Shown here: piece by piece, positions 1-64,000 of the stretch
How the letters are laid out: each line of letters begins with the position of its first letter
Numbering within the stretch: the first letter of the stretch is position 1
Assembly: GCF_015767675.1 (NCBI RefSeq)
Contig: NZ_CP065217.1
Location: forward strand, 3,224,001 to 3,288,000
Reading direction: 5' to 3'
DNA: 64,000 nucleotides
Source of the DNA: Vibrio navarrensis
GTDB lineage: Bacteria > Pseudomonadota > Gammaproteobacteria > Enterobacterales > Vibrionaceae
Notes under the pieces: generated by a model
The model's database searches: none
What the model was told of the DNA's origin: nothing
What the model saw: the letters and a program-made list of their open reading frames with translations, nothing else
Program-made: the position numbers and the translations under genes

Positions 1-2461
1 GGTCGACAGGATCGAGCGGCTTACCCGCAAAGGCAATGTCCACCACAACAGGATCGATTTCTGCCGCGCGGTAGGCATCTGCATAGTTCTGTCCTACGCT
101 GTGATCAGCCGCAAACAAGGCAGATTCAGCGGCATTGATATGCCAATGGCCAGCATCCAATACGTTCGCTTTCAAACCGGCGGAAGTGAGGATGTAATCC
201 AAATTGCCACTTTCATCACCGTTCAAACTGTTGAAGCTCTTTGGTGCAACAATATCGAGCACGTTTTCGTATCCGTAGCTGGCCTCGATCACACGGCTTT
301 CGCTATCAAACGCTTTGTCATCGACAAACGTTTGAGCTGCGGCTTTGATGACTTTGTAACCCGCTGGCAACGAGGTGCGATTGGTCAGAACGGTGATGGC
401 GTCTTCTTTGCCATAGCTATTGAGGTTACCGAGAATCACCTTCTCACCGTCGATGTCAGCCAGTTTCTGGCCAAGATAATCGGCAGCAGAGACGCGCAAG
501 TTCTCACATGCACCCTGTTTATCGCTATTGGAGGTATCTTCCAAACACGCTTGATCTTTATCGACAAATTGCGTTACGGCAACCGTCAGTGTTTCGTCAC
601 GATCTTTAAAAGAGAACTCAGGCACCAGCGCATCTGGCTGAGCGATGACTTGCCCACCCTCCAAGCGCTGCTCTGGCATCGCAATCACCTGAGTGGCTTT
701 TATACCCGCAACGCTAGGGCGATAGATGACATAGTTGCTGCTCGCCAAGCGACCGATGTGCGTAAGATCTTTCTCTTTGACTATCTCATACTTTTTCGCT
801 TCTGGCAGTTTGGCATTGACGGCAGACACCAACTGCACGATCGCAGAGCTTTCACCAAAGCCATTGTTTTCTACCCCAATCACACCAACGATGTCCGCAT
901 CGAGTGCAACCAATGCCGCAGCCAATTTAGCCGTTTGCTGTTGCAATATCGTGGCATTTTCTGCCCCCGCAGTTTGCCCTGCGCTGAGATACGGATTCGC
1001 CTCGCCATTACCAACCAAGCTATTGAAGTATTCATCGGTATTGAACGTCGCAATGCGCACGTCGCCTGATTTCAGCACAGGCGCCTGAGTACGGTTGTTG
1101 CCACGAGCGATAAAGGTGTCGTTGTTCGCCTCTTCTGTCACATACAGACGGTAGTCAGAGTGAGAATAGCCGAGCACACCTTGCAGGTTGCTCGCGCGGT
1201 CACCCACTCGAATGTAATCTTCACTCGAACCATTTTGGTCGATGTCTGTTTTACCAAACTCAGGATACCAACTAGGTTGACCTTGAGTGTCTTTGCTAAA
1301 TGATTCCACCACTAGGCGGGCATCATCATTACAATCAGCCGCTTGCGCTGCTTGTTGTGTGCCGGGGAAGAAAGATTGGTTCGGGTGGACATTCACTTTG
1401 CCCTGAGTCAGCACCAAGTTGTAACGCTGTGGTCCCTCATCAAAACTGTAGCTGCGAGACACTTTCATGTCGGTGGTGGAAGTCAGCTTCACCAACATGC
1501 CTTCGTAGCGTTCTAAGGTAAAATCAAACTCTGCGTCGTCGCTGAGTGTCGTCACCGCGACCGCGCTCACGCTTCCCGTTCCGATTTTCTCGACTGCGGT
1601 CGCAGGCATTTGTGTCCAGCCGTAGTTTTCCTCAACAGGACCTGTAACACGTACTTTGTCGCCAACGGCAAGCCCATCCACACTGGCCGCCACAAAAATA
1701 CCGTCCGACGTTTTCGCATCGCTATCTGGCGTTTCATCTTGCATGAAGAAACCGACTGGTAAATCCCCGTCCAACGCTTGCGTTTGAATCGCCGTGATCA
1801 CCCCTTCAACGGTAAAGCTTTCGCTAGAGATAAACTTGCCGTTGGCCGGATCGGTATAAGGCGATGCCCAGCCGCTGCCTTGCAGAGCACTGATCAGCAC
1901 TTGCGGCTGTGGATCTGGATCGGGATCTGGGTCAGGATCGGGATTGGTACCACCGCCGATCTCCACGTTGCCAAAATCACTCCAATCGTTCATATCCACG
2001 GTGGCAAATTTATTCGCATCATAAGTGGTGGATGGTGAGAAGTCGGTGCGTCTTAACGTAACATCTTTGTTGAAATCTTTCCCATCTCGATTCCCGACAA
2101 TATCCATGATAGTGCCATCTTTCTTAATCGCGACGTCATCGTTACCGTTAAAATAAGTAACATCAGATGCAATATCCCCTTTTTCTTTGAGGTCCGCAGC
2201 CGCTCCGCTATTGATGATCACGTAGGTTTGCCCAGAGGCCAAGGTCACGCCATCGAGAGAGAGCTTATTTCCCCAATCTTTGCCGTTGCCCGCCAGTTCC
2301 ACGGTGTAGCCATCAAGCAGCACTGACGCTGCGCCGACGTTTGCAATCTCAATCGCTTTGTTGTTACCACTGCCTTCAGTGATCTCCGAGATGACGATAT
2401 TGGCATGCACGCTCGGTGCAACCACCGCCCCAATAGCGGCGGCAATAAGACTTTTTTTCAT
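1..2461 (-). CDS. Secreted LTD/EEP nuclease-family protein, probably catalytically dead (3' end outside window)
   Basis: The start is an ATG at 2461 followed by a signal peptide ending VHA. An N-terminal lamin-tail-like domain (NIVISEI...), a Pro-Asp linker (DPDPDPDPQP), an OB-like region and an endonuclease/exonuclease/phosphatase (EEP) domain follow. It is a paralogue of the gene immediately upstream. Aligned by eye with that paralogue, the catalytic motifs are altered: LMEVEN reads VIGVEN, NHLKSKG reads TQFVDKD, GDMNSY reads GNLNSY, SLDH reads NLDY, and SSDHDP reads AAEIDP. The metal-binding Glu, Asp and His residues are therefore mostly missing, although the reading frame is intact. This suggests a pseudoenzyme, for example one that binds nucleic acid or partners the active paralogue. 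About 820 residues are visible and the C-terminus lies beyond the left edge, so a GlyGly-CTERM anchor cannot be checked. A terminator separates it from the upstream gene. Confidence 0.85.
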   Translation of the reverse strand, partial: MKKSLIAAAIGAVVAPSVHANIVISEITEGSGNNKAIEIANVGAASVLLDGYTVELAGNGKDWGNKLSLDGVTLASGQTYVIINSGAAADLKEKGDIASDVTYFNGNDDVAIKKDGTIMDIVGNRDGKDFNKDVTLRRTDFSPSTTYDANKFATVDMNDWSDFGNVEIGGGTNPDPDPDPDPDPQPQVLISALQGSGWASPYTDPANGKFISSESFTVEGVITAIQTQALDGDLPVGFFMQDETPDSDAKTSDGIFVAASVDGLAVGDKVRVTGPVEENYGWTQMPATAVEKIGTGSVSAVAVTTLSDDAEFDFTLERYEGMLVKLTSTTDMKVSRSYSFDEGPQRYNLVLTQGKVNVHPNQSFFPGTQQAAQAADCNDDARLVVESFSKDTQGQPSWYPEFGKTDIDQNGSSEDYIRVGDRASNLQGVLGYSHSDYRLYVTEEANNDTFIARGNNRTQAPVLKSGDVRIATFNTDEYFNSLVGNGEANPYLSAGQTAGAENATILQQQTAKLAAALVALDADIVGVIGVENNGFGESSAIVQLVSAVNAKLPEAKKYEIVKEKDLTHIGRLASSNYVIYRPSVAGIKATQVIAMPEQRLEGGQVIAQPDALVPEFSFKDRDETLTVAVTQFVDKDQACLEDTSNSDKQGACENLRVSAADYLGQKLADIDGEKVILGNLNSYGKEDAITVLTNRTSLPAGYKVIKAAAQTFVDDKAFDSESRVIEASYGYENVLDIVAPKSFNSLNGDESGNLDYILTSAGLKANVLDAGHWHINAAESALFAADHSVGQNYADAYRAAEIDPVVVDIAFAGKPLDPVD

Positions 2462-2530
2462 TGTTAACCCTCATCGGTAAACAAGTTTTTTGATGTGTGA
2501 GTGCTCGTGTTGAGCCATCCACTTGAGAAA

Positions 2531-2563
2531 GAAAAAAGGGCTGACGCAGCAGCGCCAACCCTT
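2531..2563 (-). terminator. Rho-independent terminator after the active nuclease gene
   Basis: Read on the minus strand, a 12-bp stem (AAGGGTTGGCGC paired with GCGTCAGCCCTT, loop TGCT, two G-U pairs) is followed by TTTTTT. It lies just after the stop of the full-length nuclease, so the downstream paralogue depends on read-through or its own promoter. Confidence 0.8.
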
Positions 2564-2573
2564 TCAGAGCCGA

Positions 2574-5500
2574 TCAACGACGACGGCGTAGCAGGCCTAA
2601 GCCAAGGAGTGACAGCAGGGCACCAAAGCCAAAACTACCACCAGAACCGTCGTTCTCTGGATACACTGGCTTCACATTGCTTGAGTCACGTTTAACCACC
2701 GACATTTCCAGCGCTTTGCTTTCAACGGTCTCTTGCGCTGCGCTCTTCTCAACCGCATCACGTTTGAGTGTCATGGTGAAGGTGTACTCGCCCGCATTCA
2801 GGCCAACCACGTCAAACATCACCGTTTGCGCACCATCATTGCTCAAAGTTACTTTCGGTAGCGCGACGCCTGCAGGGCGAGGCGAGATAGCGATCTCGGC
2901 TACATCACCTTTTTTCGCTTTGGCTGACACTGGGAAAGCAATGTCCGCTCGGCCACTTTTCACCGCGACAGTGACTGGGTTCTCACCCGCTTCACCATAT
3001 TTATAACCAATCACCAGTAGCGCTGGGTCATGGTCTGATGAACGGAACGGCGTTTGAGCATAGAATGGATTGCTCTGTTCACTCGGTTCTTTCTTGTAGT
3101 TACCATAATCGTAGAGGTTCGATTCTGGCGCGTTGATGTGCCAATCTTTCGCATCCACTAAGCGATCTTTCATTGATGGCGAAACCAAGAGATGGTCAAG
3201 CGAACCAATTTCATTGTTAAACGAGTAACTCCATGAGGTTTCGCCTTGCGCAGTAAACAGATCGACTGCATTCAGGTAGCCATACGTCTTGGTGATGCGA
3301 GCACCTTCAGGACCATACTGTGGCTGGCCATCGATGTAGGTATAACCTGCAGCGTACAGCGCTTTGCCCGTTGGGTTACTGGTCAGAACCAACATAGGAT
3401 CTTCGTGCGCGTAGGAGTTCATATCGCCCAGCAGCACTTTATCACCCGATAGCTTGGCCATCTCTTCGCCCAGATGCACCGCGGCCGCAACACGGACGTT
3501 CTCACACGCACCTTGGTAGTCGTCATCGCGAACATCGTCGGTCACTGGGTTGAAATTCGCCCAGTTCTGCCATCCTGCCCAATCTTCATAACAGGTTGAG
3601 CCTTTTGATTTCAAATGGTTGATGGCAACGGTCAGTTTCTTACCAGTATTGAGCACGCCAAAGGTCGCAGCAATGGTATTGCGCTGGAAGTTGGCGCCGC
3701 TTTCACGGATCTCACCATCTTCACCAACAATCGCGCCCCCTTCAGGGTATTCAATCATCGGTGCATGCTGCTCAGGCATCGAGATAACTTTGCCAAACTG
3801 TAGTGACACTTTTGAAGGGCGATAGATAACGCCTGTGGTGATCGCATCACTGCCGATGGTGTCGAGATCATCCAACACTTGGTCGCCATTTTTATCAAAG
3901 CCAACAAAGACATAGCGATTATGAATAGAGCGAGCATGATTGCGATCGCCATAATTTTCATAGTCATATTTAGCATTGATGGCTGCTAACAAGGTTTTGA
4001 TTGCGCCAAAGTCACCAAAACCATTATTTTCCACTTCCATCAGACCGACGATGTCGGCATTCAAGCCATAGATAGCCTCAACAATTTTTGCCTGCTGACG
4101 TTCAAATTCCAGCGAGGATTTGGCACCACGGTTATCACCAAACGTGTTATCTGACCCACCGAATGGCGAGTTGAAATAGTTGAGTACGTTTTGCGTTGCC
4201 ACTTTAATCACAAAGCCGTCAGAACCATTATCGGTATTGATACTTGGCGCAGTCGTACGTGGCGTATTGTGTACAATGTCACTAGTGCTCAACTGATTAC
4301 TTGGCACTAAACGATACTCGTCGTAACTGTAGGTCATGACACCTTCAAGGTTTTTGACCGTATCGTTAATGCGAATATAGTTTTTCTGTGGGTCGCTATT
4401 AAACGCTGGATAATAAGGGATCTCACCGTTCTTTGGCGCAACCGCACTGTCGACAAACAGAGTACGATCTCTGTTTTGATTTAGCTGCATTAGAGATTCG
4501 AAACTGCCTGCCACGTGATCTTGGTTCGGGTGGAAGTTCGGACGTTCGTACGCAAGCACCATGTTGTTTCGGTACTGCTTTTTGTCTAGAAGCTCGAAGT
4601 CGAAGTTAAAGGCACGTGCGACATGCATGCTTTGATTGCCCTCTTTGGCATCATCCATGTCTTCAACCAGCTTAACCAGCATGCCCTCGTAACGCTCCAG
4701 CGTTTTAGCAAAAGATGCACCATCGGACTCAAGACGTTTCATTTCCGCAGGCGCAATCGTAACTTTATTGCTGTCGGTAACGACCCATTCGCCATCCGTT
4801 TCCAGTTTAAACTGCGTTTGGCCGAAGTATTCACGTACCTTACCGGTCACCGTGATCTCTTGGCCCACCATATCTGCATTGGCTTTGTTCGAGTAAACAA
4901 AAAGACCGTTGGAGGTGGCTGGATTGTTGTCTTCATCGTAGAGGAAGAAACCTTTCGAGATGCCGTTGTTGGCACTGATCAACACATGGCTAACACGTGC
5001 GGTCAACTTATAGTTTTCTTCGGTTTCGTAGAACTTATCTTCCTTAAGATCGCTGCCATGTTCTTTCTCAATCAATGGCGAGAACATCCCCGAACCTTGC
5101 ACTTCAGCAAGAGTGACTTCAGTCGGAGGTGTTGGCGGCGCAGGTGGCTCAACAAACGTTGGCTTACCCAGATCAGCGAAAGTGTCCACCGCTTCAGCAG
5201 CCCAGTTCGCTTCCACAAATGCCGCATTCTGCGTCATCGCGGTATTAACGCGTTTGTAGGTAACGTCCGCGCCCCAGTTGTTGCTGTTTTCACCGATGAT
5301 ATCAAGCGGCGCATCTTTGCTACCGATCCAAACCGCTTCACCACCATTGAAGTTCAATGAGTCATATTTGTCTGTCGTCCAGTTACCTGTTTTCAGCAAA
5401 ATGCCGCCATTTTGCTCGACATAATCCGTGAGTTCCGCAGTTGCATCGCCATTGACAATCACCAGACTCTTACCAGCAGGAATAGTCTTACCGGTCAAAA

Positions 5501-5765
5501 TCGACGTTCCGTTGCCTTTGCCTTGACCATCACCAGAACCCGCTACCAATACCTGGTTCTTATAAGAGCTATAGAAAAGGCCGACAGTGTCGTCAAAGGT
5601 GTAATCTGTGCTACCTGTATTGGTCAGCTCAACGGCTGTGTTTTTAGCATAACTACCTGAACCATCGACATATTCCGAAATTAAAATGTGGTTAATATCC
5701 GCTAGCGCCGCGCCACTTAATACGCTACTAATCGCACCAGCAAGTAAAGTCATTTTTCTATTCAT
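2574..5765 (-). CDS. Extracellular nuclease, LTD-EEP with GlyGly-CTERM sorting signal
   Basis: A secreted endonuclease of the ExeM/Xds type that degrades extracellular DNA. An in-frame ATG exists 21 nt upstream, but the ATG at 5765 has the better ribosome site (GAGGG) and gives a clean signal peptide, MNRKMTLLAGAISSVLSGAALA. A lamin-tail domain (DINHILISEYVDGSGSYAKN...) comes next, then an OB-fold region around residues 220-360. The EEP domain, about residues 540-930, has all motifs: ATQN, LMEVEN, NHLKSKG, GDMNSY, SLDH and SSDHDP. The protein ends in GGSFGFGALLSLLGLGLLRRRR, with glycines, a hydrophobic stretch and an Arg tail: this is the GlyGly-CTERM signal processed by rhombosortase in bacteria with type II secretion. 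It follows the porin gene after 23 nt, so co-transcription is likely. The pairing suggests DNA digestion outside with product uptake through the porin, which is inference. Confidence 0.9.
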   Translation of the reverse strand: MNRKMTLLAGAISSVLSGAALADINHILISEYVDGSGSYAKNTAVELTNTGSTDYTFDDTVGLFYSSYKNQVLVAGSGDGQGKGNGTSILTGKTIPAGKSLVIVNGDATAELTDYVEQNGGILLKTGNWTTDKYDSLNFNGGEAVWIGSKDAPLDIIGENSNNWGADVTYKRVNTAMTQNAAFVEANWAAEAVDTFADLGKPTFVEPPAPPTPPTEVTLAEVQGSGMFSPLIEKEHGSDLKEDKFYETEENYKLTARVSHVLISANNGISKGFFLYDEDNNPATSNGLFVYSNKANADMVGQEITVTGKVREYFGQTQFKLETDGEWVVTDSNKVTIAPAEMKRLESDGASFAKTLERYEGMLVKLVEDMDDAKEGNQSMHVARAFNFDFELLDKKQYRNNMVLAYERPNFHPNQDHVAGSFESLMQLNQNRDRTLFVDSAVAPKNGEIPYYPAFNSDPQKNYIRINDTVKNLEGVMTYSYDEYRLVPSNQLSTSDIVHNTPRTTAPSINTDNGSDGFVIKVATQNVLNYFNSPFGGSDNTFGDNRGAKSSLEFERQQAKIVEAIYGLNADIVGLMEVENNGFGDFGAIKTLLAAINAKYDYENYGDRNHARSIHNRYVFVGFDKNGDQVLDDLDTIGSDAITTGVIYRPSKVSLQFGKVISMPEQHAPMIEYPEGGAIVGEDGEIRESGANFQRNTIAATFGVLNTGKKLTVAINHLKSKGSTCYEDWAGWQNWANFNPVTDDVRDDDYQGACENVRVAAAVHLGEEMAKLSGDKVLLGDMNSYAHEDPMLVLTSNPTGKALYAAGYTYIDGQPQYGPEGARITKTYGYLNAVDLFTAQGETSWSYSFNNEIGSLDHLLVSPSMKDRLVDAKDWHINAPESNLYDYGNYKKEPSEQSNPFYAQTPFRSSDHDPALLVIGYKYGEAGENPVTVAVKSGRADIAFPVSAKAKKGDVAEIAISPRPAGVALPKVTLSNDGAQTVMFDVVGLNAGEYTFTMTLKRDAVEKSAAQETVESKALEMSVVKRDSSNVKPVYPENDGSGGSFGFGALLSLLGLGLLRRRR

Positions 5766-5788
5766 TTTTCTCATTCCCTCTGACACGA

Positions 5789-6877
5789 TTAGAAGTAAAC
5801 GCGCGCATACGCATAGGCATCTTGTGCGGCTTCACCTGCGTTTAACTCAAGCGCAATCACACTGGATTTGGTTGGTTTGTAGTTCACGCCAACGGTGCCC
5901 CACGTGCGGCTATCACCCCAGCTATACTGGTTCGCATTTAACTTCTGATTGTTTTTTCCCCACTTCTCATACTCTTCAAAGTTATAGGAAGCAGTGAACT
6001 CCAAGTTCTTGCTGAAAATGTATTTTGCAGAAGCAAGGTAGCCCTTGTTTTCTTCTGTTTCATATTCATTGTGAATGTAGGTTTTCTTCCCTGTAGTAGT
6101 ATCTACAGACTGTAAGTCTTTGTTCTGTGCAATATCTTCTTTCTCGAAGAAACCATTGATACCAAGATGGATGGTATCGGTGACAGCAAATCGAGCGCCC
6201 AGACCAACTAGGCGTTGCTCGCCGTATTTTGTTGCACCGTCTGAACCACCACGGCCTTCTAGGCCAAGCACGACAGAGAAGCTGTCGTGGAAGAAACCAA
6301 TATAGCCGTTAACAATATCGCCTAACTCGTCACCAGAAGAAGATTTACCACCATAGGTATAAGAGACACCCGTTTTGAGGTAGGTGAAGAATTGCCCTTC
6401 GTACTTGGCCGTGATGTCTTGGTCGCCTGCTTCGCCAGTTTCCACCGTGGTATCAAAGGTCAGGTCACCCCAGTTGTCGTAGTCATCAAACGCCGTATCG
6501 GTCAGGCCCACTTCAACGTATTGGCTAAATCGCTGACTTTGAACCACGTCATAGCCGATAAAAAGTTTGTCGATACTCAGCACTAAATCGCCCGAACCAC
6601 CTGCCCAGTTTTCACGTTCGTAATCGAGCTCTAAACGGTAGTGCATGCGATCGTTTTTGCCGCGAACGCCCATGGTAGCGAATGAGTCGTCGATGAAGCT
6701 TTGGTCTTTGAAAAACTCGCCGTATTCAAAATTTGCCCCGATATGACCGCCAACGCCGACTTCACCATATAATTTCAGGTAATCACCATTATCATCCTGA
6801 TAAATAGTGGCAGCATTCACTGCGGTCGCCATACATAGCGAAGATATCGCTATTGCCACTGCATTTCGTTTTAACAT
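5789..6877 (-). CDS. Outer-membrane porin-like protein
   Basis: A 362-residue protein with a signal peptide (MLKRNAVAIAISSLCMATAVNA), many alternating-hydrophobicity strands with Gly and aromatic residues, and a C-terminal Phe in a final strand (AYAYARVYF), the beta-barrel assembly signal. It matches the Gram-negative porin type, although no specific porin is recognised. AAGGAAATAGC precedes the ATG. It is the first gene of a minus-strand operon with two nuclease-family genes, which suggests a role in uptake of nucleotides or phosphate. That link is inferred from position only. A CRP-like site lies about 230 bp upstream. Confidence 0.8.
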   Translation of the reverse strand: MLKRNAVAIAISSLCMATAVNAATIYQDDNGDYLKLYGEVGVGGHIGANFEYGEFFKDQSFIDDSFATMGVRGKNDRMHYRLELDYERENWAGGSGDLVLSIDKLFIGYDVVQSQRFSQYVEVGLTDTAFDDYDNWGDLTFDTTVETGEAGDQDITAKYEGQFFTYLKTGVSYTYGGKSSSGDELGDIVNGYIGFFHDSFSVVLGLEGRGGSDGATKYGEQRLVGLGARFAVTDTIHLGINGFFEKEDIAQNKDLQSVDTTTGKKTYIHNEYETEENKGYLASAKYIFSKNLEFTASYNFEEYEKWGKNNQKLNANQYSWGDSRTWGTVGVNYKPTKSSVIALELNAGEAAQDAYAYARVYF

Positions 6878-7292
6878 TGCTATTTCCTTGTATCTTAAAA
6901 TCCAACTTGGAATGATGTTCTGTATGGTAAACAGGGCTCTGTTATTTCATTGATTGGCCAACAGGATATTTATCGGTCAAATTTTAGGCACACAAAGCCG
7001 TGCTCGCTTCTTTCGCTGCGAGGAGAGGTTCCGTTTAACCAGATCTTATCTAAACTGGACTAATGTCTCTCTTTTATGCAAAAAGAAAAGAGATAAGCAT
7101 ATTAAATGCGAAATGTTTCACAATTATAAAAGTATTAATACGAAGGGTTTTATACTTTCAACAAATATCGTTGTTAATATAATCAACAATAACTCAACAT
7201 TTTCAAAGTTAGAGCAAACGCTCAGTTTTGAATTTTCAAATATGATAAAGAGGCGGGATATATTAGCGATAGGTATATTAGTGCGAGCAAGA
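6878..7292. other. Gene-free upstream region of the porin operon
   Basis: An AT-rich stretch between the porin start and the 3' end of the first group II intron. It must hold the porin promoter and contains one CRP-like site. The one longer reading frame here (6954-7301, plus strand) has no ribosome site, runs into intron domain VI and looks non-coding. Confidence 0.6.
7107..7122. promoter_or_regulatory. CRP-like binding site
   Basis: TGCGA-AATGTT-TCACA matches the CRP core TGTGA-N6-TCACA with one mismatch, and the AT-rich flanks also fit. It lies about 230 bp upstream of the porin ATG. Catabolite control of a scavenging porin/nuclease operon would make sense but is inference. Confidence 0.45.
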
Positions 7293-9181
7293 ATCGAGTA
7301 GGAGGAGGCCTCACGGCCTCCGTCCTCTCACACCACCGTACAAGCGTGGGTCGCATACGGCGGTTCCGAATACACTTTTAGTGACTCATACCCATCTCTC
7401 AATGAGTAAAGCCCCCTCTCCTCGAACCATTTGATTGGCATTGCGTGATTCAACTGGGGCGAGAGTGCTAAGCGCCACCACCCTTTATCTGACATCGCCA
7501 GCTTCCACGCATTTCGCTCTGTTACACCTTGTCGTTGTAACCATGTCGCTATGCTGTATCTGCGTTTGCGCTGTTTCAGGCGGTAGCATCTCAACCGACG
7601 CCGTATCCATTCGTCTAAGCGCTGCATCGCACTTTGACCTATGGCGAGCTTGAAGTAGTGCTGCCAACCTCGTAGGTATTGGGTTAACTCGGTGAGGATT
7701 ACCGACAACTCTCGACCTCGATTTCGCTTCGTTATTTTCCGCACTCGCTTCTTCATTTGAGCTTGTGCCGATTTTGATATCTGGAGGGTTCCGTCTATCT
7801 TGAAGCTATGGCTTAGGTAAGCTCGCTCCGTCACTCTTGTTGCTGCACTTTTCTCACGATTTACCGTGAGCTTTAGCTTCTGCTCCAAGAACTCCGTTAT
7901 CGACTCTTTGACTCGATGGGCGGCTTCCTCACTAAGAACGTAGATTTGGCAGTCATCTGCATATCGACAGAACTTATGCCCTCTTCGCTCTAACTCTTTG
8001 TCCAGTTCATCTAATACAATATTGGAAAGTAACGGAGATAATGGCCCACCCTGTGGTGTTCCTCGTTGTCTTCGCTCTACTAACCCATCTCGCATTAAGC
8101 CTGCCTGTAGATAGGACCTGATGAGCTTTAATACTCGTTTATCACTAATGTCCTTAGATAATCTGTGCATCAGCCTATCATGGTTCACCGTGTCGAAGTA
8201 TTTGGCTAGATCGATATCCACTACATAACCCCGCCCTTCTCTGATATAGCGGCTTGCTGCCGCAAGCGCATGATGCGCACTGCGGTTCGGCCTGAACCCG
8301 TAGCTGCTGTTGGAGAACGTCGGCTCATAGAGCTCTGACAGTACTGATGTGATCGCCTGTTGGACTATCCTATCCAGTACCGTAGGGATACCTAATTGCC
8401 TGACGCCACCATTCGGCTTGGGGATTTCTACACCCAGAACTGGTTGAGGTTGGTAGCTTCCGTCCAGAAGACTCTGGCGGAGCGCTTGCCCATTTGAAGC
8501 TTGTCGAAGTTTAGAGATGGTCGCTGTGATGTCGAGTCTGTCGACACCTGCGCACCCCTTGTTCTTCTTCACGCGTCGAAGGGCATGGTTCAAATTCGCT
8601 GAGGAGCTGATTTGTTCCATCAGCGGAGTGGGGGTCACCAAGACTCGTCCTCCTTTCTACGCCGATCATGCTTGTCATTCTTCGTGACCATGAGCTTTAC
8701 TTGCGGTATTGCCTATTGGGACGTAGAGATGTTTTCCATCTTGCTATGACTCCACATCATTGAGTAAATAGTGACTGCTTCTTGATATATTCAGTTCTGG
8801 CCTTCCTTTGAGTTGTACTTCCTCAAAGTACTATGCCTTCTGCTGACTTCTCATTGCCCATCACACAACATCACTGCTGTGTTGGTCTCATCTGAGACAG
8901 GCAATGAGCTCTCCCGAGGTAAGACGTTGCTCTTTCCCTTGGTCATGCCTGATTTACCTATACACACTTCCCGTCGAGGCATTGGGCTATTCTATCTATT
9001 GCTAGGTTACCCAAGTTGTACAGGCCTACTATCAGGTTTCTGTTCGTCACAACCAAGTTTTGCCGTTTGCTTCCTTCAGGTTTCACCTCACGGTGAACAC
9101 CCTTGCATAGGCTAACGGTTCTCGCTCGACTGAGCCCGTAGAGGACTTTCACCTCCTAGATCAACGCCATGCTCGGCGCAC
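7293..9181 (-). mobile_element. Group IIC intron, copy 1 (behind trpS terminator)
   Basis: The 5' end on the minus strand is GTGCGCCGAGCATGG, close to the group IIC start (GUGUGCCCGGCAUGG in the Oceanobacillus iheyensis intron). Domain V starts GAACCGCCGTATGCG and ends TACGGTGGTGTGAGAGG, the class C type. Domain VI is a GGAGGCC/GGCCTCC hairpin and the intron ends CCTACTCGAT. It is 1,889 bp long and carries a reverse transcriptase. The insertion lies 9 nt after the stem of the trpS terminator, in its T-tract, which is the target habit of class C introns. It has the same length and orientation as the second copy, so the two form direct repeats 8,984 bp apart. Confidence 0.95.
7328..8641 (-). 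CDS. ltrA: Group II intron reverse transcriptase/maturase (copy 1)
   Basis: A 437-residue intron-encoded protein needed for splicing and retrohoming. The reverse transcriptase domain (about residues 55-290) shows GVRQLGIPT, SYGFRPNRSAHHAL, the RGTPQGGPLSPLLSN box and the catalytic FCRYADD. The maturase/X domain follows (LRGWQHYFKLAIGQ...). There is no C-terminal HNH endonuclease, as usual in class C. The start is a TTG at 8641 behind AAAGGAGGACGAGTC; a GTG follows directly. The last residues (EPPYATHACTVV) and the stop lie inside domain V RNA, so coding and ribozyme sequence overlap. The protein is identical to that of copy 2. Confidence 0.95.
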   Translation of the reverse strand: MVTPTPLMEQISSSANLNHALRRVKKNKGCAGVDRLDITATISKLRQASNGQALRQSLLDGSYQPQPVLGVEIPKPNGGVRQLGIPTVLDRIVQQAITSVLSELYEPTFSNSSYGFRPNRSAHHALAAASRYIREGRGYVVDIDLAKYFDTVNHDRLMHRLSKDISDKRVLKLIRSYLQAGLMRDGLVERRQRGTPQGGPLSPLLSNIVLDELDKELERRGHKFCRYADDCQIYVLSEEAAHRVKESITEFLEQKLKLTVNREKSAATRVTERAYLSHSFKIDGTLQISKSAQAQMKKRVRKITKRNRGRELSVILTELTQYLRGWQHYFKLAIGQSAMQRLDEWIRRRLRCYRLKQRKRRYSIATWLQRQGVTERNAWKLAMSDKGWWRLALSPQLNHAMPIKWFEERGLYSLRDGYESLKVYSEPPYATHACTVV

Positions 9182-9216
9182 AATAATAAAAAAGGCCGCA
9201 CTGATTGGCGACCTTT
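9182..9216 (-). terminator. trpS terminator, intron target
   Basis: On the minus strand the stem AAAGGTCGC / GCGGCCTTT is followed by TTTATTATT. The group IIC intron begins at the next base. Confidence 0.85.
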
Positions 9217-9240
9217 TATTATTTGCAAAATATTTCTGAT

Positions 9241-10257
9241 TTATGGACGCGTCACAAAACCCACGGCTTGATAAACTTGTTTCAATGTTTGTGCGGCGCG
9301 TGCCGACGCTTTTTCTGCACCTTGACGCATCACTTCATTCATATAAGTGCGATCTTGGCGAATGCGATGGTACTCGGCTTGAATCGGCTCAAGCATCGCC
9401 ACCAGTGCTTCACCAACGTCTTTCTTAAATGGACCATACATTTCCACGCCTTGGTACTTGGCTTCGATCTCTGCAAAGCTCATCCCTGTGGCTGCTGAGT
9501 ACAACCCCATCAGATTCGAGATGCCCGCTTTGTTATCCCAATCATGGGCGATGCGTGGCGGCGTTTCGGTATCCGTTTGCGCTTTGTTGATCTTCTTGAG
9601 GATCGATTTTGGATCTTCCAGCAGAGTGATCACGTTTTTGCGGTTGTCATCCGATTTCGACATCTTCTTCGTCGCATCCTGCAAGCTCATCACGCGTGCG
9701 TTCACGGTTGGAATGTATGGCTCAGGAATAGTGAAAATCGGGTTTTCTGGTGCGTAGATGTTGTTGAAACGAGTGGCAATATCGCGTGCCAGTTCTAGAT
9801 GTTGCTTCTGATCGCTGCCCACGGGTACTTGGTGCGCACCGTAAAGGAGGATATCTGCCGCCATCAATACTGGGTAGCCAAATAAGCCGACGTTCACATC
9901 GTTGGCATAACGGGCAGATTTGTCTTTAAACTGAGTCATGCGGCTCAATTCGCCCATTTGTGTGTAGCAGTTAAGAAGCCAACCAAGCTGAGCATGCTCT
10001 GGTACATGGGACTGAACAAATAGCGTGCTCTTCTTCGGATCAACACCAACAGCGAGACAGATAGCCAGAGCGTCCAGAGTCGCCTCATGCAATGCTTTCG
10101 GATCTTGTCGAACCGTGATGGCATGAAGATCAACCACGCAATATTGGCAATCATAGTCGTCTTGCATCTGCTGCCATTGACGTAGAGCACCCAAGTAGTT
10201 ACCGATACTTAGTTCACCTGACGGTTGAACACCACTCAATACAATGGGTTTGCTCAT
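9241..10257 (-). CDS. trpS: Tryptophanyl-tRNA synthetase
   Basis: Charges tRNA-Trp with tryptophan. The 338-residue class I synthetase begins [28 protein letters not shown], where the HIGH-type motif appears as SIGN, and carries the KMSKS motif as KKMSKSDDN near residue 195. The ATG at 10257 is chosen because it matches the family start and follows AAGGAAGCATTTC; the frame is open further upstream. It follows gph after a terminator, so it probably has its own promoter in the 135-bp gap. A group IIC intron lies directly behind its terminator. Confidence 0.97.
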
Positions 10258-10289
10258 GAAATGCTTCCTTTGACTTCTTAATCTTAAAT

Positions 10290-10323
10290 AAATGAAAAAC
10301 CGTGCAGACTCGGCGCACGGTTT
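10290..10323 (-). terminator. gph terminator
   Basis: On the minus strand AAACCGTGC / GCACGGTTT with a 9-nt loop is followed by a T-rich tail (TTCATTTATTT). It lies between gph and trpS. Confidence 0.75.
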
Positions 10324-10392
10324 CCTCAGTGTACTCATTGATGAGTATTTTTCTAGTGGTTTTCACTGCATTGGGCCGAGACGAATCGCACT

Positions 10393-11079
10393 TCAAGCAG
10401 AAACGAGCACCACATCAAGCAGTTGGGCTAAAGAATCCGCGACATAATCAGGGTTGGAGTTGGCTATTGGCTCTCCGTGATTATAGCCATACGTCAAACC
10501 AAACGAGGCACAACCAGCATTTTTCGCCGCAAGAATGTCGTTTTTCGAGTCGCCGACCATCAGCATTTGCGCAGCATCCAATTGATGCTTTTCCAGCAGC
10601 CAGTTGAGCGCCATCGGGTTGGGCTTGCGCTCAGCAAAAGTATCTCCACCGATCACATCCACAAAATAGTCGGCGATACCGTGTTGCACTAAAACATCAG
10701 GAACAAATTTGCTCGGTTTATTGGTAACCAGCGCCATTTTTATGCCCGCACGATGCAGCTCTTGCAGCGTCTCTTTGACCGTCGGGTACAAATGACTCAA
10801 GCGATGCCCTGTCTGCTGATAGAAATCGTCAAACAGCTCGCGCGCTTTGCCACGTAGCTCATCACTCAAACTCGGATCAATGGTCAAGTTTTGACTCAGC
10901 GCACGACCAATCAAGATATCAGCCCCGTTGCCAACGTAATCGCGCACCTGCACTTCACTCACACTAGGAAAGCCCAAGGCTTGCACCGCTTGATCCGCGG
11001 CGACCGCCAGATCAGGCACGCTGTCAAGCAATGTGCCATCAAGATCGAAAGCGATCAGTTGAATGTCTTGTTGAAACAT
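10393..11079 (-). CDS. gph: Phosphoglycolate phosphatase
   Basis: A HAD-family phosphatase, 228 residues, that removes 2-phosphoglycolate formed during repair of oxidised DNA ends. Motif I is FDLDGTLLDS at residues 10-19, motif II is ALVTNKPSKF, and motifs III/IV are RKPNP and GDSKNDILAA. The frame is open back to 11121, but that extension would run through the rlmB terminator, so the ATG at 11079 is used. In many gamma-proteobacteria gph lies in a dam-rpe-gph-trpS operon. Here trpS follows but rpe and dam do not precede; rlmB is the upstream neighbour instead, which points to a rearrangement. Confidence 0.95.
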   Translation of the reverse strand: MFQQDIQLIAFDLDGTLLDSVPDLAVAADQAVQALGFPSVSEVQVRDYVGNGADILIGRALSQNLTIDPSLSDELRGKARELFDDFYQQTGHRLSHLYPTVKETLQELHRAGIKMALVTNKPSKFVPDVLVQHGIADYFVDVIGGDTFAERKPNPMALNWLLEKHQLDAAQMLMVGDSKNDILAAKNAGCASFGLTYGYNHGEPIANSNPDYVADSLAQLLDVVLVSA

Positions 11080-11094
11080 AAAATGGAAACTCTC

Positions 11095-11125
11095 TAAAAA
11101 ACGAAGGATGGGCATGCCCATCCTT
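11095..11125 (-). terminator. rlmB terminator
   Basis: A perfect 22-bp palindrome (AAGGATGGGCA/TGCCCATCCTT) is followed on the minus strand by CGTTTTTT. It closes the nsrR-rnr-rlmB operon. Confidence 0.85.
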
Positions 11126-11160
11126 TCTATATGACCGTTACGGCTACTATACCTGCCTGC

Positions 11161-11904
11161 TTACTGTGACGCCAGTCTCTGACGCACCGCTTCAAAAAGG
11201 CAAATACCTGACGCCACCGATACATTGAGGCTAGAGACACTGCCCGCCATCGGAATTTTGATTAAGTCATCGCACGTTTCCCGGGTCAAGCGGCGCATGC
11301 CGTCACCTTCAGCGCCCATGACTATCGCCAACGGGCCAGTCAATTTAGCTTGATAAATATCGTGCGTCGCCTCACCGGCCGTGCCAACAAACCAGATGCC
11401 TTTTTCCTGCAGATGACGCATGGTGCGCGCTAAGTTGGTCACGCGAATAAGCGGCACCGTTTCGGCTGCGCCGCACGCCACTTTGCTCACCGTCGCGGTC
11501 ATTGGCGCTGATTTGTCTTTCGGCACAATCACCGCAGCCACACCAGCCGCGTCCGCATTACGTAGACACGCGCCTAAGTTATGCGGATCGGTCACCCCAT
11601 CCAACACCAGCAATAGTGGCGTCGTATGCTGAGCTAAAATGTCATCCAGATCGTTTTCGTTCAACTGCTTAGCGGGTTTCACTTTGGCGATAATGCCCTG
11701 ATGGTTCGCGCCATGCGCTTTGTCATCTAAGGTTTTGCGTGCCATTTGCTGAATGGAAACACCCACCATTTGCAGCTCGCTTAAAATCGGCATCAGGCGA
11801 TCGTCCTGACGGCCTTTCAGCACATAGGCTTCAATAAAACGTTCTGGCTCACGCGCTAAAACCGCTTTTACCGCGTGAATACCGTAAATAAATTCATTAC
11901 TCAT
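11161..11904 (-). CDS. rlmB: 23S rRNA (Gm2251) 2'-O-methyltransferase
   Basis: A SPOUT/TrmH-family methyltransferase of 247 residues that modifies G2251 in the peptidyl-transferase loop of 23S rRNA. The N-terminal substrate-binding part begins [16 protein letters not shown]. The knotted SAM-binding domain shows [22 protein letters not shown] (motif 1), [12 protein letters not shown] (motif 2) and [17 protein letters not shown] (motif 3). It lies 39 nt after rnr on the same strand, the usual rnr-rlmB pairing. Confidence 0.97.
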
Positions 11905-11943
11905 TGCTTAACCTGTTTACTCGTGTAGAAGACCACTGCCTGC

Positions 11944-14403
11944 TCACTCAGCCGCTTTTGCGTTGTGCTTGGTTTTCTTTGGCTTACTGTGTGGTTTTTT
12001 CTTACGCGCTTTTTTTACTTTCTGCTTTTTGTCTGCCCCTTCAACGGGGGCAGGACGTTTGGTCGGCTCGATCACTGGCTCATGGTGCATGGCTTTGCCA
12101 GAGGCCTTAGCGATGCCTTTTTTCTTCGCTTTGGCCTTTTCTTTCGCTTCAGCAACACGTTTTTTCGCGGTTTTCCCTTCGCCGCGTAGCTTACGGCTGG
12201 TTTCAACCAATTCAAAGTCAATTTGTCTAGCGTCCAGATTGACCGACAGCACCTTCACTTTCACGGCATCGCCGAGACGATAGATGTGCCCGAAGCTTTC
12301 TCCGATCAATCGCTGGCCAATCGGATCAAACTGATAGTAGTCGTTCGCTAACGTCGAAATGTGCACTAAGCCATCGATGTGCAGCTCGGTTAAGCGCACA
12401 AAGAAACCAAAACTGGTGACATTGGCAATCACACCGTCGAGTTCATCGCCAACGTGATCTTGCATGTACTCACACTTAAGCCAATCAGCCACCTCGCGAG
12501 TCGCATCATCAGCACGGCGTTCAGTCATCGAGCACTGCTCACCGTAGAAATCCATGTCATCGAAAGAGTAGTGATAACCGCCCGTCGGCGTCCAACGGTC
12601 CTGATTACGCCCCTCTTCTTTGGCAATCAGGTATTTGATTGCACGATGCAGCAAGAGATCCGGATAGCGGCGGATAGGCGAGGTAAAGTGCGCGTAACGC
12701 TTCAGCGCCAAGCCAAAGTGACCCGCGTTGTCGGCATTGTATACCGCCTGCTTCATCGAGCGCAGCAGCATGGTTTGGATCAACTCTTTATCGGCTCGCT
12801 CACCGATCTGTTTGACCAGATCAGCGTAATCGGTCGGCGAGGGTTCTAAGCCACCTTTCAGATCAAGCCCTAGCTCGCTGAGAAAGTCGCGGAAACCTTG
12901 CAAACGCAGCTCTCCAGGAGATTCGTGAACGCGGTACAGAGCGGGCTCTTTGGCTTTTTCCACCAAAGAGGCCGAAGCGATGTTCGCCATGATCATACAC
13001 TCTTCGATGATCTTGTGTGCGTCATTGCGAATCACAGGTTCAATGCTTTCTATCTTGCGCTCAGGGTTGAAAATGAACTTGGTTTCCACCGTTTCAAACT
13101 CAATCGCACCGCGCTGATCACGAGCCGCTTTGAGCACTTTGTACATCGCATGCAGCTCTTCCAGATGCGGTACTAACGCTGCGTAGCGTTCACGTAACTC
13201 CTCATCGCCCTCAAGAATGTCGCTCACCTTGGTGTAGGTCAAACGGGCGTGCGAATTCATCACGGCTTCGTAATGTTTGTACCCTGAGAGTTTGCCGGTG
13301 TCGGAAATGGTCATTTCGCACACCATGCAGAGGCGATCGACTTGGGGGTTCAAAGAACACAAGCCATTTGACAGTACTTCCGGCAACATCGGAACAACCT
13401 GAGACGGGAAGTAGACGGAGTTACCGCGGTTAATGGCTTCTTTGTCGAGCGCCGTATCTGGACGCACGTAGTAACTCACATCGGCAATCGCTACCCACAA
13501 GCGCCAGCCACCGCCTTTTTTCTTCTCGCAGTAAACGGCATCGTCGAAGTCGCGTGCATCTTCACCATCAATGGTAACGAGTGGCAGTTGGCGCAGATCC
13601 ACGCGCCCAACTTTGGCCTCTTCAGGCACTTCTTCGCCTAAGTTGGCGATTTGCTTTTCCACTTCCTGCGGCCATTCGTGTGGGATCTGGTGGGTGCGAA
13701 TCGCAATCTGCGTCTCCATGCCCGGCGCCATGTTCTCGCCTAAGACTTCCACTACTTTGCCCATCATGCCACGAGAGCGGGCACCACGGTCGGTGATCTC
13801 AATAACGACCACGTTGCCCATACGCGCACCCGCTTTCAGTTCATTCGGGATCAGAATATCTTGGCTAATGCGCGAGTCATCTGGCACCACATAAGAGTAG
13901 CCATACTCAAGGAAGAAACGGCCGACGATTTGCGATTGACGCTCTTCAAGAATGCGTACAAGACGACCTTCACGACGCCCTCGCTTGCTGTTGTCGGTCG
14001 GTTGCACCAAAACATAATCGCCGTGGATCACGCTACGCATCTGGTGGTGTGGCAGCAAGATGTCATCATCTTTGTTGGTGCTGCCATCCGGCCTTACCCA
14101 GCCGTGCCCGTCTTTGTGTCCAATCACGTAACCTTTGATCATTTCCAGCTTTTCAGGCAAGGCATAGCACTGACGACGCGTAAACACCAATTGCCCGTCG
14201 CGCTCCATGGCACGCAAGCGGCGTCTTAGCCCTTCGTACTGTTCTTCATCTTTGAGATGCAGCGCTTCAAACAAATCGTTGCGATTCATCGGAACGCCAG
14301 CCTGCGCGAGGAATTCAAGAATGAACTCCCTGCTCGGAATGGGATTTTCGTAGTTTTCTGATTCACGATCAGCAAAAGGATCGTTTTGAATTACGTCTGA
14401 CAT
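11944..14403 (-). CDS. rnr: Ribonuclease R
   Basis: A processive 3'-5' exoribonuclease that degrades structured RNA and takes part in rRNA quality control and cold adaptation. The 819-residue protein has an N-terminal helix-turn-helix-like region ([13 protein letters not shown]), cold-shock/OB domains and the RNB catalytic domain, where the [12 protein letters not shown] motif binds magnesium. A C-terminal S1 domain (about residues 645-725) and a long Lys/Arg-rich tail of about 90 residues follow. The ATG at 14403 matches the family start [10 protein letters not shown]; the upstream GTG is less likely. It lies downstream of nsrR, as in enterobacteria. Confidence 0.97.
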
Positions 14404-14488
14404 AGGCACGCCTATTTAGCAAGGAAGGTATAGCGTTAGTATATCCGAGTCTCTCGATAAGCTACAGAATTGCTTTGAAAAAGAATGG

Positions 14489-14914
14489 CTACGCTCTAGC
14501 AAGAAGAATCATCAGTTCTGCATTATCACTCAATAAATCGTCAATCGTGCATTGATCCAGTTCCGCTAAAAACGCTTGTTTTGCACGCGCCAATCGCTCT
14601 TTTAAACGGCATGCAGGGGTGATGTGACAAAACTCGGCTGAACAGTTCACCAGTACCAAAGGTTCTAAGTCTCTCACTACCTCCCCGACCGAGATCGTGC
14701 TAGCCGGACGATTGAGACAAATACCGCCGTTTTTTCCTCGCACGGTTTGGATGTAGCCGAGTTGACCAAGACGATTAATCACCTTCACTAGATGGTTTCG
14801 AGAAACTGAAAATAGATCAGTTACTTCGGTAATATTAGTCAATTGATTTTCTGGTAAGGAAGCAAGATAAATCAGGGTACGTAAACCGTAATCGGTAAAA
14901 CTGGTCAGTTGCAT
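14489..14914 (-). CDS. nsrR: Nitric-oxide-sensing repressor NsrR
   Basis: An Rrf2-family [Fe-S] repressor of 141 residues. The winged helix begins [18 protein letters not shown], with the recognition region [24 protein letters not shown]. Three cysteines ([14 protein letters not shown]) bind the cluster that NO destroys. It is divergent from hmp, and the gap carries two NsrR-type operators, so it probably represses hmp and perhaps its own nsrR-rnr-rlmB operon. Confidence 0.95.
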
Positions 14915-14961
14915 TTTGCTCTCCTGTGTTGTTTTGAAAGTCTAAAACTTTTCTTGCGTGA

Positions 14962-14984
14962 AAGATACATTTGAGATACAACTT
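14962..14984. promoter_or_regulatory. NsrR operator 1
   Basis: A 23-bp near-palindrome, AAGATACATTT then one base then AGATACAACTT, close to the NsrR consensus AAGATGCATTT-N-AAATACATCTT. It lies in the nsrR-hmp gap, about 77 bp before the hmp ATG. Confidence 0.85.
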
Positions 14985-14986
14985 TA

Positions 14987-15009
14987 AACATGCATTGATA
15001 ATGCAACTT
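14987..15009. promoter_or_regulatory. NsrR operator 2
   Basis: A second match, AACATGCATTG then one base then TAATGCAACTT, two bases after the first. The 25-bp centre-to-centre distance is about two and a half helical turns. It probably overlaps the hmp promoter. Confidence 0.7.
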
Positions 15010-15060
15010 AAAACTTATTACTAATAAAAAACTGCTCACTCTCTTCAAAGGAAGTCCGCT

Positions 15061-16245
15061 ATGCTCAGCGAAAACACCATCCAGATTGTTAAATCCACCG
15101 CGCCACTTCTGGCAAAAACGGGTCCTCAATTGACCGCGCATTTCTACCAACGCATGTTTACCCATCACCCCGAGCTCAAAGAAATTTTTAACATGAGTAA
15201 TCAGCGTAACGGCGATCAGCGAGAAGCTTTGTTTAATGCAATTTGCGCGTATGCCAACAACATCCACAACCTTCCTGCCCTACTAGGATCGGTCGAAAAA
15301 ATCGCCCACAAGCATTCCAGCTTTCTCATCTCTGCCGAGCAATACCAGATTGTTGGCAGCCACTTGCTTGCCACCATTGATGAACTTTTTTCGCCAGGAG
15401 AAGCGGTGCTCGATGCATGGGCCGAAGCATATGGCGTGCTAGCCAATGTCTTTATTGCCCGAGAAGAGCAGATTTATCAGCATAATGAAGCGCAAGAAGG
15501 CGGATGGCGTGGAGTACGCGAATTTGAATTGATCGATAAACACTATGAAAGCAGCACCATTTGCAGCTTCGTTTTCAAACCCACCGATGGCTTAAATGTT
15601 GCTCGCTATAAACCGGGGCAATACATTGGCATTCATATCCAGCACCCAAGCCTTGAGCATCAAGAGATCCGTCAATACAGTTTATCAAGTGCGCCACAAG
15701 AGGGGGTCTATCGTATTTCTGTGAAACGTGAGCCCAGCGGTTTGGTATCCAACTATCTGCACGATACACTGCAAGTAGGCGAAACAGTCAAGCTCACCGC
15801 ACCTGCGGGGGATTTTTACCTCGACATCACGCCCCAAACTCCAGTCGTGCTTATCTCTGCAGGTGTCGGTCTAACTCCAATGCTTGCTATGCTGGAAAGC
15901 TTATCTGAGCATCGAGCGCCGCTTACTTGGGTGCATGCAACGGAAAATGGCCAGCAGCACGCCTTTAAACAACACGCCAAGGCTTTAGTTTCCAAGCTCG
16001 AACAAGGACAGACGGCAATTTGGTACAATCAGCCAAGTACCGAAGACCGTCTCGGCGATGATTTCCATTTCACGGGTTTGGTCAATCTTGATGAGATTCG
16101 CGACAAGCTACAAGCAGAGCATGCGCAAGTTTACCTTTGTGGACCCATTGGCTTTATGCAATATGCCGCCAAGCAGTTGGTCACGCTTGGTCTCACCAGC
16201 GAGCGAATCCATTACGAGTGTTTTGGCCCACATAAAGTGATGTAA
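15061..16245 (+). CDS. hmp: Flavohaemoprotein, nitric oxide dioxygenase
   Basis: Oxidises NO to nitrate using O2 and NAD(P)H. The 394-residue protein has a globin domain (residues 1-140) with proximal His in KHSS and distal residues in the [12 protein letters not shown] region. A ferredoxin-reductase-type FAD domain follows ([18 protein letters not shown]) and then an NAD domain ([23 protein letters not shown]). The ATG follows AAAGGAAGTCCGCT. NsrR is encoded divergently with two operators between, so induction by NO is expected. The gene reads towards the second group II intron, which starts 32 bp after its stop in antisense orientation. Confidence 0.97.
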
Positions 16246-16276
16246 CTTGGCTAGTTGAACATTAAGACTCAACAGA

Positions 16277-18165
16277 ATCGAGTAGGAGGAGGCCTCACGG
16301 CCTCCGTCCTCTCACACCACCGTACAAGCGTGGGTCGCATACGGCGGTTCCGAATACACTTTTAGTGACTCATACCCATCTCTCAATGAGTAAAGCCCCC
16401 TCTCCTCGAACCATTTGATTGGCATTGCGTGATTCAACTGGGGCGAGAGTGCTAAGCGCCACCACCCTTTATCTGACATCGCCAGCTTCCACGCATTTCG
16501 CTCTGTTACACCTTGTCGTTGTAACCATGTCGCTATGCTGTATCTGCGTTTGCGCTGTTTCAGGCGGTAGCATCTCAACCGACGCCGTATCCATTCGTCT
16601 AAGCGCTGCATCGCACTTTGACCTATGGCGAGCTTGAAGTAGTGCTGCCAACCTCGTAGGTATTGGGTTAACTCGGTGAGGATTACCGACAACTCTCGAC
16701 CTCGATTTCGCTTCGTTATTTTCCGCACTCGCTTCTTCATTTGAGCTTGTGCCGATTTTGATATCTGGAGGGTTCCGTCTATCTTGAAGCTATGGCTTAG
16801 GTAAGCTCGCTCCGTCACTCTTGTTGCTGCACTTTTCTCACGATTTACCGTGAGCTTTAGCTTCTGCTCCAAGAACTCCGTTATCGACTCTTTGACTCGA
16901 TGGGCGGCTTCCTCACTAAGAACGTAGATTTGGCAGTCATCTGCATATCGACAGAACTTATGCCCTCTTCGCTCTAACTCTTTGTCCAGTTCATCTAATA
17001 CAATATTGGAAAGTAACGGAGATAATGGCCCACCCTGTGGTGTTCCTCGTTGTCTTCGCTCTACTAACCCATCTCGCATTAAGCCTGCCTGTAGATAGGA
17101 CCTGATGAGCTTTAATACTCGTTTATCACTAATGTCCTTAGATAATCTGTGCATCAGCCTATCATGGTTCACCGTGTCGAAGTATTTGGCTAGATCGATA
17201 TCCACTACATAACCCCGCCCTTCTCTGATATAGCGGCTTGCTGCCGCAAGCGCATGATGCGCACTGCGGTTCGGCCTGAACCCGTAGCTGCTGTTGGAGA
17301 ACGTCGGCTCATAGAGCTCTGACAGTACTGATGTGATCGCCTGTTGGACTATCCTATCCAGTACCGTAGGGATACCTAATTGCCTGACGCCACCATTCGG
17401 CTTGGGGATTTCTACACCCAGAACTGGTTGAGGTTGGTAGCTTCCGTCCAGAAGACTCTGGCGGAGCGCTTGCCCATTTGAAGCTTGTCGAAGTTTAGAG
17501 ATGGTCGCTGTGATGTCGAGTCTGTCGACACCTGCGCACCCCTTGTTCTTCTTCACGCGTCGAAGGGCATGGTTCAAATTCGCTGAGGAGCTGATTTGTT
17601 CCATCAGCGGAGTGGGGGTCACCAAGACTCGTCCTCCTTTCTACGCCGATCATGCTTGTCATTCTTCGTGACCATGAGCTTTACTTGCGGTATTGCCTAT
17701 TGGGACGTAGAGATGTTTTCCATCTTGCTATGACTCCACATCATTGAGTAAATAGTGACTGCTTCTTGATATATTCAGTTCTGGCCTTCCTTTGAGTTGT
17801 ACTTCCTCAAAGTACTATGCCTTCTGCTGACTTCTCATTGCCCATCACACAACATCACTGCTGTGTTGGTCTCATCTGAGACAGGCAATGAGCTCTCCCG
17901 AGGTAAGACGTTGCTCTTTCCCTTGGTCATGCCTGATTTACCTATACACACTTCCCGTCGAGGCATTGGGCTATTCTATCTATTGCTAGGTTACCCAAGT
18001 TGTACAGGCCTACTATCAGGTTTCTGTTCGTCACAACCAAGTTTTGCCGTTTGCTTCCTTCAGGTTTCACCTCACGGTGAACACCCTTGCATAGGCTAAC
18101 GGTTCTCGCTCGACTGAGCCCGTAGAGGACTTTCACCTCCTAGATCAACGCCATGCTCGGCGCAC
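16277..18165 (-). mobile_element. Group IIC intron, copy 2 (behind motX terminator)
   Basis: The same 1,889-bp element as copy 1: both ends shift by exactly 8,984 bp and the encoded protein is identical, which implies very recent movement. It is inserted 6 nt after the stem of the motX terminator; the bases before the intron are GTTGTT (copy 1: TTATTATT). The 3' flanks differ (TCTGTTGAG here, TCTTGCTCG at copy 1) beyond a shared TCT/TC start, so these are independent insertions and not one segmental duplication. Confidence 0.95.
16312..17625 (-). CDS. ltrA: Group II intron reverse transcriptase/maturase (copy 2)
   Basis: Identical in sequence to the copy 1 protein (437 residues, YADD catalytic motif, maturase domain, no HNH domain), again with a TTG start behind AAAGGAGG and a C-terminus read through domain V. 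No frameshift or stop is present, so both copies look competent for splicing and mobility. Confidence 0.95.
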   Translation of the reverse strand: MVTPTPLMEQISSSANLNHALRRVKKNKGCAGVDRLDITATISKLRQASNGQALRQSLLDGSYQPQPVLGVEIPKPNGGVRQLGIPTVLDRIVQQAITSVLSELYEPTFSNSSYGFRPNRSAHHALAAASRYIREGRGYVVDIDLAKYFDTVNHDRLMHRLSKDISDKRVLKLIRSYLQAGLMRDGLVERRQRGTPQGGPLSPLLSNIVLDELDKELERRGHKFCRYADDCQIYVLSEEAAHRVKESITEFLEQKLKLTVNREKSAATRVTERAYLSHSFKIDGTLQISKSAQAQMKKRVRKITKRNRGRELSVILTELTQYLRGWQHYFKLAIGQSAMQRLDEWIRRRLRCYRLKQRKRRYSIATWLQRQGVTERNAWKLAMSDKGWWRLALSPQLNHAMPIKWFEERGLYSLRDGYESLKVYSEPPYATHACTVV

Positions 18166-18197
18166 AACAACAAAGCCCACTCAGCGAAGTGGGCTTT
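18166..18197 (-). terminator. motX terminator, intron target
   Basis: The stem AAAGCCCACT / AGTGGGCTTT with loop TCGCTG is followed on the minus strand by GTTGTT and then the intron 5' end. Confidence 0.85.
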
Positions 18198-18224
18198 ATT
18201 ATAAAGAGTGAGAAAATTTGATTG

Positions 18225-18860
18225 CTACCAGAAGGTGTCGCGCCGCTTGGCTCTGGCAATAATGTTCTCTGGCATGCGCTGCTCCAAACCTTGCCGCAAC
18301 ATTGAGATGCGCTGATGCTGCCTTTGATCCGCCGTGACGGAGTTATATAGCCAGCGATAGGCGTCTTCGTAGTCTAAAGGGCTGCCATAATCACGAAGTA
18401 GTAGCTCCGCTAGGTGTATCCGAGCATTTAAATTGCCCATGGCAGCGGCCTCACGTAAGTAAGGAATGGCGCGCTCTTTATCTTGTTGCACCAAAGTTCC
18501 ACGTGAATAGTAACGACCCAATTGCTCTAGCGCAGCAGGTAAGCCTTGATGCGCGGCATTTTCCATGTAGTAGAGACCGAGTTCGACGTCTTGGTCAACA
18601 CACACACCCCACGCCAACATATCACCGTACAGAAACTCGTACGCGGGTAAGCTGATCCGTGTAGCACGCGCGACAATATCTTCCACCAGCTGACAATTGT
18701 CTGCCCGTACTCGTTCCAGGTGCTTATTCTGCTCAATCAGCTTGATAAGCTCTGCTTCGGTATAGATGGGTACTGGCACCCCGACATCAGCAACACTGGC
18801 TTTAGTAAAAGGAGCACTCAACACCAACAGTAGCGAAGCAGCCACCGTTCGTAATTTCAT
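18225..18860 (-). CDS. motX: Sodium-driven flagellar motor protein MotX
   Basis: A periplasmic T-ring component that, with MotY, holds the PomA/PomB stator in the polar flagellum of Vibrio. The 211-residue length is that of known MotX. A signal peptide (MKLRTVAASLLLVLSAPFTKA) is followed by Sel1-type repeats, e.g. EFLYGDMLAWGVCVDQDVELGLYYMENAAHQG and ALEQLGRYYSRG. The cysteine pair fits a periplasmic fold. Of three possible starts, the ATG at 18860 is best spaced from AAAGAG and gives the family length. Its neighbour purA is the Vibrio arrangement as I recall it. A sigma-28 promoter lies upstream, and a group IIC intron lies directly behind its terminator. Confidence 0.9.
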   Translation of the reverse strand: MKLRTVAASLLLVLSAPFTKASVADVGVPVPIYTEAELIKLIEQNKHLERVRADNCQLVEDIVARATRISLPAYEFLYGDMLAWGVCVDQDVELGLYYMENAAHQGLPAALEQLGRYYSRGTLVQQDKERAIPYLREAAAMGNLNARIHLAELLLRDYGSPLDYEDAYRWLYNSVTADQRQHQRISMLRQGLEQRMPENIIARAKRRDTFW

Positions 18861-18926
18861 ATTCATCACTCTTTAATGTTTATCTGGCAACCAGGATCTC
18901 CGGAGGATCTCGCGGGCTTGATAACA

Positions 18927-18953
18927 TTATCGGCACCGTATCGCACAGCTTTA
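18927..18953 (-). promoter_or_regulatory. Sigma-28 (FliA) promoter of motX
   Basis: On the minus strand TAAA, 15 bases, then GCCGATAA: an exact match to the flagellar sigma-28 consensus, about 65 bp before the motX start. It makes motX a late flagellar gene. Confidence 0.9.
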
Positions 18954-19044
18954 GACAAAAGTTGCCATCCACAGGCAATAGATTGCCACGCCGTGATGAC
19001 ATTTGCACCAGTTAGCTCAAAAAAAGCACAAGACAAACTGTTGG

Positions 19045-19074
19045 GATAAAAAAACCGACCATCGTGGTCGGTTT
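19045..19074 (-). terminator. purA terminator
   Basis: The stem AAACCGACCA / TGGTCGGTTT is followed on the minus strand by TTTTATCCC. Confidence 0.85.
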
Positions 19075-19095
19075 CTTATCATTCGTGAGCAAAGA

Positions 19096-20415
<1,320 letters not shown>

Positions 20416-20569
20416 TTAAAAAAGGATTCTAGCACCGAATTACGCGTCTTGCAGTCATTTTTTGTTCACACAGCCAGGGTCCAAAAGAGTGAAAAAACAC
20501 ATGCATACTTTTTCATCACACGCTTCACTGCTACCATGCTCTCTTGCTTCTTAGATGGGTATTTATTCT

Positions 20570-20761
20570 ATGGCAGATTCACTTTGGATCGCATTGGGGC
20601 TTGTTTTGATTGTTGAAGGGCTGGGACCTTTGCTCGCACCTCGAGGATGGCGCAGCATGGTGGCACAGCTCAGTGAACAACCCGACCATCAGTTGCGCCG
20701 TATTGGCGGTTGCCTAGTGGTTGCAGGGGCTGTGATTGCTTACATGATGAGTCACGGATAA
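20570..20761 (+). CDS. Small DUF2065 (YjeT-type) membrane protein
   Basis: A 63-residue protein with two membrane segments (SLWIALGLVLIVEGLGPLLAP and IGGCLVVAGAVIAYMM) and a charged loop. It matches the YjeT family of unknown function. The ATG at 20570 aligns with the family start; another in-frame ATG lies 15 nt upstream. In E. coli this gene lies between hflC and purA in the same direction. Here it has the same place but the opposite strand. Confidence 0.85.
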   Translation: MADSLWIALGLVLIVEGLGPLLAPRGWRSMVAQLSEQPDHQLRRIGGCLVVAGAVIAYMMSHG

Positions 20762-20788
20762 AAAAAGGCTCCAACAACGGGAGCCTTT
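20758..20788 (-). terminator. hflC terminator, possibly bidirectional
   Basis: The stem AAAGGCTCC / GGAGCCTTT is followed by TTTTTT on the minus strand and by CGATTTG on the plus strand. It is strong for hflC and weaker for the small convergent gene. Confidence 0.8.
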
Positions 20789-20808
20789 CGATTTGTGCGG
20801 TTTAGCGC

Positions 20809-21789
20809 TTACTTAGCTTCAACGCCTTTACCACTGTTCATATACTGGAAGAAATCACTCTTCGGATCCAAAACCAGAATATCGTTCTTGGAGCTAAAGG
20901 ATTTCTCATAGGCTCTTAGAGAGCGTAAGAAACTGAAGAACTCAGGATCTTTGTTGTACGCTTCAGAGTAGATCTTCGCCGCTTTAGCATCAGCATCACC
21001 GCGAGTTACGCGAGCCGTTTTATCCGCTTCCGCTAAGATAGTCGCCACTTCAAGTTCAGCTTGAGCGCGAATGACTTCGGCTTTTTCACGACCTTGAGAG
21101 CGGTGTTTACGAGCTACTGACTCACGTTCAGCACGCATACGACGATAGATAGACTCACTGATCTCATCTGGGAGGTTGATTTTCTTAATACGGAAATCAA
21201 CCACTCTCACGCCTAAATCTTTCAGTGCGCCTTTACGCGTATCTTCCAACACATTTTCCATCACTTGGTCACGCTGACCATCGATTTCCAATGCTTGTTT
21301 CGCAGCCTCAGTCGTGACGACTTCGTCATCAGCACTTTCCGGCAAGACATCTTTATTACGTGGGCCCGAAACAATTTGTTTGATTTCACGAGAACCGATT
21401 TCAGAACGAAGAATGTCTGTCACTTTACGCTCTAACAGTGCTTGTGCCGTCAATGCATTGCCACCACCCGTTGCCAAGTAGTATTGACCAAAGTCTTCAA
21501 TACGCCATTTGACATAGGTATCGATGATCACATCTTTTTTCTCTGAAGTCACGAAACGGTCAGAGCGGCCATCCATTGTTTGGATGCGCGCATCTAACGT
21601 TCTTACTCGATCAAACAGTGGCATTTTAAAATGCAAACCCGGTTCGTAGATTCGAGCAATTTCATTGTTATCTTTCAGAATACGACCGAAACGGACAACA
21701 ATACCGCGCTCACCTTCAGGGATAACAAACAAGGACATAAGTAGTGACGCAAGGGCAATCACCAACACAGGGATCATTAATTTACGCAT
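20809..21789 (-). CDS. hflC: FtsH modulator HflC
   Basis: A band-7/SPFH protein that forms the HflKC cage around the FtsH protease in the inner membrane. The 326 residues begin with a membrane anchor (MRKLMIPVLVIALASLLMSLFVI), then the SPFH domain (EGERGIVVRFGRI) and a long coiled coil rich in Ala, Glu and Arg (RMRAERESVARKHRSQGREKAEVIRAQAE). It starts 2 nt after hflK, so translation is coupled. Confidence 0.97.
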   Translation of the reverse strand: MRKLMIPVLVIALASLLMSLFVIPEGERGIVVRFGRILKDNNEIARIYEPGLHFKMPLFDRVRTLDARIQTMDGRSDRFVTSEKKDVIIDTYVKWRIEDFGQYYLATGGGNALTAQALLERKVTDILRSEIGSREIKQIVSGPRNKDVLPESADDEVVTTEAAKQALEIDGQRDQVMENVLEDTRKGALKDLGVRVVDFRIKKINLPDEISESIYRRMRAERESVARKHRSQGREKAEVIRAQAELEVATILAEADKTARVTRGDADAKAAKIYSEAYNKDPEFFSFLRSLRAYEKSFSSKNDILVLDPKSDFFQYMNSGKGVEAK

Positions 21790-21791
21790 GA

Positions 21792-22991
21792 TTAGTATCT
21801 CCCTTGACGTGAGCCAGTGTTGCGCGACTGCGTACTCTGCACATCATCACTGTTACTCTGAGACTCTAGTTGAATCTGGTCGTACGCCGCCGAAGACGGA
21901 TCTTTACGCTTACTCTCTGCTTGACCACTTTGGCTGGTCAGCTTATCAATCGGCAGATAGAGCAGATTGCCACTCGATTGCGAATCAATCAGCACTTTCG
22001 ATGTGTTTGAGTACACTTCTTCCATCGTATCAAGGTAGAGACGATCACGGGTAACCGCTGGAGCCGCTTGGTACTCAGGGAGCAGTTTTTCAAACTGTGC
22101 CACTTGACCCAATGCTTCGTTAACCGTGCGTTCGGTATAACCTTGCGCTTCTTTCTTCAAACGTTCTGCTCGGCCTGTTGCTTTAGGCAGAATTTCGTTC
22201 TTATACGCTTCAGACTCACGAATGAAACGCTCTTCATCTTCTCGCGCCGCAATCGCATCATCGAACGCATCTTTCACTTGCTCTGGCGGACGAGCCGACT
22301 GGAAGTTGACATCGACAATCATTAAGCCCATATCATAGCTATCAATGATTTGATTCAAGGTCGTTTGGGTACTTTGGCGAATTTGCTGACGGCCACTGGT
22401 TAAGATGCTGTCCATCAAAGAATCACCAACCACGGCACGTAACGCTGAGTCGGTTGCTTGGCGTAAGCTATCGTCAGCATTAGTCACACGATACAAGTAC
22501 TTGTATGGATCAGACACGCGATATTGTACATCCATGCCGACAGTGACCACGTTTTCATCTTTGGTCAACATCAAACCCGATGCACGCAGTGAGCGAATCG
22601 CTTGTACGTTAACGGCAGTCACTTCATCAACAAAGCGAGGACGCCAGTTCAAACCTGGATCAACGATACGATCATACTTACCTAAGCGCAGCACGACGCC
22701 ACGCTCAGCTTCACCAATCGTATAGAAACCAGAAAAGAACCACACTGCAACAGCGATTGCAGCAATGACTCCAAAGCCAATTGCGCTACCACCAGAGAAT
22801 GAAGGGCCTTTGCCTCCTTTGTTGCCAAACTTGCCACCCAGCTTTTGACTTAGCTTGTTAAACACTTCATCCAAATCCGGCGGCCCTTGGTCTCGGCCCC
22901 CCGGACGCTGGCCACCGCGATTATTGTTACCCCAAGGGTCATTATCGCGGCCATTATTGCCGTTGTTATTTCCAGGCTCATTCCACGCCAT
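21792..22991 (-). CDS. hflK: FtsH modulator HflK
   Basis: Partner of HflC. The 399-residue protein has a Gly/Asn/Asp-rich cytoplasmic N-terminus (MAWNEPGNNNGNNGRDNDPWG), one membrane segment (IGFGVIAAIAVAVWFFSGFY), an SPFH domain (GEAERGVVLRLGKY) and a helical C-terminal part. It lies between hflX and hflC on the same strand. Confidence 0.97.
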   Translation of the reverse strand: MAWNEPGNNNGNNGRDNDPWGNNNRGGQRPGGRDQGPPDLDEVFNKLSQKLGGKFGNKGGKGPSFSGGSAIGFGVIAAIAVAVWFFSGFYTIGEAERGVVLRLGKYDRIVDPGLNWRPRFVDEVTAVNVQAIRSLRASGLMLTKDENVVTVGMDVQYRVSDPYKYLYRVTNADDSLRQATDSALRAVVGDSLMDSILTSGRQQIRQSTQTTLNQIIDSYDMGLMIVDVNFQSARPPEQVKDAFDDAIAAREDEERFIRESEAYKNEILPKATGRAERLKKEAQGYTERTVNEALGQVAQFEKLLPEYQAAPAVTRDRLYLDTMEEVYSNTSKVLIDSQSSGNLLYLPIDKLTSQSGQAESKRKDPSSAAYDQIQLESQSNSDDVQSTQSRNTGSRQGRY

Positions 22992-23036
22992 TAGAAAGCT
23001 CCATCATTTGATATGACGTTATACTGTAGCAGTCCT

Positions 23037-24326
23037 TTAAGTAACGATAAAGTCACGCAAAACTGCCCCTTCTTTTTTTTCAAGTCTAGACCAATCTACT
23101 TGCTGCATTCGAATATCGATCAACAAGTTACCATCTTGGTCGTATCCTTCCTGCTGAATACACTTCATTTGGAAAAATATACTGCGAAGTCTTCCTTGAT
23201 GCTGTGGAGGGATTCGCAACTGATATTCGATGATCTGGGACGCTAACCGTTCGGTGAGCGCCGCGAACAACAAGTCGATGCCCTTTCCTTCCATTGCTGA
23301 GACCCAAACAACACGAGGAACACCTTCATCATCACGCTCGATACGTGGATGCTGATCTTCCATGTTGTCGATCTTGTTCATCACGACCAAAGTCGGGATT
23401 TCATGTGCATCAATTTCCGTCAACACATCGTGAACAGCTTGAATATTCTCACGAAAACGCTCATCACTGGCATCAACAACATGTAACAAAATGTCAGCTT
23501 CTTGCGTCTCTTGCAAGGTGGCTTTAAATGCAGCCACTAAATCATGTGGCAGATGTCGAATAAAGCCAACGGTGTCAGCCAAAATTGCAGGGCCAACATC
23601 CATCAAGTCGATTTTACGCAGCGTAGGATCCAACGTGGCAAACAGTTGATCCGCGGCATAAACACCGGCTTCGGTAATGCGGTTAAATAGGGTAGATTTA
23701 CCCGCGTTGGTGTACCCGACCAATGAAAGGGTGGGTATTTCGGCGCGATTTCGAGCACGACGCCCCTGTTCACGTTGCTTCGATACCTTTTCTAGGCGGC
23801 GAAGAATCGCTTTGATCCGCTCACGCAATAAACGGCGGTCTGTTTCTAGCTGGGTTTCACCCGGTCCTCGCAGACCAATACCACCTTTTTGTCTTTCCAG
23901 ATGCGTCCAACCACGAATTAAGCGAGTAGATATATGTCTCAGTTGAGCCAGTTCGACTTGAAGTTTACCTTCATGGGTTCGTGCTCGTTGAGCGAAGATA
24001 TCAAGAATTAGGCCTGTGCGATCGATAACACGACACTGGCATAGTCTTTCGAGGTTGCGTTCCTGGGCAGGAGAGAGGGCGTGATTAAAAACCACAATTT
24101 CAGCACCAGTCATTTGCACTGCCTGTGCAATCTCCTGAGCCTTGCCCTCTCCGACGTAGTATTTCGGGTGCGGGGAACGTCGACTGCCCGTAATCACTTG
24201 CAGTGTCGTTACCCCAGCAGAGGAGACTAGCATTTCGCATTCTGCCAAGTCTTCCCACTCACCTTCTTGCGTGAAGTTGATATGAACAAGTACGGCTCGC
24301 TCACCGGATTCATAACGGTCAAACAA
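23037..24326 (-). CDS. hflX: Ribosome-rescue GTPase HflX
   Basis: A GTPase that splits stalled 70S ribosomes, notably under heat stress. The 429-residue protein has the HflX N-terminal domain (VITGSRRSPHPKYYVGEGKAQEIA), a coiled linker (GPGETQLETDRRLLRERI) and a G domain with GYTNAGKST (G1), DTVGF (G3) and NKID (G4). The start is a TTG at 24326 with AAGGAG at good distance, which matches the family N-terminus MFDRYE. Confidence 0.97.
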   Translation of the reverse strand: MFDRYESGERAVLVHINFTQEGEWEDLAECEMLVSSAGVTTLQVITGSRRSPHPKYYVGEGKAQEIAQAVQMTGAEIVVFNHALSPAQERNLERLCQCRVIDRTGLILDIFAQRARTHEGKLQVELAQLRHISTRLIRGWTHLERQKGGIGLRGPGETQLETDRRLLRERIKAILRRLEKVSKQREQGRRARNRAEIPTLSLVGYTNAGKSTLFNRITEAGVYAADQLFATLDPTLRKIDLMDVGPAILADTVGFIRHLPHDLVAAFKATLQETQEADILLHVVDASDERFRENIQAVHDVLTEIDAHEIPTLVVMNKIDNMEDQHPRIERDDEGVPRVVWVSAMEGKGIDLLFAALTERLASQIIEYQLRIPPQHQGRLRSIFFQMKCIQQEGYDQDGNLLIDIRMQQVDWSRLEKKEGAVLRDFIVT

Positions 24327-24367
24327 GCAATCAACTCCTTAATGTAGTAACACGATCGACGAAAAGA

Positions 24368-24670
<303 letters not shown>

Positions 24671-24822
24671 CTAGTGGTGCACTGCAAAAGAGACTGCCTT
24701 TGCATCTGAGCTAAACGAACAAAATAACACTCTAGTTATTAGCCAGTTGTCACTAACGTCGCCAATAACGATCCTTCAGTGAGTGTATTCACGCAAAAAC
24801 GATCACATTATACACAGCTATC

Positions 24823-25755
24823 TCAATCAGATGCTATGGCTTCTGAAAGAGTTTCTAATGACTGTTCAATGTCCTCGCTATCTAACCAAGTTAGGCTATC
24901 CCAGCTGCGCAGCCAGGTAATCTGTCGCTTGGCCAATTGACGGGTGGCGCAGATGCCGCGATAAATCGCTTCGGCTAGAGTGCCATTCCCGTCTAAATAG
25001 TCCCACATCTGCCGATAACCGACACATCGAATAGAAGGAAGATCCGGATGAAGATCCTCGCGTGCGTGCAAGGTTTTCATCTCTTGTTCAAATCCCGCTT
25101 CCATCATTTTGTCGAAGCGCAGCTCAATACGACGATGAAGTTCTGCCCTATCCTTAGGAGCTATTGCAAACTGTTTGACTCGAAACGGCAGGCTTTCGCC
25201 TTTGGTTTGCGTCAACTCAGTAAGAGTTTTACCTGAAATGCGAAAAACTTCCAATGCCCTAGATAATCTTTGTGGATCATTGGGATGAATTCTCGCCGCC
25301 GACACAGGATCGATCTCTTTGAGTTCATCGTGCAATACTGACCAACCTTTAGTCAATGCCTCTTGCTCAATTTGCTGACGTATTTCAGGGTTTGCGGCAG
25401 GTAATGGTGATAAACCTTCTAATAACGCCTTAAAATACAACATAGTACCGCCGACCAATAGCGGTATTTTCCCCTGCGCAGCAATCTCGTGCATCGCTTG
25501 CAACGCATCTCGGCGAAAATCCGCCGCGGAATAAGATTGCGCCGGATCCAAGATATCGATCAATCGATGCGGCGCTAACTGCTGCTCCCGCTCGTCCGGC
25601 TTCGCCGTGCCAATATCCATACCTTTATAGATCAGCGCGGAGTCCACACTGATGATCTCAACTGGATATTTCTGACGTAGGCGGATGGCCAGTTCCGTTT
25701 TTCCCGATGCGGTAGGCCCCATTAAAAACAAGGCCAAAGGTAATCTGTCTGTCAT
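24823..25755 (-). CDS. miaA: tRNA dimethylallyltransferase
   Basis: Adds the isopentenyl group to A37 of tRNAs that read UNN codons. The 310-residue protein has the P-loop [11 protein letters not shown] at residues 13-23, [18 protein letters not shown] and the substrate motif [17 protein letters not shown]. The start overlaps the end of mutL by 4 nt, so the two are translationally coupled. Confidence 0.97.
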
Positions 25756-27731
25756 GGTTTCAGTTTTGCTATCGTCGCTGAGAAATCGATCTCTGTGAGC
25801 AATTTGCCATCTTGCAATGGAAGTAGACCCTGCCAGAGCTGTTCGAGTTCCGAAATAATTTGAATTGCTTCAGAAAGAGTATAGTGACTTTTCACTTTGG
25901 TGATGCGCAGAGCGAGCCAATGGGCTAGCGACGAAGCACAACCTTCATTCCTAGCTTCCTGAGCAAATGAAGCTGCGTAAGATAGCAGATCTGGGATCAG
26001 AAGTTGTAGGTTTTGTTGCCGAAGCGGCGCAGGGACACCCATCACGAGCAAGGCTCTGTCATTGCGTGGTTTAAACTGAAGGCCAAAACGAGCAAAAGTT
26101 TGCTCTAGCTGCGCAGAGGCTGACATCTGCTCTGAGGTCAATTTGAGTGACAGCGGCACCAGCAAGGGTTGAGATTTTAATGCTTGTGCAGTGGTATTGA
26201 GCTGACCTAGGCAGCGATAATACTCTGCCCTAGCCAGAGACAGTAGAAAACTACCTGATTTGCTGCCCATCAGCACGTAGACTTGCTCTACAATCGCGAC
26301 AGCCTTACCCAGCTCACTCGGCGCATGAGATGTCTGCGTTTGCAAAGACTCAACGCGCGTCATTGTCTCTGGAGGAGAAGGCACATCCGGCGTCTGCAAT
26401 AGATCTTGGTAAGCTTTGACTTGCTGTTTAGAGGGCGTCTCTATGGGATGATATTCTGAGTTACCACGCCCCGATGAGGATGGACGAGATTCTTGCCAAG
26501 CCTGACGCGCTGGCGCTTTTTCGCCACGAGTGGGAGGCACAAAAGCTTCGGCAACGCCCGAGGCGGCTTCACTGTCACGCGCCACTTGCTTGCGAGGATA
26601 AGCAGGCGACTTATCTATCGCTTGATAAACCGACTCTGGTACTGCATCAACCGCTTCATCGGCCGCGGATTCATTTTCTGGCTCGGCGGGATGATGAAAC
26701 GCGGAAGCACTTATCTGCGGCGCTTCAATCACGTCACTTTGTGCCAAAGCACTGGCCAGCGCTTGGTAGATGAAGTCATGCACTAAGCGCGCTTGGTGAA
26801 AGCGCACTTCATGTTTGGCTGGATGAACATTGACATCGACCTGATGAGGATCCAGTTCAATAAACAGCACATAGGCGGCGAACTGTTCCGGTTTTAAACT
26901 GTTTTCGTAGCTCTGACGGATCGCATGGTTAATGAGCTTATCGCGCATCATCCGTCCATTCACATAACAATACTGCAAATCACTTTGCTGGCGCGCGCCC
27001 TCTGGCGTGGTGATCCAACCATGAAGTTTTAACCCTTGATGCTCCAGTTCAATCGCCAACATATGGCGAACAAACGCGTTGCCACAAACTGAAGCCAAGC
27101 GCTTTTCTGCTTGGCTGGGCGTTTTCGCCGCTCGATACTGCCGAACCACCTTGCCATTGTGACGCAGTGTGATGCTGACATCGAAACGGCTGAGTGCAAT
27201 ACGTTTGAGAAGTTCATCAATATGGGCAAATTCGGTTTTTTCCGTGCGCAGGAATTTGCGCCGCGCAGGGGTGTTAAAAAACAGGTCTAACACTTCAACC
27301 GTTGTGCCGATCGGGTGAGCGGTCGGTTGCAGATTTACCTGCATGTCACGCCCTTCCGTATACGCACTCCAAGCTTGCTCTTGGGTTGCCGGACGAGACG
27401 TGAGCGTAAGACGTGAGACAGAGCTGATACTCGCCAGCGCTTCACCGCGAAAACCAAGGCTCATGATCGCTTCTAAATCATCTAAAGTATGAATTTTCGA
27501 TGTCGCATGACGGCTGAGCGCCAGACCCAGTTCGTCTTTGCAAATACCCGAACCGTTATCACGAATTCGAATCAGCTTAGCGCCGCCTTTCTCGATATCG
27601 ATATCAATGCGAGTCGCCCCGGAGTCGAGGCTATTTTCCACTAACTCTTTCACCACCGAAGCGGGCCTTTCGACCACTTCCCCGGCAGCAATTTGGTTGG
27701 CGAGCCTAGCGGGTAATATTTTGATTGCCAT
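25752..27731 (-). CDS. mutL: DNA mismatch repair protein MutL
   Basis: Links MutS mismatch recognition to MutH nicking. The 659-residue protein has a GHKL ATPase domain ([47 protein letters not shown]), a variable Ser/Pro/Glu-rich linker (about residues 345-450) and a C-terminal dimerisation domain. No DQHAxxExxxxE endonuclease motif is visible, as expected in a MutH-using species. It starts 8 nt after the amiB stop. Confidence 0.97.
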
Positions 27732-27739
27732 ACGCCCGC

Positions 27740-29446
27740 CTACTTGTTGGGAATAATCAATATCTGCCCAACCGCGAGTTCGTCGGCACGCAGATTATTG
27801 GCCGAGCGGATACTGGCAACGCTGACATCATACTTGGCCGCGATTTTGCTCAGATACTCGCCGCGCACCACTTTGTGTTTGCGGATCGGCTTGTCTTTTA
27901 AACTGACGGTGATTTTTAGCTTCTGCCCAACCCATAAGGTATCGGACTTAAGATTGTTTTCCTTCCGAATATCATCGACACCCACCTTATAGTGCTCGGC
28001 AATCTTGCCTAAATACTCACCACGGCCGACAGTATGGGTAATGCGCTCCGTTTCCACTGTATTTGGCTTTTCCGGAATGATCGCCGCGGTCGGCGCGCCA
28101 TTATCAATGCGTAGCGTCTGCCCAATCGCCAAAGTGGAACTTTTCAGTTTATTGTCCCGCATAATCGCTTGCGTCGTTGTGCCATATTGTTTGGCAATCA
28201 GCGACAGCGATTCGCCGCGCTTCACCGTGTGCCAAATCGGTTTCGCATTGGCAGAGAAAACCGTTCCTTCCGGTGGGTTATCTTGCAAGTATTTAATCAC
28301 CGCTTTAGCAATGGCTTTCGCGAGCTTGTCTTGGTGAGCACGTTGGAACAGCAGTTTCTCTTCGGTCGGATTGGAGATAAATCCCGTTTCGACCAGCACC
28401 GATGGGATTTGTGGTGAACGTAGCACCGCTAGGCTGGTATTGATCGGATTTTCGTTGTGCAGCTTTGCTACCTTGCCCATTTCGCCGAGGATCTCAGTAG
28501 CAAGCTTGTAACCCTCTTTCTGCGAATGGCTAAATTGCAGATCCAGCAAGGTTTGGTTAACGTTTTTGTCGTTGACGTTCGCAAATGCAGTGCCTGCCCC
28601 GCCCAAAATCTCCGACTGTTTCTCGTGGTTTTCGACCCAACGAGCAATCTCAGTATTGGCGCGACGTGTATTGAGAACGAATACCGACCCACCCCGAGGT
28701 TGTGGCGAGGTAAACGCATCGGCGTGAATCGAGATAAGGAAGTGAGCCTCGTTTTCGCGCGCAATCGCAACGCGACGGTTTAAATTGACAAAATAGTCGC
28801 CAGAGCGAGTGAGCTGGGTTTTGATTCCCGGCACGACGTCGAGCTCTGCCGCGATCTTTTTTGAGATACTTAAAGTGGCATTTTTTTCGTATCGACGTGT
28901 TGGGCCAATAGAGCCGGGATCTTCACCGCCGTGTCCCGGATCAATCACAATCAGAATATCTTCCGCTCGATGGACAGATTGAATGTCTTTACTGACGCTG
29001 GGTGTCGGTGAGGCCGATGCGTTCGCTGTGCGCTCTTTGTGCGGTAAATCGATCACCAAACGGTGACCATAACCGCCGCCAGGGGTCGGTGCCAACTTAA
29101 ACAGTTCTGCCTGAGAACGCTTTTTCAGTTCAAACACCAGTCGGTAAGTGCCCGATTCTGGGGGCGAACTTTTACGGATTTTGCTCAATACCGGGCTGTC
29201 TGCCACCGTGACTGGCAGTTTTGCGCCCAAACTCGTCTTCTTTAAATCAACCACCAAACGGTCTGGCTTTGTGAGGGAGAAATAACTGAAATCCGCCTCA
29301 TCCGCCAAATCGATCACCACGCGGGTTTCATCCGGAGAAGGCCAAACCCTGACACTTTGCAGAACGTTAGCAAAAGCCCACGCTGGCAGAAGAAGACAAA
29401 CCGCTGACAGCCATATCGCAGCGGTTTTGATGCACTTTAAACTCAA
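27740..29446 (-). CDS. amiB: N-acetylmuramoyl-L-alanine amidase AmiB
   Basis: Cleaves the amide bond between MurNAc and the stem peptide during daughter-cell separation. The 568-residue protein has a signal peptide (ending AWAFA), an AMIN domain (about residues 28-130), an Amidase_3 domain with zinc ligands in [11 protein letters not shown] and SIHADAF and the catalytic Glu in VETGFISN, and three C-terminal LysM repeats. The start is a TTG overlapping the tsaE stop, with TTGGAG upstream. Its likely activator EnvC is encoded elsewhere in the window. Confidence 0.95.
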
Positions 29447-29907
29447 CTTAACTCCAATTTACTGAGCAGCTCAATGCCATACGGGTTGTTTGCTGTTAGT
29501 TGTGCGATGCGAGCTTCACCTTGATAGCGAATATCGATATCTAAATCCGGCTCGGGCAGCAACCCCGCGCCTTTTTCTGGCCATTCGACCAAGCAGACGG
29601 CATCGGCGGTAAAGTAGTCGCGAATCCCCATAAACTCCAGCTCTTCAGGATCAGCCAAACGATATAGATCGAAGTGGTACACCTGCCAGTTGGCTAACTG
29701 ATAGGGTTCAACTAAGGTGTAGGTTGGGCTTTTAACATTGCCCTCATGGCCCAAAGCACGAACAAAACCACGACTGAATGTGGTTTTTCCTGCACCCAAG
29801 TCCCCATGCAAATAAATGGTGGTTTGTTGGGAGCAAAGATTGGCAAGCTGTGCGCCAAGATTAATGGTGGCCTGCTCATCTTTAAGTTCGAACTGCTTTA
29901 CGTGCAT
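29443..29907 (-). CDS. tsaE: tRNA threonylcarbamoyladenosine biosynthesis ATPase TsaE
   Basis: An ATPase of the t6A37 complex with TsaB and TsaD. The P-loop is [17 protein letters not shown], then [18 protein letters not shown] and [14 protein letters not shown]: all family motifs. The ATG at 29907 gives 154 residues, the usual length; another ATG lies 6 nt upstream. The end overlaps amiB by 2 nt (stop TGA inside TTGA). It begins 192 bp from the divergent queG start, with no nnr gene between as in E. coli. Confidence 0.95.
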
Positions 29908-30099
29908 GATCATCGGTCTCTGAATCTGGGAACTGACTATATAAAAATCAAAAGAACAGGAATAGTAAACTGTGTCTGTTTTGAGAGACAAGCGCCTAAA
30001 TGTCATTTCGTGGAAAAATCCTCCGAGATCGCTCACTAAGCTAGAACCTTGGCCGAAGATCCAGTAAGATCCGCGTCCGTTTTTCTTCAGGCAACTCGC

Positions 30100-31221
30100 A
30101 TGGACTACCAGCAACTCGCGCAACAGATCAAAATTTGGGGAGCCGAACTCGGTTTTCAAAAAGTCGGGATCTGCGATGTTGATCTGCGTGAACACGAGGC
30201 CGAGCTGCAAAAGTGGCTAGATGCAGGCTATCACGGCAGCATGGATTGGATGGCCAGACACGGCATGATGCGTGCTCGCCCCGACGAGTTGCTCCCCGGA
30301 ACCATCCGAGTGATCAGCGTGCGCATCAACTATCTTCCTCCACAAGCGCAGTTTGCTGCAAATCTGGCTGACAAAACTCAAGCCTACATCAGCCGCTACG
30401 CCCTGGGCCGTGACTATCATAAGCTAGTTAGAAAGCAGCTCAGTGAACTCGGCAAACGTATTGAAAATGCGGTCGGTGCCTTCGGTTATCGGCCTTTTGT
30501 CGATTCAGCCCCCATTTTGGAGCGACCTTTGGCGCAAAAAGCCGGACTTGGCTGGACTGGAAAACATTCACTGATCTTAGATAAAGAAGCTGGCTCTTGG
30601 TTTTTCCTCGGCGAACTGCTGATCGATTTGCCTTTACCTGTCGACGAACCAAGTGACGATGACTGTGGGAAATGTAAAGCGTGTATCACCTCGTGCCCAA
30701 CCCAAGCCATCGTCGACGACAAAATCGTCGATGCCAGACGCTGTATCTCCTACCTGACCATAGAGTTTTCTGGGGTCATTCCTGAGGAATTTCGCAAAGC
30801 AATGGGCAACCGAATTTACGGCTGTGACGATTGTCAGTTAGTTTGCCCTTGGAATCGTGAAGCGGAACTCACCGAGCAGAGCGACTTCCATCGCCGTGAC
30901 TCGCTACGTCAAGCTGACCTTGTGAATTTGTTTCTATGGGATGAGCCCACCTTTCTGAAAAAGATGGAAGGTTCGGCGATCCGTCGCATTGGTCACTTGC
31001 AGTGGCTGAGAAACTTGGCGATAGCCATGGGGAACGCCCCTTATTCACTGAAAATTGTGCAAGCATTACAAGAACGCAAGGGACAAAATGAACTACTGGA
31101 TGTTCACATCGATTGGGCTCTAGCAGAACAACTGAACCAATCGGCCGATCACTCTACTATCGATATCAAAAACCAAAGGCTAATCCGTATCGTTGAAAAA
31201 GGTCTGCCTAGGGACGCATGA
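30100..31221 (+). CDS. queG: Epoxyqueuosine reductase
   Basis: The last step of queuosine synthesis in tRNA, reducing epoxyqueuosine with cobalamin and two [4Fe-4S] clusters. The 373-residue protein shows the cluster motifs [16 protein letters not shown] and [11 protein letters not shown], and the N-terminal [24 protein letters not shown]. The ATG at 30100 (after CAGG) aligns with the family start; the open frame extends 51 nt further up. It is divergent from tsaE and is followed by the DnaA-box region. Confidence 0.96.
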
Positions 31222-31281
31222 GGCGTGGGCAGAGCACAGAAACACAGTGCAATATTTGACCTCCCTCTCAATTTTCCAAAA

Positions 31282-31290
31282 TGTGGAAAA
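31282..31290 (-). promoter_or_regulatory. DnaA box (TTTTCCACA)
   Basis: Matches TTWTNCACA on the minus strand. It is part of the queG-tRNA cluster. Confidence 0.45.
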
Positions 31291-31535
31291 AATCCAGGAG
31301 CAACGCATTCTACAGCCTTCTCGGAAAAGTTAAGCACATATCCAATCAATGACTAGGATCAAAAAAAGATGCCATTATGATCCAAATATAACGCATGAAT
31401 GACTAACCATCACAATAAAAAACAATAAAAAACATATAGTTAACAGAATTAGCCACTAACAGCTTATTAAAGGGGAGAGCAAAGATCCTTTTTTCAGAAG
31501 AAAGTCAACTACTGCAGAACATGTTATCAACTAAG

Positions 31536-31544
31536 TTATCCACA
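31536..31544 (+). promoter_or_regulatory. DnaA box (TTATCCACA)
   Basis: A perfect R1/R4-type DnaA box, inverted relative to the next one 10 bp away. A half-match TTATCAACT lies 12 bp upstream. Confidence 0.7.
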
Positions 31545-31554
31545 ATATAATTTC

Positions 31555-31563
31555 TGTGGATAA
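31555..31563 (-). promoter_or_regulatory. DnaA box (TTATCCACA, minus strand)
   Basis: A perfect box facing the one at 31536. The pair is separated by ATATAATTTC. Confidence 0.7.
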
Positions 31564-31642
31564 GTCTGTTAGCGAAATAGGGAAATGCCCAGTTTTCTTG
31601 AGAAAGCTAGGCTAAATAAGTGACTCAAAAACAAGAGGCAAC

Positions 31643-31675
31643 AAAAAAATATCCGAAAGCGTTTTCCGGATATTT
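31643..31675 (-). terminator. tRNA operon terminator
   Basis: On the minus strand AAATATCCG / CGGATATTT with an 11-nt loop is followed by a T-run. It lies about 70 nt after the last tRNA-fMet gene. Confidence 0.85.
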
Positions 31676-31743
31676 ATTTCATTCTTTGGGGTTCATGCTT
31701 CTCAGCATTACTAAAGAGCGATGGCTTATAAGCCAGAAGAAAT

Positions 31744-31820
<77 letters not shown>

Positions 31821-31831
31821 TCCGTATTGTG

Positions 31832-31850
31832 TCACTGTTAAGCACAGTGA
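31832..31850. repeat. tRNA-spacer hairpin with covarying stem
   Basis: TCACTG-TTAAGCA-CAGTGA. The loop TTAAGCA equals that of the other spacers (CATCG-TTAAGCA-CGATG at 32298), but both stem strands have changed together. Confidence 0.6.
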
Positions 31851-31862
31851 GAGCTTTGAATG

Positions 31863-31957
31863 TGGTTGCGGGAGCTGGATTTGAACCAACGACCTTCGGG
31901 CACGATAAGAGCTACACCCGACGAGCGTGACCTCAACCTGCTCCATCCTAGTGTCGC
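31863..31957 (-). pseudogene. Chimeric fMet/Gly tRNA remnant
   Basis: The 3' half of tRNA-fMet (CCA end to T arm, 31863-31900) runs into a patchwork of spacer sequence (CACGATAAGAGCTA), fMet anticodon-arm sequence (CCCGACGAG), Gly sequence (GCGTGACCTCAACC), fMet D arm (TGCTCCATCC) and the Gly 5' acceptor (TAGTGTCGCA). No anticodon stem can form. Confidence 0.75.
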
Positions 31958-31990
31958 ATTTCATCGTTAAGTACGATAACAATTAACATC

Positions 31991-32047
31991 TGGAGCGACA
32001 CACGAGGTTCACTGTTAAGGTTGCGCTCTACCAACTGACAGTGTCGC
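31991..32047 (-). pseudogene. Truncated tRNA-Gly remnant
   Basis: Keeps the Gly acceptor (GCGACAC / GTGTCGCTCCA) and D arm, but the anticodon arm and T arm are replaced by ACTGTTAAGG. It is 57 nt instead of 76. Confidence 0.75.
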
Positions 32048-32073
32048 AATGATTAAATGCGGAGCTTTGAATG

Positions 32074-32150
<77 letters not shown>

Positions 32151-32204
32151 TCCGATATTACCGTTAAGCACGATAAGAGCTATACCATTTTACTTAAGAG
32201 AAAA

Positions 32205-32293
32205 TGGAGCGACACACGAGGTTCACTTCTTTAAAACAAAAAGGCGTGACCTCAACCTTGGCAAGGTTTGCTCATCAACTGAGTTAGTGTCGC
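32205..32293 (-). pseudogene. tRNA-Gly-like with T-loop insertion
   Basis: The Gly acceptor and GCC anticodon stem are kept, but the T arm carries about 20 U-rich bases (CCTTTTTGTTTTAAAGAAGT in RNA sense) and the D loop is shortened, giving 89 nt. The same form recurs at 32868 and 33099, so it arose once and was copied with its cassette. Confidence 0.7.
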
Positions 32294-32326
32294 ATTTCAT
32301 CGTTAAGCACGATGACAAATTCAATT

Positions 32327-32402
32327 TGGAGCGACACACGAGGTTCGAACTCGTGACCTCAACCTTGGCAAGGTTGCGCTCTACCAACTGAGCTAGTGTC
32401 GC
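32327..32402 (-). tRNA. tRNA-Gly (GCC)
   Basis: An intact 76-nt cloverleaf: acceptor GCGACAC / GTGTCGC, anticodon loop TTGCCAA, T loop TTCGAAC, encoded CCA. Confidence 0.95.
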
Positions 32403-32436
32403 AATGATTAAATGCCGGAGCACTTAATACAGAATG

Positions 32437-32485
32437 TGGTTGCGGGAGCTGGATTTGAACCAACGACCTTCTGGCTGCTCCAGTC
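32437..32485 (-). pseudogene. Deleted tRNA-fMet remnant
   Basis: The 3' acceptor and T arm are as in the intact copy at 32737. The whole anticodon arm, part of the D arm and the 5' acceptor are missing. The flanks are identical to those of the intact copy for more than 60 bp. Confidence 0.75.
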
Positions 32486-32537
32486 CGATATTACCGTTAA
32501 GCACGATAAGAGCTATACCATTTTACTTAAGAGAAAA

Positions 32538-32608
32538 TCGAGGTTCACTTTAAAACAAAAGGCGTGACCTCAACCTTGGCAAGGTTTGCTCATCAACTGA
32601 GTTTGCGC
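32538..32608 (-). pseudogene. Deleted tRNA-Gly-like remnant with T-loop insertion
   Basis: Corresponds to the elements at 32205 and 32868, but the 3' acceptor (GGAGCGACACAC), part of the insertion and part of the 5' acceptor are deleted. Confidence 0.7.
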
Positions 32609-32641
32609 ATTTCATCGTTAAGCACGATGACAAATTCAATT

Positions 32642-32702
32642 TGGAGCGACACACGAGGTTCGAACTCGTGACCTAGTGCTCTACCAACTGAGCTAGTGTC
32701 GC
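32642..32702 (-). pseudogene. tRNA-Gly lacking the anticodon arm
   Basis: Acceptor, T arm and D arm match the intact Gly genes, but the anticodon stem-loop is gone (GTGACCT joins AGTGCTCTACC). 61 nt. Confidence 0.8.
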
Positions 32703-32736
32703 AATGATTAAATGCCGGAGCACTTAATACAGAATG

Positions 32737-32813
<77 letters not shown>

Positions 32814-32867
32814 TCCGATATTACCGTTAAGCACGATAAGAACTATACCATTTTACTTAAGAGAAAA

Positions 32868-32956
32868 TGGAGCGGCACACGAGGTTCACTTCTTTAAAAC
32901 AAAAAGGCGTGACCTCAACCTTGGCAAGGTTTGCTCATCAACTGAGTTAGTGTCGC
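32868..32956 (-). pseudogene. tRNA-Gly-like with T-loop insertion
   Basis: Same form as 32205-32293 (U-rich T-loop insertion, altered D arm), with one more acceptor mismatch (GCGGCAC on the 3' side). Confidence 0.7.
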
Positions 32957-32989
32957 ATTTCACCGTTAAGTACGATGACAAATTCAATT

Positions 32990-33065
32990 TGGAGCGACAC
33001 ACGAGGTTCGAACTCGTGACCTCAACCTTGGCAAGGTTGCGCTCTACCAACTGAGCTAGTGTCGC
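32990..33065 (-). tRNA. tRNA-Gly (GCC)
   Basis: Intact 76-nt gene, same sequence as the copies at 32327 and 33226. Confidence 0.95.
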
Positions 33066-33098
33066 ATTTCATCGTTAAGTACGATGACAACTTCAATT

Positions 33099-33190
33099 TG
33101 GAGCGACACACGAGGTTCCCTTCTTTAAAAACAAAAAGGCGTGACCTCAACCTTGTCAAGGTTGCGCTCTACCAACTGAGCTAGTGTCGC
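33099..33190 (-). pseudogene. tRNA-Gly-like with T-loop insertion and anticodon GAC
   Basis: The D arm is normal here, unlike the two other insertion forms, so this is the least decayed. The anticodon loop reads TTGACAA in place of TTGCCAA, which would be a Val anticodon on a Gly body. The T-loop insertion differs by single bases from the others. Confidence 0.7.
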
Positions 33191-33225
33191 ATTTCACCGT
33201 TAAGTACGATGACAACTATAAATTC

Positions 33226-33301
33226 TGGAGCGACACACGAGGTTCGAACTCGTGACCTCAACCTTGGCAAGGTTGCGCTCTACCAACTGAGCTAGTGTCG
33301 C
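33226..33301 (-). tRNA. tRNA-Gly (GCC), first in operon
   Basis: Intact 76-nt gene nearest the operon promoter. Confidence 0.95.
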
Positions 33302-33334
33302 ATTCACAACGTTTTCCGCTGTTCAGGGCTGCGA

Positions 33335-33362
33335 ATTATAAGAGCATTTCTAAGTGATGCAA
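33335..33362 (-). promoter_or_regulatory. tRNA operon promoter
   Basis: On the minus strand TTGCAT, 16 bases, TATAAT, followed by a GC-rich discriminator (TCGCAGCCC), typical of stringently controlled stable-RNA promoters. It lies about 33 bp before the first tRNA-Gly. Confidence 0.8.
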
Positions 33363-33459
33363 GTCCTTTAGTGAAAAAAAACTTAATTTTTTTTTACTCG
33401 CTGAAAAAACACCCAAACAAAGCAAAAATTCGCCGCCCAACGAAGAAAGAATCGCCCTA

Positions 33460-34005
33460 TCAGATGTTAAAAATGGTCTGGCGATAGTACTTCAATTCGG
33501 CAATCGACTCGCGGATATCATCAAGAGCAAGGTGGGTACCACGCTTTGAAAAACCGGTAAGGATTTCAGGGTTCCAACGCTTCGCCAACTCTTTTAGCGT
33601 GCTGACGTCGATGTAACGATAGTGGAAATACTCTTCGAGTTTAGGCATATGGCGGTAAAGAAAACGTCTGTCCTGACCAATACTGTTGCCACAAATTGGC
33701 GACACGCCTTGTGGAACCCACTGCTCAAGAAAACGCAGCGTTTGTTCAACTGCTTCCTGCTCCGATACCATGCTGGCACGCACTCGATCAACAAGACCGC
33801 TAGCTGTATGTGTATTGGTGCACCACTCATCCATCTTTGCTAACTCTTCATCCGATTGATGAATCGCCAATACTGGTCCTTCCGCTAAAATATTCAGCTC
33901 ACTATCGGTGACAATAGAGGCGATTTCGATGATTTTATGCGTATCAGGATCTAAACCTGTCATCTCAAGATCGATCCAAATTAAGTTTTGGTCGCTAAAA
34001 GACAT
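33460..34005 (-). CDS. orn: Oligoribonuclease
   Basis: A 3'-5' exonuclease that degrades di- and short oligoribonucleotides, including pGpG from c-di-GMP turnover. The 181-residue DEDDh protein shows [11 protein letters not shown] (ExoI), [11 protein letters not shown] (ExoII) and [11 protein letters not shown] (ExoIII). The ATG at 34005 gives the family start [17 protein letters not shown]. It is divergent from rsgA. Confidence 0.97.
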
Positions 34006-34137
34006 AGAGGAGTTGCCTATTTGTTTGCTGATAAAACGGGTACTATACCTCAAAATAGTGGCAACAAGATACTTCGACAAAAGCGACAAAACCGTCATAC
34101 TTGTCGCGTTATCGCTCAATCAATTAAGTAACTTATC

Positions 34138-35196
34138 GTGGCAAAAAAGAAAAAGCTAACCAAAGGTCAAGTACGTCGGGTACGTGACAATCAACAAAAA
34201 CGTTTGAATAAACCGTCTGATACTGTGCAGTGGGATGAGACCATGCTCGGCGACAGTAAGCGTGGATTGGTGATCACTCGTTTTGGTCAACACGCTGATA
34301 TTGAAGATCTGGAAAGCGGTGATATCGAGCGCTGCAATCTGCGTCGTGGTATTGAATCACTGGTGTCGGGAGACAAAGTGATTTGGCGAAAAGGGCTCGA
34401 ATCGATGGCGGGCATTTCTGGGGTGGTGGAAGCTGTAGAGCCAAGGAGTTCGATTTTAACTCGCCCGGACTATTACGACGGCCTTAAGCCAGTTGCGGCC
34501 AACATCGATCAGATGATCATCGTTTCTTCCGTCTTACCGGAGCTTTCGCTCAATATTATCGATCGCTATCTCATAGCGGCAGAAACGCTGCATATCGCCC
34601 CAATTTTGGTGCTGAACAAGATTGATCTGCTGCAAGATGAGGATCTCAAGCAATACAAAACTTGGTTAACCGAATACGAAAAGATTGGCTACAAAGTCCT
34701 ATACGTGAGTAAGCGATCGGGCGAAGGCATTGCCGAACTCGAAGCGCAGCTTGGAGAACGCATCAACATTTTCGTCGGTCAATCGGGAGTGGGTAAATCC
34801 AGCTTGGTTAATGCGTTAATCCCAGAGCTGGATGTGGAAGAGGGTGAAGTGTCCGAAATGTCTGGCTTGGGCCAACATACCACCACTGCTGCTCGTTTGT
34901 ATCACATTCCTTCCGGCGGCGACCTGATTGACTCACCCGGTGTGCGTGAGTTTGGTTTGTGGCACCTCGAAGCCGATGAAGTGACCAACGCTTATATCGA
35001 ATTTCGCCCCTATCTTGGTGCTTGTAAGTTCCGAGATTGCAAACATGGCGATGACCCAGGCTGCATTCTGCGTGAGGCGGTGGAGAAAGGCGAGATCAGC
35101 CCCATTCGTTACGAAAACTACCATCGAATCATTGAAAGCATGGCGGAAAATAAAGCCAATCGACAGTATTCGCGCAACAAAAAAGCGGATCTGTAG
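34138..35196 (+). CDS. rsgA: Ribosome small-subunit GTPase RsgA
   Basis: A circularly permuted GTPase in late 30S maturation. The 352-residue protein has an OB-fold N-terminus, G4 NKID before G1 GQSGVGKSS and G3 DSPG, then a zinc finger ([14 protein letters not shown]). The start is a GTG, matching family members that begin M(A/S)KxKLSKGQ. The orn/rsgA/psd order is shared with enterobacteria. Confidence 0.97.
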
Positions 35197-35295
35197 TTGT
35201 GTAAGATTTCGTCACCACTTGCTGACAAGCGAAATAAATTTCAGTAACATCACGCGCCCGAAACAAGAATCACACAAACATTATCGGTATTTACA

Positions 35296-36153
35296 ATGGA
35301 TAAGATTAAAGTTGGACTGCAGTACTGGATTCCACAACATGGCCTAACTCGCTTAGTGGGTAAACTGGCATCAGCCAAAGCTGGCGGTCTAACCACAGCG
35401 ATCATTCGCTGGTTCATCAAGCAATACAATGTGAATATGGCAGAAGCGAAACACGCCGATCCTGCTCACTACAAAACCTTCAACGAATTCTTTGTCCGTG
35501 AATTAAAAGATGGCGCGCGCCCCATCACTCAAGGTGATGACATCATCACTCATCCGGCTGACGCTTGTGTTAGCCAGTTTGGCCCGATCACCGATGGTCG
35601 TCTAATCCAAGCCAAAGGCCATGATTTTTCGGCGCAAGAGCTGCTTGGCGGCGATGCGGCGCTGGCAGAAGAGTTCAAAGACGGCACTTTCGCCACCTTG
35701 TATCTTTCACCACGTGATTATCACCGCGTGCATATGCCTTGTGATGGCACCTTGCGTCAGATGATTTACGTTCCTGGCGATCTCTTCTCGGTAAATCCGC
35801 TAACGGCTGAAAACGTTCCGAACCTGTTCGCGCGCAACGAGCGTGTAGTGTGTATTTTCGATACGGCTTTCGGTCCGATGGCTCAAGTGTTGGTCGGCGC
35901 TACGATTGTCGGCAGTATCGAGCAAATCTGGGCAGGGACGATTACCCCGCCACGTGGCAACACAGTCCACAAATGGGATTACCCAGCTCAGGGACACAAC
36001 GCGGTGATCCTGAAAAAAGGTGACGAGATGGGCCGCTTTAAACTGGGTTCAACCGTTATCAACCTGTTTGCCAAAGACGCGATTCGCTTCGATGACTCGA
36101 TGCATAACGGGGCTCAGACACGCCTCGGCACACCTTATGCGCACAAGCAGTAA
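35296..36153 (+). CDS. psd: Phosphatidylserine decarboxylase proenzyme
   Basis: Makes phosphatidylethanolamine at the inner membrane. The 285-residue proenzyme self-cleaves at the LGST motif ([10 protein letters not shown], near residue 253) to form the pyruvoyl group on the alpha chain. The conserved FNEFFVREL and [13 protein letters not shown] are present. The start is the ATG at 35296. Confidence 0.97.
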
Positions 36154-36177
36154 CCGCTAAACAGTGACTGACGAATC

Positions 36178-36208
36178 AGCCCTTGCACCCAGCAAGGGCT
36201 TTTTTTGT
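36178..36208 (+). terminator. psd terminator
   Basis: AGCCCTTGC / GCAAGGGCT followed by TTTTTTGTTTTTTT. Confidence 0.9.
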
Positions 36209-36334
36209 TTTTTTGACAAAAAACAAACCATTGGTGGAAAAACAGCGCAAGTTTAGAAACTTCAACCCGCCTCTAAGACGCAAAATTCACAATCGTTTAA
36301 CCTGATGCCACCGTAAATTGCTAAGGTGCGATGC

Positions 36335-37750
36335 ATGCCAAAACTGACTTCTGACGTGGTATGGAAACTGCTGATCTGTTTTGCCATACCGATTGGCGTC
36401 TTGTGGATGCCGATTGATGCAATCCCAATCGACAATCTCATGCTGATCCAACATCGTTTGCTGGCGATTTTCCTGCTCGCAGCGCTGCTTTGGGTCCTCG
36501 AACCCGTCCCCGTGTTTGCGACTTCTATTTTGATCATCGCGCTTGAACTGATCATGATATCCAATAAAGGCTTGCACTTTTTTCGTCGCCCGCCCGAAGG
36601 GCATGAGCTAGGTAATCTCATCGCCTATACCGATATTTTTTCTGCCTTCTCGTCGCCGATCATCATCTTGTTTATGGGGGGCTTTGCTCTCGCTATCGCC
36701 GCGTCTAAATACGAACTGGACAACAACCTTGCACGCGTATTGCTCAAACCCTTTGGCCACCAGCCCAAATTTATTATGCTGGGCCTGATGCTGATCACCG
36801 CGGTTTTTTCTATGTTTATGTCCAACACCGCCACCACTGTGATGATGTTGGCGCTACTTGGGCCGATTGTCGCCTCTGCGCCCAAAGGGGACTTAGGTAT
36901 CAAAGCGCTCGTGCTCTGTATTCCGATTGCGGCGAACACCGGCGGTATTGCAACCCCCATCGGCACGCCGCCCAACGCTATCGCCTTACAGTATCTGACT
37001 GGCGCCAACAGCATCGATTTTCTCAGTTGGATGTCGATGGGCCTGCCTTTTGTGTTGGTGCAACTGACCATTGCTTGGTTTTTGCTGCAAAAACTTTTTC
37101 CGTCCAACGAAGCGACCATGACGCTTAAGTTGGATGGCAAATTTAAGCGCAGCTGGCGCGCGATAGTGGTTTACATCACCTTTGCGCTAACCATATTGCT
37201 GTGGATGACCACGCAAGTGCACGGCATGAACACCTATGTAGTGGCGATCATTCCTCTCGCCGTCTTCACCTTAACAGGCATTATGGGCAAAGAAGAGCTC
37301 AAGCAGATCAACTGGGATGTACTCTGGCTGGTCGCCGGGGGAATTGCTATTGGCATCGGCCTAGATAAAACCGGACTGGCAAAAGCGCTGGCGCATGCCA
37401 TCGACTATCAATCCCTTTCACCCTTTGCAATTGTCGTCGCGCTGTCGTTGGTCTGTTGGTTAATGGCCAATTTTATGTCCAATACCGCCACCGCCAACTT
37501 ACTCATGCCGATAGCGGCGGCGATTGGCACGTCAATGAGTAGCCTCTCCTCGGTGGGTGGTTTGCAAGGGTTACTGGTCGTGGTGGCTTTTTCAGCGTCA
37601 CTCGGGATGATTTTGCCAGTGTCAACGCCGCCCAACTCTCTCGCCTACTCGACGGGTCTGATCGAAAGCAAAGACATGGCCAAAGTGGGGCTGTTAGTCG
37701 GTGTGATTGGTTTAGCCATCGTTTATGCTGCGGTGCTGATTTTGGGGTAA
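36335..37750 (+). CDS. DASS (SLC13) family sodium-coupled anion transporter
   Basis: A 471-residue membrane protein with about a dozen hydrophobic segments. The two inverted halves each hold an SNT motif (FMSNTATTVMM and FMSNTATANLL) and a TPP(N) turn (IGTPPNAIAL, VSTPPNSLAY), the sodium and carboxylate sites of DASS carriers such as VcINDY. The substrate is probably a C4-dicarboxylate or related anion and cannot be set from sequence. The ATG at 36335 is preferred to the upstream GTG since CTAAGG is well placed. Confidence 0.85.
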   Translation: MPKLTSDVVWKLLICFAIPIGVLWMPIDAIPIDNLMLIQHRLLAIFLLAALLWVLEPVPVFATSILIIALELIMISNKGLHFFRRPPEGHELGNLIAYTDIFSAFSSPIIILFMGGFALAIAASKYELDNNLARVLLKPFGHQPKFIMLGLMLITAVFSMFMSNTATTVMMLALLGPIVASAPKGDLGIKALVLCIPIAANTGGIATPIGTPPNAIALQYLTGANSIDFLSWMSMGLPFVLVQLTIAWFLLQKLFPSNEATMTLKLDGKFKRSWRAIVVYITFALTILLWMTTQVHGMNTYVVAIIPLAVFTLTGIMGKEELKQINWDVLWLVAGGIAIGIGLDKTGLAKALAHAIDYQSLSPFAIVVALSLVCWLMANFMSNTATANLLMPIAAAIGTSMSSLSSVGGLQGLLVVVAFSASLGMILPVSTPPNSLAYSTGLIESKDMAKVGLLVGVIGLAIVYAAVLILG

Positions 37751-37831
37751 CAAATTCTTCTGCACGCCTCTTTGCTCCTGGGTGAAGTTAAGGCATATTG
37801 GTGATCTTTTCGCTTACGGGATCACCTTTCT

Positions 37832-38719
37832 ATGGGATTTGAATGGCTTGCGCTGGCGGCGGCTCTGCTTTGGGCTGTCGCCAGTTTACTTTCTGTCACG
37901 CCTGCACAGCACTTAGGCTCGTTTGCCTACAGCCGCTGGCGAATGGGTTGCACCGCCGTGATCCTCTCCAGCATGGCTTGGTTCACAGGTGGCTGGGCGA
38001 GTGTCGGGCAAGAACACCTAGTGCCCATGATTCTCTCAGGGCTGATTGGGATTTTTATCGGTGACACGGCGCTGTTTGCTTGCCTCAATCGCATGGGGCC
38101 GCGTCAGGCCGGGCTACTTTTTTCTTGTCACGCAGTGTTCTCTACCATCTTGGGCTACTTTCTGTTTAGCGAAACCCTCTCCACGATGGAGTTTATCGGT
38201 TCCAGCTTCGTCTTTTCTGGTGTGGTGCTGGCGATATTTTTTGGCCGACGCGGCAGCCGTCAACACAGTTTAGAAACGATCAAAGGCAGTGTTTGGATTG
38301 GTGTGGGCTTGGGTTTAACGGCGGCTTTGTGCCAGGCACTCGGCGGAATTATCGCCAAGCCCGTGATGCAAACGGCCATCGACCCCGTCGCCGCCTCCGC
38401 AATTCGAATGATCAGTGCCTTCATCGCTCACAGTGCGCTGCGTTTTAGTGGCGCGAAAATCGCGCGGCCAACGCAAACTATGACTTGGCAAATGTTCTAC
38501 ATTACGGCAATCAATGGCTTTCTCGCCATGGCGGTCGGTATGACGCTGATCCTGTATGCCTTGCGAGAAGGCAATGTGGGTATGGTTGCCCTGCTCTCTT
38601 CAACCACGCCAATCATGCTGCTACCAATCTTGTGGATCTACACCAAACAGCGTCCAAACCGTTATGCTTGGCTTGGTGCGATCATCGCCGTGACTGGCAC
38701 AGGAATTTTGGTTCAGTGA
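37832..38719 (+). CDS. EamA/DMT-family transporter
   Basis: A 295-residue inner-membrane protein with about ten hydrophobic segments forming two EamA repeats (residues about 3-140 and 155-293). Drug/metabolite transporters of this type export metabolites or amino acids. No specific substrate is recognisable. It follows the DASS gene after 81 bp and shares a bidirectional terminator with gpmI. Confidence 0.85.
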   Translation: MGFEWLALAAALLWAVASLLSVTPAQHLGSFAYSRWRMGCTAVILSSMAWFTGGWASVGQEHLVPMILSGLIGIFIGDTALFACLNRMGPRQAGLLFSCHAVFSTILGYFLFSETLSTMEFIGSSFVFSGVVLAIFFGRRGSRQHSLETIKGSVWIGVGLGLTAALCQALGGIIAKPVMQTAIDPVAASAIRMISAFIAHSALRFSGAKIARPTQTMTWQMFYITAINGFLAMAVGMTLILYALREGNVGMVALLSSTTPIMLLPILWIYTKQRPNRYAWLGAIIAVTGTGILVQ

Positions 38720-38775
38720 CCCTCTGTTGGGCAGAGCCTCACCGACAATAATCACTCATCACAATGCACAGATAC

Positions 38776-38805
38776 AAAAAAGCCTGGATTCGTTCCAGGC
38801 TTTTT
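38776..38805. terminator. Bidirectional terminator between DMT gene and gpmI
   Basis: AAAAAGCCTGGA / TCCAGGCTTTTT with a 4-6 nt loop; A and T runs flank both sides, serving both convergent genes. Confidence 0.85.
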
Positions 38806-38821
38806 AACACGTTGCTTAGGG

Positions 38822-40354
38822 TTACTTCACTAGCACTTGGCCCGACATTTCTGCTGGAATTTCCAGACCCGCTAGAGAGAGCATGGTCGGCGCAAGATCA
38901 GACAGTTTACCGCCGTCCTTGAACTCCACCGCTTTGTCACCCACGTAGATAAGTGGTACAGGCAGGCTAGTGTGCGCAGTGTGAATACCGCCCGTTTCTG
39001 GGTCCACCATCATTTCAGCGTTACCGTGGTCTGCGGTAATCAGCAGTTGACCGCCCACTTCTTTGATTGCGGCAACCACTTTACCCACACTTTCATCCAG
39101 TGCTTCAATCGCTTTTTCAGCCGCTTCGTAGACGCCAGTATGGCCAACCATGTCTGCGTTTGGATAGTTACAGATGATGGTGTCGTATTTGCCAGACTTG
39201 ATGGCGGCAACCAATTTTTCAGTCAGTTCTGGTGAGCTCATTTCTGGCTGCAGATCGTAGGTCGCCACTTTCGGCGAAGCCACGAGTTGACGCTCTTCAC
39301 CAGCAAATTCGTTTTCTACGCCACCATTGAAGAAGAACGTCACGTGTGCGTATTTCTCTGTTTCAGAGATACGTAGCTGAGTTTGACCCAGTTTTGACAG
39401 CCACTCGCCGTAAGTGTTTTCCAACGAGGCAGGTGGAAACGCCGCCGCTAGCGGAATGTCTGCCGCGTATTGCGTCAACATCACGAAATTAACCGCAGGG
39501 AATACATCGCGTTCAAAGCTAGCAAAATCCGTGACGAAAGTACGCGTGATTTGACGCGCACGGTCAGCACGGTAGTTCATGAAGATCACCGCGTCGCCAT
39601 CTTGCATCGCCGCCGTTTCTTGACCTTCTGCTTTGATTTCCGTTGCTTTAACAAACTCATCGTTTTCGCCACGCGCGTACGCTGCTTCAAGGCCCGCAAC
39701 CGCTGAATCAACCGTAAACTCGGCTTTCGCTTGCGTTAGCAAATCGTACGCCACTTGTACACGATCCCAGTTGTTGTCACGGTCCATCGCGTAGTAACGC
39801 CCTACCAGAGACGCCACTCGGCCTTTGCCCAATTTGGCAAACAGATCTTGGAAACGTTTTAGAGAGCCTTCGGCACTGCGAGGGGGGGTGTCACGTCCAT
39901 CTAGGAAGCAGTGCAGGTAGATTTTCTCAGCGCCACGCTCAGCCGCCATTTCCACTGCCGCGTAGATGTGATCTTCGTGTGAGTGAACGCCACCAGGAGA
40001 CATCAGACCCATGATGTGAACCGCTTTACCCGCGCTCACCGCAGCGTCAACCGCTTCAACCAGCGCTGGCGTCTGTTGGAATTCACCGTCGAGAATAGAT
40101 TTGGTGATGCGAGTCAGATCTTGGTAAACCACGCGGCCAGCGCCGATATTCGTGTGGCCCACTTCTGAGTTACCCATTTGACCGTCAGGCAAGCCCACGT
40201 CCATACCAGAAGCAGAGATAAGAGTGTTCGGATTGTTCGCAATCAGCGCGTCCATAACCGGTGTTTTTGCGTTTGCAATTGCGTTGTTTGCAGTTTCTTC
40301 ACGGTAACCGTAACCGTCAAGAATAACCAGAGCCAAAGGCTTCTTAGCAGACAT
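38822..40354 (-). CDS. gpmI: 2,3-bisphosphoglycerate-independent phosphoglycerate mutase
   Basis: Interconverts 3- and 2-phosphoglycerate in glycolysis with two Mn ions. The 510-residue alkaline-phosphatase-superfamily protein has [11 protein letters not shown] near the start, the catalytic Ser in [14 protein letters not shown] and metal ligands in ITADHGNAE and HTAHTS. The ATG at 40354 follows GAGG and aligns with the family N-terminus ([16 protein letters not shown]). It is convergent with the DMT gene. Confidence 0.97.
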
Positions 40355-40784
40355 AGTGATGACCTCGTCAAATTTCAGTAACTTTCGGCACAGGGCTCCA
40401 AGCCCTAGCATGCCTTGAAACAAAACTAGCGTAATTTTACTACACTTTTTAAGCTGAACTGTAGGATAAGATCAAATTATGTTCGTGATTTCCTGTTGCA
40501 ATATTACATTGTCAATGGCGATATCTTTGCAACTTACCCCAAAAAGCCCGCTTTTGCCGATTTGTCAGGCGTCAATACCACTATAATTCACCACCCAACA
40601 CGACTTTAAAAGTGGATATTACCAATCGATCTAATAGCTTTAGCGGGTGTATTTTTGCAACCATTCCCCTAGAAGAGATCCCAATTATTGGTGAGAAAGT
40701 ATTAACTGACTCGCCAGTCAAGCGGAACCTCGTTATACTCCTTGCCACTTTTATTGTTAGATTTATGCTTCGAGAACTAGGAAC
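40355..40784. other. Gene-free divergent promoter region gpmI / rhodanese
   Basis: Holds promoters for both genes. Visible items are a small hairpin AGGGCT/AGCCCT (40392-40406) in the gpmI leader, an imperfect TGACT/AGTCA palindrome near 40707 and a -10-like TATACT at 40734 before the rhodanese gene. A short open frame (40612-40821) lacks a ribosome site and overlaps the next gene, so it is not called. Confidence 0.5.
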
Positions 40785-41219
40785 ATGCAAGAGTACATCG
40801 AGTTTTTTCAGCAGAACATGATTATGTCGCTGGCGTGGGTTGGCATCTTTATCGCTCTGATCATGAGCTTTGTAAAATCAGCCACTGCGGCTTACAAAGT
40901 GATCGGTGTGAATGATATGACCACACTGATCAACCGACAAAATGGCGTGGTGGTCGATATCCGCACCAAAGACGAGTTCAAAAAAGGTCATATCACCGAC
41001 GCAGTTCACATTTTGCCATCAGAAATCAAGGCGGGTAATTTCGCTGGTCTTGAAAACCACAAATCAGACCCAATCATCGTTGTATGCAAGACGGGTCAAA
41101 CCGCCCAAGAAAGTGCAAACCTACTGGCTAAAGCCGGTTTTGAGAATGTAAACCTGCTCAGAAATGGTTTGATTGCCTGGAGTGAAGCGAACCTGCCCCT
41201 GGTACGCAGCAAACGTTAA
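40785..41219 (+). CDS. Membrane-anchored rhodanese-like protein (YibN type)
   Basis: A 144-residue protein with an N-terminal membrane segment (MIMSLAWVGIFIALIMSFV) and a rhodanese domain (residues about 40-140) with active-site Cys in VVCKTGQTA. It probably transfers sulfane sulfur, but the acceptor is unknown. The ATG follows CTAGGAAC. It lies upstream of secB, as in E. coli (yibN-grxC-secB), but without grxC between. Confidence 0.9.
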   Translation: MQEYIEFFQQNMIMSLAWVGIFIALIMSFVKSATAAYKVIGVNDMTTLINRQNGVVVDIRTKDEFKKGHITDAVHILPSEIKAGNFAGLENHKSDPIIVVCKTGQTAQESANLLAKAGFENVNLLRNGLIAWSEANLPLVRSKR

Positions 41220-41399
41220 TCACCATCCAATCTTGGCTGACTGACTAAAATCAGCGCAGTCAGCCAAGAAAGATGTGACGTTTGGCACGGAATTAAGGCT
41301 TCTTCTAGTCATCATTGTGTGGCTCGGTTAGTCTCAAGGCAGACACATTCAAGGCATATACTGACACGCCTGAATTTACGATTATTGAAGGATTTAAAA

Positions 41400-41867
41400 A
41401 TGGCTGAAGCAGCACCGCAAGACAACCAACAACAGTTTGCAATTCAACGTATCTTCCTAAAAGACGTTTCTTTTGAAGCACCTAACTCACCAATGATGTT
41501 CCAAAAAGATTGGAACCCAGACGTGAAACTGGATCTCGACACGCAAAGCCGTGAGCTAGGCGAAGGCGTTTATGAAGTGGTTTTACGTCTGACTGTGACA
41601 GTGAAAAACGCTGAAGAAACGGCATTCCTATGTGAAGTGCAACAAGGTGGTATTTTCACTGCAGAGAAAATGGAAGCTGGTCAGTTAGCTCATTGCCTAG
41701 GCGCATTCTGCCCGAACATTCTCTTCCCATACGCGCGCGAGACCATCTCAAGCTTGGTGGTTAAAGGGACGTTCCCACAACTAAACCTAGCACCCGTTAA
41801 CTTCGATGCTCTGTTTATGAACTACCTGCAACAGCAAGCGGCCCAACAAGGTGCCACTGAGGAATAA
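41400..41867 (+). CDS. secB: Protein-export chaperone SecB
   Basis: A tetrameric cytosolic chaperone that keeps preproteins unfolded and hands them to SecA. The 155-residue length is typical; [16 protein letters not shown] and [23 protein letters not shown] motifs are conserved. The ATG at 41400 follows GAAGGAT. A terminator separates it from gpsA. Confidence 0.97.
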
Positions 41868-41904
41868 GTCCCTCTTTTTGTGACTTTTCCCGATCAGATT
41901 GACT

Positions 41905-41947
41905 AAAATGCACAGCGCATCTCACACCGATGTTATGTGCATTTTTT
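41905..41947 (+). terminator. secB terminator
   Basis: AAAATGCACA / TGTGCATTTT, a 21-nt loop, then TTG. Confidence 0.7.
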
Positions 41948-42087
41948 GTTTCACCCACAATGGTATGTGGCAACACCACAAACAAAGGCGTGACAACGCT
42001 CTTTGAGGGTAAAGTAATTTGTCCAGAGCGGTAACGTTTCACGTTATACTCGCTCCATCTTTCTCCAACCAACCATCAGGCTACAGC

Positions 42088-43125
42088 ATGACACAATCTC
42101 AGGTGACTAACGCGTACAACAAAGCGATTTCCATGACGGTGATTGGCGCAGGCTCCTACGGAACCTCTTTGGCGATCTCACTTTCCCGTAACGGAGCAAA
42201 TGTGATCCTTTGGGGACACGATCCTGAGCACATGGCGACTCTGGAAGCGGATCGCGAAAACCGCGTTTTTCTTCCGGGTATCGAATTTCCACCGAGCCTG
42301 ATCGTGGAATCGGATCTGCAAAAAGCGGTGCAAGCGAGCCGCGATCTTTTGGTCGTGGTGCCAAGCCACGTGTTTGGTCAAGTGCTCAACAGCCTCCAGC
42401 CTTATCTGCGTGCCGATTCACGCATTTGCTGGGCAACCAAAGGCTTAGAGCCTGAAACGGGGCGATTGCTGAAAGATGTGGCGTTTGATGCGCTGGGAGA
42501 GAACTACTCTTTGGCGGTACTGTCAGGGCCAACCTTTGCTAAAGAGCTTGCCGCAGGCATGCCGACCGCCATTTCCGTGGCGTCACCTGACGCACAATTT
42601 GTTGCCGACCTGCAAGAAAAGATCCATTGCAGCAAAACCTTCCGCGTTTACGCCAACAGTGATTTTACTGGCATGCAACTTGGCGGCGCAGTTAAAAACG
42701 TCATTGCCATCGGCGCGGGGATGTCCGATGGTATTGGGTTTGGTGCCAATGCGCGTACGGCCTTGATCACTCGTGGCTTGGCGGAGATGTGTCGCCTCGG
42801 CGCCGCACTTGGCGCTCAACCAGAAACCTTTATGGGCATGGCCGGATTGGGCGATCTGGTCTTGACCTGCACCGACAACCAATCGCGTAACCGCCGCTTT
42901 GGCTTGGCCTTGGGCCAAGGCAAAGATGTCGATACCGCACAACAAGAGATCGGCCAAGTGGTCGAAGGCTATCGCAACACCAAGGAAGTGTGGATGCTGG
43001 CACAACGCATGGGCGTCGAAATGCCGATTGTTGACCAGATCTATCAAGTATTGTATCAAGGAAAGGATGCGCGTCTGGCCGCTCAAGACTTATTGGCGCG
43101 CGACAAGAAATCCGAAGGAAAATAA
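42088..43125 (+). CDS. gpsA: Glycerol-3-phosphate dehydrogenase [NAD(P)+]
   Basis: Makes sn-glycerol-3-phosphate for phospholipids from dihydroxyacetone phosphate. The 345-residue protein has the dinucleotide fold [15 protein letters not shown], then [25 protein letters not shown] and the catalytic Lys region [13 protein letters not shown]. The ATG at 42088 follows AGG. cysE follows after 38 bp in the same direction. Confidence 0.97.
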
Positions 43126-43163
43126 TCAGGAAAAGCGCAAGTGGTTTGTGCAAAGAAGGCCCA

Positions 43164-43985
43164 ATGAAACACTGTGAGAAAAAAAACGTCTGGCAGGGGA
43201 TTGTCAGAGAAGCGCGTCAATTGTCCGAGCAAGAGCCGATGCTGGCCAGCTTTTACCACGCGACCATCATTAAACACGACAGTCTGGGTGCGGCCCTGAG
43301 TTATATTCTGGCCAACAAACTCAACACCGCGTCCATGCCAGCGATGGCCGTGCGTGAAGTGGTGGAAGAGGCTTTTGCCGCCGATCCCAACATTACCGAT
43401 TCTGCGGCGTGTGACATCTGCGCGACAGTCAACCGTGACCCGGCCGTCTCGATGTATTCCATTCCACTACTGTATCTCAAAGGGTATCACGCGCTGCAAG
43501 GCTACCGCGTGGCCAACTGGCTTTGGAAGCAGGGCCGCTTCGCCCTTGCCACTTACTTGCAAAACCAAATTTCAGTCGCCTGCCAGGTCGACATCCATCC
43601 TGCGGCGCGCATTGGTAAAGGCATCATGCTTGACCACGCAACGGGGATCGTCATTGGTGAAACGGCGGTGGTCGAAGACGACGTTTCTATTTTGCAAGAC
43701 GTGACGCTTGGCGGTACAGGCAAAGAGTGCGGTGATCGTCACCCGAAAATTCGCGAAGGCGTGATGATTGGCGCTGGAGCCAAAATTCTTGGCAATATCG
43801 AAGTGGGCGAAGGAGCGAAAATCGGCTCTTGTTCCGTGGTGTTACAACCCGTTCCGCCACATACAACGGTGGCTGGTGTGCCTGCGCGTATCGTTGGGCG
43901 ACCTAGAACCGACAAACCGTCATTCGATATGGACCAAGGTTTTAACGGCAAAACGCAAAACTTCATCGATGGTGACGGCATATGA
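43164..43985 (+). CDS. cysE: Serine O-acetyltransferase
   Basis: The first step of cysteine synthesis (serine + acetyl-CoA). The 273-residue protein has the helical N-terminal SATase domain and a left-handed beta-helix of hexapeptide repeats (IHPAARIGKGIMLDHATGIVIGET; VMIGAGAKILGNIEVG), the catalytic His in LDHATG, and a C-terminal tail ending in Ile that can dock into CysK. The ATG at 43164 follows AAGAAGG. The gpsA-cysE order is as in E. coli. Confidence 0.97.
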   Translation: MKHCEKKNVWQGIVREARQLSEQEPMLASFYHATIIKHDSLGAALSYILANKLNTASMPAMAVREVVEEAFAADPNITDSAACDICATVNRDPAVSMYSIPLLYLKGYHALQGYRVANWLWKQGRFALATYLQNQISVACQVDIHPAARIGKGIMLDHATGIVIGETAVVEDDVSILQDVTLGGTGKECGDRHPKIREGVMIGAGAKILGNIEVGEGAKIGSCSVVLQPVPPHTTVAGVPARIVGRPRTDKPSFDMDQGFNGKTQNFIDGDGI

Positions 43986-44047
43986 TGCACGCCGATAGGG
44001 CGATTGGCGCGGCTTTTTAACCCCTTCCAACTCAGGAAAGAACGTAC

Positions 44048-45175
44048 GTGGTAAAACAGAAATCAACTCTTTCAAGCTCCTTGCTGATTTCCCTCGGCGT
44101 TCTTCTATTTTCTCCCAGTACAGTTTCTCTGGCGGCCTCCGATTCCGAATTGCAAGGCGTCAAAGGCGAGATCTCACGTCAGCAGAAATCGCTTTCAACC
44201 CAAGAAAAACAGTTGGACGATTTACAAAAGTCACTGAAAGAGCAAGAGCTGGGCATTAACCAACTGGAGAAAGAGATCGCCCAGTCGCGTCAGGCGCTCG
44301 CCACCTCGCGCGCTAACATTGGGAAATTGGAAGAACGTATCGATGAGTTGGAGACGCAGAAAAAGCGCCAAACCGAACGTTTAGCGGAGCTGCTGCAAAC
44401 CTACTACGTGACGCAACGTGCCAAGTCGTCCGTTTCACTCCTTAACCAAGGAGTGGAGCAAGACCGCATCAGTCAATATTTTCAACACCTTGCCAAAGCG
44501 CGCAGCGAAACTATCTCGCAGTTGGAAACCACCAGCGCTGAGTTAGAGCACAGTAAACAGCAAAAATTGCTAGAACAAGGGCAAATCGAAGCACTGCTCA
44601 AACAGCAATCGGCGAAACGCGATCAACTGGCGAAAACCCAGTCACAGCGCAAGAAAACGCTCGGTAGCATCCGGCAAAGCATTGCGGATGACAAAAACTA
44701 TCTGGCAGAGCTGCAACGAAACGAAACACGCCTGAAAGCGGAAATTGCCAAAGCGGCCAAACGCAACGCCATTCCTATGGACGGCCTTGAGCGGCAAAAA
44801 GGCAAGCTGCCTTGGCCGCTGAAAGGGAGTGTGCTGCATAGTTTCGGCACCCGCCAAACCGGGCAGATCAACTGGAAAGGTGTGGTACTTTCGGCCACTT
44901 ATGGGCAGCAGGTCAAAGCCGTCTACCCGGGAACCGTAGTATTTGCAGAGTACTTGCGCGGCTACGGTTTGGTGGTGCTGCTTGATCACGGCAAAGGTGA
45001 CATGACGCTGTACGGCTACAACCAAGCCCTGCTGAAAAAAGAGGGAGACAAAGTGACCGCAGGCGAAGTGATCGCACTGGCCGGAGACACGGGCGGGCAA
45101 AATCGTCCTTCGCTCTATTTCGAGATCCGCCGCAACAGTGAGGCACAAAACCCGAGACACTGGATGGTGCGCTAA
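44048..45175 (+). CDS. envC: Murein hydrolase activator EnvC
   Basis: A periplasmic activator of AmiA/AmiB amidases at the septum. The 375-residue protein has a signal peptide, a long N-terminal coiled coil (about residues 30-245, rich in Gln/Glu/Lys/Leu) and a C-terminal LytM domain. That domain lacks the zinc-binding residues (FGTRQTG in place of HxxxD, YGYN in place of HxH), as expected for a non-catalytic activator. The start is a GTG after AGGAAAG. AmiB, its expected target, is encoded at 27740. Elsewhere envC often lies next to gpmI; here four genes separate them. Confidence 0.92.
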   Translation: MVKQKSTLSSSLLISLGVLLFSPSTVSLAASDSELQGVKGEISRQQKSLSTQEKQLDDLQKSLKEQELGINQLEKEIAQSRQALATSRANIGKLEERIDELETQKKRQTERLAELLQTYYVTQRAKSSVSLLNQGVEQDRISQYFQHLAKARSETISQLETTSAELEHSKQQKLLEQGQIEALLKQQSAKRDQLAKTQSQRKKTLGSIRQSIADDKNYLAELQRNETRLKAEIAKAAKRNAIPMDGLERQKGKLPWPLKGSVLHSFGTRQTGQINWKGVVLSATYGQQVKAVYPGTVVFAEYLRGYGLVVLLDHGKGDMTLYGYNQALLKKEGDKVTAGEVIALAGDTGGQNRPSLYFEIRRNSEAQNPRHWMVR

Positions 45176-45205
45176 TCGCTGTCGCACCTTAGCCGCCTAT
45201 CCGTT

Positions 45206-46165
45206 TTATTGGTCGTAATACGCTTGCAACAGTTCGATTAAACGCTCAACCTGATTTTTATCCAAGGCATTAATCCCTGCCGCCGCCGCTCGTCCTCCGC
45301 CGGTGGAGAACTGAGCACAAATCTCCCCCGCCCCTTGTTTATTGTTGAGTGGTGCGCGCAGCGATACGGTGTACGAGTCACCCTGATTGTGCGTGAGCAC
45401 AGCATGCGCGCGGCTGGGCTCTTGATTGGCGAGCCAGTTGCCATACACACCGCTGATGCGACGCGACCACGCACAGTCTGGCAATAAGGTCACCGACACT
45501 CGACCGCAACAATAGAGCGGCTCAATCGCTTGTGCCGCGGCCATGTCTTGCTGATACGCGCTTTGCAACTGATAAAAGGCGGAGTTCATATCCGCCAACA
45601 CATCAAACGGTGAAGCGTAGCGGCTGAGATGTTGGTAAAGGTGGGCGGGATGAAAATGCAGGTCGTCAATCTGCTCACCGTAGCCGTTGTAGTTGATTAA
45701 GGTGCCGAGTTCTCGCAGCTGCGCTTGCTGGGTCGGACTAAGCCCCGCCTGTTCTGCCAAGGCATTGGCTTTAACAATCAAATTGTCGCCATACGCCGCA
45801 GTGATGGCCCAATGATGAAAGCGCCCAGCGAGCAGACGGTCAATAATCAGCGCGGTACAAGTATCCGCATCAAGATCGATGTGCGCGTATAACGAAGCGT
45901 GCTGAGGGATCGGACCAGACTGATGATGATCGGCGTAAAAAACCTCAGCGCCATTCGCCAGAGCACGTTCGAGACCAACACGGTTTTTCTCCATCGAGAG
46001 ATCGAGCACCGTCAGCGTGTCACCCACTTTCGCCGTCACTTGTTCGAGCAACTGGATATCGCGTTTAACCCCGGTAATCAGCGTCGACGTTGTGGGATGG
46101 GCGAAGCGCCATTGCAGCAAAGCAATAATGCCATCAGCATCGCCGTTAAAAATATCGTAGTTCAT
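45206..46165 (-). CDS. DHH-family phosphoesterase
   Basis: A 319-residue protein with the DHH motifs FNGDADGIIAL, LDLSM, YADHHQSG and DADTCTALI, and the DHHA1-like GGGRAAAAG near the C-terminus. This family includes nanoRNases and cyclic-dinucleotide phosphodiesterases that use two Mn ions. The substrate is not evident. It is a lone minus-strand gene with no obvious partner. Confidence 0.8.
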   Translation of the reverse strand: MNYDIFNGDADGIIALLQWRFAHPTTSTLITGVKRDIQLLEQVTAKVGDTLTVLDLSMEKNRVGLERALANGAEVFYADHHQSGPIPQHASLYAHIDLDADTCTALIIDRLLAGRFHHWAITAAYGDNLIVKANALAEQAGLSPTQQAQLRELGTLINYNGYGEQIDDLHFHPAHLYQHLSRYASPFDVLADMNSAFYQLQSAYQQDMAAAQAIEPLYCCGRVSVTLLPDCAWSRRISGVYGNWLANQEPSRAHAVLTHNQGDSYTVSLRAPLNNKQGAGEICAQFSTGGGRAAAAGINALDKNQVERLIELLQAYYDQ

Positions 46166-46300
46166 CCGTCAATAACATCCCTATCCAATTGATTCTCTGG
46201 CGTATTGTTACTTCGGCAATATAAAAGTCAAAGACCATAAAGCCATGAGTCATAGCCTATGGTCATATCAGCACTACGTTTTGTACAGAACTTGTGAAAA

Positions 46301-46936
46301 CTAAACGTGCAGAGCGCGAATCCCATCTTCAAGCAGCAGCAACTGTTCCATGCCTTGTTCGGTGGCAACGGGTTTGACCACGGCCAACATCTGCAACATC
46401 CCTTGGCGGACAACTTGTTCTGTGATCGCCACTTTCAGCGACATCGCGGACTGATAAGCCAGCCAACTGCTGGCAATCAGATGCAGCGTTCTCACCAATG
46501 AGGTCAACTCCGTTTTCTCTAAACTGAGCAGCTCAAGTTCAACAAACTCTTGCATGATCGCCACCAAGTTAGCTTGGAGCTTCTCCTGCACTTGAATGTA
46601 CTGCTCGTGCAGCTGCTCATCGCGGGAGAGAATTTCTGGCAAATTGGCGTAAAAGAAACGGTATTTCCACATCAAGGTGAAAATGGAGTCCAAGTAGTGC
46701 TTCAACAGGGTCAGGCTCTCTTGCTGCCCTTGCACTGGCGCGAATCGCTCAAGTAGCTCCTGCGCGTAGAGGGTGAAAATTTCGCGTACAATTTCTTGTT
46801 TATTGCGAAAGTGGTAATAAAGGTTGCCTGGGCTGATTTCAACATGCTCAGCAATGTGATTGGTGGTGATACTCCTTTCCCCATGGCGGTTAAAGAGTTC
46901 CAAGGCTCCGTAAACGATCTTCTCACGTGTTTTCAT
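46301..46936 (-). CDS. TetR/AcrR-family transcriptional regulator
   Basis: 211 residues. The N-terminal helix-turn-helix (EKIVYGALELFNRHGERSITTNHIAEHVEISPGNLYYHFRNK) is of TetR type; the remainder is the all-helical ligand domain and unspecific. The ligand and targets are unknown. Its 3' gap to the DHH gene holds an inverted repeat, GACCATA ... TATGGTC (46232-46263). Confidence 0.85.
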   Translation of the reverse strand: MKTREKIVYGALELFNRHGERSITTNHIAEHVEISPGNLYYHFRNKQEIVREIFTLYAQELLERFAPVQGQQESLTLLKHYLDSIFTLMWKYRFFYANLPEILSRDEQLHEQYIQVQEKLQANLVAIMQEFVELELLSLEKTELTSLVRTLHLIASSWLAYQSAMSLKVAITEQVVRQGMLQMLAVVKPVATEQGMEQLLLLEDGIRALHV

Positions 46937-47035
46937 TATTATGTTGTAATCCCTTTCCTAGAAAGATAAGTCGGCGTTGGCGCATCCACCTTTCATACCG
47001 AACTGACACGTGCGGCGCGGAAAGAGATCAACGTC

Positions 47036-47407
47036 CTAGCCGCTTGAGTATATCGATTTCACCGTACGATATCGACAAACGAGGTAGAGCTTATACGTTA
47101 GTAAGCCTAGTATAATTCCGCACAGATTGGCCAACAGATCCAACCAGGAAGACTCACGACCAACCAAGCCTTGAACCACCTCTATCCCAGCACTGAAGAG
47201 CAGAATGCCTGCCGCCGCGAGGCAGCGGCGTCGCCAAGAGCGAATCAGATAAGCAGCCAAAAGCGAGAAGCAGCAATACGCCGCCATATGCTGCAATTTA
47301 TCGAGATGAGCCAAGCTACCCCATTGTTGCCAGCTGCTGGATGGACGCAATGACAATACGGCGATAACCGCAGCATACAGCAAAAGTAACGCGCATTTTT
47401 TTAGCAT
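47036..47407 (-). CDS. VanZ-like membrane protein
   Basis: 123 residues with three to four membrane segments (CALLLLYAAVIAVLSL, MAAYCCFSLLAAYLI, LAAAGILLFSAGIEVVQG, ANLCGIILGLLTYKLYLV) and the VanZ-type signature DKLQHMAAY ... GIEVVQGLVGRESSWLDLLANLCG. Its role is unknown. It starts 9 nt after the epmA stop, so it is likely co-transcribed with it. Confidence 0.8.
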   Translation of the reverse strand: MLKKCALLLLYAAVIAVLSLRPSSSWQQWGSLAHLDKLQHMAAYCCFSLLAAYLIRSWRRRCLAAAGILLFSAGIEVVQGLVGRESSWLDLLANLCGIILGLLTYKLYLVCRYRTVKSIYSSG

Positions 47408-47416
47408 GTGGCACGC

Positions 47417-48388
47417 TCAAGCAATCGGAAAAGGAAAAGCGGTCACTTGATCGATGTGATCGCACCCCAGCGCCAGCATGATCAAACGATCAACCCCGAG
47501 CGCCACGCCGGCACACTCTGGCAGGCCAGATTGCAACGCCGCGATCAAATGATAATCAATCGGTTGTTCCGCCAAGCCCATCTCAACACGTTTGCGGTTA
47601 TCTTGCTCAAATCGGCGTAACTGCTCTTGTGCGTTGTCGAGTTCATGGAAACCGTTCGCCAGTTCGATCCCTTTGAAATAGACCTCAAAACGATCCGCCA
47701 CGCGCGGATCGCTTGGGTTGATCTTAGCCAGCGCCGCTTGTGAAGCGGGAAAATCGTAGACAAATGCAGGCACTTGCTGGCCAATTTTTCCTTCGACCCC
47801 GATGCTAAACAGCAACTGTAGCAAAGTATCGCGATCTTCTTCTGCCTCGGCGATATCACTCAAACCTAACTCAGAGGCGCTGAGTTTGAGCTCAGTCATG
47901 CTCGCCTGCAACGGGCAAACCCCTAATACGCGCAGAAACGCTTCTTGGTAGGTCATACGCTCGGCAGGGGCTGTGCTCAATACCAATTGCAACAGCTCGT
48001 CCATTTCATCCATCAGCGCGTGGTGGTCAAAGCCGACACGATACCATTCGAGCATGGTGAATTCTGGATTGTGATAACGACCATTCTCTTCATTGCGAAA
48101 CGCCTTGCCGAGTTGATAAATGCAGCCACTGCCCGCTGCCAGCAGGCGTTTCATATGAAACTCAGGGCTAGTCATGAGAAACAGTGGGCTCCCTTGCGCA
48201 TAGCCGGGCCCGACAAACTGAGTTTGAAAGGTGTGCAAATGCACATCCGTGACGGTCGCATGACTCATGGCGGGCGTATCCACTTCCAGCACATTACGCT
48301 GGGCAAAAAATTGACGAATGCGCGCGATCAGCGCGGCGCGCTGGCGCAATTGCGGGATAGAAGCAGTAGGTTGCCAATCAGTCGACAT
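47417..48388 (-). CDS. epmA: EF-P lysyl-transferase EpmA (GenX/PoxA)
   Basis: A class II lysyl-tRNA-synthetase-like enzyme without anticodon domain that attaches (R)-beta-lysine to Lys34 of EF-P. 323 residues; motif 2 reads [20 protein letters not shown] and motif 3 [18 protein letters not shown] and EpmB are encoded on the other side of the frd operon, so all three parts of the pathway lie within 6.5 kb. Confidence 0.95.
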
Positions 48389-48795
48389 CTTGGGTTACTC
48401 ATATGGATAGCTAGGGCATGGAAGTTACCAGCTTTTTGCCCCTTTGCAAGCGCTGGCGAGTAAGGTAACAAGCGCAAAATTTACGTAGTACAACACATAA
48501 ATCGTGCTAGTTCTTCCCCCTGTATTGAGCAGGAAAATTGTCGGCAACATTCGGTTAACACCTTGTTCCGCAAAGGCTTGAGCCACAAAATCCCTTGGCC
48601 GTGATAAGTATCACATAACGTGTAAATTCTATGCTCATATTTGCATTTCCGCTGCAAAAACCTAAATACATCAATTTTTCTCCTGCGCGGCTCTTCTACA
48701 CTAACCGTACTACTTTTGGGGAATATGGCCCGCCCAGTTTCTCAAGCTCACAATAACAAGCGGATTACCCCGCACTCACACACTGGAGGATAACT
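48389..48795. other. Gene-free divergent region epmA / frdABCD
   Basis: No coding frame. It carries the FNR box of the frd promoter. The remainder is AT-rich with no further signal recognised. Confidence 0.6.
48601..48614 (+). promoter_or_regulatory. FNR box of the frd operon
   Basis: GTGAT-AAGT-ATCAC, matching TTGAT-N4-ATCAA except for the two outermost bases. A -10-like CATATT at 48636 would put the start near 48648 and the box at about -41, the position of a class II FNR-activated promoter. Confidence 0.7.
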
Positions 48796-50613
48796 GTGCA
48801 AACCATTATCACAGATATCGCGGTCATCGGCGCTGGCGGCGCTGGTCTTCGTACTGCTATTGCAGCGGCTGAAGCAAACCCAGATCTGGAAGTCGCACTG
48901 ATTTCTAAGGTCTACCCAATGCGCTCCCATACGGTCGCCGCAGAAGGTGGCTCAGCAGCAGTTATCAAGGATGAGGATAGCCTGGACAACCACTTCAACG
49001 ATACCGTTGGCGGTGGTGACTGGCTTTGTGAACAGGATGTTGTTGAATACTTTGTTGCCAATGCAACCCGAGAAATGATCCAGATGGAGCAATGGGGTTG
49101 TCCTTGGAGCCGGAAAGAAAACGGGGAAGTCAACGTGCGTCGCTTCGGCGGCATGAAGGTTGAACGGACTTGGTTTGCGGCTGACAAAACGGGTTTCCAC
49201 ATGCTGCACACCCTCTTCCAAACTTCCATGAAGTACTCCAACATCAAGCGCTTTGACGAATATTTTGTGGTCGATCTGCTGGTTGATGAGGGTGAAGTGC
49301 AAGGGCTGATTGCTATCCATATGTCGGAAGGCGAACTGGTCACCATCAAAGCCAAATCCGTAGTACTGGCGACGGGTGGTGCGGGTCGCGTTTACCACTG
49401 TAACACCAACGGCGGTATTGTAACCGGTGACGGCATGGCGATGGCTTATCGCCACGGTGTGCCGCTGCGTGACATGGAATTTGTGCAATACCACCCAACT
49501 GGCCTACCTGGCACGGGCATTCTGATGACCGAAGGCTGCCGAGGTGAAGGCGGTATTATCGTCAATAAAAACGGCTATCGTTACCTGCAAGACTACGGCA
49601 TGGGCCCGGAAACACCAGTTGGTCAGCCGAAGAACAAATACATGGAGCTTGGCCCACGCGATAAAGTGTCACAAGCGTTCTGGCACGAACAGCAAAAAGG
49701 CAACACCATCAAACACCCTCTTGGTGATGTGGTACACCTTGACCTGCGCCACTTAGGTGAAGAGTACCTGCAAGAGCGTCTACCGTTTATTTGTGAACTC
49801 GCCAAAGCGTACGTCAACGTCGACCCCGCCAAAGAGCCGATCCCCATTCGTCCAACCGTGCACTACACCATGGGCGGTATCGAGACCGATAAAGAGTGTG
49901 AAACCCGAATCAAAGGTCTGTTCGCCGTCGGTGAATGTGCCTCTGTTGGTCTACACGGTGCCAACCGTCTGGGCTCTAACTCGCTGGCCGAGTTCGTGGT
50001 GTTTGGCCGCGTCGCTGGGGAAAACGCAGTGAAACGTGCAGGAGAATTCAAAGGCTGGAACGAAGCGTCAATTGCCGAGCAAGTCAAAGCGGTTGAAGCA
50101 CGCATTGCGGCACTGATGAACCAAGAAGGCGATGAAAACTGGGCAGACATCCGCACGGAAATGGGTCACACCATGGAAGCGGGCTGTGGTATCTACCGTC
50201 AAGAAGATTTGATGCAGGCCACCATCGACAAAATCACTGAGCTAAAAGCACGTTACAAACGCATCAGCATCAAAGACAAAGGCAAGGTGTTCAACACCGA
50301 TCTTCTCTACGCCATCGAAGTCGGTTACGGCCTAGAAGTGGCGGAAGCGATGGTTCACTCTGCGATTTTACGTAAAGAATCTCGCGGTGCTCACCAACGC
50401 CTTGACGATGGTTGTACCGAGCGTGACGACGTGAACTTCCTGAAACACTCACTGGCCTTCTACCAAGCTGACAATGCGCCAAGCATCAGCTACAGCGATG
50501 TGAAGATCACTAAATCTCAGCCGAAAGCGCGTCTGTATGGCGAAGCGGCAGAGAAAGCCGCCGCTGAAGAAGCCGCCAAAGCCGCCGAGAAAAATGCAGA
50601 GGAGCAAGCATAA
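48796..50613 (+). CDS. frdA: Fumarate reductase flavoprotein subunit
   Basis: The catalytic subunit of quinol:fumarate reductase, used in anaerobic respiration. 605 residues: FAD-binding [18 protein letters not shown], the covalent-FAD His in [14 protein letters not shown], substrate residues in HPTGLPGTG and GGIETD, and C-terminal [15 protein letters not shown], which is Ala/Glu-rich. The start is a GTG after TGGAGGATAACT. The stop overlaps frdB by one base. Confidence 0.98.
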
Positions 50614-51371
50614 TGTCAGCCAATCGCATTCAAAAAGTAGACATTCTGCGTTACGACCCAGCAACCGACGCAGAACCGTACTTCCAAGCCTTTGAAGTGC
50701 CATTTGATGACACTATGTCGGTGCTTGATGCACTCGGTTATGTCAAAGACCACTTGGATAAACACCTTTCCTACCGCTGGTCATGCCGAATGGCGATTTG
50801 TGGCTCATGCGGCATCATGGCCAACGGCGTGCCAAAACTGGCATGTAAGAGCTTTTTGCGTGACTACCCAGATGGGGTGAAGATCGAGCCACTCGCCAAC
50901 TTCCCAATCGAGAAAGACTTGATTGTCGATATGACGCCGTTTATTGAACGTCTTGAAGCAATCAAACCTTACATCATCGGTAATGATCGTAAACCTGAAG
51001 ATGGCACCAACTTGCAAACTCCAGAACAGATGGCGAGATACAAACAGTTCGCTGGCTGCATCAACTGTGGTTTGTGCTACGCGGCCTGTCCGCAGTTCGG
51101 CCTCAATCCTGAGTTTATCGGCCCTGCGGCCTTGACGCTGGCTCACCGCTACAACTTGGACAGCCGTGACAACGGTAAAGCTGAACGTATGAAGCTGATC
51201 AACGGTGAAAACGGCGCGTGGGGCTGTACGTTTGTCGGCTACTGCTCAGAAGTGTGTCCAAAACACGTTGACCCAGCGGCAGCGGTTAACCAAGGCAAAG
51301 TCGAGTCGTCGATGGACTTTGTTATCGCCATGCTAAAACCTGACGGCACACCAAAGAAAGTGGAGGCTTAG
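50613..51371 (+). CDS. frdB: Fumarate reductase iron-sulfur subunit
   Basis: 252 residues. The plant-type ferredoxin domain binds [2Fe-2S] ([16 protein letters not shown] ... LACKSF), and the C-terminal domain binds [4Fe-4S] and [3Fe-4S] ([25 protein letters not shown]). It passes electrons from menaquinol to FrdA. The start overlaps the frdA stop (TAATG). Confidence 0.98.
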
Positions 51372-51372
51372 G

Positions 51373-51756
51373 ATGAGTAACCGTAAACCTTATGTTCGCG
51401 AAATCAAACGCACTTGGTGGAAGAGTCATCCTTTCTACCGTTTTTACATGCTGCGTGAAGCAACCGTGCTTCCGCTGATCCTTTTCACTCTCTTCCTTAC
51501 TTTTGGTTTGGGTGCTTTAGTGAAGGGACCAGAGGCATGGCAAACTTGGCTGGCGTTCATGGCCAATCCGCTGGTGATCGCCATCAATATCGTGGCTTTG
51601 GCGGGTAGCTTACTGCACGCGCAAACCTTCTTTAGCATGATGCCGCAAGTGATGCCGATCCGTCTCGGTGGCAAATTAGTGGATAAGAAAATCATCGTGT
51701 TGGCACAATGGGCCGCCGTGGCCTTGATTTCGCTGATCGTTCTCGTTGTGGTGTAA
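51373..51756 (+). CDS. frdC: Fumarate reductase membrane anchor C
   Basis: 127 residues with three membrane segments (VLPLILFTLFLTFGLGALV; PLVIAINIVALAGSLLHA; IIVLAQWAAVALISLIVLVVV). The His in SLLHAQTF is near the quinone site. It begins 2 nt after the frdB stop. Confidence 0.95.
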   Translation: MSNRKPYVREIKRTWWKSHPFYRFYMLREATVLPLILFTLFLTFGLGALVKGPEAWQTWLAFMANPLVIAINIVALAGSLLHAQTFFSMMPQVMPIRLGGKLVDKKIIVLAQWAAVALISLIVLVVV

Positions 51757-51768
51757 GGAGCTTTGACT

Positions 51769-52146
51769 ATGAAACCCAATTATTCCGTAAATACCGCACC
51801 GAAACGTTCTGATGAGCCAATTTGGTGGAGCCTGTTTGGTGCTGGCGGTACTTGGTTTGCCATGATCACCCCCGTAACAGTGCTCGTTCTGGGTATTCTT
51901 GCCCCGCTTGGCATTATCGATGCGCAAGCGTTAAGTTACGAACGCGTAGTCAGTTTCGCCACCAGCATTATCGGTGCCCTGTTTATCATCGGCACCTTAG
52001 CACTGCCGATGTGGCATGCGATGCACCGTGTTCACCACGGCATGCATGACTTGAAAATCCACGCTGGTGTGGTGGGCAAAATTGGCTGCTACGCCTTTGC
52101 TGGCCTCATTTCAGCCCTCGCGGTGGTGTTTCTTTTCATGCTGTAA
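51769..52146 (+). CDS. frdD: Fumarate reductase membrane anchor D
   Basis: 125 residues with three membrane segments, the first carrying [16 protein letters not shown] and the last two flanking [15 protein letters not shown]. With FrdC it anchors FrdAB and binds menaquinone. The ATG at 51769 follows TAAGGAGCTTTGACT; an in-frame TTG lies 6 nt upstream. Confidence 0.95.
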
Positions 52147-52179
52147 GGCTTTTCCAAGCACACCAATCTAAGCAAACAA

Positions 52180-52209
52180 AAAGCTGGCGATTTCGCGCCA
52201 GCTTTTTTT
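52180..52209 (+). terminator. frd operon terminator
   Basis: AAAGCTGGCG / CGCCAGCTTT followed by TTTTC. Confidence 0.9.
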
Positions 52210-52233
52210 CTGTGCGGCGGGTATAGCTGACAG

Positions 52234-52257
52234 AAAAAAGGCCGCCGAAGCGACCTT
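52234..52257 (-). terminator. efp terminator
   Basis: On the minus strand AAGGTCGC / GCGGCCTT with loop TTCG, then TTTTTT. Confidence 0.85.
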
Positions 52258-52273
52258 AATCTAAGGTGAAAAA

Positions 52274-52840
52274 TTATTTTACACGGCCAACGTATTCACC
52301 ACTGCGAGTGTCCACTTTGATCACTTCGCCGATTTGGATGAAGAGCGGAACGCGAACAACCGCACCGGTTGATAGCGTTGCTGGCTTGCCGCCTGTGCCT
52401 TGAGTATCGCCTTTCAGGCCAGGATCGGTTTCAGTCACTTCCAATTCAACGAAGTTTGGTGGTGTCACCGCGATTGGGTTACCATTCCACAGAGTCAGCA
52501 TACAGCTGTTGTTTTCTACCAACCACTTCACACTCTCACCAACCGCTTTCGCATCAGCAGCAATCTGTTCGAAGGTTTGATTGTTCATAAAGTGGTAGAA
52601 TTCGCCGTCTGAATAGAGATAATCTAGGTCGATATCCATAACGTCTGCGACCTCACAGGTGTCGCCAGACTTAAATGTTTTTTCTAGCACTTTACCAGAA
52701 AGAAGTTTACGAATTTTAACACGGTTGAATGCCTGACCTTTACCCGGCTTCACGTATTCGTTTTCTAGAATTACGCAAGGCTCGCTGTCAATCATAAGTT
52801 TCAGACCGCCTTTAAATTCATTGGTGCTAACTGTAGCCAT
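52274..52840 (-). CDS. efp: Elongation factor P
   Basis: Relieves ribosome stalling at polyproline. 188 residues in three beta domains. The modified lysine is Lys34 in the loop VKPGKGQAF, the form that EpmA beta-lysylates. The C-terminal [12 protein letters not shown] is typical. It is divergent from epmB with a 32-bp gap. Confidence 0.98.
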
Positions 52841-52872
52841 TTTTTCCTCTTACGTTCTTAGAGCTAAATTCA

Positions 52873-53895
52873 ATGCCGCATATAATAACCCGAAAAGTCG
52901 AAACTGTTGAGCAAAACTGGCTCAAACAGCTAGCGAATGGGATCTCAGATCCGACAAGCTTGTTGCAGATGTTAGAGATCGATCCCACGCCGTGGCAAGC
53001 AGGGTTTGCGGCGCGCAAGCTGTTTGCACAGCGCGTTCCCCGCAGCTTTGTCGCCAGAATGGAAAAAGGCAACCCGCACGACCCTTTGCTTAGACAAGTG
53101 TTACCACTCAGTGACGAGTTTGAGGTTCACGAAGGCTTTTCTCATGATCCGCTTGAGGAGCAAGATAACGAGATCCCCGGCCTACTGCACAAATACCGCA
53201 ATCGCGCGCTGATGATTGTCAAAGGGGGCTGTGCGATCAACTGTCGTTACTGTTTTCGCCGTCACTTTCCGTACCAGGAAAACAAAGGCAACAAATTCGC
53301 TTGGCAGCGCAGTTTGCAGTACATCGCCGAGCACCAAGAACTCAATGAAGTCATTCTCTCCGGTGGCGATCCACTGATGGCGAAAGACGATGAGATCCAA
53401 TGGCTGGTTGAACATATTGCCGCGATTCCCCACATTAAGCGGCTGAGAATTCATAGCCGCTTGCCCGTCGTCATTCCAGCGAGAGTGACAGAGGAACTGT
53501 GCCAAACACTGGCCCGTACACGTCTGCAAGTGATTTTGGTGACTCACATCAATCACGCCAACGAAATCAACCATGAACTCACCACGCAACTCGCCAAGCT
53601 CAAACAGGTTGGCGTGACACTACTTAATCAAAGTGTGCTGCTCAAGGGGGTCAACGACACGGTGGATGAGCAAGTCGCGTTGAGCGAATCGCTGTTTGAT
53701 GCTGGTATTTTGCCCTACTACTTGCATGTTTTGGACAAGGTGCAAGGAGCGGCTCATTTCTTTGTTGACGACCAACAAGCGAAGCGCATTATTCACGGAG
53801 TCATTGCGCGGGTTTCCGGTTACTTAGTGCCGAAATTGACGCGTGAAATTGGCGGCCGGCCAAGTAAAACACCGCTCGATTTGCATTTAGAGTAA
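52873..53895 (+). CDS. epmB: EF-P-lysine 2,3-aminomutase EpmB
   Basis: A radical-SAM enzyme that isomerises lysine to (R)-beta-lysine for EF-P. 340 residues; the cluster motif is CAINCRYCFRRH (C-x3-C-x2-C) and the PLP lysine lies in the C-terminal PKLTREIGG region. Divergent from efp. Confidence 0.95.
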   Translation: MPHIITRKVETVEQNWLKQLANGISDPTSLLQMLEIDPTPWQAGFAARKLFAQRVPRSFVARMEKGNPHDPLLRQVLPLSDEFEVHEGFSHDPLEEQDNEIPGLLHKYRNRALMIVKGGCAINCRYCFRRHFPYQENKGNKFAWQRSLQYIAEHQELNEVILSGGDPLMAKDDEIQWLVEHIAAIPHIKRLRIHSRLPVVIPARVTEELCQTLARTRLQVILVTHINHANEINHELTTQLAKLKQVGVTLLNQSVLLKGVNDTVDEQVALSESLFDAGILPYYLHVLDKVQGAAHFFVDDQQAKRIIHGVIARVSGYLVPKLTREIGGRPSKTPLDLHLE

Positions 53896-53972
53896 TTGTC
53901 GTTACCAGCAAAAACTTTTGTTCGATCTCATCGCCCCCAATACGCATACTCCGCGAAAATTGAGGGGGTAGC

Positions 53973-54470
53973 ATGCAAGAGACTTTAGACACTTTTCTAA
54001 ATATAGAACCATTTAGCTGGCCGGCCTTACTGTGCTGCGCGCTCAATGGCGTTCTTATTGGCGCGGAGCGTCAAACACGCGGTAAGCCCGTCGGTATCCG
54101 TACGTCGATTCTGATCATTTCTGGTACCTACTTTTTTATGTCGATGGCGGTATACCTCTCTCCCAACACCTTAGATCAAGCGCGCGTGCTTGGGCAGATC
54201 ATTACTGGCGTTGGCTTTTTGGGCGCTGGGGTGATGATGACGCAAGATGGCAAGATCCACGGCGTCACATCCGCCGCCGTGATTTGGGTGCTGGCTTCTA
54301 TGGGAATGATGATCGGGCTAGGCTTGATGCACCAGTCAGTGCTGATCACGTTACTCGCCTTGGCAGTGCTACTCGGTGTCGATAAAGCCGAAAACCGCAT
54401 TCAGGCACTGCGCCGAGGAGTACATCAAAAAATTCAACAGCGCAGAAGCTCTTCCCGCCTGATTAAATAA
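53973..54470 (+). CDS. MgtC/SapB-family membrane protein
   Basis: 165 residues with four to five membrane segments and the family signature LNGVLIGAERQTRGKPVGIRT followed by ITGVGFLGAGVMM. Members act in magnesium or acid stress or are uncharacterised. It is shorter than full MgtC and lacks the C-terminal ACT-like domain. The ATG follows TGAGGGGGTAGC. Confidence 0.85.
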   Translation: MQETLDTFLNIEPFSWPALLCCALNGVLIGAERQTRGKPVGIRTSILIISGTYFFMSMAVYLSPNTLDQARVLGQIITGVGFLGAGVMMTQDGKIHGVTSAAVIWVLASMGMMIGLGLMHQSVLITLLALAVLLGVDKAENRIQALRRGVHQKIQQRRSSSRLIK

Positions 54471-54492
54471 TTTGCGCGCAGCAAGTCATAAG

Positions 54493-54522
54493 AAACCCCG
54501 GATCATGTCCGGGGTTGTTTTT
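54493..54522 (+). terminator. Terminator after MgtC-like gene
   Basis: AACCCCGGA / TCCGGGGTT followed by GTTTTTT. Confidence 0.85.
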
Positions 54523-54567
54523 TAGGCTAGTTGTCAACGTTGCCACCGCTCAACGGGAGCGAAGTAC

Positions 54568-54615
54568 TTATTTAACGAAGTAGTTATTTAACGAAGTAGT
54601 TACTTCGCGAAGTTG
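54568..54615. repeat. 16-bp tandem repeat at the 3' end of the surface-repeat gene
   Basis: Two exact copies of TTATTTAACGAAGTAG and a third diverged one (TTACTTCGCGAAGTTG) that encodes the last residues and stop of the neighbouring minus-strand gene. Confidence 0.8.
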
Positions 54616-55154
54616 ATCAGCGGGAAGCAAGGGAAAAAACCGTTGTCGGCACAGTTAATCAAGCCGATCTGCACGCCTTCAATCTTCGCCGTTTTGTTGA
54701 ACACACCGACCTGAACGGTTGAGGTGTCAGAGAAGTTCGCCGCGCCCACATCCACCATGGTATTACCTTCGGAGTAGTTGACAAAACTCACGTTGGCCCC
54801 TTTCACATCGTTAGTGATGTTCACCGCGCCAATGTTGGCACCAGTAGTTTTTCCGGTATTCCAGTTAAAGAAACCAAGCGATGCACCTGTCATCTCTTGA
54901 TTCACTTTTGACGCGCCAAACAAACCCAAGTTTACCCCTGTGGTACGATCGGTTTCTGAAAGACCAACCACCGCTACATCAACCCCTTTCAACTCTTCGA
55001 CCTTACCGTAGAGCGCCGCCAAACGAACACCGGATACGGCATTTTCATCTGGCGCATTGAAGTTATTAAGCGAAGAAAACATCACTGGAGTTGCCGCCAT
55101 CGCTGTTGTTGAGCTCAGCGCTACCACCGCCATTGCGATTACACTCTTTTTCAT
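54600..55154 (-). CDS. Secreted protein with LA_2272-type surface repeats
   Basis: 184 residues with a signal peptide (MKKSVIAMAVVALSSTTAMA). The mature part is a series of short units such as GVNLGLFG, GASLGFFN, GANIGAVN, GANVSFVN, VDVGAANF, VQVGVFN and GVQIGLIN, spaced about every 18-20 residues. It ends CADNGFFPCFPLINFAK, which recalls the LA_2272 surface-repeat family. A beta-helix or outer-membrane location is likely; function is unknown. The ATG follows GGAGACGAAAA. A 16-bp tandem repeat begins within its last codons. Confidence 0.7.
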   Translation of the reverse strand: MKKSVIAMAVVALSSTTAMAATPVMFSSLNNFNAPDENAVSGVRLAALYGKVEELKGVDVAVVGLSETDRTTGVNLGLFGASKVNQEMTGASLGFFNWNTGKTTGANIGAVNITNDVKGANVSFVNYSEGNTMVDVGAANFSDTSTVQVGVFNKTAKIEGVQIGLINCADNGFFPCFPLINFAK

Positions 55155-55407
55155 TTTTCGTCTCCACTGATCACGACTGATTTACTAAAGGGTAGCTATT
55201 CATACCCAGAACGCGATGATTATGAACGACGTTCAATAAAGACAGGTCATTGTATTGTAAAAAATGATATTGCTAGAAAATAGATAGAATAAAGTTAAAA
55301 AATCAATTATTTAAGTAATAATCAAGGCTGGGGCGTTCTTTGCATCGTCAATAAAGCGTAAAATCTTCTGCGCTCTGCATCAACTTTGGATGGATTTCAG
55401 ATAATAA
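55155..55407. other. Gene-free region between surface-repeat gene and groEL terminator
   Basis: AT-rich; it must hold the promoter of the minus-strand surface-repeat gene. No gene or clear regulatory motif seen. Confidence 0.5.
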
Positions 55408-55435
55408 AAAAGCTGAGGATCGCTCCTCAGCTTTT
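55405..55435 (-). terminator. groEL terminator
   Basis: AAAAGCTGAGGA / TCCTCAGCTTTT, loop GCGA, then TT and an AT-rich tail on the minus strand. Confidence 0.85.
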
Positions 55436-55463
55436 CTCATTTAGGCTTAGTGCCGTGGGATGA

Positions 55464-57131
<1,668 letters not shown>

Positions 57132-57156
57132 TTAGTTCGTTGTGATTCAGAATGAA

Positions 57157-57447
57157 TTATTCAACGATTGCCATGATGTCGTTCTCAGACATGATCAGAA
57201 CTTCTTTACCGTCGATCTTTTCCGTTTTAGTGCCATAGCTTTCGGCGAAAATCACGGTGTCACCAACTTTTACGTCCAGCGGCTGCACAGAGCCGTTTTC
57301 AAGGATGCGGCCTTTGCCAACAGCCAGAACGACGCCGCGAGTTGACTTCTCTGCAGCAGAACCAGTTAAAACGATGCCACCGGCTGACTTAGATTCAACT
57401 TGTTGGCGTTCTACGATAACTCGATCATGTAACGGACGAATATTCAT
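57157..57447 (-). CDS. groS: Co-chaperonin GroES
   Basis: The heptameric lid of GroEL. 96 residues: [29 protein letters not shown] with the mobile loop, and the C-terminal [14 protein letters not shown] sigma-32 promoter lies upstream. Confidence 0.99.
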
Positions 57448-57523
57448 CGGTCGTCTCTCCTGAAAAATTCCATGTGTGATTTGATAATTGCCCTAAAGCA
57501 GGGCTCTAGGCCTAGTGTTATCT

Positions 57524-57552
57524 ATATAAGGGGTGATCATGATGATCCCAAG
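57524..57552 (-). promoter_or_regulatory. Sigma-32 heat-shock promoter of groESL
   Basis: On the minus strand CTTGGGA, 12 bases, CCCCTTATAT, close to the sigma-32 consensus CTTGAAA / CCCCATNT. About 75 bp before groS. No CIRCE element is seen. Confidence 0.75.
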
Positions 57553-57684
57553 GGGCGCGGGTGAAATTTTTGTGATTGAGTTAAAAGTTCACACAGTCCA
57601 GCAAAGGATTGCGTCGAAATCCCTGACTCGCTGCTAGCTAGGATTTCTTGTATCCTTGCCATTTTCCACTCAGTGGTCGCTAAT

Positions 57685-59037
57685 ATGCTCGATAAACATG
57701 GGTTGCTCACCGCCCCTATCGCACTCACACTACGCAAAATGACCATTCCGATGATCTTCGGCATGGTAGCGATCCAGATGTTTAACTTGGTTGACACCTT
57801 CTTTGTTTCCTTGCTCGGTACCCAAGCACTCGCAGCGATCAGCTATACCTTTCCGGTGACGTTTGCGGTGAACTGCATCACCATGGGTATCGGCATCGGT
57901 CTTTCCACCAGCATTGGCCGTCTACTTGGTCAGGGCGATGCCAACCAAGCCGCGCGTTTCACCAGCCACGGTTTGCTGTTGGCCGTTGCGCTGGTTGCTC
58001 TTGCCTCTACGCTTGGCTTTTTCACAGTGGATCCCCTATTTACGTTACTTGGCGCGCAAGAGCAGCTCATCCCGCTGATCGCTCAGTACATGCATGTCTG
58101 GTATCTCACCATTCCACTGTTGGTCATTCCGATGGCTGGCAACAGCGCGATTCGCGCCACGGGGGATACCAAAACGCCCGCCAAGATTATGATGCTGGCC
58201 GGACTTATCAATGGTGTTCTCGATCCGCTGCTGATCTTTGGTATCGGTCCATTTCCAGAACTCGGCATTCAAGGCGCGGCGATTGCCAGTGCGTTTAGCT
58301 GGTTCGGCGCCTTGTGCGGCTCATTCTATGTGTTGATTAAACGAGAAAAGCTGCTTGCGGCGCCTCATTGGCAACGCCTTGGCGAAGATTGGCGGCAAAT
58401 CCTCAGGGTGGGCACACCTGCCGCGTTATCCAATGCAATGAATCCGCTGTCGGGTGCGGTATTGATGATGATGCTCTCCAGTCACGGTACCGCTGCCGTA
58501 GCCGCTTATGGCGCGGCGCAGCGCATTGAGTCGATATTGATTCTGGTGTTGATGGCACTGACGTCGTCCCTGACGCCGTTTATGGCGCAAAACTTAGGGG
58601 CGAAAAATCCGCAACGCGCCTTTCAAGGACTGTTTGTCAGCATGCGTTTTTCGGTGCTCTTTCAAGGGCTGGTGTTTTTAATGATGGTACCACTGAGCAT
58701 TCCTCTGGCCAGTCTCTTTTCGCAGGAACAGAGTGTGCGCGATCTCCTGTGGCACTATTTGTTGGTGGTGCCCGCCAGTTACGGCTTTCTCGGCATTCTT
58801 ATGATGTTGGTCAGCGCCTTGAACGCCATGCATGAACCACTGAACGCGTTTCGCTGGAGCTTTATGCGTCTGTTCTTCTTTACACTGCCAGCAGCTTGGC
58901 TTGGCAGCCAACTCTACTCCATTGAAGGCCTGTTTGTTGGGATTGCGCTGGGTAACTTGGCTGGCGGAATTTGCGGTTATCTGTATGCGTTGAATAAACG
59001 CAAAACACATTTACAACTCAGTGAAAACAGCCAATGA
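57685..59037 (+). CDS. MATE-family efflux transporter
   Basis: 450 residues with twelve hydrophobic segments in two MatE repeats (about residues 15-175 and 240-400); NLVDTFFVSLLGTQALAAISYTFPVTF and GIGLSTSIGRLLGQGD are typical of the first. Exports cationic compounds or drugs with Na+ or H+; the substrate is unknown. The ATG at 57685 is preferred to a GTG 12 nt upstream; neither has a strong ribosome site. Confidence 0.85.
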   Translation: MLDKHGLLTAPIALTLRKMTIPMIFGMVAIQMFNLVDTFFVSLLGTQALAAISYTFPVTFAVNCITMGIGIGLSTSIGRLLGQGDANQAARFTSHGLLLAVALVALASTLGFFTVDPLFTLLGAQEQLIPLIAQYMHVWYLTIPLLVIPMAGNSAIRATGDTKTPAKIMMLAGLINGVLDPLLIFGIGPFPELGIQGAAIASAFSWFGALCGSFYVLIKREKLLAAPHWQRLGEDWRQILRVGTPAALSNAMNPLSGAVLMMMLSSHGTAAVAAYGAAQRIESILILVLMALTSSLTPFMAQNLGAKNPQRAFQGLFVSMRFSVLFQGLVFLMMVPLSIPLASLFSQEQSVRDLLWHYLLVVPASYGFLGILMMLVSALNAMHEPLNAFRWSFMRLFFFTLPAAWLGSQLYSIEGLFVGIALGNLAGGICGYLYALNKRKTHLQLSENSQ

Positions 59038-59038
59038 A

Positions 59039-59062
59039 AAGGCCGCGTGATGACGCGGCCTT
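59039..59062. terminator. Bidirectional terminator MATE / pfkA
   Basis: AAGGCCGCGT / ACGCGGCCTT, loop GATG, with GTTTT on the plus side and TTCATT on the minus side. Confidence 0.75.
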
Positions 59063-59084
59063 GTTTTATGGCTTTAAACCCAGC

Positions 59085-60047
59085 TTAGAACAGCTCTTCG
59101 GCTACTTTGAACAAATCATTGCGCACTGGGCGCTTCATGTTCTCAATTGCATCGATGATATCGTGATGCACGAGCTGCTCTTTAACGATACCCACACAGC
59201 GACCACCGTGACCTTCCATCAGCAGATGTACAGCGTAGTTACCCATGCGAGAAGCAAGAACGCGGTCAAACGCCGTTGGTTTACCACCACGCTGAATATG
59301 ACCCAAAACAGTCGCGCGTGTTTCACGCCCAGTACCCGCTTCGATCTCTTTCGCCAGTTGGTTGGCATCCATCATCAGTTCGGTCAGCGCGATGATCGCG
59401 TGTTTCTTACCTTTCGAGATACCATCTTTAATGTTGTTGATCAGCTTCTCTTTATCTAAGCCCGTTTCTGGCGTGATGATGTACTCACAACCACCGGCAA
59501 TCGCTGACATCAGCGTCAAATCACCACAGTGGCGACCCATGATTTCAACAATCGAAATACGCTGGTGAGAAGATGACGTATCACGCAGACGGTCAATCGA
59601 TTCGATCACCGTGTTCAGCGCGGTTAGGTAACCGATGGTGTAATCCGTGCCCGCGATATCGTTGTCGATTGTGCCTGGCAGACCGATACATGGGTAACCC
59701 ATTTCCGTCAGCTTCTTCGCACCCATGTACGAACCGTCACCGCCGATCACCACCAGCGCATCAATGCCGTGGGCTTTTAGGTTTTCGATCGCTTTTTCGC
59801 GGACAGCCACTTCTCTAAACTCAGGGAAACGCGCCGAACCGAGGAAAGTACCACCACGGTTGATCACATCAGAAACGCTTGAACGATCAAGTGGCTTAAT
59901 GCGGCCTTCATAGAGACCAAGGTAACCGTCATAGATACCATACACTTCAAGGCCTGCACCCAATGCTGTACGAACCACGCCGCGGATTGCCGCGTTCATA
60001 CCTGGGGCATCGCCACCACTTGTCAAAACACCGATCTTTTTAATCAT
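59085..60047 (-). CDS. pfkA: 6-phosphofructokinase
   Basis: Phosphorylates fructose-6-phosphate in glycolysis. 320 residues: ATP-binding [18 protein letters not shown] and GGDGSYMGA, the catalytic [14 protein letters not shown], and [12 protein letters not shown]. The ATG at 60047 follows GAGGGTGAGC. The cpxP-fieF-pfkA order is as in E. coli. Confidence 0.98.
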
Positions 60048-60329
60048 GCTCACCCTCGATCTTTGGCAATCAATATTTAATTTTTCTTTATCGTAGCTGG
60101 TAACCAGCTACCTAAATAATGGGAAAATCTGTCTGCAATGTTACATTTCCTCTACAGGAATACCAACGAAAACACACAAATTTATGTAACTTTTCTACTT
60201 ATGTAAGAGTATTACAGTTTTGCAGTAAAACTTTGTTGATTCATATCAGGATCAGGAATCTTAATAGATGTAGATGGAAAGATAGTCAACAACGCCTTTT
60301 TTGTCTTCAAGACAAGGCGAATTTTTCGC

Positions 60330-61241
60330 TTAAGACCACTGCTGTTCAATGTGCTCTTTCTCGCTGCTGACCACCACAGAATAAGGATCTTGATGAATCA
60401 ACACATCCGAAGCGGGAAACAATTCCAACAGTTTCGCTTCCACTTCATCGGCAATTTGATGCGCTTTGATCAGCGGTAAATGATCATCGAGTTCCAAATG
60501 CAACTGGATAAAACGCGTTGGGCCCGACATGCGCGTGCGCAACTGATGCACCCCAAGGACATGCTCGACCGTTAGGCACGCGCAGTTGATCTGCTCCAGT
60601 TCTTCGTCGGGCAATTTACGATCGAGCAGTGTTTGCACCGCCTCACTGACCATTTTGAACGCGCTGTAGAGGATAAATAGACCAATGCCGACCGCAAACA
60701 CCGCATCCGCTTGACCGACACCAAAGTAACTCAGGCCAAGGGCCAACATGATCGCAGCATTCATAAACAGATCGCTTTGATAATGCAGCGAGTCGGCGGC
60801 AATTGCCTGACTTCCCGTCGCCTTCACCACGTGTTTTTGAAACGTCACCAAACCAAGTGTCACCACCATGGCAAATAAGCTGACATAAACGCCGTATTCA
60901 GGGGAGTTCAACAAGTGAGGGCGGAAAAAGCGATCAACGCCATTTAAGATGAGGAAAACCGCCGAACCGGAAATAAACATCGCTTGTGCCAAAGCGGCTA
61001 AGGATTCCGCTTTGCCGTGTCCAAAAGTATGCTCTTCGTCGGCGGGTTGCAACGCATAGCGCACCACCAGCAAATTGACCACGGAGGCGGCGATATCCAA
61101 CATCGAGTCAATCAGTGAGGCGAGTAAACTGACCGACCCCGTCACCCACCAAGCGGCGATTTTCACCAAAAGAAGAAGGGTCGCGACCGTAGTTGCCGTC
61201 CAGGCGGCCATGGTCACTAATCGTGCATATTGCTGTTTCAT
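60330..61241 (-). CDS. fieF: Cation-efflux pump FieF (iron/zinc, CDF family)
   Basis: An inner-membrane exporter of Fe2+/Zn2+ driven by protons. 303 residues, six membrane segments, metal sites in [12 protein letters not shown] and HYQSDLFMN, and a cytosolic C-terminal domain ([18 protein letters not shown]). The ATG at 61241 matches the E. coli FieF start; two more in-frame starts lie just upstream. Confidence 0.93.
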
Positions 61242-61303
61242 AATCATTTCAAACTCAACCAACAGACGGCCAGTATAACTCGCGCTTTATTGAATGAATA
61301 TGA

Positions 61304-61334
61304 AACAATTAGGGCGACATTGCTGTCGCCCTAA
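61304..61334 (-). terminator. cpxP terminator
   Basis: TTAGGGCGACA / TGTCGCCCTAA, loop GCAA, then TTGTTTC on the minus strand. Confidence 0.75.
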
Positions 61335-61338
61335 GAGA

Positions 61339-61857
61339 TTAATTATCCGCTTTGTCTGCAAAGCGTTTGTGCATTTTCGCACTGCACTCCTGCATACGCT
61401 CATTTTGTAACTCAACAAATTTCGCTTTCTGCTCTGGAGTCAGAACGCTCAGCATCTTGTGCTGTTTCTCTAACATTTGCACACGGCGCTCTGCCTGTTT
61501 CGCCGCCATCTCTTTCGCCAGCTCATTGGCCGCATTGGCATCGAATGTGTCGGCTAACACTAACGCTTGCGCTTTAGCATGGTGCGCTTGACGCTCCGCC
61601 TGATTGTCAGCGAACTTGCCTTTAGACTGCGCTTTCATCTCTTTACGGCCCGCTTGACGCATCGAGTCCAATTGCTCTTTTTGTGCATCGGTCAGGTTCA
61701 ACTCACGGAAGATACCGCGATCCATTCCCATGCCACACTCGTCGTCAGGTCCGCCTTTGTGATGGCCTTTACCACCACCGAAAGCAAACGCACTTGCGGT
61801 TGCCAAAGTTAAAGGAAGAATCGCCGCAGCCAGTACCAGTTTTTTTACCGTTTTCAT
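61339..61857 (-). CDS. cpxP: Periplasmic stress adaptor CpxP (Spy family)
   Basis: An inhibitor of the CpxA sensor and chaperone for misfolded periplasmic proteins. 172 residues with a signal peptide and two LTxxQ-type motifs (LNLTDAQKEQ and LTPEQKAKF), otherwise helical and rich in Ala, Gln and Lys. Mature N-terminus has a His/Gly-rich start (GGGKGHHKGG). Divergent from cpxRA, with CpxR boxes between. Confidence 0.9.
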   Translation of the reverse strand: MKTVKKLVLAAAILPLTLATASAFAFGGGKGHHKGGPDDECGMGMDRGIFRELNLTDAQKEQLDSMRQAGRKEMKAQSKGKFADNQAERQAHHAKAQALVLADTFDANAANELAKEMAAKQAERRVQMLEKQHKMLSVLTPEQKAKFVELQNERMQECSAKMHKRFADKADN

Positions 61858-61930
61858 AATCTATTCCTTACTCATTCAGTTGTTTCTGAGCTGCTTTCAC
61901 AGCGCTTGAGTTTAGAATACAAAACCCTGA

Positions 61931-61945
61931 GTAAAGCGGCGTATA
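61931..61945. promoter_or_regulatory. Partial CpxR box
   Basis: GTAAA-GCGGC-GTATA, one mismatch in the second half-site, 6 bp from the perfect box. Confidence 0.5.
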
Positions 61946-61951
61946 GAGAGC

Positions 61952-61966
61952 GTAAAGTATCGTAAA
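61952..61966. promoter_or_regulatory. CpxR box
   Basis: GTAAA-GTATC-GTAAA, exact match to the CpxR consensus GTAAA-N5-GTAAA, in the cpxP/cpxR gap. It fits auto-activation of cpxRA and activation of cpxP. Confidence 0.85.
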
Positions 61967-62044
61967 GAGCGACATTGCTCCTCATACCTGACGGCCATTT
62001 CACAGTAATATTAAGGCAGAACGACGATATGTGAAGGTAATCCT

Positions 62045-62731
62045 ATGGCCAATATTCTGCTGATTGACGACGACACCGAGCTGACCGGTTTGCTGACCGA
62101 AGTTCTTTCATACGAAGGATTTAATATCACCGAAGCGAATGATGGCGAAAGTGGCCTTGCGGCACTGACGGCAGAGATCGATCTGATTCTATTGGATGTG
62201 ATGATGCCCAAACTCAACGGCATCGACACCTTAAAACGCCTGCGTGCACACTGGGAAACCCCGGTCTTGATGCTGACCGCCAAAGGGGAAGAGATTGACC
62301 GAGTGCTCGGCCTTGAGCTGGGTGCCGACGACTATTTGCCCAAACCGTTCAGCGACCGCGAGCTGCTGGCACGCATCAAAGCGATTTTACGCCGCACCAG
62401 CAACCCCAAAGGCGCGAAAAACGGTGGCGACTGCATTGAGTATCAAGACCTCAAACTCTACCCGGGCAGACAAGAAGCCTATTGCCAAGAGAGCCTACTA
62501 GATCTCACCTCAACAGAATTTGCCCTCCTGAGCCATTTTGTGCAGAACCCGGGGGAAACGCTGACCAAAGAGACGCTCAGTTTGGATGTGCTTGGCAAGC
62601 GCCTCGCCGCGTTTGATCGCGCCATTGATATGCACGTGTCCAATTTACGCAAAAAGCTTCCCGAGCGAGCCGATGGCAAGTCACGCATCAAAACCTTGCG
62701 TGGCCGTGGCTATTTGATGGTTGAGGAATAA
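62045..62731 (+). CDS. cpxR: Envelope-stress response regulator CpxR
   Basis: An OmpR-type regulator phosphorylated by CpxA. 228 residues: receiver domain with acidic pair IDDDTEL, phospho-Asp in ILLDVMMPKLNG (near residue 51), conserved Thr in MLTAKGEEID and Lys in YLPKPFSDREL. A C-terminal winged helix (FDRAIDMHVSNLRKKLPE; IKTLRGRGYLM) binds GTAAA repeats. cpxA begins 2 nt after the stop. Confidence 0.97.
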   Translation: MANILLIDDDTELTGLLTEVLSYEGFNITEANDGESGLAALTAEIDLILLDVMMPKLNGIDTLKRLRAHWETPVLMLTAKGEEIDRVLGLELGADDYLPKPFSDRELLARIKAILRRTSNPKGAKNGGDCIEYQDLKLYPGRQEAYCQESLLDLTSTEFALLSHFVQNPGETLTKETLSLDVLGKRLAAFDRAIDMHVSNLRKKLPERADGKSRIKTLRGRGYLMVEE

Positions 62732-62733
62732 GC

Positions 62734-64000
62734 ATGCGTTTGCCCAAGATCACCAGCCTGTATGGGCGCATTTTTGCCATTTTCTGGTTCACCATGTTTT
62801 TGGTGTTGATGGCGGTGCTGGCGCTGCCACACCTTGATCCGCGTAAAGCTCATGCGATCCCGCCCGATCATTACGATCGCCTGTTGGAAGCGAAGCAAGA
62901 GATCGAACGTGACTTTGCCGATGAACGCGATCTGGGCAAAATTCTCTTTCGTCTCGAACGTCCGGGCGAGCGCCACGGACGCGACAACCGGCCACGCTTT
63001 TTCCTCAGCGACACCGACGCCAACATTCTCACCACACTCAAACACAGCGACTTTCAGATCAAAGCGTTGAAAAATTTTGTCACCAGCATGGAGCATCCCG
63101 ACAAACCACAACAAAAACTCTATGGCCGCTTTATGCTTTCAGGCCCGCTCCCGATTACCTTGGCAGGCAAAGAGTACTTTTTATATGTCGGTCTCAAGTG
63201 GAACCAGCCACCACCATTTTTGCTGCGCATGTTTGACCAACCTTTGCAACTGCTCTTAGCGGTCATGCTGGTCAGTACACCGCTGCTACTTTGGCTGGCG
63301 TGGGCGCTGAGCCAACCTGCACGGCGATTAGAAAAAGCCGCCCAGCGAGTAGCAAAAGGGGAATTTGTTACCGATCCAACGCTAGAGAAAGGCACCTCCG
63401 AATTCCGCCAAGCGGGCGCGAGTTTTAACCAGATGGTGGAAGCGGTCAATCAGATGATTTCGGGGCAACAGCGTTTGCTTTCGGATATCTCTCACGAGCT
63501 GCGCTCCCCACTGACTCGCCTGCGCATGGCCAACGCGCTGGCGACCCGCAAGCAGGGGGAAAGTGCCGAGTTGCAGCGCATTGACACCGAGGCGCAGCGA
63601 TTAGAGCAGATGATTGCCGAACTGTTGGCACTGTCGCGCATGCAAATGAACAGCCATCTCGACCGTGAAGATCAACCCATCAGCAGCTTATGGGAAGAGA
63701 TCATACAAGATGCGCAATTTGAAGCAGAACAAATGGGCAAAACGCTCAACTACTCACCACTGCCATCACGCACCATTTCGGGCAACCCCAAACTCTTAAT
63801 GAGCGCGGTGGAAAATCTGATCCGCAATGCGATTTACTACGGAAAGGACTTAGTCCAAGTTGAGATACGCGACCACGGCGAGCAACTGCACATCACGGTG
63901 GATGACAATGGCGACGGTGTCCCCGAAACCGAACTCGAGGCGATTTTCCGCCCCTTTTATCGCGTTTCCACCGCTCGCGATCGCCACTCCGGTGGAACAG
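62734..64000 (+). CDS. cpxA: Sensor histidine kinase CpxA (3' end outside window)
   Basis: An inner-membrane kinase sensing envelope stress. The frame runs from the ATG at 62734 to the window edge: 422 codons of about 460. First membrane segment GRIFAIFWFTMFLVLMAVLAL, a periplasmic domain, second segment LLLAVMLVSTPLLLWLAWAL, HAMP, phospho-His in LLSDISHELRSPLTRLRMA, N box AVENLIRNAIYYG and G1 VDDNGDGV. The last residues seen (ARDRHSGGT) are at the G2 box. Confidence 0.95.
   Translation, partial: MRLPKITSLYGRIFAIFWFTMFLVLMAVLALPHLDPRKAHAIPPDHYDRLLEAKQEIERDFADERDLGKILFRLERPGERHGRDNRPRFFLSDTDANILTTLKHSDFQIKALKNFVTSMEHPDKPQQKLYGRFMLSGPLPITLAGKEYFLYVGLKWNQPPPFLLRMFDQPLQLLLAVMLVSTPLLLWLAWALSQPARRLEKAAQRVAKGEFVTDPTLEKGTSEFRQAGASFNQMVEAVNQMISGQQRLLSDISHELRSPLTRLRMANALATRKQGESAELQRIDTEAQRLEQMIAELLALSRMQMNSHLDREDQPISSLWEEIIQDAQFEAEQMGKTLNYSPLPSRTISGNPKLLMSAVENLIRNAIYYGKDLVQVEIRDHGEQLHITVDDNGDGVPETELEAIFRPFYRVSTARDRHSGGT

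Follow-up and report, generated by a model that had tools for sequence, protein, structure and literature searches.

A probable datA-type cluster of DnaA boxes between queG and the tRNA array of Vibrio navarrensis and other Vibrionaceae

The window, by which we mean the whole stretch of 64,000 nucleotides of the Vibrio navarrensis genome that was analysed, contains a gene-free interval bounded by the stop codon of queG (31221) and the start of the first gene of a tRNA array (31744). Open reading frames for mutL, amiB, tsaE and queG lie on its left side, and Met and Gly tRNA genes, followed by open reading frames read as orn, rsgA and psd, lie on its right side, the labels having been assigned via the E. 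coli record. In E. coli MG1655, the order is psd, rsgA, orn, glyV-X-Y, a 269-bp gap, queG, nnr, tsaE, amiB and mutL, with a short annotated open reading frame (yjeV) at the queG end of the gap, and datA is reported to be located in this glyV-X-Y/queG gap (PMC10380432). The initial annotation had proposed that the interval corresponds to the position of E. coli datA. This is borne out by the matching gene order (mutL-amiB-tsaE-(nnr)-queG-datA-glyVXY-orn-rsgA-psd) and by the identical orientation of the tRNA genes, so that in the window, as in E. coli, the locus lies between the tRNA-Gly operon and queG. The same annotation had described a stretch of 420 bp flanked by tRNA-Gly genes; the stretch is indeed gene-free, but it measures 522 bp, and the tRNA cluster consists of Met as well as Gly genes. 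Between the tRNA genes accepted by ARAGORN, positions 31840-32730 of the window hold degenerate, truncated tRNA-like copies, as read from the sequence.

Table 1. Positions of the genes, DnaA boxes and other elements at the locus. A+n, offset from box A.
Feature	Positions in window	Strand	Remarks
queG (epoxyqueuosine reductase)	30103..31221	+	upstream neighbour of the interval
queG-tRNA intergenic interval	31222..31743		522 bp; datA position of E. coli
Box D, TTTTCCACA	31282..31290	-	273 bp from A
Box C, TTAAGCACA	31330..31338	+	one mismatch to TTWTNCACA; inverted relative to D, starts 48 bp apart
GATC pair (31379-31382, 31357-31360)	31357..31382		starts 22 bp apart; in conserved block
IHF-like site, TAACTATATGTTT	31430..31442	-	A+121; two mismatches to YAANNNNYTGATW
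GATC	31484..31487		A+76
Box B, TTATCCACA	31536..31544	+	inverted relative to A, starts 19 bp apart
Box A, TTATCCACA	31555..31563	-	counterpart of E. coli datA box 2; ACAGAC directly before
Position of E. coli box 7, here TCGCTAACA	31567..31575	-	12 bp upstream of box A
Terminator-like hairpin	31647..31675	-	between last tRNA and box A; 12 pairs, T run
tRNA-Met(CAT)/tRNA-Gly(GCC) array	31744..33301	-	transcription runs towards the box cluster

The DnaA boxes are named A to D in the direction of tRNA transcription (Table 1). All four had been noticed in the initial annotation, as two perfect inverted boxes (now A and B), a further box (D) and a one-mismatch box (C), and each is confirmed at its position. 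Over the whole window, the consensus TTWTNCACA is not enriched (five matches, against 6.47 expected from shuffled sequences). Three of the five sit inside the 522-bp interval, for which the scaled shuffle rate gives an expectation of about 0.05; the Poisson probability of about 2e-5 was obtained after the fact, and the AT-rich spacer (AT content of the interval, 67%) pushes the expected number up somewhat. Genome-wide, there are 61 copies of TTATCCACA and 22 of the reversed 9-mer, and only two pairs of TTATCCACA lie less than 30 bp apart, namely the A/B pair and a pair at C1:2232603/2232617.

We regard conservation as the decisive control against chance. The signature A, 9–10 bp, B, 224–254 bp, D is present in 177 of 197 Vibrionaceae genomes and its reversed control in none of the 197; the inverted pair alone occurs in 23/23 Vibrionaceae and in 1/272 other genomes of the order, with the reversed control (by our own count of rows) at 0/23 and 9/272, respectively. 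Sixty of 67 scanned intervals contain all four boxes: the window itself, 30 of 31 named genomes, 11 of the 17 genomes without the exact pattern that could be used (out of 20, three having been left out for want of a queG match), and all 18 of those used from 20 fetched for matching the pattern. The second fragment of a gene already represented (L113, belonging with L110) and two stretches without queG (L121 and L129) were left out before the count, and L114 and L115 stand outside the 67-interval scan. Because the last 18 intervals were picked by the signature, the fair conservation figures are 30/31 named genomes plus the window, and 11/17 pattern-missing genomes. The comparison over Vibrionaceae that the initial annotation had proposed as a check is thus positive both by the signature and by the named genomes.

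Among the 60 complete intervals, the starts of A and B are 18 or 19 bp apart, those of C and D 48 bp (55/60) or 47 bp (5/60), and A and D are separated by 262–281 bp. Box D reads TTTTCCACA in 52 genomes and TTGTCCACA in eight, these being six pattern-missing genomes and the named V. metoecus (L017) and V. aestuarianus (L025), all of which have the four elements. In 15 of the 60 genomes box B is TTACCCACA and box A still TTATCCACA. The seven intervals counted as failures are L039, in which box C is degenerate, L106, L108, L109, L110, L112 and L102, the last of which is nearly all N and hence uninformative; six readable intervals out of 67 accordingly lack one or more elements. A chance cluster is rejected because the signature is conserved family-wide with near-fixed spacing.

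A site resembling the IHF consensus lies between boxes A and C. The consensus applied, YAANNNNYTGATW, was derived from the published WATCAANNNNTTR (PMC4585315; PMC10380432) by reverse complementation and relaxation of one position, and the shuffles used for this and for the GATC and 13-mer counts below preserve base composition alone. Matches with at most one mismatch occur at A+114 to A+129 in 44/60 intervals, against 4.15% of shuffled spacers, and in 25 of the 31 intervals of the subset formed by the named genomes plus the window. The best offset falls between A+117 and A+125 in the 60 genomes and at 120–125 in 57 of them; when both strands from A+28 to A+250 are divided into 4-bp bins, 8/60 is reached in no more than two, each of which falls at the place of the IHF-like site. 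The search for an IHF site suggested in the initial annotation therefore succeeded over the family, where the site stands between the essential boxes and in the same orientation as in datA, and less well in the window, whose own site has two mismatches and is among the weaker cases of the 60.

For comparison, we used 40 Enterobacterales datA loci, including that of K-12. The motif ACAGA[G/C] stands directly ahead of box 2 in all 40 and directly ahead of box A in 53/60 Vibrionaceae, with ACA retained in the other seven; in the window the sequence is ACAGAC-TTATCCACA, that is, a box 2 with its lead. That this lead is common to both groups argues for common descent of the Vibrionaceae locus with the Enterobacterales datA. 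E. coli box 7 is described as a two-misfit box beside box 2 (PMC5835720), and from this description and a box scan we infer that it is TTGTAAACA, overlapped by the lead. The 9-mer at this place has one or two mismatches in 38/40 Enterobacterales; in Vibrionaceae, 12 bp upstream of A, it has one or two in 40/60, three in 16/60 and four in 4/60. The window belongs to the last group, TCGCTAACA being a poor DnaA box (four mismatches by our own count) with only the final ACA retained. A Vibrionaceae box 7 is thus not proved, because the 9-mer has one or two mismatches in only 40/60 genomes and four in the window. The downstream box of datA (box 3) has its probable counterpart in box D, found in 60/60.

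The distances differ between the two groups. In Enterobacterales, a second box follows 159–165 bp after box 2 in 40/40 loci, and 35/40 have, 64–67 bp from box 2 and in the same orientation as in Vibrionaceae, an IHF site with no more than one mismatch; the corresponding Vibrionaceae distances are 262–281 bp to the last conserved box and 117–125 bp to the IHF-like site. These spacings vary little within either group, and at E. coli datA the spacing is reported to be important (PMC4585315). Vibrionaceae additionally have the inverted box B, for which a scan of E. coli datA finds no counterpart at up to two mismatches, a second box pair (C/D) and more GATC sites. Since spacing and box number differ from those of E. 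coli, the putative Vibrio datA is best described as a distinct architecture. Outside these groups, 40 loci of 17 other families of the order were hand-chosen from 68 non-Vibrionaceae genomes with a queG match. The lead with a consensus box was found in four of them, from three families (L141, L148, L155 and L156), and is absent from eight that keep the tRNA-Gly neighbour; because of this distribution, a datA-type element looks common to Vibrionaceae and some other lines and is apparently no general property of the gene order.

GATC sites are denser between A and D (8.9 per kb) than in the tRNA-side flank (1.8 per kb). In 35/60 intervals the starts of two of them are exactly 22 bp apart, whereas 1.07% of shuffles contain a pair at 20–24 bp. 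Of the named genomes that show the layout, the pair is present in 20, namely 19 Vibrio and Aliivibrio fischeri, and missing from ten, namely one Vibrio and the Photobacterium and Enterovibrio rows. The pair is possibly a site for SeqA or for another protein, the latter because the surrounding block is conserved beyond the GATC sites themselves (GATC.TTaa...TTTGATC.T..TCATtT). RctB iterons were considered for this block and set aside on the aligned rows that were read, which show no constant TGATCA (motif as given in PMC3937223).

On the 3,534,271-bp contig, the cluster occupies C1:3255282–3255563 and dnaA C1:16–1398. A 469-bp mnmG-mioC gap (as the open reading frames were read), at about C1:3526561–3527029, holds three consensus boxes and 13 GATC sites and is taken as the standard oriC. 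The distance from the cluster is 271 kb, or 7.7% of the chromosome; E. coli datA lies about 467 kb from oriC in 4.64 Mb (10%), so that both loci are roughly one tenth of the chromosome away. The genome has genes for DnaA, IhfA and SeqA. The position of DARS2, beside mutH, is elsewhere, with mutH near C1:546 kb. There, the mutH-rppH interval (L090 2628-3248, i.e. G000:C1 about 546.1-546.7 kb; labels from a reading of open reading frames) contains four consensus and five one-mismatch DnaA boxes.

In E. coli, datA is a brake against excess chromosome copying. Its boxes 2, 7 and 3, together with IHF, are reported to promote hydrolysis of the DnaA-bound ATP (PMC5835720). Read-through from glyV-X-Y lowers IHF binding at datA before initiation, and box 2 reduces this read-through (PMC10950094). 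Matching parts are seen at the Vibrio locus: the tRNA genes are transcribed towards the cluster, a terminator-like hairpin precedes box A, and the boxes are paired, with an IHF-like site lying between the pairs. We consider the interval a likely Vibrionaceae orthologue of datA, at which a complex of DnaA and IHF would limit re-initiation of chromosome 1. The Vibrio equivalent of datA suggested in the initial annotation is in this sense supported by gene order, conserved boxes, the IHF-like site and the lead common with Enterobacterales. DnaA would occupy two inverted pairs, C/D and A/B, the latter together with a weak site upstream at the position of box 7. IHF would bend the DNA about halfway between the pairs and so join the two DnaA groups. 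After replication of the locus, which lies about 271 kb away from oriC, the complex would take up DnaA and stimulate hydrolysis of the ATP bound to it. By analogy with E. coli, this hydrolysis would limit re-initiation of chromosome 1. Binding of the two proteins, looping, ATP hydrolysis, an influence on initiation and regulation through tRNA-operon transcripts that run on into the locus are all predicted here from the arrangement of the elements. Against the datA reading we count the differing box-to-IHF spacing, the weak IHF-like site and box-7 position of the window, box B, which the E. coli scan did not match, and the six readable intervals that are incomplete.

The same boxes might merely titrate DnaA, with no ATP-hydrolysing complex being formed. 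Boxes alone would suffice for titration, and the weakness of the IHF-like site in the window suits it; yet titration needs neither a fixed A-IHF-C-D layout nor an IHF-like site whose position and orientation are conserved, and we give this explanation a minor share of the probability. A site of the DARS type, which would reactivate DnaA rather than inactivate it, is improbable. DARS1 and DARS2 are likewise non-coding DnaA box clusters, DARS2 also uses IHF (PMC4585315), paired boxes with an IHF-like site would fit DARS2, DARS-like sequences are reported for V. cholerae (PMC6090056), and sequence does not reveal in which direction the nucleotide would be changed. The locus, however, lies in the datA position, carries the lead of datA box 2, and coexists with a separate box cluster at the mutH-rppH position of DARS2 in the same genome.

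There is also little probability that the boxes serve chiefly as a transcription roadblock or attenuator for the tRNA operon or queG, or that an A/B hairpin works as RNA. A terminator-like hairpin does precede box A, although it is statistically weak (one found, against a shuffle mean of 0.7), E. coli box 2 does reduce read-through (PMC10950094), and boxes A and B could pair, the RNA fold of the A/B strand being somewhat better than shuffles (z -1.85, 2/100 as good). This explanation leaves C, D and the IHF-like site unaccounted for. Apart from tRNA, no Rfam match was found in the interval up to E = 1; no stop-free frame spans A-D in any of the 60 intervals; and the 15 genomes that combine TTACCCACA as B with TTATCCACA as A speak against a conserved hairpin, a wobble pair still being possible at the RNA level. 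On the absence of an Rfam match and of a stop-free frame and on the modest fold score, a structured RNA or a small protein was rejected. A roadblock need not exclude the datA reading, as it is part of datA control in E. coli. A spare replication origin, to which the boxes, the IHF-like site, the AT-richness and the abundance of GATC sites might point, is very improbable indeed and was set aside: the standard oriC with its 13 GATC sites is at mnmG-mioC, and 13-mers of the oriC type are little enriched (no more than one mismatch in 7/60, compared with 3.3% of shuffles).

The probable datA function bears on how vibrios inactivate DnaA. Conversion of DnaA-ATP to DnaA-ADP in E. coli is mainly the work of Hda-dependent RIDA (PMC5302844), the contribution of DDAH at datA being smaller (PMC5835720); Hda is listed for alpha-, beta- and gammaproteobacteria (PMC3290774), and many bacteria are reported to be without it (PMC6784150). 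With the profile NCBIfam TIGR03420, no match over the cut-off was found in the genome of the window, where all 62 candidates were scored and the best was DnaA itself. Of 41 Vibrionaceae genomes, in many of which only 53 candidates were scored, one (G004) has Hda over the cut-off. A search via named loci in 33 genomes gave 0/14 Vibrionaceae against 19/19 others, the Vibrionaceae sets of 41 and 14 genomes overlapping. The Hda of G004 has 233 residues and is 58% identical to that of E. coli. Its gene lies, as in Shewanella marisflavi, between two conserved genes and beside arsC-like and bepA-like genes, the E. coli order being bepA-yfgD-hda-uraA-upp; the two conserved genes we take to be DUF2069 and DUF2066. 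In the genome of the window, V. metoecus, Aliivibrio fischeri and Photobacterium phosphoreum, both neighbours are present, the slot between them is an empty gap of 78–242 bp, and Hda queries find no match within the stretch; in the genome of the window the slot lies in L205 (G000:C1:2565500-2574000), between open reading frames ending at 4337 and 4416. Because the neighbours are present, the gap is short and no Hda query matches, hda looks lost from its place rather than overlooked, a strongly diverged Hda elsewhere being conceivable. A tree of QueG places G004 and another genome (G011) beside non-Vibrionaceae rows, with weak support and in a single gene tree that has a long-branch row; loss of hda after Vibrionaceae began diverging would fit, on what is thin evidence.

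As the hda-bearing G004 failed the four-box test, we suspected that hda and the four-box architecture are mutually exclusive. The suspicion was dropped because the G004 interval has an ACAGAG lead followed by a variant of box A (TTATACACA), a box B with one mismatch and a further box downstream, and because G001 and G011 have neither hda over the cut-off nor the full layout. As hda was not found in nearly all Vibrionaceae examined, the datA-like locus may carry a larger load of DnaA-ATP hydrolysis than in E. coli. We raise, as a tentative proposal with clearly less than an even chance, that hda, and RIDA along with it, has disappeared from nearly all Vibrionaceae, and that an enlarged datA is their main off-switch for DnaA-ATP, the order of importance known from E. 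coli being reversed. Such a datA could consist of two DnaA box pairs around an IHF bend, joined in many Vibrio and Aliivibrio by the 22-bp GATC pair, which could be read by SeqA. No statement on the absence of Hda in vibrios was found in the portions of the literature covered, including those of PMC4285127, PMC4468827, PMC6784150, PMC3290774 and PMC3141006.

Nor was a description of a DnaA-type datA in Vibrio found, in a literature coverage that was partial and in which 'datA' is inseparable from 'data'; the initial annotation likewise knew of none. DnaA-box clusters of Bacillus subtilis and Streptomyces coelicolor are considered analogous to datA, repressing untimely initiation (PMC5742627); they belong to distant bacteria and are likened here by description, not by sequence. 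The RctB-titrating sites of V. cholerae chromosome 2 have been likened to datA for titrating an initiator (PMC3937223), but their ligand is RctB rather than DnaA, and the chromosome they act on is chromosome 2. In the two-chromosome vibrios, a datA orthologue present throughout the family would provide a specific locus at which to study how initiation is limited on chromosome 1, and its different spacing a natural variant for testing the geometry that a datA complex requires. The apparent absence of Hda sharpens the question, as vibrios without Hda would need another route by which DnaA-ATP is switched off, for which the locus is an immediate candidate. Separately, the second close inverted pair of TTATCCACA in the genome (G000:C1:2232603-2232625, L091) has starts 14 bp apart and is flanked by what we take to be genes for a torC-like cytochrome and a formate/nitrite-transporter-like protein.
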